A program made the translations under genes and the position numbers. Below are positions 1-64,000 of a stretch of 64,000 bases of DNA, in pieces; within the stretch, counting starts at the first letter, position 1; each line of letters starts with the position of its first letter. The stretch comes from Yamagishiella unicocca (lineage: Eukaryota > Chlorophyta > Chlorophyceae > Chlamydomonadales > Volvocaceae), in contig BDSL01000057.1 of NCBI GenBank assembly GCA_003116995.1, positions 310,001 through 374,000 of the forward strand, read 5' to 3'. The notes under the pieces are model-generated. The model was not told where the DNA came from. It saw only the letters and a list, made by a program, of their open reading frames with translations, and ran no database searches.

Positions 1-139
1 TCCCCTCCTCCCGGTCTCCACCCCATTCGACACCCCATCTCTGGTCCACCCAGATCACGCGTCAAGCTCCGCCCGGCGCCGGCCCCTTCCACAGCCACAG
101 CCAAGCCCCGCCCCGCGCGGTTTCGCGACCCCTGCGTAC

Positions 140-953
140 GTTGATCAGCCCGCCGATGAGCGAGCCGTATCTCAGCGCCAGGTCCTCTGTCACATCGCCC
201 AGCACCAGCGCCAGCGGAATGAGGGACAGGAAGTTCTGGAAGGTTCGGGGGAGCCCCCGAGAGCGAGCCAGAAGGTAGGGAGGAGGGCAAGGCGGTTGGA
301 AGAGCGCCTCCAGGGAGGGCGCCTCACAACCCAGCGGGGCAGGCTGCAAGGCAGGGCCTGCACACGTCGCCATTGTAGGCCCCCCGTCATCCAAATCAAC
401 CCACATGTTCCACCTCTCCAAAGCCTGAAGTGAAGCCGGTCCACGTCGGCTAAATTGCTATCGTACTCACAAGGGTGAAAACGTACGCGGCGCTCCATTT
501 TAGCGCCCCGGCAGCAATACCCACTGGTACCACGAGCAGCAGCAAGTTAATCCAGTTGCTGAGGATTTCTTTCAGAGCGAGCAAGTCGCTGCGCCACCAT
601 CGCCCTCGCTGGCCCGCCGTAGTTGAAAGCGTGCGGTTGAGCTCGAAGATGTCGGAAGGGCCGATTGCCTCAGGTGTGCCATTACGGAAGTCGAAGCCAC
701 CCGAAGGTGTATTCTGGTCAGCACCTAGCAGCGCCTCTGTGTCAATTCATCAGAAACGGGAGGAGAGGTCGCCAACGTTTCCTGAGACAACAACTCGCCT
801 AGGCATTATAGAGCCGAAACTGTGCATCCATTCCATCTTACCTTCTTGTCCTGGAGATTCAGCGTCCGCACTTCGTTGTCGTAACCTGGCGGCAAGCATC
901 TGCATGCGCATCGCCGCGCGCACGACTGTAAAGGCCCTACTCCTGAGCATCAT
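140..953 (-). CDS. CAX-type cation/proton exchanger, 5' part (partial, three exons visible)
   Basis: Likely a vacuolar Ca2+/H+ exchanger of the CAX family, which exports Ca2+ from the cytosol in exchange for protons. Exons read on the minus strand: 953-842, 736-471 and 235-140, with donors GTAAG, GTGAGT and GTACG; the phases agree. The start is the first ATG in frame (953); no ATG lies between it and the retroelement at 1090. The N-terminal ~110 residues look cytosolic and low-complexity. They are followed by a membrane segment (NWINLLLLVVPVGIAAGAL) and then the family-typical stretch containing LGDVTEDLALR and GSLIGGLIN, directly before where CAX proteins carry the GNxxE cation motif. That next exon lies beyond the left edge, so the intron after 140 runs off the window. 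An LTR retrotransposon sits 137 bp upstream in the same orientation. The family call is firm; which CAX isoform is unknown. Confidence 0.82.
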
Positions 954-1090
954 CGTGCTAAGCTGTGTCCAGAACGAGGAGGGAGTAGGATAAGCCGAAA
1001 CACGAAAGCGTGGCGTCAGCTCAGAGTTTCGGGGCAATAGATCTGCGTGATGGAATTGATCTAATGATAACAATTGATTGACATGCAATT

Positions 1091-1273
1091 TGTTAGGAAG
1101 AAGAGTGTCGTACTAAGAATACGGCCTGTGGAGGAGATGATCCCCCAACGTTATGTCTACCGAGCAGGCACAAAGAGGACTTCCTTTTATAGTCGTTGAC
1201 TATCGAGTCGTGATGTGTACATTATGTCACGCGGAGCGCAGTACGACCATTAGGGCCTTACGCGCGCCTTACA
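1091..1273 (-). repeat. 3' LTR of the retrotransposon
   Basis: 183 bp, identical to 7303-7485 as far as I can compare by eye. On the minus strand it starts TGTAAGG and ends CCTAACA. It contains a clear TATA box (TATAAAAGG, 1191-1183) pointing towards the CAX gene, whose start codon is 230 bp downstream of the box. Confidence 0.95.
1183..1191 (-). promoter_or_regulatory. TATA box in the 3' LTR
   Basis: TATAAAAGG on the minus strand, repeated in the 5' LTR at 7403-7395. In the 5' LTR it would start the genomic RNA of the element; in this 3' copy it faces the CAX gene and could start a chimeric transcript. Function is inferred from sequence and position only. Confidence 0.6.
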
Positions 1274-1288
1274 TTCCCCCCCTTCTGA
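1274..1288 (-). other. Polypurine tract next to the 3' LTR
   Basis: On the minus strand the 15 bases before the 3' LTR read TCAGAAGGGGGGGAA, a purine run ending exactly at the LTR. This is where plus-strand DNA synthesis is primed in LTR retroelements. Confidence 0.8.
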
Positions 1289-1316
1289 TGGGAAGCCCGT
1301 CCCGGGCGCCAAATTT

Positions 1317-4300
1317 TTAGCGAAGCTCCGGCGGGAAGTTGGTACGCGTCCAATATTCTTGGATGAGGTTGGGGCAGACACGTTCGAGGGCAGACTCGCT
1401 TTCCCAGGTGTCATGCTCAGGACCATAGTTATGGTAGCGAACCAAGTAATCAGTCAGCGTTTTGCGACCGGACCGACGTTTGCGGTGTGCGTGGAGCATT
1501 TGAGCTGAACGCAGGGGCTCAAAATTTTGCAGCTCAGTTGGCAGCGAGAGCGTAGTCGTGTTGCCTCCTTGAAAGGTTTTCAGCACGGATACATGAAATA
1601 CGTTGTGCAACTGTAAGCTGCTCGGCAGTTCGAGGCGGTATGCCACTTCACCGATCTTTTGGGTCACTTTGAATGGCCCGATCCATCGCGGCAGAAGCTT
1701 TTGCGTCGTTGCTGGCGATTTGAAGGTGATATTTTTGGTACTGAGGAGAACGAGAGCGCCGACAATGAAGGACACGTTGCGTCGCTTTTTATCAGCTTGG
1801 TCCTTCATACGCTTTTGCGCAGCCTCAAGATGTACTTTGGCTTGCTTTATGCGAGCGGTGTAGTCATCAGCAAGCTTGTTAGCGGCTGGGTATTTTGAAG
1901 GCAGAGGTATTCCTGCGTCCATCGGGACTCGCGGGTTGCGGCCGTAGACGAGGAAGAAGGGCGTGAAGCCTGTAGCATCCGCTTTGCTATTGTTGATAGC
2001 GAATTCTGCCATAGGAAGGTATGTATCCCAGTCATTTTGAGTAGGACCTACGTAGTTACGCAGTACTTCTTCGAGAACGCGGTTAACGCGCTCGGTTTGT
2101 CCGTCCGTTTGAGGATGGTAAGATGTTGATAATGCGTGTCTTAGCCGCAATCGTTTAGTGATGTTTACCAGCACTTGCGCAGTGAAACGAGGATCTCGGT
2201 CGGTGACCAGAATGCGAGGGGTGCCATGTCGGCAGAGGATATGTTGCAGCAGCATTTCTGCGAACCCCAAGGTAGTAAGAGTGTCCGTTGTGGGCACAAT
2301 GATCACCATTTTGGAGAACTTGTCAACGAAAACGCAGATGGCAGTGTGGCCGCGCGTGGTCAAGGGCAAGTGGGTGATGAAATCGCAAGTAATGACCTCC
2401 CAAGGCTCCGTGGGAACCGGAAGGGGTTGCAAAAGACCTGCGGGCTTCTGTGTGCTGGATTTGTTGCGTTGGCAGTCAGCACAGGATGTGACGTACTTGC
2501 GGACCTCCGAGTAGAGACCGGGCCACCAAAAGCGTTCTGAAATGGTTTGCAAGGTGCGAGCAAAGCCGCGGTGGCCTGCTAGTGGTGCGTCATGGTAAGC
2601 ATAGAAGATATCATTTTTGACATCAGGTGCGTCAGGTACAACAATTTTGTTGCCCTTAAAGTAAATACCTTCGTGTTTGGACACGGTGTGCCAGCTGGGG
2701 TCGGGTTCCGCAGGGGACGCCTGTTTTAGACGGTCGGCGAGGGTTGGCATGTTCGCGAACAAGGGCTCGACACCTGGAGTGAACATGGCAATTGCGGGGG
2801 CACCTGGCGGCGGGGGCGGAGGTTCCCGAAGGCAGAGTGCGTAGTCGACACAGAGGATAGCCATTGTGGCTAGCTGGGGCACAGGAGGCGCATGTATGCG
2901 ACTGATAGGGTCGGCGACATTTAGTCGACCGGGGCGATGAAGCCAGGCGTAGTGGAAACGCGTGAGGTATTCCTGCCAGCGCGCTTGCCTACGCGAAAGG
3001 TTCTTCTTTTGATCGAACCAGATAAGAGGGTTATGGTCAGTTATTAACGTGACAGATTGTTGGGCAGTTTCCAAGTAAGGGCGCCATTCTTCGAGGGCGT
3101 TTATCACTCCAAGCAGTTCTTGCTCTTCAGTAGTGTAGTTAACTTCAGCAGGGATGAACTTCTTGCTGGTGTAAGCGACAGGATGTTCGTCCTGCATAAG
3201 TACGGCGCCTGTACCATAGATACTGGCGTCGGAGATGACCTGAAAGGGCTTCTCAAAATCCGGCAATTTTAGCACGGGTGCGTTGGTTAAGGCGTGTTTT
3301 ACACCGTCGAAAGCAGTTTGGTGTTGATGGGTCCATTCAGGCAGACGCTTGAGGCCTGTGAGAGCGGTCAAGGGGGCGACGAGGGACGAGTAGCCCTGCA
3401 CGAATTTGCGGAAGTAGTTGGCGAGGCCCAAGAATCCACGTAAGCTGGAGATATCCGAGGGAGTGGTCCAGTTTTGAACGGTGGAGACTTTGCGGGGGTC
3501 GACTTTTAAGCCGTCGCGACCAACTACGTGGCCCAGGAAAGTTACTTCCTTCTGGTTGAATGAACATTTGTCCAAACGTACTTTGAATTCTCTCTCTTTG
3601 AGAGTTTTGAGCACCATTTCTAGGTGACGTTTGTGTTCTTCAGGCGTTTTGCTGTAGACCATGATATCGTCGAGGTAAACGACGACAAATTTGCCGATAA
3701 AAGGGCGGAGCATTTCGTTCATTGTCCTTTGGAACGTAGCCGGTGCGTTTGTCAGTCCGAAACACAGCACTTTGTACTGGTAGGTACCGAACGGCGTAAC
3801 GAAGCTTGTGAGAGGCACGTCCTGTTCGGAGATGCGGATTTGGTGATAGCCAGACTGTAAGTCTAGTGACGAGAAACATGTGGCGCCGGACATTTTGTCA
3901 AGCAGATCCGTGATGTTGGGCAGCGGATATCGGTTCTTAACCGTGATTTTGTTTAGGTTCCGATAATCAAGAACCATGCGCAGGGAGCCGTCTTTCTTTA
4001 GTGTGAAGAGGACCGGTGCTCCGTACGGTGATTTGGATTCCTCAATGAACCCCTTCGCGAGCAAGTCATCGATTTGCCGTTTTAGCTCATCTTGCTCTAC
4101 GGGAGATAGCCTGTAAGGCCGCGAGTAGGGTGGTTGTGACCCTTCGATTAGCGGGATTGTGTGACCGACTTCCCTGTCGGGCGGCAGCTGGTTTAGCGGC
4201 TCAAACAAGTCTTTGTAGGACTCGAGAAGGGCATTAAGCTCTGTTGGATTTACCAGTGATGGGTCCGGTTGCGCGGACTCCGTAGCAGTGGTAGCGGCTA

Positions 4301-5333
4301 GTTGAGCCATGAGGTCGCTCTGTATGAGCGCCGTGAAGCAGCGATTGCCCTTCTTCTGAAGGCGTTTAAACTGCTTTAAAGAGATGAGTGGAGTTGTGGG
4401 CGCGTTTGCGTCCAGTGCAGTTTTAGCACGGAGGGCAGCCATGGATGGCGGCAAGGACTTGTTGGTACTTAGTAGCTTGTGGGAGCGGCCGTTGCGCCGG
4501 ACCGTGCACGAGCCAGTGTTGAAGTCGAGGATCGCTTTATGCGAGGAGAGCCACTGACTACCGAGAATGAGGTCGAAGCCGTGGAGTAATCGAGGTATGA
4601 CGAGAGCGTTGAGCTCGCAGCGGAAGTCTTTGACACGACAAGTAATTGTAATTTGTCCGAGGAGTGGTACTGAGTTAGCACCATCGCCCAAAGTACACGA
4701 AGTAACGTGGCTTGCGGTAGGGCGGAGGCCGAGTTTTTCGACAAATGCTTGCGATAGCAAGACGTGGGAGGCACCTGTATCAATCAGGGCTGAGGCTCTT
4801 AGGCCGCCAATACGCATTTGCAGTATCAGGGATGAATCATCGCTATTTAGCGAGGAGCAACTTGCTTGAACGCCGCAGGGGTTTAACCAGGCTTGCATGG
4901 GAACGGGGGTGGGGCCTAAGTCAGAGTGGCCGCCGTTAGCCTCACGCACTGCGAAGAGATGAGAGCCTTGGTCAAATTCACGAAGCAGGGTCCAGTGGCG
5001 AGAGGTGAATAGTTGCTGAATGTCGGGCCGTTTAGGCACCAAAAAGACTGCACTTGTTGCGTCAGGAGCCTTGCTTTTGCAGGCTTCATAGTGTTTGAGG
5101 AACTCCGGAATTTCCGAGTACTGAGGGCTTGCCCAAACGTGGTGGTTGCCGACGTCGTGAGTGAGAAATGACGTACACGGGAGTGGCGACAGAGGGCAGA
5201 GCGATTCCGTTCCGTTACACGTAGCGTCGAATACAAATTGCCTTTTAGAAAGCTTTTGCAGCTTCAAGAAAATTGATCGATGCACACGTACCGGCTTATC
5301 CGGCCATTCAGGCAAGGAAGGAGGCTCTAGCAT
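1317..5333 (-). CDS. pol: Retrotransposon Pol polyprotein (PR-RT-RH-IN-chromodomain)
   Basis: 1338 residues counted from the first in-frame ATG (5333). The frame stays open upstream, without another stop, to the UAG that ends gag at 5393-5391, so Pol is probably made as a Gag-Pol fusion. Domains in order: aspartic protease with DTGASH near residue 185; reverse transcriptase with YLDD at 553; RNase H beginning around VISDAS at 699; integrase with an HHCC zinc region (H914 to CADC 951-954) and catalytic D984, D1045 and E1081, giving the canonical D-x35-E spacing; then a C-terminal chromodomain at about 1280-1332 (LVRYHNYGPEHDTWE). Chromodomains of this group direct integration to particular chromatin. 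All catalytic motifs seen are intact, so the copy may be active. Confidence 0.95.
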   Translation of the reverse strand: MLEPPSLPEWPDKPVRVHRSIFLKLQKLSKRQFVFDATCNGTESLCPLSPLPCTSFLTHDVGNHHVWASPQYSEIPEFLKHYEACKSKAPDATSAVFLVPKRPDIQQLFTSRHWTLLREFDQGSHLFAVREANGGHSDLGPTPVPMQAWLNPCGVQASCSSLNSDDSSLILQMRIGGLRASALIDTGASHVLLSQAFVEKLGLRPTASHVTSCTLGDGANSVPLLGQITITCRVKDFRCELNALVIPRLLHGFDLILGSQWLSSHKAILDFNTGSCTVRRNGRSHKLLSTNKSLPPSMAALRAKTALDANAPTTPLISLKQFKRLQKKGNRCFTALIQSDLMAQLAATTATESAQPDPSLVNPTELNALLESYKDLFEPLNQLPPDREVGHTIPLIEGSQPPYSRPYRLSPVEQDELKRQIDDLLAKGFIEESKSPYGAPVLFTLKKDGSLRMVLDYRNLNKITVKNRYPLPNITDLLDKMSGATCFSSLDLQSGYHQIRISEQDVPLTSFVTPFGTYQYKVLCFGLTNAPATFQRTMNEMLRPFIGKFVVVYLDDIMVYSKTPEEHKRHLEMVLKTLKEREFKVRLDKCSFNQKEVTFLGHVVGRDGLKVDPRKVSTVQNWTTPSDISSLRGFLGLANYFRKFVQGYSSLVAPLTALTGLKRLPEWTHQHQTAFDGVKHALTNAPVLKLPDFEKPFQVISDASIYGTGAVLMQDEHPVAYTSKKFIPAEVNYTTEEQELLGVINALEEWRPYLETAQQSVTLITDHNPLIWFDQKKNLSRRQARWQEYLTRFHYAWLHRPGRLNVADPISRIHAPPVPQLATMAILCVDYALCLREPPPPPPGAPAIAMFTPGVEPLFANMPTLADRLKQASPAEPDPSWHTVSKHEGIYFKGNKIVVPDAPDVKNDIFYAYHDAPLAGHRGFARTLQTISERFWWPGLYSEVRKYVTSCADCQRNKSSTQKPAGLLQPLPVPTEPWEVITCDFITHLPLTTRGHTAICVFVDKFSKMVIIVPTTDTLTTLGFAEMLLQHILCRHGTPRILVTDRDPRFTAQVLVNITKRLRLRHALSTSYHPQTDGQTERVNRVLEEVLRNYVGPTQNDWDTYLPMAEFAINNSKADATGFTPFFLVYGRNPRVPMDAGIPLPSKYPAANKLADDYTARIKQAKVHLEAAQKRMKDQADKKRRNVSFIVGALVLLSTKNITFKSPATTQKLLPRWIGPFKVTQKIGEVAYRLELPSSLQLHNVFHVSVLKTFQGGNTTTLSLPTELQNFEPLRSAQMLHAHRKRRSGRKTLTDYLVRYHNYGPEHDTWESESALERVCPNLIQEYWTRTNFPPELR

Positions 5334-5393
5334 CTCAGTGTCCTGGGATAACCCATGCTGTGAACCCGTGATGCCAGCATGGGCAACCCCCTA
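5327..5393 (-). promoter_or_regulatory. Candidate stop-codon readthrough signal between gag and pol
   Basis: UAG (5393-5391) ends gag; pol continues in the same frame. After a 7-nt spacer (GGGGUUG) the RNA can form a perfect 9-bp stem: CCCAUGCUG (5383-5375) with CAGCAUGGG (5360-5352), closing a 14-nt loop. Five loop bases (GCAUC, 5374-5370) could also pair with GAUGC at 5334-5330, 17 nt past the stem, giving an H-type pseudoknot. The arrangement resembles the murine leukaemia virus-type readthrough signal (UAG, short spacer, pseudoknot). Stem and frame are seen directly; the function is inferred. Confidence 0.6.
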
Positions 5394-6383
5394 GTTAGCC
5401 GCTGCGCCGTCGGAACCGCTCGGACCGTCCCTGCGCTGCCGCTTGGACTCCTGACAGCGGTGGCCCTTCCCGAAAGGAGCGCCGCAGTGGTAACATAGGC
5501 CAGCCTTGGCCAAATTTTCACGCCTAATGTCCTCGCGCTCCTTCTCGCGCTCGGAGGTTCGGCGGTAAGACCGGCCGTTGCCGCGGTCTTCGCCATTGCG
5601 GCCGTTGCCGCGGTCGCCGCCATTCCGGCCATTGCCGCGGTCGCCGCCATTCCGGCGGCGGTCGCGGTTGCCATTGCCGCGATTTGCAGCCTGCTTGGGA
5701 GGGGCGGGGGCGGTTCCTTTGAGGAGGCCAAAGCGGACGGTCTTTTTGCCGATGAGTGAGCGCGATTCCTGGCCGTGGGCGTAAGTAAGCAGGGCGTCAA
5801 AAGCGGCCCAAGGGTTGCCGTTGGCATCCGAAGCACACGAGCGCTGCAATTGAGCAAGCATTCCGTTTAGGAACCAGGCGCACAAGTCAACTTGGGAAAT
5901 GTCGGGATCATCGCGAGTTAGTTCCCGGAAGCGCTGCGCGTAATCGCCAATGGATTCGTGAGGCTTCTGATGGTGCTCGCCAGAGTGCAAACGTTGGCGA
6001 ACCTCTTGGGGCGTGCCGCGGCGAACGTCCCCGTAAAGGAGAATGAAATCCGCGCGCATGGTTGCTACTGAGAGGGGCGGAGCACCTAGCACTGCGTGCC
6101 GTTCGCACAAGCCGCTGTACCATTTAGCAGCCGGACCGCCCACGTAATATCGCATGCTCTCGATGGGGTCGCAATTGTTGGCCCTCAGGTATCGGATAGT
6201 GGTGTCAAACCAAATGTCGGGGTCCGAGATCTGGTTGCTGCTGCGCCCTAAGAAAATAGGCGGCTGTCGCAGCGCACGCGAATGGGTATTGCTGGTCCCA
6301 GTGGTTATGGCTGCGTGTGCCGCAGGAGTGCCCGTGGGAGTAGCACCCGGATAAGCGCTAGTTGCGCCCGTTCCCAGACTCAC
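5391..6383 (-). CDS. gag: Retrotransposon Gag (capsid and zinc knuckle)
   Basis: The frame reads about 330 residues and ends at UAG 5393-5391. It holds a capsid-like Retrotrans_gag region (for example IWFDTTIRYLRANN and YAQRFRELTRDDPDIS). A basic Arg/Gly/Asn-rich stretch made of short repeats (about 5580-5690) follows, then a zinc knuckle CYHCGAPFGKGHRC (C-x2-C-x7-H-x-C spacing, seen in several plant chromovirus Gags). At 6383 the codon is GTG, not ATG, and no ATG is seen in this frame in the upstream stretch I read (to about 6540), where it overlaps ORF1. Expression therefore seems to need a +1 shift from ORF1, splicing or a non-AUG start. In-frame with pol apart from the UAG. Confidence 0.85.
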   Translation of the reverse strand: MSLGTGATSAYPGATPTGTPAAHAAITTGTSNTHSRALRQPPIFLGRSSNQISDPDIWFDTTIRYLRANNCDPIESMRYYVGGPAAKWYSGLCERHAVLGAPPLSVATMRADFILLYGDVRRGTPQEVRQRLHSGEHHQKPHESIGDYAQRFRELTRDDPDISQVDLCAWFLNGMLAQLQRSCASDANGNPWAAFDALLTYAHGQESRSLIGKKTVRFGLLKGTAPAPPKQAANRGNGNRDRRRNGGDRGNGRNGGDRGNGRNGEDRGNGRSYRRTSEREKEREDIRRENLAKAGLCYHCGAPFGKGHRCQESKRQRRDGPSGSDGAAAN

Positions 6384-7197
6384 GGTGTTGATAGGTGACG
6401 CCTGCGCAGGAGCCGGCCGGAGCCGCCGGTGCAGGTACTGCAGGGGCTGGCGTGGGCGCGGGTCCTGGTTGCATGAACGGCGCCGCGGCGTGCTCCGGTA
6501 CGGGCAGCGCTGGCGGGACCGCAGGCGAGGTAACGGCCGCGAGTGCCGCTTGGACAGCTGCTTGGATCATAGCCTGCAGCTTGGTCTGCTCGTCCATGGG
6601 CACGTTGGCCGGTGGCGGCGGCACTTGGGCCGGCGGCGGCGGCGGCACGTTCTCCGTTGCCGGCTCATCTGCGTTAGGCGGCGGGGGTCTGGGTGAGTCG
6701 ATCGCCCGTGCGGTAAAAACCTGGGGCTCCGAGTCGGCATTTTGCGGGGCGTTTGTCAGCGTGCGCAGGGCGTCAAAATCGGCCTGCGTTTGCTGGAGCA
6801 CTTTAAGCGATGGTATCTTAGTACCTGCGTCCAGCAGCTCGCTGAAGTCCATATTCTCTATGGAGTCCAGGTCGACAGCGTCGTTGACGTCGCCCGGGAA
6901 TGCGCCCGCAGCCTGTAGGCGTTGGAAGAGGATAATCCGTTTTAGGCGGAGGATGGTGGAATAATTTAATCCCGGGAGATGGTCGTGGTTCCCTTCGACC
7001 AAGCGGAGGTAGAATGTGACATCTACGTTCGTCAGGGCGGATTTTCCGGCCGAGTAGGCTAGCTCGAGTAGCAAATCAGTGCTAGGCATAGCAAGGAAGG
7101 CATTGTACATGCTACGGTATGAGCGTCTTAGCGCTTTGGGCGGCGGAAGGGTCGCCATGTTGCGTACCGTCGTATCGCAGTCCATTTTGGCCGACAT
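6358..7197 (-). CDS. Retrotransposon ORF1, N-terminal Gag-like protein
   Basis: 279 residues from ATG 7197, the first ORF after the primer binding site; it ends at TAG 6360-6358. The first ~110 residues look globular and helical (for example FLAMPSTDLLLELAYSAG). The C-terminal half is proline/alanine-rich and disordered, with PPPP runs. The next ORF (gag) lies in the +1 frame and overlaps the end of this one. I recognise no catalytic motif. It may be the matrix-like N-terminal part of one Gag polyprotein joined to the downstream frame by frameshifting, or a separate protein; the sequence does not decide. Confidence 0.7.
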   Translation of the reverse strand: MSAKMDCDTTVRNMATLPPPKALRRSYRSMYNAFLAMPSTDLLLELAYSAGKSALTNVDVTFYLRLVEGNHDHLPGLNYSTILRLKRIILFQRLQAAGAFPGDVNDAVDLDSIENMDFSELLDAGTKIPSLKVLQQTQADFDALRTLTNAPQNADSEPQVFTARAIDSPRPPPPNADEPATENVPPPPPAQVPPPPANVPMDEQTKLQAMIQAAVQAALAAVTSPAVPPALPVPEHAAAPFMQPGPAPTPAPAVPAPAAPAGSCAGVTYQHRESGNGRN

Positions 7198-7277
7198 TGT
7201 GGGCCGAGGAGAAAGAAAAAAAAAAAAATAAGCGCGTTAAGCGCCGAGCTCTTTCGCGAGACCGAGAGGCCTCCAGC

Positions 7278-7300
7278 GATCGAACCTGTCTCAGATGCCA
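7278..7300 (-). other. Primer binding site, initiator-Met tRNA-like
   Basis: Two bases after the 5' LTR the minus strand reads TGGCATCTGAGACAGGTTCG, continuing ATC. This is close to the complement of the 3' end of eukaryotic initiator methionine tRNA (plant form TGGTATCAGAGCCAGGTTTC) with several mismatches and one deletion. The TGG needed to pair with the tRNA CCA end is present. The exact primer depends on the host tRNA sequence, which I cannot check. Confidence 0.7.
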
Positions 7301-7302
7301 GT

Positions 7303-7485
7303 TGTTAGGAAGAAGAGTGTCGTACTAAGAATACGGCCTGTGGAGGAGATGATCCCCCAACGTTATGTCTACCGAGCAGGCACAAAGAGGACTTCCTTTT
7401 ATAGTCGTTGACTATCGAGTCGTGATGTGTACATTATGTCACGCGGAGCGCAGTACGACCATTAGGGCCTTACGCGCGCCTTACA
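7303..7485 (-). repeat. 5' LTR of the retrotransposon
   Basis: 183 bp, same sequence as 1091-1273; TATA box at 7403-7395. Followed by the target duplication CAATT at 7486-7490. Confidence 0.95.
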
Positions 7486-7490
7486 CAATT

Positions 7491-8682
7491 CACTTGGATG
7501 TCCGAGCATGGACCTGCATGACCAATTTAAGCCAGGGTACGGCTAACCTGGCAAGCTAGTAGTTGAGAAAACTGCCGGCTTCCTGCACCATACTTGCATA
7601 CTTTGTCCTGTGACAGTTAACAAGCTCACTACCCAACGGAATAGGCGGTTTCACTGGGCATGTGCGCAGCGATTTCCTTTACACATGCAATTCCTTTGGA
7701 GTATGAACTTGCATACGCAGAAATCTCATAGGGTTTCCATTTTTTGCCAGATACACAAGAACAATGTTGTGCGGTTGGCCGTTGCCCCTCGCGTCGTCGC
7801 CATGTCTGGATTCCATTGGGTGTTTGGGTGTGGCGCATGCAAGTAAGCTGTGCAGTGCATGAATCGATACTTGAGGCAACCGGCTGTGGAGGGATTATGT
7901 CTTCACATGCGAGATTGCCAGCACTGATGAACGCAGGCTCAAAATCTTGACGATCTCTCGCCCCTGTTGTAGACACACTTGGCACATGACAAACTACGGC
8001 CATCTGAGGGACATATGTAACCAAGCACGGTGTGGAACTACCAGCTTCGAGACGTTTGGGCACACCGAACCCAATCCACTTGGTCGCTACGTTGTCTATG
8101 AGCCGGCTTACACATGGCGTCTACACGAACAAGCACACTAGTACAGTTCTCATACCGTACTATGTGCGTCGTGTGTCATGCAGGCGAGCTGCTAACGGAC
8201 ATCCACCATATCGGTCTTTTACTCGTACGGTGTCCAGGGAACGGGGCTGCACGTGTCCATTTTCCGCCTCATCATGTTTACTGGCACGCCCTCAGCGACG
8301 ACGCTACGTTCTGCCAAGTCTGGGCGACGACAGCCAAATTTGCAAACGCTTGCGTCTGCGACAGCACACCATCGCTGCCCCAGCCGGCTGCCCCAGCCGT
8401 ACAAAACTAATCCCCAGACCGCCTCTCCTAGCCACGCATCTCAACCGCCGCCAACACTCCAAACCGCCGTCTGCGGGCCCCGGAGGCACCCTCCTCCAAG
8501 GTGCCCTCACCCGCTTACCGCCACCACAACCACACCGTCCCCTTCCAACTGGCACCACCCAGCTACTACCCGGCTACCCGGGACCTCCTCGTCCTCTCCA
8601 TGCAGGACGGGCAGGGCTCACCGCACAGACGCGCCAGGGCTGCGGCAGGCGCAAGCTTGACGCGCCCGGCTTAACGCGCTGA
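7491..8682. other. Intergenic: former CAX upstream region and 3' side of the proteasome gene
   Basis: No convincing gene. Before the retroelement arrived this DNA joined directly to 1085, so the part nearest 7491 is probably the original CAX promoter. A TTACA at 8108-8112 (TGTAA on the minus strand) is a possible poly(A) signal for the proteasome gene about 720 nt past its stop. Confidence 0.5.
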
Positions 8683-8831
8683 GCTGCCGCCCGGGCTTTT
8701 GACACGGCGGGCTGCCGCCCGGGCTTTTGACACGGCGGGCTGCCGCCCGGGCTTGACACGGCGGAGCTGCCGCCCGGGTTTGACGCTGCGGGCTGCCGCC
8801 CGGACTTGACACGGCGGAGCTGCCGCCCGGC
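8683..8831. repeat. GC-rich tandem repeat, 26-28 bp units, six copies
   Basis: Units begin at 8683, 8711, 8739, 8766, 8792 and 8819 with core GCTGCCGCCCGG and a TTGACACGGCGG-like spacer. The last unit runs up to the stop codon of the proteasome gene at 8834-8832, so the array forms the start of its 3' UTR. The core can form GC hairpins. Confidence 0.9.
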
Positions 8832-10758
8832 TCACCCAATGACCATGCTGGCGTCCGGTGCGACTGCGGGCAGCACCCCTGGCGGCCCCTGCGGGAAGGG
8901 CAGGTCGCCGACGAACTGCGGCACCTGGTCTCCCCGCACGTACTTGTGGTACACGCCGGTGCCGTCCAGGGTCACCAGGCGGATGACGCCGCCGGAGGAG
9001 GAGTCGCGCGTCATGGCCAGCGCGATGGCCTCCTCCACCCAGTGCTCCGCCTCCTCGCGGGTCATGTCGTCACTGCGGAGAGGGGACGCGGAGGAGAGGG
9101 AGCGGTGGCGAGGGAGCGATTAGAGGGGCCGATTATATTAAGAGGGGGCCCAGGTGGTTGCAGAAAAGAACCCAGGTGGTGGGGCGCATAGGTGGCATGC
9201 AGGGCATACCGCCAGAAGGCGTGAGCTGCTTTTGATTCGACGGCTGCGTGCCTTCCTCACTCGGCAAGGCAGCAGCGTGGCAGCGTGGTGGCAACGCTTC
9301 AGCATGACGCCGACCCTACAGCTGTCGCCGTTTTCAAATGCAGCCCCGGTTGCAGCGCTTGAGCCCCGCAGCGCGGTCCTCCGACATTGCGACTGCCGCT
9401 GTCGCTAGCCCGCATGTCTCGACCCCGTGCGTTGGGGCCAGGCGGCGCCGTCGGCAACTGCTCCCACCCTGGAGCCGTTAATCGATACATCGCCAGCCGA
9501 CGCTCCGAAACCAGCTCGCCAGCACTCCTCCTTCCACCCCTCCGAAACCAGCTCGCCAGCACTCCTCCTTCCATCCCCCTGTTTGTGTTCGTATCTTTTA
9601 CGTCCCTCTTCTTCAGCACCAGCCAGGTGCCCGCAGCAGCACGGAGACTGCGTCTCGTCACGTGGCCTCACGCTACTCACCACCTGCCCCCATCATTTAG
9701 GTCCTGGGCCTACTGCGGACCCGTCGCCCCGCCTGCGCTTTCACTAAACAAACCAAATCCCTGCCCTTCACTTTGGCCACCACACAGAACCACTCGGAAT
9801 TAATACCCCTCCCCCCAAATGCCACCGCGGACAGGACAGCTCACACATCCAGCGGCTCGGTGTAGAGATTACTCACTGGAATTCGCTGTCGCAGTAGGCC
9901 CAGATGTAGCTGCTGCCCGAGCCGTCGATGGCCCACTTCTCCTTGGAGAGTGTGCCGCCGATGGGCGCGCCGTACACCTGGCCGCCGCCGTGGCGGTCCC
10001 AGCCCACCACCAGCATCGCGCCCACGAGATGATCCTTGTTGTTGTAGTTGATCTGCGGGAGTCGTACGTCGTCAAAAGGGGGAGGATGGTGACGAAGGTC
10101 AGGGCGGCGTGTGGGGTTGGAGAGCCGGGCTGGGGTCTAGGAGCCAGGCAGGGTTCTGGGCTCCGAGCGCTGCACAGTTGCCGAGATGAGGTTCGGCGCT
10201 TAACACCCTGCCATTCCTTTATCATTCCTACATGCGTTGCTGCTGTGGGGGTTTTGTTGTTGGCTAGATGCCTTGCGTTGGATGGGTGTCGTTCTACTGC
10301 ACCCGTGCATAACCCTCGCGAACCGACCGGTGGAAGTCAGCAACCCAACGCGCCAACGCTTACCATTTTTACCAGGTTGGCCGCCATTTCCACGCTTGGC
10401 TCGTCCCCTGACTCAGAGATCACTTGGTCCAGGAAGTGTTTCACTGTGGTTGAAAGGGGGGAAAGCGGTAGGTCAAGGACTGCACATGCTGATACCGGAA
10501 GACAAGGGTCGCCAGCAGGCCCAGGTACTCACCATTGTCACTAATGATCTGTGTGTCTGGCGCACTGCCGGAGCGGCACAGGTAAATGTAGTCCGAAAGG
10601 GGCGCGATCTTGTTAGATGCGCGGTTCATAATGTAGTTTCCAATGCTGACCCTGCCGTCGGCTCCCAGTACAACTCCTCCCTTGTAAGTACATGCTACAA
10701 TGGTGGTACCAGTCGAGGGCGCAGCCTCAGCGTGGCTGGCACCCCGCGACACGTCCAT
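8832..10758 (-). CDS. PBA1: 20S proteasome subunit beta-1 (caspase-like subunit), four exons
   Basis: Catalytic beta-1 subunit of the 20S proteasome. Exons on the minus strand: 10758-10533, 10443-10364, 10052-9877, 9072-8832, all GT-AG with matching phases, coding 240 residues. A 17-residue propeptide ends in Gly17; self-cleavage would expose Thr18 as the catalytic Thr1 ([11 protein letters not shown]). With that numbering Asp17 (GADGR), Lys33 (NKIAP) and Arg45 (LCRSG) are all present; Arg45 in the S1 pocket is what gives beta-1 its preference for acidic residues. The SGSS motif (DGSGSSYIW) supplies the Ser129/Ser131 region. The start at 10758 is the first ATG giving a normal short propeptide. 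The C-terminal tail is longer and richer in proline than in animals. It is divergent from the RAP-domain gene. Confidence 0.95.
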
Positions 10759-10959
10759 GGCTATCGCAAAGCAACTCAAAGCTTTTGGTACCAAGGATTA
10801 TTGTTTAAGTTATGTAGCTTGTATATGCGACAATCGTGTAGGCACTTTAAACCTCCAATTGCATTTAATTTGGCAGACACGATGGTCGAGTCAAGAGCCT
10901 CGCGTGATGCACGCTAATATACAACATGGCTGTATAATTATTATTCTACTCCACTCCAT
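10759..10959. promoter_or_regulatory. Shared 201-bp divergent promoter region
   Basis: The start codons of the proteasome gene (10758, minus) and the RAP-domain gene (10960, plus) are only 201 bp apart. The gap is clearly AT-richer than its flanks (for example the stretch around 10930-10955), so both promoters and both 5' UTRs must lie inside it. No single core element stands out. Confidence 0.5.
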
Positions 10960-13900
10960 ATGCCTGGATCAAGTAATATTAAATGTTTTGGCAGCGTCCG
11001 TGCACGCGACGGTGTGACTCCAGTTCCTCTAGCCGGGTACACAGCTCGCATCCTTAGACACTGCCTACATTATGGTCGTAGGTCAGCTTCCCTTCGACAA
11101 TTGCCGACCCGGGCTGCGGACAGATCCACAACACGCCCGTCGGCGACGGGGTCGCCGAACGATGTCGGCGACCTGCTGGACTTTTTGCAAAACGATGCAG
11201 CCCCTTACGAGGTGGCAGTGCCACCGTACACGCAGGTGGCACGCGCTCGCCCTAATAAACGAGCCAAAAGGCCGCAGCTGTCCAGGGTCGTCTCTTCGGG
11301 TAGCCGCGCCGGTGACTCTGGCCAGCAAGCCATTCCCCAGGAGACCGCTGCCAAGCTGCACAAAAGCAATAAGAAACTTCAGCGAAAGGGCACGCAAATC
11401 CTGAGCGAGAGCAGCCGCGATGCCGCCCCCGCGGCAACAGTAGGATCCGGTTCCACCGCAGCAACAAGCTTTGCAAGCGCTCCAGGCGACTTGGCAGCCT
11501 CTTTGACCGGAAGCGCTGCGGCATCCACCACGCCAGCCTCAGTACCCGTCAGAGGGCGCGCCCAGCAGCAGGCCCAGCACCAGACCAACCATACCACCAC
11601 AGAGCCCGCAGCCGCCCCCTCACCGACCGCCGCAGCCGCCACCACAGCGGTCCCCACAACCCATATCGTGCCCTCCGCCGCGTCTAGCGACGATGCTAAC
11701 ACGTCGCCCGCTGCATCCGTAGCAGCCGCCGCCGCCGCGTCACTAGACATTCCACTCCGGCCGCCGGCGACGGCACACGAACCCCAGCAACCCGCCAACG
11801 TGATGGTGAAAGCGCAAACAACACCGCAGTCCAGTGAGGACGACCTGCCGCCAGCACAAGCGCCTTGGACTGGGGCTTTAGCCCCACCAGCTGACGACGG
11901 CGTTAACACCGATGTCGGAGCTCGGACCACATCACCCTTGAATGCTGCGCCGCGCAGGCAGGTACATGTGCCTCATCTGCAACTGGGCACCAAGGAACTG
12001 GAACCGCCATCAGCACCACCACCGATGTTTGGGTTGCCAGTCGGTCCGCCGCATCAACTTACGCAATCTTTTGGGGTACGGCTGGCGGCAGATGGCTCCG
12101 GAGCCGGAGTGCCGACGGGTCCGGTAGCCGAGTCGGCGGACTCGGCTCCTGCTGTGGAGCAGCAGCCGCAGCAGCCGGCATCTGCAGCTGTGCCAGGGAA
12201 GTCAATCGGAGGCGATGTGCCAGGGAAGTCAATCGGAGGCGATGTTGGGGCAGCCGCTGGCGCTCAGCGGCCGGCAGGAGCCAGCAGCATCTCGGAGAGG
12301 CGCGCCAGAGGTGAGGGAGCGGGCAGCAGCGACCGGCGAGGCAGCGGCGCCTTCGGCGACAGTAGCAGCAGCGCTTCCGGCAGCAGCAGCGCCGCCGTGC
12401 CCAGCGGCTTTGCTCCAGCCGGCGGCATGGACGGGGCCGCTTCCTCACCAGCAGCGGCTCGTCAGGTGGCGGTCCGGCGCGCGGCGGTGACGTGGCAGTG
12501 GGGCCGGCACCTGGGGGCCCCGGGGCCCACGCATAGGCCTCCTGCCCAACAGTCCCCCCCCACTGCGGCTGCGGCGATCGGCTCTGAAACCATCAGTGGT
12601 TTGTTGGTTGCCGCAGCCCCAGCTGCAGCACAACCCAGCCCGCAAATCCTCGCGACACCGCCCCCACAGCCCGCCTCACAGCCCGCGCCGCCGCAGCTGA
12701 CAACACAGCCGCAGGCTTTTGCCGCAGCAGATGCAGCTGTGGCGGCTGCAGCGGTGCAGCTTGAAGCGGCGCCTGCGGCAACCGCCGTGCGTCTTCCGGC
12801 GGCGCTGCTGCAGCTTTCGCTCCAGGGGCGGATCTCCCGACTGGAGGCGGCGGCCGCAGCGCTCCGGGGGGCCCACGTGGGGCCAGCCAGGGGAGCGGCC
12901 CAGCCCCAGGGCCCCTCCCTGGAGGAGCGCCAGCGTCAGGCAGCAGCCGGACCGCCGGCGCGGCACCCGCTGCCGCACAACGCCTCTGCGGCCGCCTCTA
13001 GTGCTACCATCGGACCTGCTACTGTGGAGCGCACCAGTCCCGCTGGCTCGAGGCCTGCAGGCCATGCCGCAGCAGCCGTTGCGATGGATGCTTTAGCACG
13101 TGTCACCGGGGGGCTCGATTTGGCGGACATTGAGGGCCTGGCCGCGGCAGGAGCCAGGGGTGAGAGCGCGGACGCCCACGCACCTACCGCGGCAGTTGCC
13201 GTACATGGGGGCCCTGGTTTTGACGAGCCGGTGGAACGGAGCGGCGCTCATCCGACTGCTCCAGGGGGGGCGCCTCGCGCTCCCAGGGAGGTTGTCGCCG
13301 CGCAGGAGCTGTTCCGCAGCCTCGCCCGCTACCGACCCACGGGTCGCGAGGACGGCGCCCTGCTGCTGGCACCCCACGCCCGCTACGAGGGCGCCTCCTA
13401 CCAGGCGGCAGCCCTGGCCGCTGCCGACCGCCCGCAGCTGGTCTTGGAGCCCCTGGGCCTGCAGGACCTGTCGTGCATCGCCGCCGCCTACGCAGCCGCC
13501 GGGCACATACACGCCCCTTTCCTAACCGCCCTTTCCTCCACCTGCTACGACAAAATGACGCCCCCGTCACCGCCGTCGCCACCGCCGCCGAGTGACTCCG
13601 CCACTAATCCTGCTTCCAGCCGACCCGCGGGGCAGACGGTTGCGCCATGGCCGCTAGCGTCGGAATCTCCCGCCGCAGCGGCGCGGGCGGCGCCGGCGGC
13701 GGCGCCGGCGGCGCCACTGACCTTTCATACGGCCTGTGTGCTGCTGATGGCGCTGGCGCGGCTGGGCCACCGCGATGCCCGCCTGGTGGCGGCGCTGGGG
13801 CGCTGGCTGGCGCGTGAGCTGCGCTCCGGGACCGTGACGCCGCGATCCAAGCGTAAGGGCACCTGGCTGGCGGCGGCGCTGTGGTCGTACGCCACCCTGG

Positions 13901-16900
13901 AGCGTACGGCAGCCGGTGGCGGCGGCGCCGACGTGGCGGCGGCGGGCGCGCTGCTGTTCGCGGAGGCCTCTGAGGCGCTGCGTGTCGCACCCGGCTGGCT
14001 GTTCCTGTTCGACTGCAGGGAGGCGCTGTGGGCGTTGTGGGCCTTACGAGTCGCCGCTGTGTCGTACGAATCCGACGGAGATGGGAAGTCGTCACCGCAG
14101 TTGACAGCGGCGGCCGGCGGCGCCGTCGCCGCCAGGCGCGGGGACGGGGCGGCGGCGGTCATGGCGGCCGCAGCAGCGGCTGTGAGCTACACGTCGGATC
14201 CCTTGGTGGAGCTCAAATTGGCGGAGCGGGCTGCTTGCCAGGTGTGGTTTCGGAGCCGGATGGTGGCGGGAACGGGCAGGAGCGATCATGGGGCCGTTTC
14301 TGCATGCATGCAAGGCTGATGTTGGAGGACGACCCCGAATTAAACCTAGCCACCCGCACTCCTGGCGTTTCCTCAGCTCGCCGAGCCCCTTCCCTGCCTC
14401 CCCAGCTGGACCAGCTGGACCCGGGACAACTGGCGGAGGCGTACGCGGTGGTGGCGGAGACGGGTTTCGGAGCCGACCGCGACGTCCTGAAGGCGCTGCG
14501 CCGCTGTACGCTGGCCCGCGCCGTGGCCCTGCGGCCGCAACCGCTGGCGGTCATGGTGGCCTCGTTGGCGGTAATGCAGGTGCGCGAGGCGGGGCTGCGG
14601 GGGAGGGGCAGCACGTGAGCCCGTGGAAACCCCCGGGAAGGGGTCCGGGGGGGCCGTAAAAATCGTTTACATGACAGGGACAGGATAGTTGGAGGGGGCC
14701 GGGGGGATGGGCGGAAGAGGGGCTGGGGGAAGGATCTGGCGTGTTCATCTATACCGCCCCTCGCAAACCCACCAAGGGCCCGGGCCTGTTGGATTGGTGC
14801 GTTCCGGTGCCTTGCCTCGCCCCGTGTGGGTGTACGACGTCCCAGCCGGCGAATCCCGCTGGGCTGATCAGCTCCCGTCCCGCCTACCGTCTCCACCTAG
14901 CATCGTTCCTTAATCATTTTCCTTGTAACTGTGTGTCGTACCACGGATTTCCTGTCTTCCCCTTGCTGCCTACCTTTTCCTCCCCCCCCCGCGGACCCAC
15001 CGAGTAACCCGTCCGTATTTGTAACCCCCCGCGGACCCCGCAGGTCCAGGACGTGGCATGGCTCTCCTCCCTCGCCGCAGCCTGCCGCAACCAGATGATT
15101 AACATGAAGCCCGAGCAGGTCCGGACTGCGAAGTTCTACCCGTTGCCTCGATTCCGCCACATCCCAGGCTGCGGGGAAGCCAATTTCGCGGGCTTAATCC
15201 ACGACGTGCCGTACACTTGCCCCCACACCCCATTCAGGTCGTCGTCGTACTGCACGGCTTCGCCGTGGCGCTGCGCTTCTACTACCCGCCCCTCTTCAAA
15301 GCCGCCGCCGTCATGTGCACCCTCCCTGGCTTCGACCGGCTGGGCCTTATGGCGGCGGGGGACGTGGTGCGCCTGGCGGCGGCGTTCGCGGCGGCGGGGC
15401 ACTACGATGGCATACTGCTGCGGCGTGCGGTGGGTGCGGCAGCGAGCGGGATGAAGGGATACGGCGAGGAGGCGGGGGTCTGGGGGGGTGGTAGGCGGTT
15501 GAGTCGACATACGCGAATCGACACTGAAGCAATTACCGCGAAGGGGGCGGTTGAGTCGACATACGCGAATCGACACTGAAGCAATTACCGCGAAGGGCAT
15601 GGGCGTTGCCGGTGCCCCTGAATAAAAAGAGAGAGTGCGCAGGCCCCTGGTCATTAGCACCCTTGTGCGGCCCCCGTCCCCTTTTCCTTGTCGATTTTCC
15701 CGTTCAGTGCCGACCCACGGGTCTCCTCTCATAACCCCGTCCCCGCAGGCCGACCGCATCCTGGCCCTAGGCGCGGCAGCCACCGCCTGGCAGCGAGCCA
15801 GCGTCCTCCTGTCGGCTGCGCAGCTGTCCTACCGGAGCAACCCGCTGCTCCGCGCCGTGGTTTCGGAGGCATTCGCCATGACGGTGGTGCAGGTGCCCGG
15901 CGCAGCGTCTACCGCTACGTCTACTACAGCCCCGGCGGCTGTTGCGGCGGCAGCGGGCCGAGTGGCGGCGGCGGCCGCGGGGGTCCTGCCGCCTGCACTG
16001 GTGGTGAGTGTGGCGGCGGCCTGCGGGCAGCTGCAGTTCCGGCCGCGGGGGCTGCTGCCGGCGATGTACGCCGCCCGGGACGCGGAGTGGCCGCGGCTGG
16101 GGATGGCTCAGCGAGCCACCCTATGCTGGGCGCTGCTGGTGCTCACGGGTGGGTTGGGCCGGGGCGGCGCGGGAGCGCTCAAGGTGAACGCCAGGGGCCG
16201 TGGGGGTAGCTCTGCAGCCGGCGGCAGCAGCGGCAGCAGCGGCGGCAGCGGCAGCAGCGGCAGCAGCGGCAGCAGCGGCAGCAGCGGCAGCAGCGGCAGC
16301 AGCGGCAGCAGCGGCAGCCATGGCGTTGGTGGCGGTATCATCAATGGCGCGGCCGGCCCAGCTCGGTTGACGGGAGGGCCCGACGCCGCTGGTGCCGGGT
16401 ACCGATTGCGGCGTGGCAAGCGCATTGAGCTCCAACATGTTGAGGAAAAGCAGCGAAAACAGGAAGAACAAGAGCAGCAGCAACAACAAGAGCAGCAGCA
16501 GCAGCAACGCCTCCGGCGCTGGGCGGCGCAGCGCCAGCAGCAGCAGCAGGAGCAGCTGGGCGCGGTGTTGGTGTCGTACTTGCAGGCCCTGGCCGCAACC
16601 GGCTCTCGACAGTGGCCCTCCTCCGAGCACCACGCCCAGCTGCTGGCAGCCTGCGCCGTGCTGGCATGGCGGCCAGGGCCCGGCGCCTCCCACGCAGGTG
16701 GCCTGCCGACTGCGCCGCCGAGCAGCCCGCCGAGCAGTGCCGGCGAGGCGGCACCGCCCAATAACGGCGTCACCGGGACAAGGAACGAGCAAGGAGCTGG
16801 CGGGGGCGACGGCGCTGCTGGCGGCACCGCTGGCGGCATCGCTGGCGACACAGCTGGCGACACAGCTGCTGATGTGCACGGTGGCAGCGGCGCCGCCGGT

Positions 16901-17797
16901 GCGGGTGATGGTGCCGCAACGGCGGCAGAGCTCAATCCCTGGTTGGATGGGTTGAGAGGGCAGCTGCGGCGGCTGCCGGCTGGCGCGATGCGGCGGGTGC
17001 TGACGGCACAGCACCGCTCTCGCCAGGTTGTGCTGGGGCCGTGGGCGCAGGAGGTGGCGGGCGTGGTGCGGGGTGTGGTGGAGGAGGCGGCGCGGGCGGA
17101 CGCCGCGGCAGGCGGTGCTGGGGGCAGGCCGTGGCTGGGGCCTCGCGCGGCGCTGGTCCAGGGAGGCCGCGTCTCCGTGGGGGTGCTGCTCTGTGGGGGC
17201 GCGTTCGCGGCGGACGTGTGTTTGGAAGTGGACCTGGAGGTGGAGCTCCAGGGAGGGCCGCCGGCCGCGACGACGGCCGGCGACGGCAGGGATGCAGCAG
17301 CAGCAGCAGGTGCAGGGAAGGCAGCAGCCCCTGACGGCGCCTCGACGGAACATACCGTACCGTACGGCAGTGGCGGGGCAGAGGACGGCGCCGTCAGTGG
17401 CGGCACCGAGCGGCGGCGCCGCCGCGTGCGGGCGCTGGTTGCGCTTGAGCTGTGCCCGCTGCAGCCGCCGGGCGGTGACGCCGGCGGCGTGGGCCCGGGC
17501 GGGAGCGGGGTGGTGCGCAACTCCCGCTGGCTGTTGTCCGGCGGCGCTGCGCTGCGGCGGCGGCTGCTGGCGCTCTTGGGCTGGCAGGTGCTGGTGCTGC
17601 GGCAGCGGTCCTGGAGGGAGCTGCGCTCGCCGCAGCAACAGCGCCGGGCGGTGGAGGCGCTGCTGCGGGATGCGCTGCGGTGCTGCGAGGAGGTGGAGCG
17701 GCAGGAGGGCGAGGAGGAGGAGAAGGAGGAGGAGGAGGAGGAAGGGGTCCACGTGGCTGCGGCAGCCGGCGGCCAGGGCGGCGAGGCAGTGTCGTAG
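10960..17797 (+). CDS. RAP-domain protein, probable organellar RNA-binding factor, five exons
   Basis: Exons 10960-14241, 14406-14579, 15044-15118, 15238-15429, 15749-17797, every junction phase 0, about 1,923 residues. The N-terminus is Arg/Ser-rich with few acidic residues, as in chloroplast or mitochondrial transit peptides. Residues ~60-800 are disordered Ala/Gln/Pro/Ser-rich filler. From about residue 770 onwards come helical repeats with family-typical features (for example LDQLDPGQLAEAYAVVAETG, and AAGHYDGILLRRA), interrupted by Gly/Ser and Gln-rich runs. Near the C-terminus, RRRLLALLGWQVLVLRQRSW matches the RAP domain consensus (…GW.V…W..L). RAP proteins with helical repeats, including algal OPR-type factors, bind organelle transcripts; that role is inferred from family. 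A very acidic Glu-rich tail ends the protein. First TGTAA after the stop is at 18364. Confidence 0.8.
15494..15597 (+). repeat. 52-bp tandem duplication in intron 4 of the RAP-domain gene
   Basis: Two consecutive, identical 52-bp copies (15494-15545 and 15546-15597), each containing GTCGACATACGCGAATCGAC, an interrupted inverted repeat. Confidence 0.9.
16214..16320 (+). repeat. GGCAGCAGC microsatellite coding Ser/Gly repeats
   Basis: About ten near-perfect copies of a 9-bp unit inside exon 5 of the RAP-domain gene, coding (Gly-Ser-Ser)n. It keeps the reading frame, so copy-number change only alters linker length. Confidence 0.9.
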
Positions 17798-18363
17798 GAG
17801 TGGCGTGAAGCACGGCGCCCGGTCGGGCGCACACGCAGGGCGGCCCCCTGGAGCGTGCATGTGCCACACGCTTGCTGGTTGGGCGTTAGGGATGTGATAT
17901 TAGTAAGGGCCGCTGGGCCGCGCGGAGCCTTAGACACCAGAGGAGGGTACTGGGCGGAGATCTTGGATGGGTGCTGGAGGCGCGGTACCCAAGGGGGTCG
18001 TCTGAGGTGGAGGGGCCCGTGGCAAATACGTGGGCTCTGTAGGCATGAAGGATAACGTGTGTACGGCAACTGATGACTACCGGTAGTGGTGACTCAAGTA
18101 CGGCACAGGCGGAGGAGGTGCGATGTGCGGTGTGTGCAGGGACCCCAGTGGTCGTGTGGACGTATTGTCGTGCAGTGCCGTACAGGTGGGGCCGTGCTGC
18201 GGAGGGGTCATAAATGGGAAACCCGTCCGAGCCCTGGAGCCCTGCCTGCACGGTATATGCTTTCATCATCGCAACTGCTGTGCGGCTAGATGCTTGCTGG
18301 TGGTACTCGGCACTGCGGGTGGCTACTGCCGGCGTGTCGGCCGTTGCAAGGTGGCCGCCGCAA

Positions 18364-18368
18364 TGTAA
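18364..18368 (+). terminator. Candidate TGTAA poly(A) signal of the RAP-domain gene
   Basis: First TGTAA after the stop codon at 17797, giving a 3' UTR near 570 nt. TGTAA is the usual poly(A) signal in Chlamydomonas nuclear genes. Confidence 0.5.
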
Positions 18369-19445
18369 CAGTTGTCGTTATCGGCGGTTCGCGTCCCAGT
18401 TTTCATGTTTGGCGGTATTTTGCCGTTTGTCGCGGGTTTAAGCCGTGAAATGGGACGTAAGTTTAACATGTCCACAATCCGCAGCCTTCCCTGGGCTGCA
18501 ACTTGCAACTACTTCACATGGTTGCTGCGGAACGCAACATGAAGGGACGCCCAGGTTCATCCGGGCCCATAGAGGGAAAGCAACGGCGCCGACCTCTGGC
18601 TAGGCGCGCTACGTCGCGCGAGTGTGTGAGCATATGGGTGAAGCCTGCCCCGCCGTCGCGCAAAATTCAAACCGCATCCTTACTTGACGGCGTCACACGT
18701 TGTGGAAGGTGCAGCTAGGCGTTGTCGGGAAGACTCGCGGCCGGAAATGCACAGTAAACGGTAGTCGTGTGCGTAAAATCGCACGTGTGCACCCAAAGTG
18801 GAACGCAAAGAGACCTTCAGAGGATTACGGCACGTGGTTGCAGGTAAAAAGGGTCGCACGTACCACAGCCGCGACGCCAATCCTTGGCCCATGGGTCCCG
18901 AATGAAACACGAATGAAAGAACGAGTAGCAGGTAGGATTGTATGGGGTCGTTATTAATGCATTTGGGTCCACGCCAAAATGGAACCAGACTCCCGTTGTC
19001 GCTGTATGTACGACGCGTTCTGGCCGTTCCTCCACACTATTTAAAGGGATGAAGCCTTTAATACTGGTCCAGATTAGCAGGTACCCATATGATGAGCAAG
19101 CTTGATGTATTGCCAACGTATTTCCTGCGACGCATGTGCTCGGCCTGTCCTGCGTGATGGACGAGAGAAGCAGCCTTCGAAAGGCACTACACTTTGTCTT
19201 CATGATATTGCAAATCGAAATAATTAGTTATGGAAGCCTGCATCTGCCTTTACATTCAGCATACCTGCACGACAAATAATCACATATGACCGTTTTGACG
19301 TGACAGACACTGCACATTTCACACGGAGTGCTAGGGCACTCGAGCGCAAATGGGCATTATATGAACTTTATCTCTTACATGGGTTAACTGACAGGGCAAG
19401 CAGTTCGGCTGCTAGACAAAGCAGGTGGCTTGGTGGCGGGAACCA
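18369..19445. other. Intergenic region upstream of the ammonium transporter
   Basis: No supported gene. It should hold the promoter and 5' UTR of the transporter; an AT-rich TATTTAAAG at 19037-19045 is a weak core-promoter candidate about 400 bp before the start codon. Confidence 0.4.
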
Positions 19446-22400
19446 ATGGACGGCATATCAGTACAGGAAGCAACCTACAGCGACCTGTTAATCCTTCATG
19501 GGTAAGCGAACTGTCTTCCACGTCCCGGAAGCTACACGGCGTCAGGCGGTCGCATCCGTCCGACTCCTCGTCGGCCGTCTGCACCCTGTACGCAGCGGCT
19601 TGAGATTTTAGCGCTTGACATTCTTCGAGCGACGACCGCTGCAGCGCAAACTTTGCACCTCTGCCGTTCGGTCCCACGCAATTCACGTGCCGTCCCTTTG
19701 ACCCTGCACAGGGCCATCGTGTTTTTCCTCCAAGTGAGTTCGCTCGTCACGTGCCTCAGTTGCTAGGTATCCGCTGCGATGCTGCCAGTCTTGACTCGGC
19801 GGCTCGGTTACGGGGTCCGCCCGGCGCGTAGGTCGGCTTCGTGTCCCTGGAGGTCGGTTACGGGCGCTCTAAGAACGTGAAGAATATCCTTCTCAAGAAC
19901 ACGGTAAATATACTCCTCTGCGCCATCGTTTGGTGGTCAGTTGGCTACGCCTTCTCTTTCGGAGATTCGGCTGGCGGCTTCATAGGGTAAGGGACTGTGG
20001 CGTGTCCGCTATCCGATCGCATGAAACTCGGGGGAGGGAGGGGAGGGGAGGGAAGGCCGGGAAGGGAAGAGGTGATTCGGCCAAGCTTCGGTGCGAGGTG
20101 TCGATCCGCCTCGCCGCTTCTCGCTTTCCCACATTTCGCTCTCTTGGCCATGCGGGAAGAACTCCACACATGGCGGGAAGTTAAGAAGTACGCGTGACCA
20201 GTTTTGCGCTGTTGCAGTCCAGGGAGGGATTAGCGACTAATCGGCGCTGGCGCCCACGGCACCGACATTTCGGCCCTCCTCGAGGCGTCTCACTAGCTCC
20301 GTAAAATTGCACTTTCTCACACATTGACGCTCTGTAAGGAAAGGCATACGGGAGGTTGCCTCGGGGGATGTAGGCAGTGGAGCAGTTTAAGCTAGCGGTG
20401 TAAAGAAGCCTCTCAACGAGTTCGGCCGCCTGAAGCTGCCTCACAACTCGCAAGCCAAAGCCGGCAAACGGCGACACCGGGGAAATCAACCGAACGCCAG
20501 CGTCCCCCAACCGTCCCCCTTCCTTCGCGGGACAGCAACGCGGGCGGCGGCGCCACCTCGGCGCTACTTGTGCGTGCGCTTCAGTTGCTTGACCAACCGT
20601 CGTGCGGGAAACCAGGGTAAAAAAACGACTGTCGTATCCGGTCGTGATACGGCCACCCGGTGACGTGGCCGGTGTGTCAAGCGCGCAGGTTTGTCGGGCC
20701 GGCAGAGGCCCGACGGCGTCCCCAATCTTTGCGCCGGGTGCCTGGCGCCTAGTTAGGCAACTGGCCTGTGGGGCGCCCCAGGAGGCCCTCAGTTCGTACA
20801 TTATCGTTAGCTTACATCGTATCACAACTGGCTTGATAAACCCACCAACCGCCAACCAGGTCGCAAGCAAGCAACCGACCGATCAACCGGCCGCCTCGGG
20901 CCCCTCCCCCTTTACTGCTCACCTGCCCCTACCGCTGCCTAAACCCTAAACTCCCACCGCGGCCCCCCACCTGTGTGTGCACCAACACGTTTCCCAATCG
21001 GCTCTCCTTTTCAGCACCGCCACGCGAGTTTCCCCTCATACCCCCCGCCCTTGCACGCACGCCACCTCAGCACCACCGGCTTCTTCCACGATGGCAGCCT
21101 GGGCGCCACAAAGATTTGGTTCTACAGCTGGACCTTCTGCCTGGCCACTGTGGCCATCGTCAGCGGCTGTCTTGCCGAGCGCACCTCCCTGATCGCCTAC
21201 CCCGTCTTCACGCTGCTCATGGCCAGCTGGGTGCACCCGGTGGCGGCCCACTGGGCCTGGCAGCGGGGGTCCTGGTTGCTGCGCATCAGCGACGAGTGCC
21301 GCTTCCTGGACTTCGCGGGCGGGGCGGCGGTCCACATATGCGGTGAGCGGCGCCTGGATGCGGGTAGGGCGGGCGCGTGGATGCACAAGGAATGCACAAG
21401 GAACGCAGAAGAGCCGAAAGCTGAGAGGGGGACCGGTTCTTAACGCGCGGGTGGTGTCGCTTATTAGGTTGGAGGTGGGAGTGGAGGTGGGGAGCTGCCC
21501 GTCGTGAGGTCCCATGTGGGGCAGCTGTTGGGTTGCGGCTGGGCGAGTGGCAGGCACCTAGCGTAGTGCTTGTGATGGCGTGGAGGTGACGTAACCGAAA
21601 GTGTGCGCGCACGGGCTCGCGCGGGTTCCCTGGAGTCATCGCCGCCGGAGAAAATAACAGCACGCACACGCGCTCTCGGCCCCGGCTCCGCAGGCGGCTT
21701 GATGGGCCTTGTGGGCGCCACGATCGTCGGCCCGCGCATCGGCCGCTTCGAGGACGGTCGCGCCAAGGAGATGCCGGGACATGACGTCTCTTCGGTCGCC
21801 ATCGGGACGCTGTGAGTGGTGGCGGTTGGGGCTGGCGGTTGCGATTGGCGGTTGGCGGTTGCTGTTACGGTCCGGAAGATGGGGCGGGCGCGCTGCTGGC
21901 CTAGGCCGAGTATTCCATCAACCCTTTTCGGAAGAAAGCAGGGTGTCCTGCGGCCTGGGCGGCTGGGTCCAGGGCGGGGGACCTCCTGGGGTGAAGGGAA
22001 AAGCACAGACCCCACCTGTTTCCCCACCGCCCCGGGCCGCGATCCGCACAGGTTCTTGTGGTTTGGCTGGTTCGGTTTCAACTGCGGCACTACCTACGTC
22101 TACCTGGGCACCATGGCTGCGACCGCCGCCGCCGCCATCAGCGAGATCCCCGTGAATGAGTACGGCAGCCCTCCGTCGCCGGTAGCCGCCGTCGTGATGG
22201 CGCCGTCACCGGCCGACCGTGTGGCCCTCAACATGACCCTCACCGCCAGCGTTTCCAGCCTGACGGCGCTGCTGCTGAGCAGCCTCCGCTCCGGAACCGT
22301 GGACCTGTGCGTGTGCTGCAACGCGCTGCTGGCGGGGCTGGTCATGTCCACTCCTGCCGCCGGGTTCATTACGTCATGGGCGGCGGTGGTGTACGGCCTG

Positions 22401-23741
22401 GTGGGAGCAGCCATGTACCTGGGGGGGGCGAGACTGCTGGTGAGAGTGGGTGGAGGGCAGGACGTGGGAGGGGCGAGAGGGTGAGAGTGGGAGGAGGGCA
22501 GGGGATGGGGGGGCGAGAAGGGGCAGGAGACGGCCGCTCCCTTACTTTAGTCGCTTTTACACCACCTCTTCTTACCGTCTACGTCGCCTTATCACCTTAA
22601 CACTGCGATTCAGCCGCGCCTCCGCTCCGTCTACTCGCCTCCCGTCTCTTCTGGACCGCCATCTTCACCGCCATGCTTTGTCGGCCGTGGATTCGCAGAT
22701 TCACCTTTAAAACTGCCCTCCCCTCCTTCCCCTTCCCGCCTCCCCCCCTGGACCACACCCCAGATCCGCTTCCAGGTGGACGACCCCCTGGAGTCATCCG
22801 TCATCCACTTCGCCTGCGGTACTGCGGGCACCCTGCTGCTGGGGCTGCTGGCGCGGCCGTCCTACGTGGCGGAGCTGACGGGGGTCAACTGCGGCGGGCT
22901 GGTCTACAACGGCCGCAAAGGGGCGCTGCTGCTGGGGCTGCAGCTGCTGGGTGAGGGCGGCACGTGGGCGGGAGGGCAGGGGCAGGCGGGGGGTTCGATA
23001 GAGGAGAAGAGGCAGGCGGGCAGGGGCAGGGGCAGGGGCAGGCGGGGGGTCGATAGAGGAGAAGAGGCAGGCGGGCAGGGGCAGGGGCAGGCGGGGGGTC
23101 GATAGAGGAGAAGAGGCAGGCGGGCAGGGGCAGGCGGGGGGTCGATAGAGGAGAGGAGGCAGGCGGGCAGGGGCAGGGGCAGGCGGGGGGTCGATAGAGG
23201 AGAAGAGGCAGGCGGGCAGGGGCAGGGGTCGATAGAGGAGAAGAGGCAGGCGGGCAGGCGGGCCAGCGGGCGCCCAGGTGGCCTCTGCTTCCCTCCTCTC
23301 ACCGACAACTTGCGACCCGGACATCCTCGCAACCCTCCCGCCCCTTCCTCCCGCCCCTTCCCCCCCCCCCTCCAGCATGCGCCCACAAAATTGGTGTCCG
23401 AAGACCATGCGCCAACTATCCTGTCCCGTTGCGTAATACGGTTTTTATACAACCGCCCCACGTCATCATCGTCATCAAGGCTTAGCCCGCTAGCTCGCGT
23501 GTCGTAATCACGGGTTTCATCGCCGTCTTGCCCCCTCTCCCCCCCACCGCCAGGTGTCGTGTCAGTGGCTGCCTGGACCGGTGTCTTCTCCGTGCTGGTC
23601 TTCTGGGTGCAGCACCGCGCGGGTCGGCTGCGGGTGGACCAGGTGACGGAGCTGGCGGGTCTGGACAACATGGAACACGGCGGCCCGGCGTACCCGGAGT
23701 TCAACCTGGTGCCGTACAACGCGGGAAGCACGGAGCGGTAG
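19446..23741 (+). CDS. AMT-family ammonium transporter, eight exons
   Basis: Ammonium transporter of the AMT/Mep family, conducting NH4+/NH3 across a membrane. Exons: 19446-19501, 19712-19733 (only 22 nt), 19832-19986, 21071-21342, 21694-21811, 22052-22439, 22764-22950, 23554-23741; all GT-AG, phases agree, 461 residues. The start gives MDGISVQEATYSDLLILHG leading straight into TM1 (AIVFFLQ/VGFVSLEVGYGRSKNVKN), as in the family. Diagnostic segments follow: AFSFGDSAGGF, the signature region around DFAGGAAVHICGG, GPRIGRF, and the two pore histidines (PVAAHWAW and SVIHFACGTAG). The soluble C-terminal tail is short (ELAGLDNMEHGGPAYPEF). The large intron 3 (19987-21070) carries no separate gene I can support. 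Which AMT paralogue this is cannot be told from the window. Confidence 0.92.
22968..23270. repeat. Minisatellite in intron 7 of the ammonium transporter gene
   Basis: Irregular tandem copies combining GGGGTCGATAGAGGAGAAG with GGCAGGCGGGCAGGGGCA blocks, unit length varying with the number of GGGGCA steps. It lies wholly inside the intron. Confidence 0.85.
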
Positions 23742-24013
23742 TTGGCCCTGGGGGAAGTGGGGGCCTGGCTGGTTGGCTGGCTGGGGGAGAGGCGAGAGGC
23801 CCCCAGGGGTCGCCCGCAACGTCCGTCAACGTCAACGTCAACGTCAACGTCAAAATGTCGTGTAGCCATCACGTGCCTCGTGTTAATGCGTGCGGGGGTC
23901 GCGTGAAGGGGTTTCGAGGAAGATCCGTGGATGCCAGGAAAAAACCCGTTTAGAACAGACGTTTTGAGATGGGGGGGGAGGGGGAGGGGTCGGTGGCGCG
24001 GTTGTGCTGGGAG

Positions 24014-24208
24014 GCTGCGGGCGTTACGTCGCAGCCTCGTCGCGACCTGGGCTGCGGGCGTTACGTCGCAGCCTCGTCGCGACCTGGGCTGCGGGCGTTA
24101 CGTCGCAGCCTCGTCGCGACCTGGGCTGCGGGCGTTACGTCGCAGCCTCGTCGCGACCTGGGCTGCGGGCGTTACGTCGCAGCCTCGTCGCGACCTGGGC
24201 TGCGGGCG
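24014..24208. repeat. 37-bp minisatellite, 5.3 copies
   Basis: Units start at 24014, 24051, 24088, 24125, 24162 and 24199 and appear identical (core GGCGTTACGTCGCAGCCTCG). Because 37 is not a multiple of three, it reads open in all frames with the same peptide, an artefact and not a gene. Confidence 0.95.
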
Positions 24209-24491
24209 ACGTGAGCTAAGGGGCGTAAGTGGAGGCGCAAGTGGAGGCGGAGGAGAGGCACTGCGGTGGCAGAGGCGACGCTGAGGGACGCCTGTTCGCC
24301 TCGTGCAGTCTCGTCCATCAGTCGAGGCCACGCTCGGCGGCAGGGGTGGCGGCGGCGGCCTCGTGTACGATGGGTCGGTTCCGGCGCGGCGGCCACCCCT
24401 GCTGCCTAGATGTCGCGTATCCCCCTGGTGGGCGGTTGGCTACCGCCCTGCTGGCACGCGTTCACGCCTGAGGAGACCGTTATCCGCGTTT

Positions 24492-24570
24492 GGGGGCAGT
24501 ACCACTGGGGGCAGTACCAGTGGGGGCAGTACCACTGGGGGCAGTACCAGTGGGGCAGTGCCGCTGGGGG
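24492..24570. repeat. 15-bp tandem repeat, about five copies
   Basis: CAGTACCACTGGGGG and CAGTACCAGTGGGGG alternate at 24497, 24512, 24527 and 24542, with a degenerate last copy, forming a two-variant higher-order repeat of 30 bp. Confidence 0.9.
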
Positions 24571-24900
24571 CTCCTAGGGAGGCAGGGGCGTTCACGGGGC
24601 AGCAGTAGGCCGGGCAGCTGTTAACCGGGGCAGCAGTATTGAGCCCGAGGTGACATGTGGGGCGGGGGGGGCTTACAGACCCGCTTACACGAGGGAAGGG
24701 ATGAGGCGGGGTGAGGTGGCGGGAGTTGGGAGACGCGGTGCTTGCCGCATCATCGAGTTGGGTTGGGGAGGGGCCGATGGAGGCGGTGGGCGGCTGATGC
24801 CGTCTGGCAGTGTGGGAGGTTACGGTGTCGTGAGGTTCCACCCACGGATGGAAACGCCAATCGTTCCGTCCAATGTTACGTTGGACGAGAACAGATAGTT

Positions 24901-27900
24901 GTGATTGGCGCGACAGCATGCTTGATGTCGTCGGCTATTAAGATCGTACCAGTTCGTGCGTGTATGCGTGTTTATATGTGCTATATAAGGGTTACTGAAG
25001 CGTGCATGTTTTGCGCAAAAGTGTGAATGGGAGGGGGGGCGTTGGGGGCCTTATCAGGCTCCGAACGCCTCGCGAGCCCCGGATTGACAGCCGCCGTCGT
25101 TGGGCGGCGAAGGTGGGCACGGGCAGGCTCTTCAGACCACGGAAAGGAAGGAGAAGTTGTGATCGTGCGAAGTGTACGGCGCTGTTGCCTTCCGGTTCGA
25201 TGTTTCGGTGGTTTCTATGTCGGAGCGAGCCGGGGCCGTCGACGTGCGATCCGAAACACGGCGGGAGCCGAGGCGCGCGCTGTTGCGAGCAGCCGATCAG
25301 GCCAGAATCGATCATGGGACGGGTAGGGTTGCGACGGGAGAGAGCGGATTGGCGAATGGTTTTGTCGTACTGGTACTGCATAGTAACGAGCGCCCGTTGC
25401 TGGGGGTGTCACTTGCGAGAGAGGGAGTCCTTCTCCGCGGGCCTGCAGGAGGCGGGGAGAACACAACGGCCGTTCGCGCGGCACTAGCGCCGGCTGTGGA
25501 TGGAGCCAGCTGGGAGGTCTGACGCGTCCGTGACCACCGCCTGCTCGCGTCGCTCGCGCTGACGCTACTGTCGTGCTGTTTGTTCCCTCCGCATCCGGCG
25601 GAACGTTTTGTCTAGGGCATGACGGAACGGCGAGCCGATGCTTCTAGCCGGCTATGGTAACCCCAGGGTTGGTCACTCGCTCGGTGGCCCGGCGACCGGC
25701 GGCTGCACGTTGCTGGTTGGTGTGTGGCGGTGTGCGGAAGCGAGTCCGGTGACCGAGTGCGCTGCCTTGAGAAGAGTGTGTGGCTCAGGGTGGTGGTGGT
25801 GGTTGTGTGCGGCTGGACCTTGCGAGTCCGAAGCCTTTTTCCTGACTGACAGATCGACTGGTGAGCGAGTATTCCCTCGGCGTTACCGTTGCAGCGCCGG
25901 GCTAATAATACTATATTCATGCTGCAAGTGGGGAGGAGGCCGGCGGCGGCGGCGGCGGCGGCGGGTCAGTCCCGCTCCAAACCGGCCCCGGCGTCTGTCC
26001 ATTGCGCGCGGCCTGACTGGGTGCAGGGCGCTAGGAGGGTGGTGCACACGACTCAACCTGGGCTGCTGCACCCTAGCGCTTGCCCGGAGCAACACGAGCA
26101 CCCTGTCAGGCAGGGCGTGAGGCGGCGCTGGGGGCGGAAGGGGAGCTACGGGCTGTCTCGGCCGCCGCGACGGTCCGGAGGGGCTGGGTGTCGGGCCGCC
26201 GTGCGGTTGCTGCCTGCGGCCGCGCAGCAGCAGCTGGCTTTGTCGCACTCGGGCGCAAGTGTTGGGCGGAAGGAAATAAGAGCAGGTGTACCGTACCGCG
26301 ATGCCCCGATGATGCTGGATGGTGGTGACGAGGACGATGACGACGAGTACGGCACCGGTACTTTTTTCGCCTTCGCAGCGGTAGCGGTTTTGAGTGGTGG
26401 TTTGATGTGTGACCGTTTGTGAGAGTGCATCTGCCGGCGGCGCAATGGGGAAGAGCTTTGTGCCGCCGGTGGCGCCATGCACATGCACGCCGGGGCACGG
26501 CCGCCTTCAGAGCCGCGCCCTGGCCGTACGCACGAAACTAACGCTACAATGGTTTTTCCCTCGGGGCTGCGGGGCGGAGTTTAGGGCGATGCAATCCTTT
26601 ATGTGTTCATTACTTGTGTCTATGCTTTTTTAGAGGCATGGCTTACCGCCTTTGGCCGAAGATCGCCTTGGGGCCTGTTCAGGCACGGCGCAACGTCTTT
26701 AGGCCGAAGCCCTGAGCAGCGTCCTTCGCCTAACCCCAGACGGGTCGCCCTGCGGAAGTGCAGTACTAAGAGGGGAGGGATGGATGCTTGATTGCGGAGG
26801 ACTGGATGAGACAGGCAACTGCTCATGCGCCGGTCTCGTAGCGAGACAGCGAGCGTGGCTGCCGCCACGGCGGGTTCTGTCCTCGCCGCCGTGTGTGTGA
26901 GGCGGGGCCAAGGGTGCACCGGGAAGGAGCCCTGGCCTGGACTTGGCCCTCCTCCCCCTCAGCCCCCTCAGCCCTCCTCCTCATCCCTCCCCCTCCACCT
27001 GCTCTGCCGCTGCGATAGGGAGCCGTAGAGTGAGGATTGCGCCGGCATATACGGGAGTTGCTTCCAGGGGGCACTTCGCATTGTTGTTGTTGTTTCGTAG
27101 ACCTGCTCAAGCACGGCAGTACTGAGGCGGAGGGCTTTGCACGAGCAAGGGCTCGGAAGGCGATTGACGAATTGACATCACTGCGCTTGGGGCATTGGGC
27201 ACTCCGATGCGCGCCGTGACGGGTGCAGGAGGTCCCTGTGCGCGGCGCGAAGGCGAATCGTTACGGCGTGTTTGCGCCCGAACTTGTCCACATGTCGGAA
27301 CCCGGCATGTGTCTCCGGCCCTGCCCGGGTAATCGATCGGCCCGGCGGGTGTACCTGTGTTGCTACATGTTTCCGTATTACGTAGTAGGGTCCCAGAAGC
27401 GAGGGAATCGTCGACTCGAGTATTGGTGTCGGCTGTCTTCCGGCATGCGAAGCCCAGGTACAATACCTTGCGCTTGGCGTCCACGTTACGGTGCATCATG
27501 CTCCGAGGCAAGGAGCCATTACGGATCTCGTTTATCCGCGATTTCTGGTTCCGAAATCGCGGGCAGATTTCATATCTTGAGCGCGTCCCCGCGGCGCGAC
27601 TTTGCATCGAGGCGTGGCGGGCGGCATCCTTCATCGCTTGCCGGGGACCTGCTGTGTTCGACGCGGCTTGATGGGAGGGGTTCGGCGCACTCGTTGCTGA
27701 TCCCATTCGATAGCTGACAATCCGATTGCGGAAAGGGCCCGATGCGTGCCGTCTGTTGGCTGTACGACGGCCCGTGCAAAAGCTGGATAGGGCTGGATGG
27801 TGTTGTAAGGATTTTGAGCCCTGCGTGCCGGAATTAATGAGTCATGCGGCTCCATTGCGCGTGGGAGTCTTCTTGGGTGGAGGTTTGGATCGTGGACGCG

Positions 27901-28930
27901 TGGGTCGTGGCAGTTGGGTTTTGGGTCGTGGCGTACGGGCGGATCGGATGACAATCGGGGCACCGGGGCGGCCTAGGCGCCGCCCTAGCTCGTTGGAGGT
28001 CCCGGACGAACGTGGGAAGTACGCCAATCCTATGTAATGGTAAGGCTTTCGAGAGCCATGGGCGCACGCAGGCGCAGGCCTTTGTCGTCCGCACCGGTGT
28101 TGCCTGCTGTTTGGGCCTTCGGGGGAGCATGCCCGCAATTATACGTGTGCCAAAAACGAAAAGGAGGCGAGATTCCTGATCTTAAATACACGATCCGTTT
28201 CGCTTGTGAACGCGACGTACCGTTCTGTAAATGTTCTAGCGCTTGCAGGAGTCCCGCATTGGATTTCTTGAGCAGTTAGCTCAACCCAAGTATCTGATTC
28301 CCCCCCAGTTATAAATACATACAAAGTGACAAACCCAACCTACTGTGAGTCTCACTCTAATCATTGCCATAGAAGGCACCGGCCGCAAGGGGCGTTGTCG
28401 GTCCCGTCGTTCCATAGGTATCTATCTGGTATCTATCTGCATGCCATGTCGGGCGCGCACCACCAAACTAAGCCAAAGGCAGCCGGCACGGGGTGCCCCT
28501 CTTCTACGTCCGCGCATCGAGAACACTCATCCACTCTCTCTTCCATGCATAAGTGCTCGCCACTCGGTTCACAAGACACTCCGTTGACATCGAAACAAAA
28601 GGAACACCCTCATCTGAACGTGAGCCGGCGGCTGGGGCTTGCGACGTCTGCAAGGCCGCAGCATAGCACAGCGCGCGGTGGCGGTGCCATTCGCGATCAC
28701 GTCGTACACACGTCATACGCACGTCGTACACTCGTACTCCACACTCCGCAACCTGGCAGTCACAGCGGGGGGCTGTGGAGCGCGCTCCAAGCCCTCCTCC
28801 GAAGCAAACCAAACGCAACTCCCTCCACTCTCACTCGATTCCCTTCGCTCGCACGACATTCTTCATCAAATATCTCAAGCAACGCCAAATATCTCCCTGC
28901 GGGGCCGTCAGCAGCCTGCGGCGACAGCGC
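24901..28930. other. Gene-poor region between the transporter and lipase genes
   Basis: I found no reading frame with recognisable domains or consistent splice signals in four kilobases. The right part (about 28300-28930) is probably 3' UTR of the lipase gene. A small gene without recognisable features could have been missed. Confidence 0.4.
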
Positions 28931-31900
28931 TCAAGCGAGCACCAGCTGCGCCACCGGCACATTTGCGAAAGCCCAGGACCGCGCGTCCTTCTTTCCCTTT
29001 GCGATCAGGTACAGCAGCATCTCCTCGGGCGCTGGCTCGAAGGCCCACGAGAGCATCGTCCGCATGTCGTGTGGCCACGGCTCGTATGTATCGGGGCTGG
29101 TGGGGCAGGACAAGAGACGGCAAGGGCGGGAGTTCGGAACACGAGCAAGGAGGTAAGGGGCGGGTCTAGTGGAGGAAGATGTTAAGGCAAGGACGCGCTG
29201 TGGGGGAGGCGGGGTTGGGCCGGAGGCGTTACGGTAGGGGTGGCAAGCCTTGCATCGCTGCAGAGTGGAGTGTGATGTGGCTGGCGGCTGCACAGGTGGC
29301 ACAGGCACACGAGCGGGCGCAGTGGCTGTGTTGGCGGGTAGCGTCTCAGCTGGTGTTGACACAGGGTACGACACAGGGTACGATACAGGGTACGACACAT
29401 CACACAAACACGGCCCCTCAGCGCTTCACTTGCCTCCCCGGCTCGTCAGCCCCGACTGAACCTCCCCGCAGCCCGCATAGACCGTCATGCCGCCCGTGAC
29501 GTACAACCCTAAGCGGTGCTTCTCTTACAAAGTGTACCATTATGTGACGCCCTACACCTTCCCTGGAAATCGCGAATAGCATGGCACCCTCATTCCTTAA
29601 CACATGCACTGAAACCCGCCCCGACAGAATGACCCACGCGGCTAGATGTCAGGCAAGGCTGTCGAGCGCGGCGGCACTTCCGGCGCCTCTGGGATATCGC
29701 TGTGTCATGCCCTAGCACCAGTGTTGCACCCAGCGTCCGCGACAGCCGAAGACTGCTGTGGGACTGCGGGGCTCACCGATGTGGGGCTGCGGGGCTTTGG
29801 GGCCACTCACCTGAGGTGGATGTTGGGAAAGCGCATCTGCTGCGACGGGAAGCAGCAAATGCGGTGGCACACCTCCGTGGGGGTGTTCGGCAGGAAGTTC
29901 GTGACCCCTGACGGTCGCGTGGGAGGGGACGGGGATGGGGCAGGGGGCGGCGAAAGGGTTTGGTCAGTAGAGTTGAGAAGTTGCAGGGATGGGTCATCTT
30001 TGGGCCATGGGCCGGCTTCGGCGAAAAACATACATCGTCCAGCCACAACCGAAAGCGTAACTGTGGCGGCTGGAATTCCGTACCACCCTTAGCTCGTCTT
30101 AGGTGTTCGCCGACAGAACGTGTCGCCGCGCCCGCTTTCCCAACCCTCCCTGCAGCACCCCCTGCTGCCTCCTGCGCAACCCGACCGCCCCCCTAGCCGC
30201 TTTTACTTACCCCCGTCGAAGTAAATGCCGTCGCGGTACGGCGTGCACAGACTCCCTGGAGCAATCGGGCAGAGGGCGGCCGGCGGGTGGACCCATCGCG
30301 TTCGGGGGGCTGAGGCCGGGACTAGGGTCGGGGGCACATTTGCGGTGGCACTGCTATAGCACACCGGGGTTTCGGAGCGCCGAGCAGCGCACCAGGGTCT
30401 CACGCACTTCTGCCTCCCCCCTGCCCGGCGCAGCGAAATCCTTACGCGATTTAGTTCGTTTCTTTTCCTCTAGCAAGCCGCCGACGGGCCGCATTGTCCA
30501 CAGGTTTCCCGGTAGTCAACCCAAGTTCCCAGGCATGCACGCTCAAACACGTGTCCGACAACTACTCGCCGGCTAGTTTCTGCCCTCTGTTCCCTATGTC
30601 GTGGAACCGGGCCTTCTCGCCTCCCCCCCGCCCGACACGACCCACCGTCAAACCAGTAGGGTATGTGGCACGACACCATTAGCGTGTCTATCAGGTCCTT
30701 GCGGCTTGTGAAGGAGCTCACCTGCCGGGCAGCGACCCGCCGGAAGGGCGCACAGCAGGTAGGGGGGCATAGCGTGAACCACACGTCGAGCGAATAAAGA
30801 GGGAGCTGGAGAGGCCGCAGAGCGAAGAAAGACGAAGCGGAGAGGTTGCAGAGCGAAGAAAGAGGGAGCGGAGAAGTCGCAGTGCGAAGAAAGAGGGAGC
30901 GGGAGAGGTCGCAGCGCAGCGTAGGGGAAGCCGACGCCAGCGGCGCACTCAGGCAATCGCAGGTGACGCCGTGTCCGGTGTCTCGGCTCAGCCTCACCGC
31001 GCGGGACTCGAACTGCGGCCACACTTTCGTGACCGCCAGGTATGCCGTCCCCTCGCACCGCTCGTGTATGTCGTCCGGCAGCGCCGCCTCAAGCACCCGC
31101 CGCAGCACGGCCTTGAGGCGGGTGCGGGTGCCGCCGGCGCGGCAGTCCTGCAGGCGGAGGGGGGGGGGGGGGTTCGAGGAAGACCCATGAATGCGAGAAA
31201 AAACGTTTCGAATGGGGGTGGGCAGGGGTAAGGCGGGACGGGGCAGGGACGGGCGGGATGCGGAGGGTATGTGTAACCATACAGAGCACCGTGTGCAAGT
31301 CCCGATCTCTAGCTCCTCGGATCGTACTAGCCCTGCCTTCGCACGGACGTTAGAAACGCCTCGAAAGTAGGAACCCCACGCCGCCCGGTGCCGTTTCAAC
31401 CTCAGCACCCCTCGCCGTCCAGTATCCCATGCTCTGAAGTGCTCTGAAGCACACCCACGCGCCCACCCACCCGTGCCAGGTCCAGGAATGCGTCCACCAG
31501 CTCCTCCTCCCCCAGGCCGCTCTTCGTGCAAACCGCCACGATGCTACCGGCGCTGGCGCCCGCGACGGGGGTCTCAGGCCGCAGAACGTTCATTGCCTGT
31601 CCAAGCAGCCGGGCAGGGGCGAGTTGGCGCAAAACACTTATGTGGGGGTGCAGCAGGCAAGCCTGAATCCACAGCCAGTTCCAGCTGGTTCCAGCGTTCG
31701 CAAGTGACAGCTGGCTAGCGGGTAGCTCGAGGCAACCGCGTGGGTCTAGCTACAAAGGCGATGACAGTCCCCCCGCCTTTTACTGGTCACCCACTGCAGG
31801 CGCGATCTCCGACGCCTAGCAGGCTCGGCATCTACCTCGAGCTGCAGCGTTATGCCCAGGAAGTAGGGAAAGAGCAGTCCACCAGCGGAAAATCCAAAAC

Positions 31901-32147
31901 CGTAGTCGGTCGCAGCGGGAGAACCAGGTATGTACAACGTTCCACCAGGAGCTGCATCTAGGAGCGAGGAGCTAGGCTCTGGCGCGGCCTGCGCGCCCGT
32001 TCGGCATCGCTCGCTTCCAGTTGACTCGTGCTCAGTTCCAGGACCAAAGCGCCGTATGAGAGGCGCTTGCCTGTGAGTAATAACACGGTGGCTGGAAGCG
32101 CGACCTTGCGCGCAAGGCGCGCGTGGGCCAGTATACACGCGCATCAT
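28931..32147 (-). CDS. Patatin-like phospholipase domain protein, seven exons
   Basis: Lipid acyl hydrolase of the patatin/PNPLA family, using a Ser-Asp dyad. Exons on the minus strand: 32147-31836, 31596-31471, 31147-30998, 30721-30646, 30255-30211 (45 nt), 29907-29811, 29096-28931; phases agree, about 323 residues. Motifs: glycine-rich oxyanion region FSAGGLLFPYFLG; nucleophile elbow GASAGS; catalytic aspartate in the DGG of IYFDGGVTNFLP. Conserved linkers include HERCEGTAYLAVTKVWP and SSFTSRKDLIDTLMVSCHIP. The oxyanion stretch is SAGG, weaker than the usual GGGxRG. The chosen start (32147) leaves ~70 Arg/Ser-rich residues that could be an organelle targeting peptide; an extra upstream exon is possible. 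The substrate cannot be inferred. Confidence 0.87.
30786..30918. repeat. Degenerate purine-rich minisatellite in an intron of the lipase gene
   Basis: Four imperfect units of about 35 bp sharing GAGAGGTTGCAGAGCGAAGA-like sequence, within the intron 30722-30997. Confidence 0.8.
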
Positions 32148-32441
32148 CAGGGCGATATGTTCGAAGGGGCTCCACTTCGCAGGATGTAGCGCCAAGCCAA
32201 GACGATGACACAACACCGTCACAATATCACCCTATAGAATGCGATGGCCCAAGCGACCAACAACATTCGGCCTGTCGTACTACCATGCATTCTGTGCGTT
32301 GACGCTTTCTGCCTTTCATCGCAACCGACTACTACTTGGAGTTACGGAGTAGTTTACAAATACACAGTCGTATCGCCTTCTGTTAACAATCCTTGTAGCG
32401 TCTCTTTAGGTTTTACGTTTCCTAGCTCATTAGACGTTGGC

Positions 32442-33035
32442 ATGTCATCATCCCAAAGATATAAAGACTTTTTTGCTCTGACACGCGTCGCGGTACGGCT
32501 GCTGAAGGAGCGGCCCCGTGTCGTCAAGCAATCCTTGGCAGGCGACAACAACCAGGCCGTCAGTGCTGTGGAAGTACAGCGGCGCGATTATATAAGCAGC
32601 CTTCGTGCTCGCATGCGATCCAAGCTTGGGGAACGGGACCAGCGGTGAACGGATGTGGCGGGGATGACCTCGCGGATAATGCAGCCGCAGCCTCACGCAG
32701 CAGTTGGAACCACGCCAATGTGGACACTTGCAGACGCCCATGTTGCGCAAGCCGGCCTCTCCGCGCCACGGCTCCACGCACCCGCCGATGCCGCCTCATC
32801 GGCATCCATACTTGCGCCAGAGCCCGCCTCAAAGCATTCCGCACGCAGACGACGCATGTGTATTCGTTAGCCGTAATGCGCGGCGGACGTTGTACGCGCG
32901 GGCTTTTCGCACGTGCCGCTGGTAGTCGACCCCGTGGAAATGGACGAGCCTCCCCTGGAGCAGCTTCATGAGAGCTGGCAGGGGCACGTTGGCCCGTCTG
33001 TAGTCTACGATGGCAGCGATGACGACTCGTGTTAG
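32442..33035 (+). CDS. Possible small gene divergent from the lipase (structure unresolved)
   Basis: An ATG at 32442 opens 68 residues of basic, protein-like sequence (MSSSQRYKDFFALTRVAVRL) to TGA 32646-32648. The same frame then reads open, and coding-like, to TAG 32868-32870, then again (VPLVVDPVEMDEPPLEQLHE) to a stop at 33033-33035. The GT at 32645-32646 is a possible donor, so the internal stops may lie in introns, but I could not find a phase-consistent acceptor. A TGTAA lies near 33205. No family recognised. It could instead be a 68-residue single-exon protein. Confidence 0.3.
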
Positions 33036-33960
33036 GTATTAGACCCTGGCGTACCCTCGGAGCTTCATCTTATTGCATTGCAAGCTGGGTGTGTGGCCGC
33101 CTCCGCGTAGGCACCTGATGGTTGCTGTCAGAATGAGTTCTGCAGACCGGAAAGGAACTACTTGCGCGCCTGATGTGAAGTGGCTTGCCAGCGTCAGGAC
33201 ATGTATGTAAGCGGTCTGCAAGGAGGCCTGCGGTCTGCAAGGAGGCCTGCGGTCTGCTGCTGTGGTGACTGCGCGCAGTCATCGTCAACAGGCGTGCTAG
33301 TAGTGGGCAGGCGCCAGTGCTGATGCAGAGAGACCGCAGTAGGTGGATGTGAGGTCGAGCCGAGGAGAGCGGCTGAAGTAACAGGGCTGGCGATGGCAGC
33401 TCCGTCCTGGGCAGCTTCTCCCACTATGGCACGATCAACCGAAGGCATGGCCGTTGGTAGCCTTTGACTGTAAGCAGGCCGAGCAGGGGCCTAAAGTCGT
33501 ATTGCCACGAAGCTCAATCCCGAATATTTTGGGACAACTGGTCCGGCTGCACCGAGGGGTCGCTCCGACGATCGTGACGGTGGCACGAATGTTTGGCACA
33601 CCCGGGACAAAAAGATGTGATGAATGTAACCCCGGGACGCCTGCCAATCGCTCATTCCATGGGAGATGTGAGTTGTAGGAGGCAGGCTCACGGGAAGAAC
33701 GCTCGCCATTCCATTGACATGAGGATAAGGAACGTCGGGTGATCGGATGCGTGACATTAGGCTGGCGACCTCGAGTAGTACCACGGCAGTCCCGCCACTC
33801 ACGGCATGCCGTTCTGCACTTCCGCAGCGACCTTGGTTATTACAGGCACGAGGGAGCGCAGCCAGCACGGCAGTCCCACGTGTGCAGCTACTACACACGC
33901 TACATACGCGGCTAGCAAGTTCACCCTTGTGACGCTATACGCGCGCGCGCACATTTAGTA
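33036..33960. other. Intergenic, one short tandem repeat
   Basis: No gene seen. Around 33219-33260 a 20-bp unit (GCGGTCTGCAAGGAGGCCT) occurs twice with a third partial copy. Confidence 0.5.
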
Positions 33961-34516
33961 ATGTCTCGGAAGGACGAGCTCAGATCAACCAAGCAGGATA
34001 GTAACAACAATAACCTTGTCATTTCGGTCAATAATGCCCCTGGGCGGATGGAAGAATTAGTGCAGAATCCCAGTTATCGCGGAGGGCATCCTGGTGAATA
34101 CCCAACTCAATTTAAAACATACACCGCCGATTACAAAGTCACGGATAAAAATGCAGCCGTTGGGCCCGCGGGGCGAGACCCCACGCACGGCGCGTGCGGA
34201 TATATAGATATGCTCAAAAGCTTATCATGTTCATGCGCCTACCCACCTGGCACGTAAATTTTCAGCAGTCTTAAGTAATGACACTTACACGCAATACGAA
34301 GCGACGTTCTCCAATCCCATGCCCGTAATAAGCGACGTCTCTCCGTTCGAACGCGAAGATGCTCCTCAACCCCCGGGCGCCCTCTTCCCGCCGCACCATC
34401 CAGGTCGATCAGCGGCGAGGTCGAGTACCGGTACTGCTACGCTTCGCCGGTCTTTCAATTTTGGGCAGGGTAGCTGGGCCAGCGGCCAGCGTCAGCAGGC
34501 CCGGCTAGACATTTAA
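33961..34516 (+). CDS. Possible small two-exon gene of unknown function
   Basis: Proposed exons 33961-34093 and 34266-34516. The donor (CCTG|GTGAAT) and the acceptor (ATTTTCAG|CAGTC) have compatible phase and give ~127 residues with no transmembrane segment: an Asn-rich start (DSNNNNLVISVNN), then SNDTYTQYEATFSNPMP and a Ser/Arg/Gly-rich tail ending at TAA. No domain recognised. It converges on the first ABCG gene, whose stop is 137 bp away. Codons are less GC-biased than in the neighbours. This could also be a chance reading frame in the ABCG 3' flank. Confidence 0.3.
34285..34289 (-). terminator. Candidate TGTAA poly(A) signal of the first ABCG gene
   Basis: TTACA on the plus strand, about 365 nt past the stop at 34653; the first TGTAA met on the minus strand. 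Confidence 0.4.
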
Positions 34517-34652
34517 CATTCAAGCACGTACGACGGGTTCATCTTGCTCGTGCACCCAATGCCCAGCAGGATGCAACCGAAGGAACACAGCCTAGCTATC
34601 GTGGGGCACGCTGTCATTCTCACGTTGCACGACGGCCGCTAATAATAGGCCC

Positions 34653-37600
34653 TCAGTGCTTGAGAAAACGGACGCCTACGTAAGCAATCGCGCGACAGAT
34701 GATGATGTAGCCAATGAGCACTCCCGCGCAGCCACCGATGGTGATGTAGTCGAGGCCGAGTAAGTCGATGGTTTGGGTGCCAGAGGTGATGGGGCACTGT
34801 CCATTCACGAGCTGACTTGAAGTGCAGTACAGGTCCAGGCCGTCGAGCTCGTTGAGGGAGACGCCCACATACCTGAACAGCGACGGGAATCATTGCGGTC
34901 AGTTGAGCCGTATATGCTTTTTGTTCCGTGCGTTCAGTTAGCAGTAGTTAGAAAGGACCTAATGGATTGCTGAAGTGCATCTTACGCTGACGACGGCGTG
35001 AAGAGCTTCATTAATTTGCTGTGCTAAGCCCGGCATCGGAAAGCCGGGATCCAACAGGTTTATTTCCTATGCCGCGGCATCGGTTGCCGCCGGTAAGAAA
35101 ATGCACTAGACAGACGTACTGGGGCGCGGTTGTGCCAGCGGGTGCTAGGATGCCAGTATTCGGGCGCGGTTGTGCCAGCGGGTGCTAGGATGACAGTATT
35201 CGGGCGCGCCTCCGCAGGCCTCCGTTGCAAAGCGAACGCACTCACGTGTACTGGACGTAAGACATTGCGTTGAGCCAATGAAAGTGCTTGGGCGTTGCGG
35301 CGGGAGACAAGAAGAAGCCTCCGAAGAGGCGGCAGACCTCGAGGGCCTGATTGTTGATGGGGCCAGGCAGGGCAAGGGAGGTAAAGAGCCGGTCGCTCAT
35401 AGGGATGGCGTCGACGCGTTAGTCGAGCATGCAATGGATATGTTTGGAACGCATTGCAGGCCTAGCCGTAAATAAGTGTGGCAGATACAGCAGAGCGCAT
35501 GTTATAATGTTGGAGCAAACTGGTTTCAAGCACGTCAACCTAGCAAACACACATATTTCATTACGACGCCTTTCGTGCGCCGTCGGTTTGGCAACTGCAC
35601 GCATCGGTCGTTTGACACCCGCTTGCGATCGTCAATCGTAGCAGACCAGCTTCCTCCTTAACGCCCAGCCCCTCTCCTTGCTCCCCCAACATTACGACAA
35701 TTGGGCACTTCCCCCTGGGTGGTTGATGCCGCTGTTTGTAGTACCTGGTACGGGGTTTCTGGTGGCTTGCGGTATCTCGGTCAAATGGATTTTTGTCCTT
35801 CCTGCGTCTCTTTCAGTGTCAGGCGATGCGCCCGATGGCTCTACCTCGCGGTCTCGGCCCACTATAACCATTCCTACTATAACTACTATAACGCACCATG
35901 GGTAGGACAGTCACCGCCATGTCCGTGGTCCTCACTAGGGCCGAAATGGCGAGCGCCATGCTGGTGGCGGCAAGGTTGCACAGCACCATGAAGGCCAAGT
36001 AGATGAAGAACTTGGACGCCAGGGGCTGGAAGCCCACAAGCCAGTAGACGGTGCAGGAGAAGATAATGGGTGCAGGTAGCATGACAAGCGTGTCGATCGC
36101 GTTCTTGGCCAGAAAGTAGGCGCTGACGTAGTAGGTGCCCGCGGCGCGCTCGCGAAGCGACAGCATGCGCTCCGAGGGGAAGGTGTTGATGATGGCCAGC
36201 GCACCGAAAATGCCCTGCGTGGGTGATGGTGGGTACATATGTAGATGCATGACTACCCTCTATACAGTTTTGTGGACGCAAGCGCCTTATATCACAAAAA
36301 GCACGTCGATGGCTGGGTAGGGAGAAAGCGCAGACTGGTTGGGGTGGGTGGGTGCCAGGCAGGCAGGCAGACTGGTTGGGGTGGGTGGGTGCCAGCAGGC
36401 AGGCAGGTAAGATGTAGATAGGGGCGAAGTAGCCGCGGGGTGTGGAAGACAGGTTTAGGCAAGCAGGGTAACGCGCGGAAGCTTAGACGCGGTGTCATCA
36501 TTTGTGCAATTTATGTTTCTTCTCCCTGCGTCTCTTTCAGTGCAGGCGATGCGCCTGATGGCTCCACCTTACGGTCTGGGGCCCACTGTAACAGTTCGTA
36601 CTACCTATATGATACGTGAAGGCTGAAGGGGGCAGTTCAACACGCAGGAAGTGGATGGTGACAAACCGTATGATGGTATCCAAACCCTTTAGTAAATGTT
36701 GTATGGGCTGCGATGCCGATGAGAAACTCGCAACTCGCACCGACCTGGTTGATGACCGTGAAGAAGAGCACGGGCTGACGGCGCGTTGTCGAGGTTTGGC
36801 TGGTGCCAATCTTCAGGAAGACAGTGCCAATAAGTATGGCCATGATGACGGTCTGGGCGAGCAGAACATACGTCGACATGCGTTTCCGCCTGGCCTCCTT
36901 CCAGCTGCGACGCATCAGCACGCGGAACTGGGCTTGCCACGTGGTGCCATCATCCGGCAGCGCGAGAGGCATCGCGTTGTTCAGGAGGTCGTCCACATCC
37001 GGCGGCTCATAGGCACTGCTCAGCGACTGCTCCCTCTTTGAGACGCTGTCTGGGCTCTCACCAGGCGTGGCGGTGATGGCGTCTGCAACATACAGCGGGA
37101 GGCCGGCAGGCTCGTTGGCACATGGCGCATGCATATTCCAGTACCAGCAGCAGCAGGCACAGGACTTCCTTATGCAACGGCATTGCAGTCCCCACGCACG
37201 TCAGCGGGCGGCGGGGCGCGCCGTCGCGGCATCTGTAGGTACGATTTTGAGTGCAGTAGAGAGTACGTAACCTAAAAGGATGCCCAAGCATTGTCGAAGG
37301 GAGGGCGTCGTAACCCGCAGAACTTGCGGCCCCGCGTATCATACGCCGCCGTAGAACACAGGTGGCATGCTTGCTGCCGTAGAACACAGGTTGTATGCTT
37401 GCGCCGTGTAGCGGACTAAGACGGCAGGGTGCGTGTGACACTCGCTCTTGTCGTGACACAGTGCGCGATTGACACAGTGTAGTCACTTAGTGTAGTCACT
37501 GTTCTAAGTGCGTGGACTGCAGTGTCTAAGTGGATCCGTTATTGCCGTACGAGCGTTGCGATGCGCCGGTGCTAAGGGACCGTGTGGTCCCTGTGCCAGG

Positions 37601-40600
37601 CAGTCCGCGACTGCCTGGAATCGAACCCACAGTAATAATGTAACGAATACATGTGAGCTACTTCTCGCGAAGTCTGGCGCATCAAGGCAGGACCGGGATG
37701 CTAGGCTGAACTCGGACTCATTCTCGACCCAGCCCCTGATGTGCACTCCGAGCAGTGGCAGTCATGCAGCTAGGTTAACCACGCCCGAGTGCGTGCGCGT
37801 ATCGCCTTTACGAGGATCGCCGTTGCCAGGACTGTGTCGCGACACTCTGGGTGGTTTGCCTTTCGGAACCGTCGGTTTTCCTTGCTTTCCTTGTCTCTTT
37901 CAGTGCCAGGCGATGCGCCCGATGCTCTACCTTTTAAGGTCTGGAGCCCACTGTAACAATTACAACAACTCGCCTCATAGCCGACATGCGGCATCGAAGG
38001 TACCTCCACTACTACTACCTTTTGCGCTTTGAGAACGAAAGCGAAGTTCCTTTACTAAAACGTAACCTACACTATTTACTGGTACGTTCGGCAACTACCT
38101 AACGTATGGTCTCACCCAGAATGTGGTCGGCGGGGTTCTCATATGGCGGGCAAGGGAAGCCCGCTCGTTCGAAGAAATCGAGAGCCCCCTTCGCCCCGCC
38201 CTGGTACACGACGACGCCGCGGTTCAGCAGAATCAGCTGGTCAAAGAGGTTGAAGATCTTGGATTGCGGCCTGCGAGAAGTTACGGTGTGAGGTGGGCTT
38301 GAAGTCCTAGCTTCGCAGGGCCCTTAGTTGAAAGGTCAGGCCCCTCTGAAAGTCACGCAAACTGGCTTAACGTATTCGGTATCAATTCGAAATCGTTAGC
38401 GGAGCCTTATTGCTTACTGGTGAATAGAGCAGACCACAGTGCACATGCCGCCGGTAACCAGGCCCTTCAGCAGCTTGCACAGCAACAGCGCAGTGACGCT
38501 GTCCAGCCCGCTGGTGGGCTCGTCCTGCGAGCGGGTGGGGCAGGGTAGCATAAGCGACGAAGGGCGGCAGTGTCGCGGCCAGGGCAGGGCGTGGCAGGGC
38601 AGGGCAGGGGGTCCAGGCATGTCCATGTGGCGAGGCCGCCAAAGCAGCATAAACGACGCGTCATATATGTACGGCAGTGTCGCGAGCAGCTAGCTCGCAG
38701 CAACAGGGCGGCGGCAGCAGAGCGAGATTCAGGATAGCGGAAACCTAAGCGAATCTTTGAGTCGGCGAACTCGTCCACCGGCAAGCAATGCTTCAGTTGT
38801 GAACACCGTCAGGAAGTCCGTGGGCCTATTCATCAATCCGCCAAACAACTCCTCACCAGGAACAGCAGCGCGGGCTTGGTCAGCAGCTCCATCGCTATAC
38901 ACAGGCGCTTGCGCTCGCCGCCGCTGATTCCCTTCTTCATGGGACTGCCCACGATGACGCCCTTCACGTGAGCGAGGCCCATCTGCGTGTGTAAAGCGCA
39001 GGGAAGGTACGCGTGAACGGACCCATGGCGTCTTTACATACGGTAACAATGTAACATGGGTTAAACAGTGATAACGGCGCACAAAAAGGCGCAGGTGGAG
39101 AGTATTAGTGGTGGTGACAGCTTGACAGCAGGTTATAGTAGCTTGTATGAATGCAGACCTGCTGCTGCAAGTAGCAGCGTGCGTGCCCCCAGCCTCGTTA
39201 CATACACGGTGCGTGCGTACCTGGCTCGTTCGAGCCAAGCAGGGCGGTCCCCCAACCCGGCGCTTTCCACCCCTACTCCGCCTCCATCCCCTCCTAAATC
39301 CCTTATGAGCACCTCATTGCAATGACACGCACCTGGCGGATCACTTCGTCCACCCGCTGCGTGCGCTCCTCGCGTGTCATCGTTCGTGGCATCCGGAGCT
39401 CGGCGGTGTATCCCAGCGTCTCCTCCACTGTGAAGTGCGGGTTCAACACGTCATCCTGCAAGAGGATTTCGTTGCGATTGTTACACGCGTGGAAAGCACA
39501 GGCCTTGCTATTCCTTAATGCGCTTGCTTGGACTACCTTTTTTTTGCTAATGAGTGTGGTAGCATGGTGCAAGCGTACGGCAGTCAATACGACGTGTATG
39601 TATGTCCCGAGTGTAAATGGCGTTTCCCTGCGTTGCGCGTACGGGGGCCGATGGATGTATGCAGCATCCGTGTTCAAAAGACTTGCGTCAGCATTTTGAA
39701 CTTCGCGTAAGGTTTCCTTTTCCAGCACACGGGCTCAAGCAAGAGGTAGCAATCTCGTCATGCATGACGACGGTGCCTGTTTGCGCATCCCGGTCCAAAT
39801 GGGACATGCATGTGTTAGGAGTAGGGAAATGCATGTGGGTTGTGGACGCTAGTTCTCCCGGTCGTTACCTGCATCACGTAACCGGCCATCTTCTTAAGCT
39901 CAGCGTTGCTGTACGGCTGTCCGTTCAGCTTGAGTTCTCCCGAAAGGCACATCCCTCGGTCCAGCCGGCAGGAGAGTGCGTTGAGGAGGGTGGACTTCCC
40001 GCTTCCTGAAGGACCCTGGCGTTGGAGACAAAGGTTACGGCTTGGATGGCTAGCAGTGGGACGGAGCGGTGCGTTTAGATGCGGCTGGTCTCATGGACTA
40101 TGTGCAGTTACGGATCGGTAGATGTAGGTATGTGCAGCATGGCTGCGGACAGAGCATCCAAGCAGGCATCTCAGCAGTTGTTCAGATAGCGGCAGACGGG
40201 CAGAGTTCGACACAGGAAGTAAAACGCGTTATATGCTGACGACGGGGGACCTAGGTAGTTGATTGTTCGTTGGCAGCGGGTTGCGGTAGCAAGCCCATGA
40301 GCAACCCCTGGATGACATGGATGATATGGCTTGCTATTGTCAAACGATTGACAGTTAGGTATCGTGTTCCACTTTTTTGCGATATCGCGCGCGTTAGCCG
40401 AAAGCTCCCTATAGCTATGGAACTGGCCACAGCGCTTCACTACGGTCGATTGGTTTTGCCCAAAAATAACCGGGTCATCTACCAGGCAAGGATCGGCCAC
40501 GCCGGGGTGATGAGGATTGGCGGCACAACAGAAACTCGCTCACATACGTCGCCAGCTGCAGCGTCACTTTCCGGCAAACGCGCGTGACCATGCGACATCA

Positions 40601-40850
40601 TCATGAAACAGCTATCACTTACCATGATTGCGTAAAATCCACCGGTGACCTTGCCAGTGGCGTCGACTAACATGGTGCGCTTCTGTCGTGGAGCGTTCAC
40701 TGATAGGTGCTTCCATGCAAGGAAGACAGACGGATTGTAGTTTTCCGAAAGAACCAGAGCACCTCCTTTCGCTGCAACGCCGCTGTCCTCGGCAATTAGC
40801 TTTGGAGGAACATCGGCCAGCTCGCCTCCAACGTTCACTACGTGCTCCAT
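34653..40850 (-). CDS. ABCG-type half-transporter, copy 1 (620 aa, ten exons)
   Basis: ATP-binding cassette transporter of subfamily G (WBC half-size, nucleotide-binding domain first), acting as a dimer to export lipids or other hydrophobic compounds. Exons on the minus strand: 40850-40623, 40015-39869, 39455-39333, 38982-38857, 38524-38418, 38270-38116, 37082-36745, 36214-35897, 35346-35246, 34872-34653. Motifs: Walker A GPSGSGKST at residue 77; C-loop ISGGE at about 185; Walker B and D-loop ALLFLDEPTSGLDS at about 204; H-loop in CSIHQ. Six membrane segments follow (for example LLAQTVIMAILIGTVFL and GGCAGVLIGYIIICRAIAY). Its introns hold several LINE-like and tandem repeats absent from copy 2. 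All motifs are intact, so it looks functional. The substrate is unknown. Confidence 0.92.
35122..35201. repeat. 40-bp tandem duplication in intron 9 of ABCG copy 1
   Basis: GGGCGCGGTTGTGCCAGCGG and its following 20 bases occur at 35122 and again at 35162, with a truncated start of a third copy at 35202. Confidence 0.9.
35771..35896 (+). repeat. LINE-like 3' end repeat, copy 1
   Basis: Shares GGCGATGCGCCCGATGGCTC, then CTACC, GGTCT and GCCCACT with the copies at 36507, 37838, 47978 and 50222, and ends in an imperfect ACTATA tail. It abuts the donor site of exon 8 of ABCG copy 1 (antisense to the gene). Confidence 0.6.
36319..36412. repeat. 40-bp tandem duplication in intron 7 of ABCG copy 1
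   Basis: GACTGGTTGGGGTGGGTGGG followed by TGCCAGGCAGGCAGGC occurs twice with a small length difference. Confidence 0.85.
36507..36605 (+). repeat. LINE-like 3' end repeat, copy 2
   Basis: Contains CTCTTTCAGTGCAGGCGATG and the shared end GGGGCCCACTGTAACAGT; lies in intron 7 of ABCG copy 1, antisense. Confidence 0.6.
37540..37690 (-). repeat. tRNA-derived SINE-like sequence
   Basis: The minus strand carries an A-box-like TAGCTCACATG and, about 35 bases on, a perfect B-box GGTTCGATTCC, the two internal RNA polymerase III promoter parts of tRNA genes. The acceptor and T stems do not pair well, so it is not a functional tRNA; a tRNA-derived SINE head is the best reading. A 14-bp inverted repeat (GGCAGTC...GACTGCC) follows. 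Located in intron 6 of ABCG copy 1. Confidence 0.45.
37838..37985 (+). repeat. LINE-like 3' end repeat, copy 3
   Basis: Longest of the intronic copies. It matches the minus strand of 50222-50395 over about 130 bases, from GGGTGGTTTG through TTTCGGAACCGTCGGTTTTC to GGAGCCCACTGTAAC. Sits in intron 6 of ABCG copy 1, antisense. Confidence 0.7.
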
Positions 40851-43812
40851 TGTGCCAAATTCAACGGTCTTAAGCTGATATATCCTACATGGTGAAGTGA
40901 AGCGTGGAGAAGGTAAGCCGGTATTAGGGATGACGATGGCCGCGCTGGTTTACTTGGGCTGTCAGCAGGCGGATGCGTGGCGGACCAGCCACCGGCGACA
41001 GTAGTAGACGACATCGCGCGCTGAATGCGGCTCATATCAGAGTGCTGGCTTGCTGCAAGTCGGTGCGACCAAGATACAACTCCCGGCGCTACCGGTTTTA
41101 CTCCTGACTTTAATCGCACCTTTAGATAGTACCGTCGCACTGCTCACCAAAGTAAAAAATGTGCATAAGTCGTTTGTATTCGGTCAAGGCATGGGGTCAC
41201 TCCTCAATAAATGTGTGCATTACTGGGCCTAATGCACTGCCGTGCTGGCGGGCGGCCACGCTGTACCGACAGCGGCGCCGTACCAAGTCTTATCCGTTGG
41301 TAATACAGCTGCTTGGATTCCTTTTCGAGACATTTACCACGCATTACACGCAAGCGGCTGCGGGATGGGAGGATCAAAATCGCCCTTCGTATAGTGTAAC
41401 GCTATTGTTTTATGGGCACTGATCCATTGAATGTAGGGATGACATGTAACATTAATGTGATGCACTTCATGGAAGATGAAGGAGACCATAATCCAAGGCC
41501 ACTCTTCCCTCCGTACGCATGCCTTCGTCACATTTATTAATATGTTCGCAAGGGCACGCCTTGCTTTCTTATCCTTTCAATTCGCATAATATTTACTAAA
41601 GATAACATTATGTGTTGCCATCAGAGGCAATACGATGCGACGGCGTGACTTCCATCGCGACGCGTTAAATCTCGTGTCAAGCGCGGTGCAACCCGGCGCA
41701 ATTTTCATATAACATCCAGCTTTTTGTAATACATCCTCCCAGTGGATATTGCTCTTCGTATCTCCAGTTTGACGCTCGGGCGTCGTGAACTGCGCGAATG
41801 TAGAAACTGTAAGACTATTGCTAGCCTGCAAGGCAATCGGATTGATCGAGAAGCGCCCATAGGTTGATATTTTATACCTTGAGGGGCTTACGTCAGCTCG
41901 GCACACTTATGAATTACCAGTCGTAACATTGCGCCGCAATATTGCGCGCTCCGGCTGTTGGTCACATTCCTGTGAAGCGTTCGTTGGATTGAATGAATAC
42001 ATCCACTAAACATATAATGCACGAACGCTGTGCTGCGCTATGCGTGCTCGCATCGCTGCTGGGTGAGGACGTCTACTTGCTTGCCTGAGTTGCCCATGGT
42101 AACCACGAATCTTTGTCGTTTACAAAAAGGATACGTACCTTAGTATCCACGCACAAAGCTGTACCCGCCCGGCATGCAGGGCGTCCTTGGAGAGCGGAAC
42201 CTCCCGTATTTACCGAGCCGAATGTCACACATCGAACCTGATCGAACTAGTACCGAACACTGTAAAAATTTGCTATAATGCAATGGCGCAGATGTATCGG
42301 ACAGAGCGAAAAAAACCCAGGACTGTCGATCGCGATGTGTAGCGATCGCGCCTTGCAAGTTAGTAGTAATGCGTTGTCATACCGTGACTTCATCATACGT
42401 TAAGCCAGCGCTAGCAGCCAGCAGACGCGCCAAAAGGCACAGGGAAAACAAGACACCCCGCGCGCAGGGCCAAGAACTGCAGGGCCCCGACAAAAACGAA
42501 CAACCCAGGCAGCCCAAGGCCCACCGCAGGGAGAACGGAGCAACGGGTGGGTGGGCCCGACACCACCCCACCCGGCCCGCGGCACACCGAGGTGAGCAAA
42601 ACCCCGCAGGCGGGCCCAAAAATCAGCAACTGCCACCAACTGTGCGCGAGCGCGCGCACGGCACCAGGAGGGGGACCCCAGGTGCGCTGTCAGGGAATGT
42701 GGCCGTCACCCGGGACGGTTTGGCCACCTTGGCGCCTCGTCAATTCAAACAATGCCCTTCAGTTACTTTCCACTAGCGGTCAAATGAATGCCGGGCTACA
42801 ACCGCCAACTCCGGGGCGAATAGGAATGCAGGTGCGCGAAAGTCAGCGCGAGCAGGCGACGAGATCACTGAGCGGAAGGCAACTTATAGACGGGCGTACT
42901 CACGACATTAGGGTGCATTGATCATGTGTAATACAAATGGCAAACCTATGCTGCCAGGGTGACTGAAGCTAGTGGGTAAGGAAATGGCCAAGGCTAAGGC
43001 TACCGGCGGGGCTAAGTCTGGGGCTATCGGCGGCTATGGGCCAAGCTCAACGGCTATAAACCGGTGCAATGCAATCGATGTACAGCTAGTAAACGGTACA
43101 GCCTGAACCTGCTCGGCGGCTATCGGCCAGCACTCTTCGGGCACGAACCGCGGCAGGGAGCGAACAGTACTTTACGGAGACAAGTTTTTGCGGAGCCAAA
43201 GAAGTAGCAGCACCCGGAGGTGGCGAGACAGCGCCCCTCCGTGCGCGAAGACAGCCGAATCCAAATACGACTCCCGCATATCAGTGGTTCTGGAGCAACG
43301 GAAACGTTGTGACTCGATTACGCGCGAAGCTACCTCGAGGTACACTGAATTCCAGACAGCGCTCTGCAACTTAACGAAACGTATTTCCTGATCCGACTAG
43401 ATTGTGTCGAGCCACTTGAGGCCAGCTGAGGCTACTAACGGTCTTAACCAACTGCGTGTGCGGCTAGCGACGGTCCTGCACCACCGACGCCAGTATACCC
43501 TGATAGGGAATGGCACCGCCGGCCGGCGTGAATCAGCCCGGAGCGGGAAATCCGTGGGTCGGTATTGAAAAGTAAAACCGATTAAAAAGCTTTTTGTACG
43601 TACATACGTTTGTAATAGCATACATGCTGCGTGAAGAACTTGGTCATAGCATACATGCTGCGTGAAGAACTTGGCCTACAGTAGGTAACTAAACCAGGAG
43701 GTCGAGTGCGCGATCCCCGCTGCTATTATGCCTAGACGGACGTGAACAAGGGCCTCGTGCGGCTTTCGAAACGTTTTAAAAGCCGGTCTAGAGGTGGATC
43801 GTGGAAAACTTG
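40851..43812. other. Upstream region of ABCG copy 1, AT-rich, no supported gene
   Basis: Should contain the promoter of ABCG copy 1. From about 41330 to 42330 the base composition is much more AT-rich than the genes around it. A minus-strand frame at 41577-41906 reads protein-like (for example SNIHWEDVLQKAGCYMKIAP) but has no ATG, no splice support and no family I know. A tandem 31-bp repeat lies at 43615-43674. Confidence 0.45.
43615..43674. repeat. 31-bp tandem duplication beside the DIRS-like element
   Basis: ATAGCATACATGCTGCGTGA with nine further bases repeats at 43615 and 43646. Confidence 0.9.
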
Positions 43813-44981
43813 TTCTTGTCCTCAGTACGTTACAAGTTTGAACAGTCCCGCACGCCGGCACTCAGCTCCCGGCGGCAAAAACCCTCCCAAGTAGCACTAA
43901 AACCGGCACTCAGATCCCGGTAATCCCCTGACCGGCACTCAGTTCCCGGCATCCCCATCTCCCAAACCAGCTGCAAAACGGAAAGGGCAAACAATCGTCA
44001 GTCGACAGATTTTTCATGTTGCCTATAGTGGCCGGTAGTACAACATCAAATTGCATCATCCCCCACAACCAGCCCACCAGGCTGCAGGGGCCGGCAGGTT
44101 CCCGTCGTTCATGTTGGAATCAACTATTAGGGTCAACTAGGAATATACTATGATAATGTTATACTACGGCGGATACCGCTGAAAGCGGGATCAGCCTAGT
44201 TATCAATACGACGGAGTACGGCTGTGCCGTACTTCGTCCAAGAACTAGCCTTCTCTTACAGAGAAGTCTGCGTTTCTTGTCCTCAGTACGTTACAAGTTT
44301 GAACAGTCCCGCACGCCGGCACTCAGCTCCCGGCGGCAAAAAATCTCCCAAGTAGCACTAAAACCGGCACTCAGATCCCGGTAATCCCCTGACCGGCACT
44401 CAGTTCCCGGCATCCCCATCTCCCAAACCAGCTGCAAAACGGAAAGGGCAAACAATCGTCAGTCGACAGATTTTTCATGTTGCCTATAGTGGCCGGTAGT
44501 ACAACATCAAATTGCATCATCCCCCACAACCAGCCCACCAGGCTGCAGGGGCCGGCAGGTTCCCGTCGTTCATGTTGGAATCAACTATTAGGGTCAACTA
44601 GGAATATACTATGATAATGTTATACTACGGCGGATACCGCTGAAAGCGGGATCAGCCTAGTTATCAATACGACGGAGTACGGCTGTGCCGTACTTCGTCC
44701 AAGAACTAGCCTTCTCTTACAGAGAAGTCTGCGTTTCTTGTCCTCAGTACGTTACAAGTTTGAACAGTCCCGCACGCCGGCACTCAGCTCCCGGCGGCAA
44801 AAAATCTCCCAAGTAGCACTAAAACCGGCACTCAGATCCCGGTAATCCCCTGACCGGCACTCAGTTCCCGGCATCCCCATCTCCCAAACCAGCTGCAAAA
44901 CGGAAAGGGCAAACAATCGTCAGTCGACAGATTTTTCATGTTGCCTATAGTGGCCGGTAGTACAACATCAAATTGCATCAT
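43813..44981. repeat. Split direct repeats A-B-A-B-A of the DIRS-like element
   Basis: A copies begin near 43813, 44274 and 44735; B copies near 44060 and 44521. Copies 2 and 3 match each other; the outermost A differs at a few bases (AACCC for AATC near 43880). Each A contains CCGGCACTCAGNTCCCGG three times (43855, 43903, 43932 in the first). Each B contains a hairpin GTACGGC-TGT-GCCGTAC and a second CTTCTC-TTACA-GAGAAG. Confidence 0.9.
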
Positions 44982-45014
44982 CTCCGGACCTTGAAAGTAG
45001 CAACAGATATCGCT

Positions 45015-45876
45015 TCAGGCAGGGCCGAGGCGGAGGCCGAGCCGGCCCGTGACCTCAACCTGGTTCTCAGCGCTCTCGCGCACGTAGGTGAACTCGAACA
45101 CTTGGTTGCTCTTCCAGCGACCGAGTTTCTGCACTACGGTGCGGTCGGCGCCATTTGCGACAGCGGTTGTCGCGCCTCCGCGGCGCAGATCGTGCGGGCA
45201 TAGGGTGGTGCGGATCCCAGCTACGCTGCACAGGCGCTTGAGTGCGGCCCGAAAATCGTCGTAAGAGAGTGGCGGGATTACGGCTGGCAGGGCTGCTGTG
45301 AGCTGCGCGAAACGGCCTGTGCGGGGGTTGATGGCCCGCAGTAGTGGCCCGACGTCTTCGGCATCTTCCAATGCGCCGTTCCCACCTCGGCGTGGGCGAA
45401 GGCTGGGGAGCCTTTTGTACTCGCCAATGGTGAGCAGCGTGGCGAGTAGCTGCACGGGGCAGCATGGTCCGCCGACCCGACCAATGGTGACTACTGCGCC
45501 TCCGCAGTACTGATCGGTTTTACTGCGGTAAAGATAGATCTCGACCCGGTCGTCGTAAAACCGTAGTAGCTCCTCGTGCACTAGGATGTGTGCGAGGTCA
45601 TCGTAGCGTAGTAGGCCGGCGAACGCTATGATGGCGCACGTAACGATCATGCGGGTTTCTAGCGGCGTGTCGTCGTGTAGGTGGACTTCTACTAGTTTCT
45701 GCATCTCCTCTGGTGTTGCAACACCACGTGGGCGTCGGTTGCTGCACAGGGTGCGGCGCGCCGCTTCCCTTGCAGATTTGCACAGCGGTGTCGCGCATGG
45801 CCATGGAAGGCCAGCTAGGTCGTGGAAAGCTGTGATAGCGGCGCTGGCGCGTTCTACGGCTTGTGGGCCAATATGG
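45015..45876 (-). CDS. Tyrosine recombinase of the DIRS-like element (N-terminus lost)
   Basis: Integrase of the phage-type tyrosine recombinase family, which in DIRS elements inserts a circular DNA intermediate. The native sequence reads from the spacer (HIGPQAVERASAAITAFHDL) to TGA 45017-45015, about 287 residues. Catalytic region: Arg in FAGLLRYDDL, Lys in YRSKTDQYC, the H-x-x-R of PHDLRRGGAT, then LGRWKS and the probable nucleophile Tyr in FEFTYV. The open frame continues into the right arm up to 46034, but those residues are antisense to the other recombinase copy and not native. A true start codon and the N-terminal end of the core-binding domain are missing, so activity is doubtful. 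Confidence 0.8.
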
Positions 45877-46647
45877 CTGTGCAAATCTGCAAGGGAAGCG
45901 GCGCGCCGCACCCTGTGCAGCAACCGACGCCCACGTGGTGTTGCAACACCAGAGGAGATGCAGAAACTAGTAGAAGTCCACCTACACGACGACACGCCGC
46001 TAGAAACCCGCATGATCGTTACGTGCGCCATCATAGCGTTCGCCGGCCTACTACGCTACGATGACCTCGCACACATCCTAGTGCACGAGGAGCTACTACG
46101 GTTTTACGACGACCGGGTCGAGATCTATCTTTACCGCAGTAAAACCGATCAGTACTGCGGAGGCGCAGTAGTCACCATTGGTCGGGTCGGCGGACCATGC
46201 TGCCCCGTGCAGCTACTCGCCACGCTGCTCACCATTGGCGAGTACAAAAGGCTCCCCAGCCTTCGCCCACGCCGAGGTGGGAACGGCGCATTGGAAGATG
46301 CCGAAGACGTCGGGCCACTACTGCGGGCCATCAACCCCCGCACAGGCCGTTTCGCGCAGCTCACAGCAGCCCTGCCAGCCGTAATCCCGCCACTCTCTTA
46401 CGACGATTTTCGGGCCGCACTCAAGCGCCTGTGCAGCGTAGCTGGGATCCGCACCACCCTATGCCCGCACGATCTGCGCCGCGGAGGCGCGACAACCGCT
46501 GTCGCAAATGGCGCCGACCGCACCGTAGTGCAGAAACTCGGTCGCTGGAAGAGCAACCAAGTGTTCGAGTTCACCTACGTGCGCGAGAGCGCTGAGAACC
46601 AGGTTGAGGTCACGGGCCGGCTCGGCCTCCGCCTCGGCCCTGCCTGA
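45877..46647 (+). pseudogene. Inverted second copy of the tyrosine recombinase, truncated
   Basis: Right arm of the palindrome; catalytic domain identical to the minus-strand copy (all R-K-HxxR-Y motifs present) but lacking even the spacer-coded N-terminal part. The open frame extends back to 45628 only because it reads the antisense of the left copy. Confidence 0.8.
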
Positions 46648-47060
46648 AGCGATATCTGTTGCTACTTTCAAGGTCCGGAGATGATGCAATTTGATGTTGT
46701 ACTACCGGCCACTATAGGCAACATGAAAAATCTGTCGACTGACGATTGTTTGCCCTTTCCGTTTTGCAGCTGGTTTGGGAGATGGGGATGCCGGGAACTG
46801 AGTGCCGGTCAGGGGATTACCGGGATCTGAGTGCCGGTTTTAGTGCTACTTGGGAGATTTTTTGCCGCCGGGAGCTGAGTGCCGGCGTGCGGGACTGTTC
46901 AAACTTGTAACGTACTGAGGACAAGAAACGCAGACTTCTCTGTAAGAGAAGGCTAGTTCTTGGACGAAGTACGGCACAGCCGTACTCCGTCGTATTGATA
47001 ACTAGGCTGATCCCGCTTTCAGCGGTATCCGCCGTAGTATAACATTATCATAGTATATTC

Positions 47061-47807
47061 CTAGTTGACCCTAATAGTTGATTCCAACATGAACGACGGG
47101 AACCTGCCGGCCCACAACCCTGCAGGCTGGTGCTGGGGCGCAGGTTGGCCATATTGCCCTTGTGCTGCGCCGCCGCGACCTCCACCTAAACCGCGCTGGC
47201 GCTTCCTGGCTTCTGCTACGGGCGGTGGCCGCGGTTCGGCGCGCGGGTCGATACCCTTAACGCTCTTCACCTCTTTGCACGCTTGCTTGTAGACGGTGTG
47301 ATCGAGGTCGAACAGGCGGATCGCTCCGGTCTCGACTTCCGGGGTAGGCTGGAGCGCCAGCCCTACGCGGTCCTGGTAGTATGCCGAGCGCACTTCCGTG
47401 TGCAATGTGCTGCACCTGGCTCCTGCTTCGCTGGCTGCTCGGTATACGTCGACCAGCCGTGATCCGGCGACGGCCTCCTGCGTGATGACTTCGACGACAG
47501 GGAGTGCCTCCGCCGGCAGAAAAGGCTTCACCGCATCCACGAGTTTTATGATTGACCAAAGCTTGCTGCCAAGCAGGAAGGTGTGGTCGAACTCCTCCTG
47601 CAAGCTGCGAGGCCTATCCGGGCCCGCGATATCCACAGGCTTGCGGTATCGCATCTCAAATTCGGCTTTGGCTTGCGCCTTAACCGTCTGTGCTAATGTG
47701 TAATTATTGGCAGCTACGATAGCTTCTTGTTGCGGTGGATCCCGCCGCAGCCCCGGTAGCTGCTGCTGCATAATGGCTGCAGGGGCCGGCAGGTTCCCGT
47801 CGTTCAT
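47061..47807 (-). CDS. Gag-like ORF of the DIRS-like element, truncated at the C-terminus
   Basis: About 248 residues from ATG 47807, which lies inside the terminal B repeat (MNDGNLPAPAAIMQQQLPGL). The central part is helical (for example FDHTFLLGSKLWSIIKLVDA), and a basic Gly/Arg-rich tail (RKRQRGLGGGRGGAAQGQYG) resembles nucleic-acid-binding ends of Gag proteins. The last ~17 residues come from the antisense of the inverted B repeat, so the original C-terminus has been cut off at the rearrangement near 47112. No zinc knuckle. The Gag role is inferred from position and composition. Confidence 0.55.
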   Translation of the reverse strand: MNDGNLPAPAAIMQQQLPGLRRDPPQQEAIVAANNYTLAQTVKAQAKAEFEMRYRKPVDIAGPDRPRSLQEEFDHTFLLGSKLWSIIKLVDAVKPFLPAEALPVVEVITQEAVAGSRLVDVYRAASEAGARCSTLHTEVRSAYYQDRVGLALQPTPEVETGAIRLFDLDHTVYKQACKEVKSVKGIDPRAEPRPPPVAEARKRQRGLGGGRGGAAQGQYGQPAPQHQPAGLWAGRFPSFMLESTIRVN

Positions 47808-47968
47808 GTTGGAATCAACTATTAGGGACAACTAGGAATATACTATGATAATGTTATACTACGGCGGATACCGCTGAAAGCGGGATCAGCCTAGTTATCA
47901 GTAAGACGGAGTACGGCTGTGCCGTACTTCGTCCAAGAACTAGCCTTCTCTTACAGAGAAGTCTGCGT
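47775..47968. repeat. Outer B repeat, right terminus of the DIRS-like element
   Basis: Same orientation as the left B copies but with a few substitutions (GGGACAAC for GGGTCAAC; ATCAGTAAGACGG for ATCAATACGACGG), so it is older than the identical inner copies. Ends at GTCTGCGT. Confidence 0.85.
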
Positions 47969-50221
47969 GTGCGGTGGCAGGAATTAGTAGTAGTATCAGT
48001 AGTAGTCACTGTCACAGTGGGCCCCAGACCATGTGGTAGAGCCACTCCGACCAGAGAACAAGGTTGTGTTTCGGGTGCGGCTGGTTGCGGATTTGGCCGG
48101 GCTGGCTAGGGTGTGTGTGGAGGTGGGGAGGAGCTGGCGCCGTGGCGCGGATGCCGAGGGAGGCGGTGGCGAGCGGGGCTAGCTGGGAGTTCTGGGCAAG
48201 GTGGCGGCCAGGGGAGCTGCTGCAGCTGTGTGGCGCCACGGCTGCTGGCTGGCCCGACACGGTGTGGGCCCCGCCTCTGGTGGAGGCAGCGGCGGTATAT
48301 CGCAGCCATCAAGTAAGCCCAGGTACCGAAGGGGCCGCGCGAGCGGGCTGGGCGAAATCTGCGTCCACCACGCCCACGGTGTTGGGGTGGGCCAGCAACA
48401 GCGTGACACCTGATCCTCGCGTGACACCCGATCCTATACACCGACCTACCGCTGCCTCTGCGGACACGGAGTGCCTACCGCTGCCAGCATGTTAGAGCAA
48501 CTTGCGACCTGTAACAGCCCACTGTAACAGTTGCTACTACCAGTAGTAAGCCGAATAAGTCGATAGAATGGGTGGCCAAGACGCCCCACCAACCTGCAAA
48601 ATCCTGTTAAGCGGGATGCTTGCTAGAAACTCCTGCTGGGTGACTACCTGATGACATCTACCGACCTAGGTGACTTCTGCTGGGTGACTACCTGATGACA
48701 TCTACCGACCTAGGTGACTACCTGATGACACCTACCGACCTACGCACACTACTAGGACATTTTTGTCGTGTTTTTGCTACGCGATTTGATACTCCCGCAT
48801 CAGGTGCCACCCTACCTGCTCAACTTACCACCCATATGCGTTCGGACGCAGATCGATACGATGGCGGCTTCAATACTGGTACCGGCCGTGTTACTACCAC
48901 AAAAAGTAGCCGCCGTAGTTTGAGGGCACCACAAGAGGCATTCTTTGGAGCACTTCGCGTCCTAGCTCCTATTGAATGACCCAGCACGCAGGCACGTCCC
49001 CTGAGGCAGTTTGCGCGATTGCCAAACACTTCGCTTCTTGGCGAGCAATAATGACTTTTGAGCAATTGTTACGCAAATAAATCCATCGATACTATCATAT
49101 CCTGTACCTTGCTGAACTCAGTTCGTAAAACGATTTGCCCGTTCAACTGATACCGCATCTTGGCGTGCTGTCCCCTATCCCGGGACGTTGGCAAGCTCCG
49201 CAGCTTGTGAAGCGTACACGCGGCCGCGTCCCTCTGACAAATAAATGGCTTACACCCAATTAAGACCAGAAACGTTGGCCCGTTGGCGCAATCGGCCAGT
49301 AAAAAATGGAAGATGCAACTCATGTTCAAATAGTACAAACAAGAAGGATGATTTAACTTTTGGAACGCTGTCAATTGCTCGTTGTAAGCTTCGAGGAGGT
49401 AGAAGAACCTTAGGTTTAAGCAATGCCAGGCAATCGGCGGTCAAAAACGGCTGAGCGACAGAAACAAAGCACCGGCGGCAGCAGTCCCACAGTAGCAACC
49501 TTAGTTGCTACGTACAGGCGGGCACAGCTAGCCCCATGTCACTAAGTAGCTATCAAGCACGACCACACTACATCAGCTTAATAGAAGTACTCTCTAGGAC
49601 GCACACATTCCTTAAAACCTTCACCAAGGATTTAGATATGAGGAGCTCTCGTGAGACAATACACAATAATGATGCCCCTCTCGATGCCTAAAGCAAAATC
49701 CATCAAGTTCAAGTGCACCAACACCTATCGGGGTGCGGGCACCGACCAAATGCAACAGCTCCGACGCCTGCTGGCCGCACGCACGCATGGTGTGTTGCTG
49801 CTGGCTACGAGTACGCCTGAGCCGGCGATAGCACAAATACAAACGGTTCCCCGGCAACCGTATCGCAACAGGCAACGCACTAGGAGCGCACTCTCTCTCC
49901 ACCAGGCCGCTGCCTTGACTTGGATCAAAAGGCCATTCGCTACGCATAAGGAAACGGAAATGGACACACGCCCGACCTCAAAGGACAGTCACGACCCCGG
50001 CCAGGGCTCGGTTCTACCCGCGCTTCGCTCGACCTCGCCCTAGCAGTCCTCTACTACAACCAACCTACCCGGAAATACCCAAACCGTCCCTCCATACATA
50101 TCTCTGCCTACTGCCACATCCGCTTCTTGACAATACCACGCTAGCGCAAGGGCCCTGGGGCGTGCAGCTGCCCCAACCCACCGCCCGCCATGCGGATTGT
50201 TGCAGCGCTTTCAATTCACCC
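47969..50221. other. Repeat-rich stretch without supported genes
   Basis: Begins with a minus-strand LINE-like end (47978-48060: tail of AGTAGT units, then CACAGTGGGCCCCAGACC), directly beside the DIRS-like terminus. A fragment of the same end lies at 48510-48545. A 44-bp tandem repeat containing TGACTACCTGATGACATCTA lies at 48633-48737. The frame at 48695-48979 reads open but starts inside that repeat and has no family match. Confidence 0.45.
48633..48737. repeat. Tandem repeat with ACCTGATGACATCTACCGAC
   Basis: Two full units of 44 bp (from 48633 and 48677) followed by a shorter third copy from 48713. Confidence 0.85.
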
Positions 50222-50947
50222 GAGTACCAAGTATAAGCCCCTCTGCAGCTCAGCCAGTTGTAGTTGTAATCGTTACAGTGGGCTCCAGACCTGAAAAGGT
50301 AGAGCCATCGGGCGCATCGCCTGACACTGAAAAAGACAAGGAAAGCTGAGAAAACCGACGGTTCCGAAAGACAAACCACCCAGAGCCTCACAACCGAGAG
50401 CCCAGAGGAAACAGCAAGCACCAATACACAGGGGGAGGTTGCGCTGATGGCTCCCCTGCACATGGCCACATGCATCCCAAGCAGACCCCCGAATGGAGAG
50501 ACAGCAGCACGCCTCGGCAACACAATCGGATAACTCCCCCCCCAAGATCCCGAAAACGTCCCACACCCGAAACGGGCCGATGCCCATAGCGAGACGGGAA
50601 GAAACAATGGTACTTAATACCATCAACCAGTTGAGGTCAACACCAACAGCAGTCTCTAGAAAAAGGCAGACCGGCAACACGCCCGAATGGCTGAGCCGTG
50701 GCGCAACCTTCGCCTGCAATACGGAAACCACTTCAGTATGCAACGCCAGGTAGCTTTGCAGGACTTGCGTAGGCTGCGTACTGGCACCGGCTGCGGCATG
50801 CGCGAGAGACACCAGAGCCGACGAAGCTGTGTCGGCGAAAGCTACCAGAGTCCAGAGAAATGCTGAAAGAAGACCACAAAGTAGGATACAGCCCGCAGGA
50901 CTGATCAGGTAGAGCGACGACCGAAGCCGCCGCTGAGAGGCCATCAT
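50222..50947 (-). mobile_element. Fragment of a LINE-like element with long 3' part
   Basis: The minus-strand 3' end (50395-50222) matches the three intronic repeats and ends GGAGCCCACTGTAAC followed by a TACAAC-type tail. Upstream, a frame from ATG 50947 to 50273 encodes ~224 hydrophobic residues (for example GCILLCGLLSAFLWTLVAFA) and runs into the repeat end, which suggests element sequence and not a host gene. No reverse transcriptase or endonuclease motif is present, so the class is inferred from 3' anchoring and variable 5' truncation. Confidence 0.45.
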
Positions 50948-51421
50948 TGGCGAAGTTGATACTTCGCAACGAAGGGCGTGGGTGACCACCAGGCTAGCTG
51001 GACAGCCACAGGATACTCAGCGCAGGCACTCTGCAAAGCCACCGTGACGAGCCAGTATGGCCGCGGCGAACGAAGGTGTGAACCAGATTGCTGCGAGCTG
51101 GATGGGATCCGACCGGTGCCGAAAGTTCCCGGGCGATGCGGGAGCTCCTCCTCCACGTACCAGACGACACCGCCATTCCATCCTCCTGAACTCCCATCTA
51201 GACGACCGGCAACAGCAAGCAGCTCCCATCTGGCCCCATGCACCGACGCTCGCGCGCCCCCTAAGGGGTCACGTGGTGCGAGTTTCCGCAGTATGAGTAT
51301 GAGTGTTTTCCAGCCAGTTGTTTTTTACCTAACTGCCACTTGCACGTATCCGGTACCTAGGTCAGATTGTTCAATGCTGCTGCTCGGATAACATGAACTC
51401 AGCGGTGGTGCCGCTGGTCAA
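50948..51421. other. 3' flank of ABCG copy 2
   Basis: No gene seen. The 3' UTR of ABCG copy 2 must end here or further left; the first TTACA (TGTAA on the minus strand) is at 50273-50277, inside the LINE-like end. Confidence 0.4.
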
Positions 51422-54400
51422 TTAGTGCTTAATGAAACGGACGCCCAGATAGGCAATGACGCGACAAAATATGATGTAGCCAATGAGCACTCCCGCGCAG
51501 CCACCGATGGAGATATAGTCGAGGCCGAGCGTGTTGATGGTCTGCTCGCCGGTGGTGATTGGGCATCTCCCAGCGGAGGTAAGCTGACTCGGAGTGCAGT
51601 ACAGCTTCAGGCCGTGCAGCTCGTTGAGAGAAATGCCCACGTACCTGCAACGAGCGAGCAACGTTAATTGCGGTATGGGATGGATAGTCGACAGGGAGCA
51701 GCATAACATTCTGAAGGTAAGATGACAGCTACTACATACGGATATGCCGGTAATGGTGTGGCCACAATAAGTGCCATCGTGAATTAACATGTGCTGGCAT
51801 GTGTGTTCCAGGTACTGGCGTACGCATTATGCATGCACGAGCAAAGCGAGTATGCTGCAGGTGGCGGCATAAACCCCGCGGGACATGTGCGCGCGTACTC
51901 ACGTGTATTGCACGTACGACAGCGCGTTGAGCCATTCGAAGTACTTGGGGATGTTGGCGGGCGACAAGAAGAAGCCTCCGAAGAGGCGGCAGACCTCGAG
52001 GGCCTGCTCGTCAGCGGCCGAGGGAATTGCCAGAAGTTTAAACAATGTGAAATTAAAGATTACATGGAAAAATCCGTGCACAGTACGCAAACGAGGAAAA
52101 CAATTCGACCATTCAACCGGCTGCCCTACGTGCGACTTTCTATTGCCATGTCGCGATACATGTCGTGGAGTCCTTGATACCGCTGGCCCCTTCACAGCAG
52201 TACAGTCCATGCGTCCCAGCTAAGTGTGACTCCCTGCTCCGTCCTGGATGAAGTTTAGCACACGCAGAACCCACGTGGCCCCCCGCCCTCCCTCCCCTAG
52301 CATCATCCCGGACGGAAGGTCCACCCCGTCCGTCCCTCCGTCGTCGCGCACCGCAATTCGTTGCAACACCGATCACGCACGCACCATGGGCAGAACGGTC
52401 ACGGACATGTCGGTGGTCCTCGCCAGGGCCGACACAGCTAGCGCCAGACTGGTGGCAGCGAGTGAACAAAGTACCATGAAGCCCGTGAAGATGAAGAACT
52501 TGGCAGCTACTGCCTGGAAGCCCACCAGCCAGTAAACGATGCAGGAGAAGATGATGGGGGCTGGCAGCTGCGTCAGCGTCTCGGCTGTGATTTTGGCAAG
52601 GAAGTAGGCGCTGACGTGGTAGGTGCCCGCGGCGCGCTCGCGTAACGACAGCATGCGCTCGGAGGGAAATGAGTTGATGACGATCAGAGCGCCGAACATA
52701 CCCTGCGGTACAACGGAAGAGTGGAGGCCGCCGGGAGGTCGATGACTGTCGCCTGCGTGGTTGTTGCCGTCCATTGCCACAGCCACGCACGTACATCGCT
52801 ACACGTCTTCCTATAAAAGGAGTAAGGTCTTCGTGGGCCAGCAAATAAGCGCGCCCGAGCGATGCCTTATGTTCCGGCACGGCAGAACGTTCAGACTGCC
52901 GTAAGTTCGACAGATACATCACATGTACTGTTTGGGCCACATCTTCAACACGCAAGTCCGCCCTAACCTATGGCCCCGCCTCCGCACGCACCTGGTTAAT
53001 AACCGTGAAGAAGAGCACGGGCTGACGGCGCGTGGTGGACGATTGGCTGGTGCCAATTTGCAAGAAGACGGTGCCGATGAGGACGGCCATTACCACGGTT
53101 TGTGCCAGCAGGATTAGCGTGGTGTTGCGCTTCCGCCACGTCTCCTTGAGGCTGCGGTGCAGCAGCACTTTGAACTGGGTGATCCAGGGGGTCGCGTCGC
53201 GCGGCAGAATCAGCGGCTTAGGGTTGTCGAGCAGGTGCTCCACCATGGGCGCCGTGTACTGGCGGCGCAGCGCCTGCTCCTTCTCCACGAGGCTCTCCAC
53301 GCTGTCATTCGTGTTGGGCGTGATGACGTCTGAGGACCAGCAGTACGGCAGCGGAGGCAAACGGATTCAGTTAGGGAAGGAGACCTGCTGACGGTTGTTT
53401 TTTGTGGAAAGGAGACCAGCCCTCAGCAATCACGATCGAGTCCGTGAGTCGTGCAAGCTTACTACGCCAAATCCCTGCGTAAACACTATCGATCAAAGGG
53501 ACACTTTCCTTACTAATAATGCGGAAGCAAATGTTTCTTTCTAGGTCCGATCCGAGGTGGTATCGCTCGTTACGTGTCACGCGCAGCAGCTAGCGCTCAC
53601 CCAGGAAGTGGTCGGCGGGGTTCTCGTAGGCGGGGCATGGGAAACCCGAACGATCAAAATGGGCCAGGGCGCTCTTAGCGGGGCCCTGATAAACAATGTC
53701 GCCGCGATTTAGGAGGAGCAGCTGATCGAAGAGGTTGAAGATCTTTGCCTGCGGCCTGTGGTGAATTGTTTTACAGAGGAGGGGGAGGACCATCAGATAC
53801 ATGCTTGGGGCTCCGTCGTAAACTCCACACCGCTGGGTGGCTTGTCGACAACACACGACGCAGATGTGTCGACGGAGGGGACACGCAGGCAGAGGCAGCT
53901 CAGAGCAACGCGCGCTAGCACGGATCGGCGCTTGTATATATGTAGCGGTTTGCTGCCCTAGTACCCAACATCGATCCAACCAGCAACCTGTTAGGCGGTC
54001 CGTTACTGTCCGCCCTACTTATGAGCGATGTGGACGCCTTATACAGCCCATGGGGTATCCCGGCAGGGGCAGCACTTGCGGCTGATGTGAAGGGCATTAA
54101 TCGCATCCTAAATGAGAAGGGTGCGTGTCCCTCCATGTATATTATCGAGAGCTGCGCGCTTGGAGGCAACTCGTTGTTGGCACGGCCAACCAGGCGGAAG
54201 CGAGGTACCGCCACTCACTGGTGAATGGTGCAGCAAACGGTGCAGAGGCGGTTGGTCGCCAGGCGCCGCAGGAGCTTGCACAGTGACAGCGCAGTGACGC
54301 TGTCCAGGCCGCTAGTGGGCTCGTCCTGCGAGCGGGTGGGGCAGGGCAGAAAAACGCGTCATCATGGGGCAGAGTAGCATCAGCGGGTGGAGCAGGGCAG

Positions 54401-56382
54401 GGTAGCATCAGCGACGAAGCACGGCAGTGTCGCGGGAGGGGCAGCACAGGGCAGGGCAGGGCAGCAGGGTGTCAAGAGGTGGCGAGGCCTCCAAGGCAGT
54501 GGCGGTCGAACGCAAGCAGCAGATGGTGCGGTAAAGGTAGGATGTGCTTTTGAGTTGCAAGCATCTCTCACCAGGAACAGCAGCGCGGGCTTGGTCAGCA
54601 GCTCCATTGCGACACACAGGCGCTTGCGCTCGCCGCCGCTGATTCCCTTCTTCATGGGACTGCCCACGATGACGCCCTTCACGTGAGTCAGCCCCACCTA
54701 CAAAACGCAATGTACCATTTCATAAGCAGCAAAGAAGTTATGACCTAAAACCCTGGCGCAGACCGCCGTGGCCCTGTGCGTAGTCGTGGCCAACCTAGCT
54801 ATGTTGCAGGAATCCTGACCCAGAACACGTTAGAACCCCGCGCAACCCGGGGCACACAATCCGCGCGCAGCCCCCCATGTGTGTCCTGATGGCGACATGC
54901 ACTGCAAGCTCGCACTGCAACCTCGCACTGCAACGTGCGTGCTGCTGCGTGCAGCTTAGTATATCGCTGCCGGCCTCGGACCCTGACCACTTCGCTCCAC
55001 ACCGACTATACACCATCCTCACGCCGCCTACATACCATCCCCTCACCGCCAAAAAACTGTCTGTCAAATCCCGCAGGAATACGTAATCTGCCCCCACCTG
55101 CCCCCCCCCCCACCACGCACACACCTTGTGCATCACGTCATCAATCCGCGCACGCCGCTCCTCGGGGGTGGTGGTGTGCGGCATGCGGAGGTCGGCAGTG
55201 TAGCTGAGCGTCTCCTCCACCGTCAGATGCGCGTTCAGCAAGTCGTCCTGCGGGGCGCAGATGTAGAAGTAAGACGATGCATGCGAGGGACAGGTGGGCG
55301 CGAGGGACAGGTGGTGGGAGGGACAGGTGGGCGCGAGGGACAGGTGGTGCGGGATCAACAGATGGCGGAGCAGCACCGATTGCGCCGCGTGGATCGTCAT
55401 TGGATGGCGGCGGCGCCACACGGACTAAAGATTTTATGGAGCAGTATTCATGCAGCTGTAGCACGTACGCGCGCGCATCGCGACTGAGTCGTGGCAGCTC
55501 TTCGCGCGGAGCCATGCAGCAATAGGTTTAGCAGTAGATACGGCTAGTAGCTTGCTGGGTGAGTTGCAGTGCTTAGGTCCCCCAGCGAGCCGTAGACCTG
55601 CCAGCAGCGGTGTTACCGCAGCTTTAGCCACGTGTATTTGCCCGTGCTCCCGCACTGCAGTATATTAAGGGTGCTGAACAGGTTCACCACGCGGGTGATT
55701 TGAGATGACAAGGGGAAAAAGCGAGGACGCAACCGTTGCTTCAAACCGACGCAGCTCCCTACTGTGCGATACGCTATGACCGCCTTAAGTACCTGCATGA
55801 CGTAGCCCGACATCTTTTTTAGCTCGGCATTAGTGTAATCCTGTCCGTTCAGTTTGAGCTCGCCGGTAACTGACATGCCCCGGTCGAGCCGACAAGAGAG
55901 AGCGTTGAGGAGGGTTGACTTCCCGCTGCCAGAGGGACCCTGGGGGCATGGACAGCCGAGCAGGCAAATGAAGGGGCGCGGGCAATTGGATGAGTGCGTC
56001 TTTGGACATTGCTGTGTAAGACAAAGCTGTGCTGACTTTGCGCATAAACACCAGGTGACCGGCCAGGACCGAGTAGCAGTCAGACCAGCAGGTCAGACAC
56101 GGTCCAAAAACAACCCACGTGCAGCAGTTGCCGAGCAGGGGTCCACAACTTGCTTACCATAATCGCATAGAAGCCGGTGGTAATCTTGCCGGTAACTTTG
56201 TTTAGCAGCGGCCGCTTCATCTTTCGCGTAGACACTGTGAGGTCCTTCCATGCCAGGAAGACTGGCGAATCACTCTCGTCCGGTTCAATATTCACAACAA
56301 CGGCATCAGAGGAGCTGTCTCGGCCTAAAGAGGCTTGCGCCAAGCCATTGGGCTGGCCGCCGTTCGCGACCGCTAGCTCCAT
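51422..56382 (-). CDS. ABCG-type half-transporter, copy 2 (620 aa, ten exons)
   Basis: Paralogue of the gene at 34653-40850. Exons on the minus strand: 56382-56158, 55939-55793, 55247-55125, 54697-54572, 54325-54219, 53755-53601, 53329-52992, 52702-52385, 52003-51903, 51644-51422. Eight exons have exactly the same length as in copy 1, and only the first and last differ, by one codon each. Walker A GPSGSGKST, C-loop ISGGE, Walker B/D-loop ALLFLDEPTSGLDS and H-loop CTIHQ are intact, as are six membrane segments ending in GGCAGVLIGYIIFCRVIAY. N-termini differ most (Asp/Ser-rich here, EPDESDSPVF). The start is chosen by alignment with copy 1; an in-frame ATG at 56451 would add 23 residues, but that stretch looks like an intron end (TTTTGTAG). 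Confidence 0.92.
55272..55350. repeat. Minisatellite in intron 2 of ABCG copy 2
   Basis: GAGGGACAGGTGGGCGC and GAGGGACAGGTGGTG alternate, about 36 bp per pair, two pairs. Confidence 0.85.
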
Positions 56383-59158
56383 CGCGGCGAGGGTACTTGA
56401 CGGCAAGCTGCTGACGCCTACAAAAGGCAGGCAACAACACCTTACCACCATAAATTACAAACGTCCACGTTGCTGAGCAGTGGCTGGCGCAAAATGGGGT
56501 ATTTCAGCTGGTGATGCGACAATCAGGACAACAGTTATGTTTAGCGGCAAACATGCAGCATTGCTGCTCAGACATTATATTACCTGTTGTAAGTGATCTA
56601 ATGTAAAGCGATGAGGTTTGACGACGCTAAAATAAACAACGAACTTCCTCGGATGAGGCGTAGGTTTGTCCCTGAGCCGGGTCCTCAGACAATGATTAGG
56701 TAGTCTTCTACAGGTAGTGACAATTTATCCTTGTATCTTTGTATTCGTTGGTGATTACTTAACGTCAGCGATGGTCTACTACCAGCTGTCGAAATAAGCC
56801 GCTGAAAAGGGACGAAGGTGGTCGCATCTATGCGCTGCCACCAGGCCACCAGGCCAATTCCTTAGTAAGCTACCATCAAATAGTCCAAACATTTCAGCAG
56901 GGTGCTGTCCAATACAGCCGCTTTAGATGATCATAAGAAGGATGCGCCGCGGTAGGTGGTCCGTCTCCGTGTCCGGCACCTCCCAGAATGCGAGAGTTAT
57001 AAGGGAGCCGGAGCGGCTGCCTTCCCGCGCCGTGAAACTTGTCATGCAATTCCGATTGCCTCCTGTATCCTTGCATGGATATGAATTAACCTTACCTGGT
57101 AATCGTCGGCCGATTTCTTTCGCCGAGTTCCACACACTCACACGCCTTTTTGCAACGGTTCCACACGCTTTTTCCAACGGTTCAAAAACGTGTCACAACT
57201 CTCTCACCTACTATGCACATGGCGTCTGTTCCTTATGCATTACACCTTTATGGCACATTTTTCCTAGTCCTGGCTCTTTGCACCGTCGGCGATTTGTCTG
57301 ACAGATGTGCATATCCAGCGCGACCGTGCGACATGGCGCGGCGGCGCATGTGCGGCATAGCGTTTCTTGAGTGCGCAAAAGCCCAAAATACCGGAAATCA
57401 GGCTGGTATTTCGTATTTGTATTTGCAGCGATGGACAGCGTGGCAAACCCGTGAGATGCCGTTTTTCTCGGCTGTAATGGGGCGTTGGCATTTGGGAGGA
57501 TCAATGCTGGTTAACCGTATATTACATACCGTGAGATGACAACGGCTTCATAACGGCGACGACTTCATAACTCTGCTCCTCGGCTTCGCCACGGCTAACG
57601 AGTCTGTGCCACAACCAGCATGTAAAATCGTTTTCCAAGCTATGAGTGCACACAGCAACTTCCCTAAAGCCACGCAGTCATTAACGGACGTCAGGTCAAG
57701 CGTTACGCCCAAGCGACTCTCACATCACACCGCGAGCCCGCATCATCCCCCCAGCAGACAGGCACACATGATGCGCCGTGCCGGAGGTGGGGTACGAAAG
57801 TGGGATAGGGTGCCGTTCGTCCCTTGGACGCAACTCAGCCGAGCATTGCGCTCGAGGTAATGGACTAGCCATGCCAACTCCATCGCATCTTGCCACGCCA
57901 CGTGGCTACAGCCGCTGCGAAGCCTGCAAATTACTAGGCTGCCAAGGAAACGGCAGTCTGAAAAACACGGGAAACGGACTGATAGAGATACATCAGCGAC
58001 CTCGTGAACGACGCACTCGCAGCCGACATAGGACGCCCCCCAAGGCGGCTACCATGAGGGCAGCTTTCATATGGAGGAAGGCAAAAAGGTGGGGTTACTA
58101 CCACCTTTCGGTTCTATGTCCCTCTTAATATCCTCTCCACTGATACAGACAAGCGCGACCAACTGAAGGCTTCTTGTACTTGCACTACAGTCAACGCTAT
58201 CCCTCCACATAAACAGCAATAATTCACCTGCCGTGATCTTTGGTGCCGTAGTCGTCGTCGGTGTGCAAAAGATGCGACCCAGATGCCACGCAAAATTGTG
58301 GTTCGTACAGTAGTAAAAAACGTAAAACGCCCCCAACATCGTTTCCTTCCGCCAGGGCAACGTATACTCCCTCCCAAGCAATCGTCAAAACTTCATAATG
58401 GCCGTTAACCAGCAACACCATTTACCGTAACAGCAACGCCTAACTTGCTAAACTCTTGTTTGCACGAATACTTATAGCGTCGCGTTCCTTTCCAACATGT
58501 CCCCCAAGGTTTAGGCAGAACAGTCCTGTCGCGCGCACTGCGCGGTCAGGCGAAAACTGCAAACCGTAGCAAAACTTTGGAGTTGAAATGCGGACGCCCA
58601 CGTAACATCCGAAAACACCCTCACTACCTGAAACCCTAATTGCCATCTATGACACTCATGCTGGTCCCTGTTATGCGGAGGTGGCACCTCTTCTACTCCA
58701 ACGGCGTCGCCACCGCAACCCAAATTCATTTTCTCAAACCCAAGGTCGTCTCCTTGCTTGCCGCAGTTTCCGCGCCAGCCGCGCCGCGCACTCATTTGGT
58801 TCCAATCGTCCCTATCCCAGGGAGTTGACAAAACAATTTCAGCCAGCCACAAGCCAATTAACAACACTGCGAGCACGACAATACGCTCCCTGCTCCGCAA
58901 CTCTTCAACCACAGCAACAACCCAACCGCCAGCGCCCAGCATCCAGCGCCCGGCCAGAGCTCTAGGTACGCACTTCCCTACCAGCCGGCTAGGAGACAAC
59001 GCATATATACAGGTGGGAGTGAGTGATGCGATGTACAATCCCAACCTAGGAAGTCAAGGAGGTTCGCACCTGCACTCCTCCTACGCATGGACGGATGCAA
59101 CACAGTGCGCGGAGAATCCAGCTGAAAAGTCAAGGAGGTGTGCGCCTGCACTGTGCCT
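56383..59158. other. Upstream region of ABCG copy 2 and 3' flank of the KYD-repeat gene
   Basis: No supported gene in 2.8 kb. The first part, moderately AT-rich, should contain the ABCG promoter. Short open frames (for example 58640-58828 on the plus strand) lack domains and splice support. Confidence 0.4.
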
Positions 59159-62100
59159 CTATGCTTGGACGGCTTTAACCGGCTTCGCGGCCTCCGACTG
59201 GGGCACGCCGGCACTGATGACTCCGGGGACAAGGTTGCAGATCGTGCACAGGACACTGCGAGTTGAACAGGACATGAGGTGAAGGTTGAGAAGGCAGCAT
59301 GCACATGTCAATGGATGCAAGCATTGAGGACTCAGGACGTGGAAGGCAAGGATCAGCACGCTGTCTGCGCACGTCGCTGTAGCAATCAGTGGGCGGAACC
59401 GCAAGGCAAAGGGCTGCAGGCAGTGGCAGCAGCAAATCCCAGGGACCTAGGTTACCGGAACACAACATGCCGGAAGCTATCCAAGGGGAAGAAAGGCCGC
59501 TGACCCACAACCCCTCCACACACACCTGACGCTCTGCCCAATGTCGCCCGTCGTGAGCAAGGCGTGGATGAGTGGGTACTGCGTACGGCAGTCGTCCAAG
59601 AATGCAGGCATCGCCAGCTCCGCGTCGCGCACAGCGCCCAGCATGTCGTACAGGTGGGACCACATGCCCGTGTTGTCGCCTGGAGACAGCGAGGCCGCGC
59701 GCGCCAGTCGCGCCACCGCGGGGTGGGCCGCCATCAGCGCGCCGTCGCCCCGCACCGCGCCAAGCTGCGCCGCCACGTCAGCAAAGCCCTCGCCAAAGCG
59801 CGCCACCAGGTCGTCCATGCTGGGCGGACCACCGCCCCTGGTGCCCTGCATGGACATGGCGACCAACAGGTCCACGACCAGCTCCGACAGGCATAGCGAA
59901 GCTGCCGCCTCGGAGGGGGCAGTGACCGCAGGGGTCGGCGCCGGAACTGCCGCAGCGAGGGCCGCATCAGTCGGCTCCGGAATCGCGGTAGCGAAAGCCG
60001 CATGGACTGACTCTTCAATCGCTTCAACAGCTGCGATGACGGGAGCAACCGCGCCATCGTCGGTGGCGCGTTCCGTCGCCATGGCAGCAGGTGCGAGTTC
60101 CGACTCCGGAGCAGGCGCAAAAGCCGCTTCAACCCCGGATTCGGCAATCGCTGCGGCGAGGGCCTCATTGTCCATAGACGGCGAAGCCGCCGGGTTCTGT
60201 GGCGGGGCTGCCCGCCGCCCAGAGCTCCGCAGTGGCGGGACTACCGCCCGCTCCATCCGCGCCGCCTGCAGCGCCGGCTGGGACATCGCCACGCCGCCCT
60301 CCATCGCCCGCGACATGGCACTGACCGCCCGCTGCCGCCGCCTCCCCGTCGGTGCCGAGGACCGTGGGGTGACCGCCCGCGCAGGCGGTGACGGCCGCTG
60401 CTCAGCTGTCGTGACGGCCTGCTCGTCCTCGTCACTGCTGCTCTGAAACTGGAACACGAGCGTGGGCAGCTCCTCCAAAACACGGGGGATCGTGGCCGCC
60501 ACCGCAGCCGCCTCGGCAGCTGCAGCAGCCATGGCCACGGCCATAACACTGGGCTCAGCGGCCACCACGGTGCCCACTGTGGCGTTGGCCTCGTCAAGGA
60601 CGGCCTCGGCGACAGCAGCAGCAGCCTCGGCAGCTACGGCGGCCTCTGCAAGAGCCTCCGCGGAGGCGATGGCAGCAGCAGCCTCGGCAGCTACGGCGGC
60701 CTCTGCAAGGGCCTCCGCGGAGGCGATGGCAGCAGCAGCCTCGGGGGCGACGGCGTCGACGGCGGTCTCTTCTGTAAGAATGACGGCGGCCTCAGCAACA
60801 TCAGGGACATGAGGGGCCATGGCCTCTGTGACGACGGCAGGCACGTCGGGCAGCTCGGCGGCGGGGGCGGCGGCAACCTCGGCAACCTCAGCGGGGGCTG
60901 CAACGGTCGCCTCAGCTGTAGCGACGACAATGACGTTATCGCCGATCACTGCCGCCGCGCTGCCCAGTGTTTCCACCTGCTTGGCCGCATCGCCCTGTGC
61001 GAGGACGTTCGCCCGCTCGACCGCTTTGCCCACCAGGTTGCTAACCGGCGCCGTCGCGGCTGTCACTGCCGCCAGCGCCAGCGAGCCGCCGTTGCGCACC
61101 CGGCGCACCAGGCCCCATGGGCCCTCGTCCACGGTCTTCTTCAAGGTGTCGACAATCAGCTCGCGGCCCTGAGACGCGGCCCATTTGCCGCTGGATAGCT
61201 CATCTGGCAGCGTGCCCATGCTCTGCAGCGCCTGGCCCACCATGTCGTACTTGTAGACCGTGTTGTATTTGGGGTCCTTGCGCGACGGCGGCTTGGCGCC
61301 AGGGCGCGGGCTGAGGAGGAGCGGGTCGCGAGGCTGGTCGGGGGAGGATGCGAGGAGCGAGGCACGGGAAGTCAGTAAACGTACCGAGGAGGGAGCAGGC
61401 AAGCTGGTTGTGCTGGTGAGGGCGGGCATAGACACGGGCATTAAGGACCGATCTGGGTCAGGCAGGGCCGATCTGGGTCAGGCAGGACCGATCTGGGTCG
61501 GGCAGGGCCGATCTGGGTCAGGCAGGGCCGATCTGGGTCAGGCAGGGCCGATCTGGGTCAGGCAGGGCCGATCTGGGTCGGGCAGGGCCGATCTGGGTCA
61601 GGCAGGACCGATCTGGGTCGGGCAGGGCCGATGTGGGTCAGGCAGGACCGATCTGGGGTCAGGGAACTGACCAAACAACTGACACACGCCACCCTGGGGT
61701 GGATGACACCCCAACGGCTCCGACCGGCCCACCTGCTGTGCCGCCCACTTGCCGCTGGCCAGGTCCTCCGGCAGTGAGGCCACTGCCTCCAGAGCCTGGC
61801 CCACCATGTCGTACTTGCTGACGGTGCGTGGCCCGCGCACAGGTTTCACCCGGGGGGCGCGGCTACTGCCGTTGGTGCCCACCACCGAAGACATTGGGTC
61901 CCACGAGGGCAGCTCCGCCAGCCCTGACTCCAGCGACTGCTGCCAGCCGCCGTGAAGCAGGACCTGGTGGTGTTTGCGGCGTTGGCGTGAGATTCGGGGG
62001 ACAGGGGTGGATGCGGAGTTGTAGCGGCCAGGCAAGGCGCATGAAGCGCGTCCTGCACGCCGACCTCTTTCTCGATTCGTCCACACAGAACGAGAGACCT

Positions 62101-64000
62101 AACATAGACGAATGCGCGAAAAACCCGACGGTGTGAGAGTGCGAACAGATGGATTGGAAGGGCTGACCTTGCGAGGGGCCTGTCACACGTGAGGTGGAGG
62201 CCCGCCCGCAGGCAAGGTGGATCGTGCCAGCCAACAACCTCAATAGATGCAGCGCGGAGCACCGGCCCCAGGAGGGGTTAGGGGGCAAGCAAGGGCACCG
62301 AGCGAGGGCCTTACCTCGGCGATGCAGTACTTGAAGCTGCCGCTGATAGGCTTGGCTTGCAGGATGACCTGCAGCGGGTCGTAGCGGCTGGGCTGCGGCG
62401 AAGCGGCCAGAGCAGCCTGCGGGGCCCACAGGGGCGAGGGGGGGGGAACAGGGGCGAATTATCAGCTCTGGCTTCTCGGGACCTCCGCTGCTGCTGGTCC
62501 CGAGCGCCACCCACACCACAAGGGACGCTTCCACAGTCGCAGGACGCCCATTCACTCCTTGACAGGCCTCCACCCCGGCCAGGCGTCCATCCGCCTCTCC
62601 CCCCTCCCAGTACCCAGTATTAACGTGGGCGGAGGCGCACCTTGATCATAGCGCCCACCAGGTCGTATTTGGACAACGACCCCTGGGCCGGCGCGCGCAT
62701 GTTGAGGATGCACCACACCGGGTCGTACTTGGGGTCGCTGGACGCCATGATGGCAGCCGGCTCACCTGAGGCCGGGCAGTAGATTAACGGGGGAGCCGCC
62801 ACAGGGGGTGGATGGGTGGGGTGCAGGAGGCGGCGCGGGGACACCCCCAAGGCGCAGGCCGCGGCAGGCTAGGGTGTCAAGCCTTCTGGAGCTGCCAGTG
62901 GCAGCAGCCTCGGCCAGGACGATCACCCCCTCGCCACTCTGCACGCGTGCTTCCGCCGCCAGCGCGGTGTGCATGTAAGATGCAAGAAGGGAGTACGCAG
63001 GACCGACACTTTCCACGACCTCGGTCATCCCACCTACCCGACGTTCGGACGCTCTGCAGCAGGTCGAAGATCAACTCGTACTTGTGTGGCGGCTGCTCCT
63101 GCGGCGGCACCTGCGCCGCGGCTAGGGCCTGCTCCGTGCCCTCCGCCTCCTTGCCCGCGCGCACGAGGCCGCGAAGCATGTCGTACTTGTGCGCGGCGGA
63201 GGGCGCGGAGGCGCTGGCCAGCGCACCGCGGAGCGGGTCGTACCTGCAGTCGCCGCGGGAGGAAGGGGGCGAGAGAACAGGATTACGACGGGGCGCTCCG
63301 GTTTGCCGAAGTGGCAGGGCTCCCGAATCATCGGCAGCAGCGATAGCAGGCAGCATTGTGCCGCCAGCTATGCGGGTCGGGAGTGCAATGGATGCGGCCA
63401 CCCCGAAACGTTAAGCAGTAGGCGAAAGGACTGCGTGGGGGCGCGGTGGTAATCCGCAGGGGCCAGTCACTCACTTTGGCGAGGTGAACTCCTCCGTCTG
63501 CATGGCGACCTGGTGACGCGAGGAGGCAGCGAGGGGGCGGGCGGCGAGGGGAAGAGAGGTCGTGGTTGAGCCTCGGGACAGGAGGCGAAGACGGATACAC
63601 GGTATGCGATGCGGCCACGGAGAGGGGGCGATACAGACAGGCGCACTGGTGCGGTAACGTAGACGATACGATGCTCGTTGTTTGTTGGTGTGACGAAGGA
63701 AACACAGCTTCCTGACCCCTGACCTCGCACCACACGCCCCTGTCGCACCTCCAGCAGCTCCGAAACCTGCTCCACGGGAGCAAAGTCGTTGGGCGTGGCG
63801 CCCACCGTCAGCGCCTCCGACCAGGCAGCCGACGACGCTGCGGCTGCGGCGCCGATGCCCAGCTCCTTCCCCAGGTCCTGACCCTGCTCCTCCGCCACCT
63901 TGACGATAGAAGCCACCAGAGAAGGCGGCTTCACCTCCTCCACCTCCGCCGGCTCCATTGCCAGGGAAGTGTCGAAGCTGGGGTTGGTGCCGGTACGGAA
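59159..64000 (-). CDS. KYD-repeat protein of unknown function (5' end beyond the window)
   Basis: Exons on the minus strand: from beyond 64000 to 63749, 63509-63475 (35 nt), 63243-63038, 62765-62641, 62416-62315, 61963-61733, 61333-59526, 59255-59159; phases agree, at least 951 residues. The first six to seven exons carry a repeated motif: KYDPLRGAL, HKYDMLRGLV, HKYELIFDLL, KYDPVWCIL, SKYDLVGAMI, RYDPLQVIL, FKYCIAE, SKYDMVGQALEAV, YKYDMVGQALQSM, the last two followed by LPEDLASGKWAA or LPDELSSGKWAA. The big exon then gives a ~350-residue Ala/Val/Glu-rich, probably disordered or helical stretch with an exact internal duplication, and a more globular C-terminus (VDLLVAMSMQ, MWSHLYDMLGAV, also with a YDML match). 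ATG 63958 is in frame, but the sequence upstream stays open and coding-like to the edge. I do not recognise the family. Confidence 0.75.
60601..60740 (-). repeat. 57-bp in-frame duplication within the KYD-repeat gene
   Basis: Two near-identical blocks coding AAAAIASAEALAEAAVAAE, a sign of recent slippage in the Ala-rich region. Confidence 0.85.
61445..61655. repeat. 20-bp minisatellite in an intron of the KYD-repeat gene
   Basis: About eleven copies of GATCTGGGTCAGGCAGGGCC with A/G and CAGG/GGGG variants, inside the intron 61334-61732. Confidence 0.95.

What the first reader, a model, noticed from the sequence alone, without database searches (positions are those of the whole stretch)
5327..5393. 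Gag-pol boundary looks like a stop-codon readthrough cassette
Gag and pol share one frame, separated only by UAG. Seven bases after it comes a perfect 9-bp stem with a 14-nt loop, and five loop bases can pair 17 nt downstream to form a pseudoknot. MLV-type retroviruses use a UAG, a spacer of about 8 nt and a pseudoknot to make Gag-Pol by readthrough. As I know the group, most chromoviruses use one continuous frame or frameshifting, so a readthrough design in an algal chromovirus would be unusual. The stem starts where a readthrough element should, which argues against a simple nonsense mutation.
Basis: partly seen in the sequence, partly recalled or inferred. Interest (0 to 1): 0.82.

Follow-up and report, generated by a model that had tools for sequence, protein, structure and literature searches.

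The report
Gag-Pol stop-readthrough signal in algal retrotransposons
In a family of jumping genes of green algae, the gene for the shell protein is joined to the gene for the copying enzymes through a stop signal followed by an RNA hairpin that is conserved in several relatives, which most likely lets a few ribosomes read on so that a little of the joined protein is made.

Summary
It is not a stray nonsense mutation. All 46 junctions read in the host genome, from 10 Ty3-type families, have a stop: UAG in 8 families, UGA in 2, never UAA. In-frame stops recur in relatives from other organisms. In an RT tree they share one clade (100/100 support); outside it, nine labelled rows are fused or -1 and one distant row has a stop. 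The stem has support of its own: in 7 distinct sequences its six-pair core pairs in 42 of 42 cells, with two-sided changes in 4 of 6 pairs (0 of 500 shuffles). Families B2 and B3, fetched after the stem test was fixed, kept UAG-G, spacer and stem, though weakly by shuffling alone. The pseudoknot is not supported; families C, D, F and G lack this stem. Best reading: type III-like programmed readthrough (UAG-G plus compact stem-loop) making Gag-Pol. UGA readthrough is described for fungal chromoviruses; ten searches of an open-access library listed no algal report. Readthrough was not measured.

The parts
5391..5393 (-). in-frame UAG at the end of Gag
   Evidence: UAG in 12 of 12 places of the family that span the junction
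5384..5390 (-). 7-nt spacer GGGGUUG (G right after UAG)
   Evidence: the same seven bases stand in family B, GGUGUUG in L054
5375..5383 (-). 5' arm of the stem, CCCAUGCUG
5361..5374 (-). 14-nt loop
5352..5360 (-). 3' arm of the stem, CAGCAUGGG
5330..5334 (-).
   Evidence: p = 0.31 against shuffles; none of the other eight junctions tested does better
1317..5390 (-). Pol frame (1357 codons after the UAG, then UAA): protease, RT, RNase H, integrase, chromodomain
5391..6383 (-). C-terminal part of the Gag frame up to the UAG, with a CCHC-like motif seen by eye
   Evidence: no Pfam hit in this copy's pieces, a weak Retrotrans_gag match (E 0.0036, below cut-off) in copy L011
6358..7197 (-). N-terminal Gag frame; this copy has a frame break near 6.4 kb that 7 of 9 copies compared lack
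7303..7485 (-). 5' LTR, 183 bp, TG...CA
   Evidence: identical to the other LTR
1091..1273 (-). 3' LTR, 183 bp
7486..7490 (.). target-site duplication AATTG (minus-strand reading), upstream side
1086..1090 (.). target-site duplication AATTG (minus-strand reading), downstream side
1274..1286 (-). polypurine tract AGAAGGGGGGGAA
   Evidence: sequence read directly
7283..7300 (-). putative primer-binding site two bases after the LTR; primer tRNA not identified
   Evidence: sequence read directly

Best explanation
This is a programmed stop-codon readthrough signal of a chromodomain Ty3/gypsy (chromovirus) LTR retrotransposon of a volvocine green alga. Most ribosomes stop at UAG and give Gag. A minority, helped by the leaky UAG-G context and by a compact stem-loop that begins about 7 nt downstream, decode the UAG as an amino acid and go on in the same frame to make Gag-Pol, which the element's protease would then cut. 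Shown here: one shared frame, a stop kept in every junction that could be read in the clade, and a stem kept by compensating changes in several families. Inferred: that readthrough occurs, its rate, that the stem stimulates it, the amino acid put in, and the Gag to Gag-Pol ratio.
For: A stop at the Gag|Pol border with both sides in one frame in 10 of 10 host families: UAG in A, B, B2, B3, C, D, E, H; UGA in F, G (in B2 and B3 only about 370 bases per place were read); 46 of 46 places have the stop (A 12, B 10, B2 7, B3 2, C 4, D 2, E 2, F 1, G 3, H 3). Relatives from other organisms: L043, L054 UAG and L044, L060 UGA, both frames readable; L045 UAG with only 47 upstream codons held; L056 UAG with pol broken. 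The clade has 100/100 support; outside it, of 10 labelled rows 5 are fused, 4 are -1 and 1 (L061) has a stop. Among 16 junctions (B2 and B3 counted in by their 73% and 68% identity to B) 12 are UAG, 4 UGA, 0 UAA; G follows UAG in 10 of 12. Stem: individual shuffle p 0.003 (A), 0.02 (B), 0.012 (H), 0.0045 (L054); the 14 non-A junctions combined 0.001 by shuffles and 0.0003 by position. Covariation on a sequence-only alignment: 42 of 42 cells paired, 4 of 6 pairs changed on both sides (3 of 500 shuffles reach this count; 0 of 500 reach the pairing or the covariation score), slid registers at most 50% paired. A trail B to B3 to B2 at one pair: U-A, U-G, C-G. No frame-keeping splice pair by a loose pattern in A or B. 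UAG ends the Pol frame in families B, D, E and G, so it is not a general sense codon.
Against: No readthrough, RNA or protein was measured. Families C, D, F and G show no stem at that place (p 0.97, 0.72, 0.41, 0.64), nor do L045 (0.45) and L056 (0.62); E, L043, L044 and L060 are individually weak (0.06 to 0.17), and L043, L044 and L060 are close kin, so the combined p is somewhat too good. B2 and B3, fetched later, are 0.085 and 0.086, one B3 copy 0.21. The covariation set holds 7 distinct sequences of 5 families, leaves out the families without the stem, and its structure came from family A. Tca2 looked just as convincing, yet its junction was not enough for readthrough in yeast (PMC2194720).
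Confidence: 0.85

Rival explanations
1. A nonsense mutation in a once continuous gag-pol frame, spread by recent transposition of one master copy; the stem is chance.
For: The 12 places of family A that span the junction are 95-100% identical, so they alone are few independent events.
Against: The stop recurs in 10 host families and in relatives elsewhere; host families share only about 36-54% of matched Pol residues with A, the stop switches between UAG and UGA, and the stem covaries.
Confidence: 0.02
2. Readthrough occurs but rests on stop identity and the next bases alone; the stem has some other role (packaging, dimerisation, RNA stability).
For: Families C, D, F and G have the in-frame stop without a stem at that place; UAG-G in 10 of 12 UAG junctions; fission-yeast Tj1/Tosmo elements are described by UGA-CU context (PMC10085805).
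Against: In the families that have it the stem starts 7-8 nt after the stop, close to where known readthrough structures start (about 8 nt; PMC3542737).
Confidence: 0.2
3. Pol is started anew at an AUG after the Gag stop (termination-reinitiation), so no Gag-Pol fusion is made.
For: Family A has an in-frame AUG 57 nt after the stop.
Against: The first in-frame AUG lies anywhere from +12 to +384 in the 15 junctions; in B it is at +384, inside the stretch that is homologous to A's Pol (match from query residue 11).
Confidence: 0.05
4. An intron or RNA edit removes the stop from a share of transcripts (as in Ogre elements for the intron).
For: An intron between the two ORFs is spliced from a subset of Ogre transcripts (PMC6317226). 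By a loose pattern, frame-keeping site pairs around the stop exist in G, H, L044, L054 and L061.
Against: Frames are open right up to both sides of the stop; by the same pattern no such pair was found in the other 13 of 18 junctions, A, B, B2 and B3 among them (under 200 nt upstream held for B2, B3 and L045). Editing was not tested.
Confidence: 0.05

Closest known systems
Type III viral readthrough signals (UAG-G/UAG-GGR plus 3' structure; e.g. gammaretroviruses, epsilonretroviruses, tombusviruses, rice stripe necrosis benyvirus)
   Same: UAG followed by G (GGG in A and B) and an RNA structure starting about 7-8 nt downstream; Gag-Pol at a gag|pol border as in the retroviruses. Definitions from PMC3542737, passages read.
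   Different: A chromovirus of an alga; compact stem-loop with no supported pseudoknot; some clade members use UGA or lack the stem.
MLV-type gammaretroviral gag-pol readthrough pseudoknot
   Same: UAG, spacer of 7 nt (MLV 8), stem of similar place (PMC4178896 and PMC3542737, passages read).
   Different: Second stem of a pseudoknot not better than chance; no sequence kinship tested or implied.
Fission-yeast chromoviruses Tj1, Tosmo1-3, Tcry1
   Same: Chromovirus with an in-frame stop between Gag and Pol; in Tj1 the stop is needed for transposition (PMC4600332, PMC10085805; passages read).
   Different: UGA in GAA-UGA-CU context, strictly conserved among those elements, no stem described in the passages read; Tf1/sushi group of fungi.
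Tca2 (Ty1/copia, Candida albicans) and SIRE1
   Same: reading frames split by an in-frame stop; Tca2 has a purine-rich 8-nt spacer and a possible pseudoknot (PMC2194720, abstract and Background read).
   Different: Other superfamily (recalled); UGA in Tca2; Tca2's junction alone did not direct readthrough in yeast.
Chlamyvir clade of green-algal chromoviruses
   Same: Chromodomain Ty3/gypsy elements of green algae (PMC6317226, PMC3350952; passages and one section read).
   Different: Kinship to named Chlamyvir elements not tested here; the passages read do not give Chlamyvir's ORF layout, which the paper puts in a figure and additional files that I did not see.

Membership tests
Type III readthrough signal | UAG stop codon in frame with the downstream ORF | tested here: met
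Type III readthrough signal | 3'-adjacent G or purine-rich octanucleotide | tested here: met
   G in A and in 10 of 12 UAG junctions; the octanucleotide of A has 5 of 8 purines
Type III readthrough signal | RNA structure just downstream | tested here: met
   covarying stem in A, B, B2, B3, L054; not found in C, D, F, G
Type III readthrough signal | measured readthrough above background | not testable with these tools
   needs a reporter
MLV-type readthrough pseudoknot | second stem between hairpin loop and downstream sequence | tested here: not met
   p 0.31 in A, 0.31 to 1.0 in the nine junctions tested
Chromovirus (Ty3/gypsy with chromodomain) | protease, RT, RNase H, integrase in this order, then chromodomain | tested here: met
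   window element. Chromodomain also in B, E, F and L043; not in the stretches scanned of C, G, L044 and L054, some of them cut short; D, H, B2 and B3 not scanned
LTR retrotransposon, recent insertion | identical LTRs and target-site duplication | tested here: met
   183-bp LTRs identical, 5-bp TSD
Chlamyvir clade | RT/INT grouping with reference Chlamyvir elements | not tested
   no reference sequences were fetched; only a 16-row clade that holds the eight host families placed
Tj1-type fission-yeast readthrough | GAA-UGA-CU context | tested here: not met
   AAC-UAG-GGG in A; no GAA-UGA-CU among the 18 junctions listed

The most novel reading that the evidence does not exclude
Structure-stimulated stop-codon readthrough is the ancestral way of making Gag-Pol in a whole clade of green-algal chromoviruses. 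It arose apart from the gammaretroviral and fission-yeast cases, has been kept while UAG and UGA replaced one another and while the stem's sequence turned over almost completely, and has been reduced to context-only readthrough in some branches.
Probability: 0.55. Interest if true: 0.65.

Novelty: new variant of a known kind. Interest (0 to 1): 0.56.

Why it matters
Gag-Pol readthrough with a structured 3' signal is well established for gammaretroviruses, but for LTR retrotransposons the evidence is thinner, and in Tca2 the junction failed in a reporter. Here ten families in one genome, plus relatives elsewhere, give natural variation: with and without the stem, UAG against UGA. That makes it directly testable whether the stem drives readthrough, and it would be a first case of this design in algal chromoviruses as far as the searches made here show.

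Tried and rejected
Pseudoknot: tested on nine junctions, none better than shuffles. Plain folding energy: 70-nt windows after the stop are only mildly stable against other windows (14 of 15 lie in the lower half; the one low value, 0.016, is the outlying L061); not used as evidence. Rfam: one chance-level match in 12 kb, elsewhere. Gag protein search: 7995 candidates scored, none at E 0.001, perhaps because low-complexity words dominated. IMG/VR scans: none, one distant fused element L042, none. The list of AUGs in all frames printed has an offset error and is not used; only its in-frame AUG column is. L088 turned out not to hold a Pol start and was dropped. A-family pieces that do not span the junction (L018, L019, L020, L023, C74, both C115 pieces) were not counted. 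A thirteenth A place (C49:662067-662192) aligns over 66 of the 120 bases compared; it keeps UAG and the spacer but has three changes in the 5' arm and no 3' arm in the match, and is not in the 12. Of the host copies counted, some are damaged: B copy L030 has another sequence upstream of the stop, B copy L027 a shortened Gag, and the G copy on C60 (L033/L072) has the UGA plus a further in-frame UAG in Pol. Gag in the upstream frames was checked with Pfam late: supported, mostly below the curated cut-off, in A, B, C, D, E, F, H, and above it in L044, L056, L060; no hit in G, L043 (171 codons) and L054. Outside the clade a Gag domain stands in the fused frames of L047, L049, L050 and upstream in L064; it is weak or only a knuckle in L042 and L062 and absent in L053 and L067, whose labels rest on ORF layout. 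L046, L048, L052, L055, L057, L058, L059, L063, L065 and L066 have no junction labelled. L068 was not used.

Full report
What is there. The element lies on the minus strand of the window from 7485 to 1091. It has two identical 183-bp LTRs (7303-7485 and 1091-1273), a 5-bp target-site duplication AATTG, and a polypurine tract just before the 3' LTR. Pol (1357 codons after the stop, ending in UAA) carries protease, RT, RNase H, integrase and a chromodomain, so it is a chromovirus. Identical LTRs suggest a recent insertion.

The junction. Gag and Pol are open in one frame. Between them stand UAG (5393..5391), the spacer GGGGUUG, CCCAUGCUG, a 14-nt loop and CAGCAUGGG. In a test of stems that start 5-9 nt after the stop with loops of 3-25 nt, run on copy L011, this stem is reached by 0.3% of 2000 dinucleotide shuffles and by 0.14% of 4281 other positions. 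The window's own copy and the copy on C245 have a frame break further up in gag; the other 7 of 9 copies compared keep the Gag frame open.

Other copies. A 301-base DNA search found 16 matches in the host genome. Twelve span the whole query, and all 12 keep UAG; both arms are unchanged in 11, and in the twelfth (C42, 95% identical) one C-G pair is U-G. A protein search with Pol gave 48 matches, with a gap between near-identical copies and families of about 36-54% identity over the matched parts (35 of 458 candidates were scored, so the list is a lower bound). In the seven further families whose junction could be read the frame is shared and a stop stands at the border: B, C, D, E, H with UAG, F and G with UGA. 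Pfam supports Gag upstream of the stop in A-F and H, mostly below the curated cut-offs, and gives nothing for G.

Later families. After the stem test had been fixed, a search with family B (38 matches, 35 of 870 candidates scored) gave two new families, B2 (73% identical to B) and B3 (68%). Of 14 short stretches fetched, 13 held the junction: 4 more of B, 7 of B2, 2 of B3, all with UAG-G; the fourteenth (L088) was not a Pol start. B2 and B3 have the 7-nt spacer and a stem in the same register, though by shuffling alone these are weak (p 0.085, 0.086 and 0.21). In total 46 of 46 junctions read in the host genome have a stop, in 10 families, none UAA.

Other organisms. A scan of prokaryotic genome assemblies returned 26 contigs with related Pol. 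I take them for mis-filed eukaryotic DNA (inference from content). Of these, L043 and L054 (UAG) and L044 and L060 (UGA) have both frames readable across the stop; L045 (UAG) holds only 47 codons upstream; in L056 (UAG) Pol is broken. An RT tree of 34 rows puts all of these, with the eight host families placed (A-H), in one clade of 16 rows with 100/100 support; two of the 16 (L052, L057) have no junction. Outside it, 10 rows bear a label: five fused (L042, L047, L049, L050, L051; the RT rows of the last two are identical), four with Pol in the -1 frame (L053, L062, L064, L067; slippery sites not examined) and the remote L061 with UAG. A Gag domain was found in L047, L049, L050 and L064, weakly in L042 and L062, not in L053 and L067. 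So an in-frame stop marks the clade as far as it could be read, while its identity switches between UAG and UGA within sub-groups. With B2 and B3 counted in, 16 junctions give 12 UAG, 4 UGA, 0 UAA, and G next to UAG in 10 of 12 (a binomial of 0.0005 at 33% G, which ignores kinship).

The stem across families. Besides A, stems start at the same place in B (8 bp, loop 16), L054 (8 bp, loop 15), H (8 bp, spacer 8, loop 18) and, weaker, in E, L043, L060 and L044 (6 bp). Fisher combination over the 14 non-A junctions gives 0.001 (shuffles) and 0.0003 (positions); it takes them as independent, which L043, L044 and L060 are not. A MAFFT alignment by sequence alone of eight junction stretches from A, B, B2, B3 and L054 puts the arms in register. 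In its seven distinct rows the six-pair core pairs in 42 of 42 cells, four of six pairs change on both sides (3 of 500 shuffles reach that count), no shuffle of 500 reaches the observed pairing or covariation score, and registers slid by 1-3 columns pair at most 50%. With eight pairs 89.1% of cells pair. At one pair B has U-A, B3 U-G, B2 C-G, a natural compensating trail. In a hand comparison of the outer 8 bp of A, B, L054 and H, seven of eight positions have two-sided changes, and arms swapped between families pair at 4.6 of 8 on average against 8 of 8 within (stems were chosen for pairing, so only the contrast counts).

Against. Four host families (C, D, F, G), L045 and L056 have no such stem there. 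No tool here measures readthrough. Tca2 is a warning: a stop, a purine-rich spacer and a possible pseudoknot, but no readthrough from the junction in yeast (PMC2194720, abstract and Background read).

Rivals. A mere nonsense mutation is excluded by the spread of the stop over families and organisms. Reinitiation is unlikely: the first in-frame AUG ranges from +12 to +384. Splicing across the stop lacks a frame-keeping site pair, by a loose pattern, in 13 of 18 junctions, A, B, B2 and B3 among them, but has one in G, H, L044, L054 and L061; only RNA would settle it. Reassignment of UAG is unlikely because UAG also ends Pol in families B, D, E and G. Readthrough by context alone, with the stem doing something else, remains possible and is the main rival.

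What is known. Three classes of viral readthrough signals are described; type III is UAG with a 3' G or purine-rich octanucleotide and a 3' structure, with UAG-GGR in Tombusviridae, UAG-G plus pseudoknot in gammaretroviruses, and UAG-GGG plus compact stem-loop in a benyvirus (PMC3542737, passages read). Families A and B (UAG-GGG plus compact stem-loop) fit that class by anatomy. [quoted passage not shown]), which suits the UAG/UGA switching here. In chromoviruses, an in-frame UGA is known in Tosmo1-3, Tcry1 and Tj1 of fission yeasts; other Tf1/sushi elements mostly use -1 frameshifting and the plant cluster usually a single ORF (PMC10085805, passages read), and Tj1 needs its stop to transpose (PMC4600332, passages read). 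Gao et al. 2003 is not held. Ten text searches listed no paper that, by title, abstract start or the passages read of seven papers, reports readthrough in an algal chromovirus; most listed papers were not opened, one search listed 15 of 29, and the library is open-access papers only. The layout of Chlamyvir elements in PMC6317226 sits in a figure and additional files that I did not see.

Verdict. It works like a type III readthrough signal; membership in the sense of measured readthrough is untested.

Noticed in passing
L061:3-6632: A distant Ty3-like element (contig filed as a cyanobacterium) has a 1162-codon ORF with a C-5 DNA methylase match and an aspartyl-protease match below cut-off, then UAG-CAA-UCA, which fits the tobacco-mosaic type I readthrough motif CARYYA, then an in-frame RT ORF ending in a PHD finger.
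   Followed up: partly
window 6358-6400, minus strand: This copy (and the one on C245) has a frame break in gag; 7 of 9 copies compared keep the frame open.
   Followed up: partly
window 10960-14319, plus strand: Long ORF similar to Raa3-like RAP-domain proteins of volvocine algae, nearest Pleodorina starrii and Volvox carteri.
   Followed up: partly
L043-L067: Contigs of prokaryotic assemblies, many of them metagenome bins, carry Ty3-type elements, some of them relatives of the window's element; apparent contamination that can serve as a source of relatives.
   Followed up: partly
G000:C49:662067-662633: Two copies of the junction in opposite directions within 600 bases, one of them matching only as far as the stem.
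   Followed up: no
L022 (family C), Pol residues 22-80 of the stretch scanned: The N-terminal stretch of Pol gives a Pfam hit to DNA N-6-adenine-methyltransferase (Dam, E 2.2e-6, just under the cut-off); the same family is precomputed for several environmental relatives.
   Followed up: no
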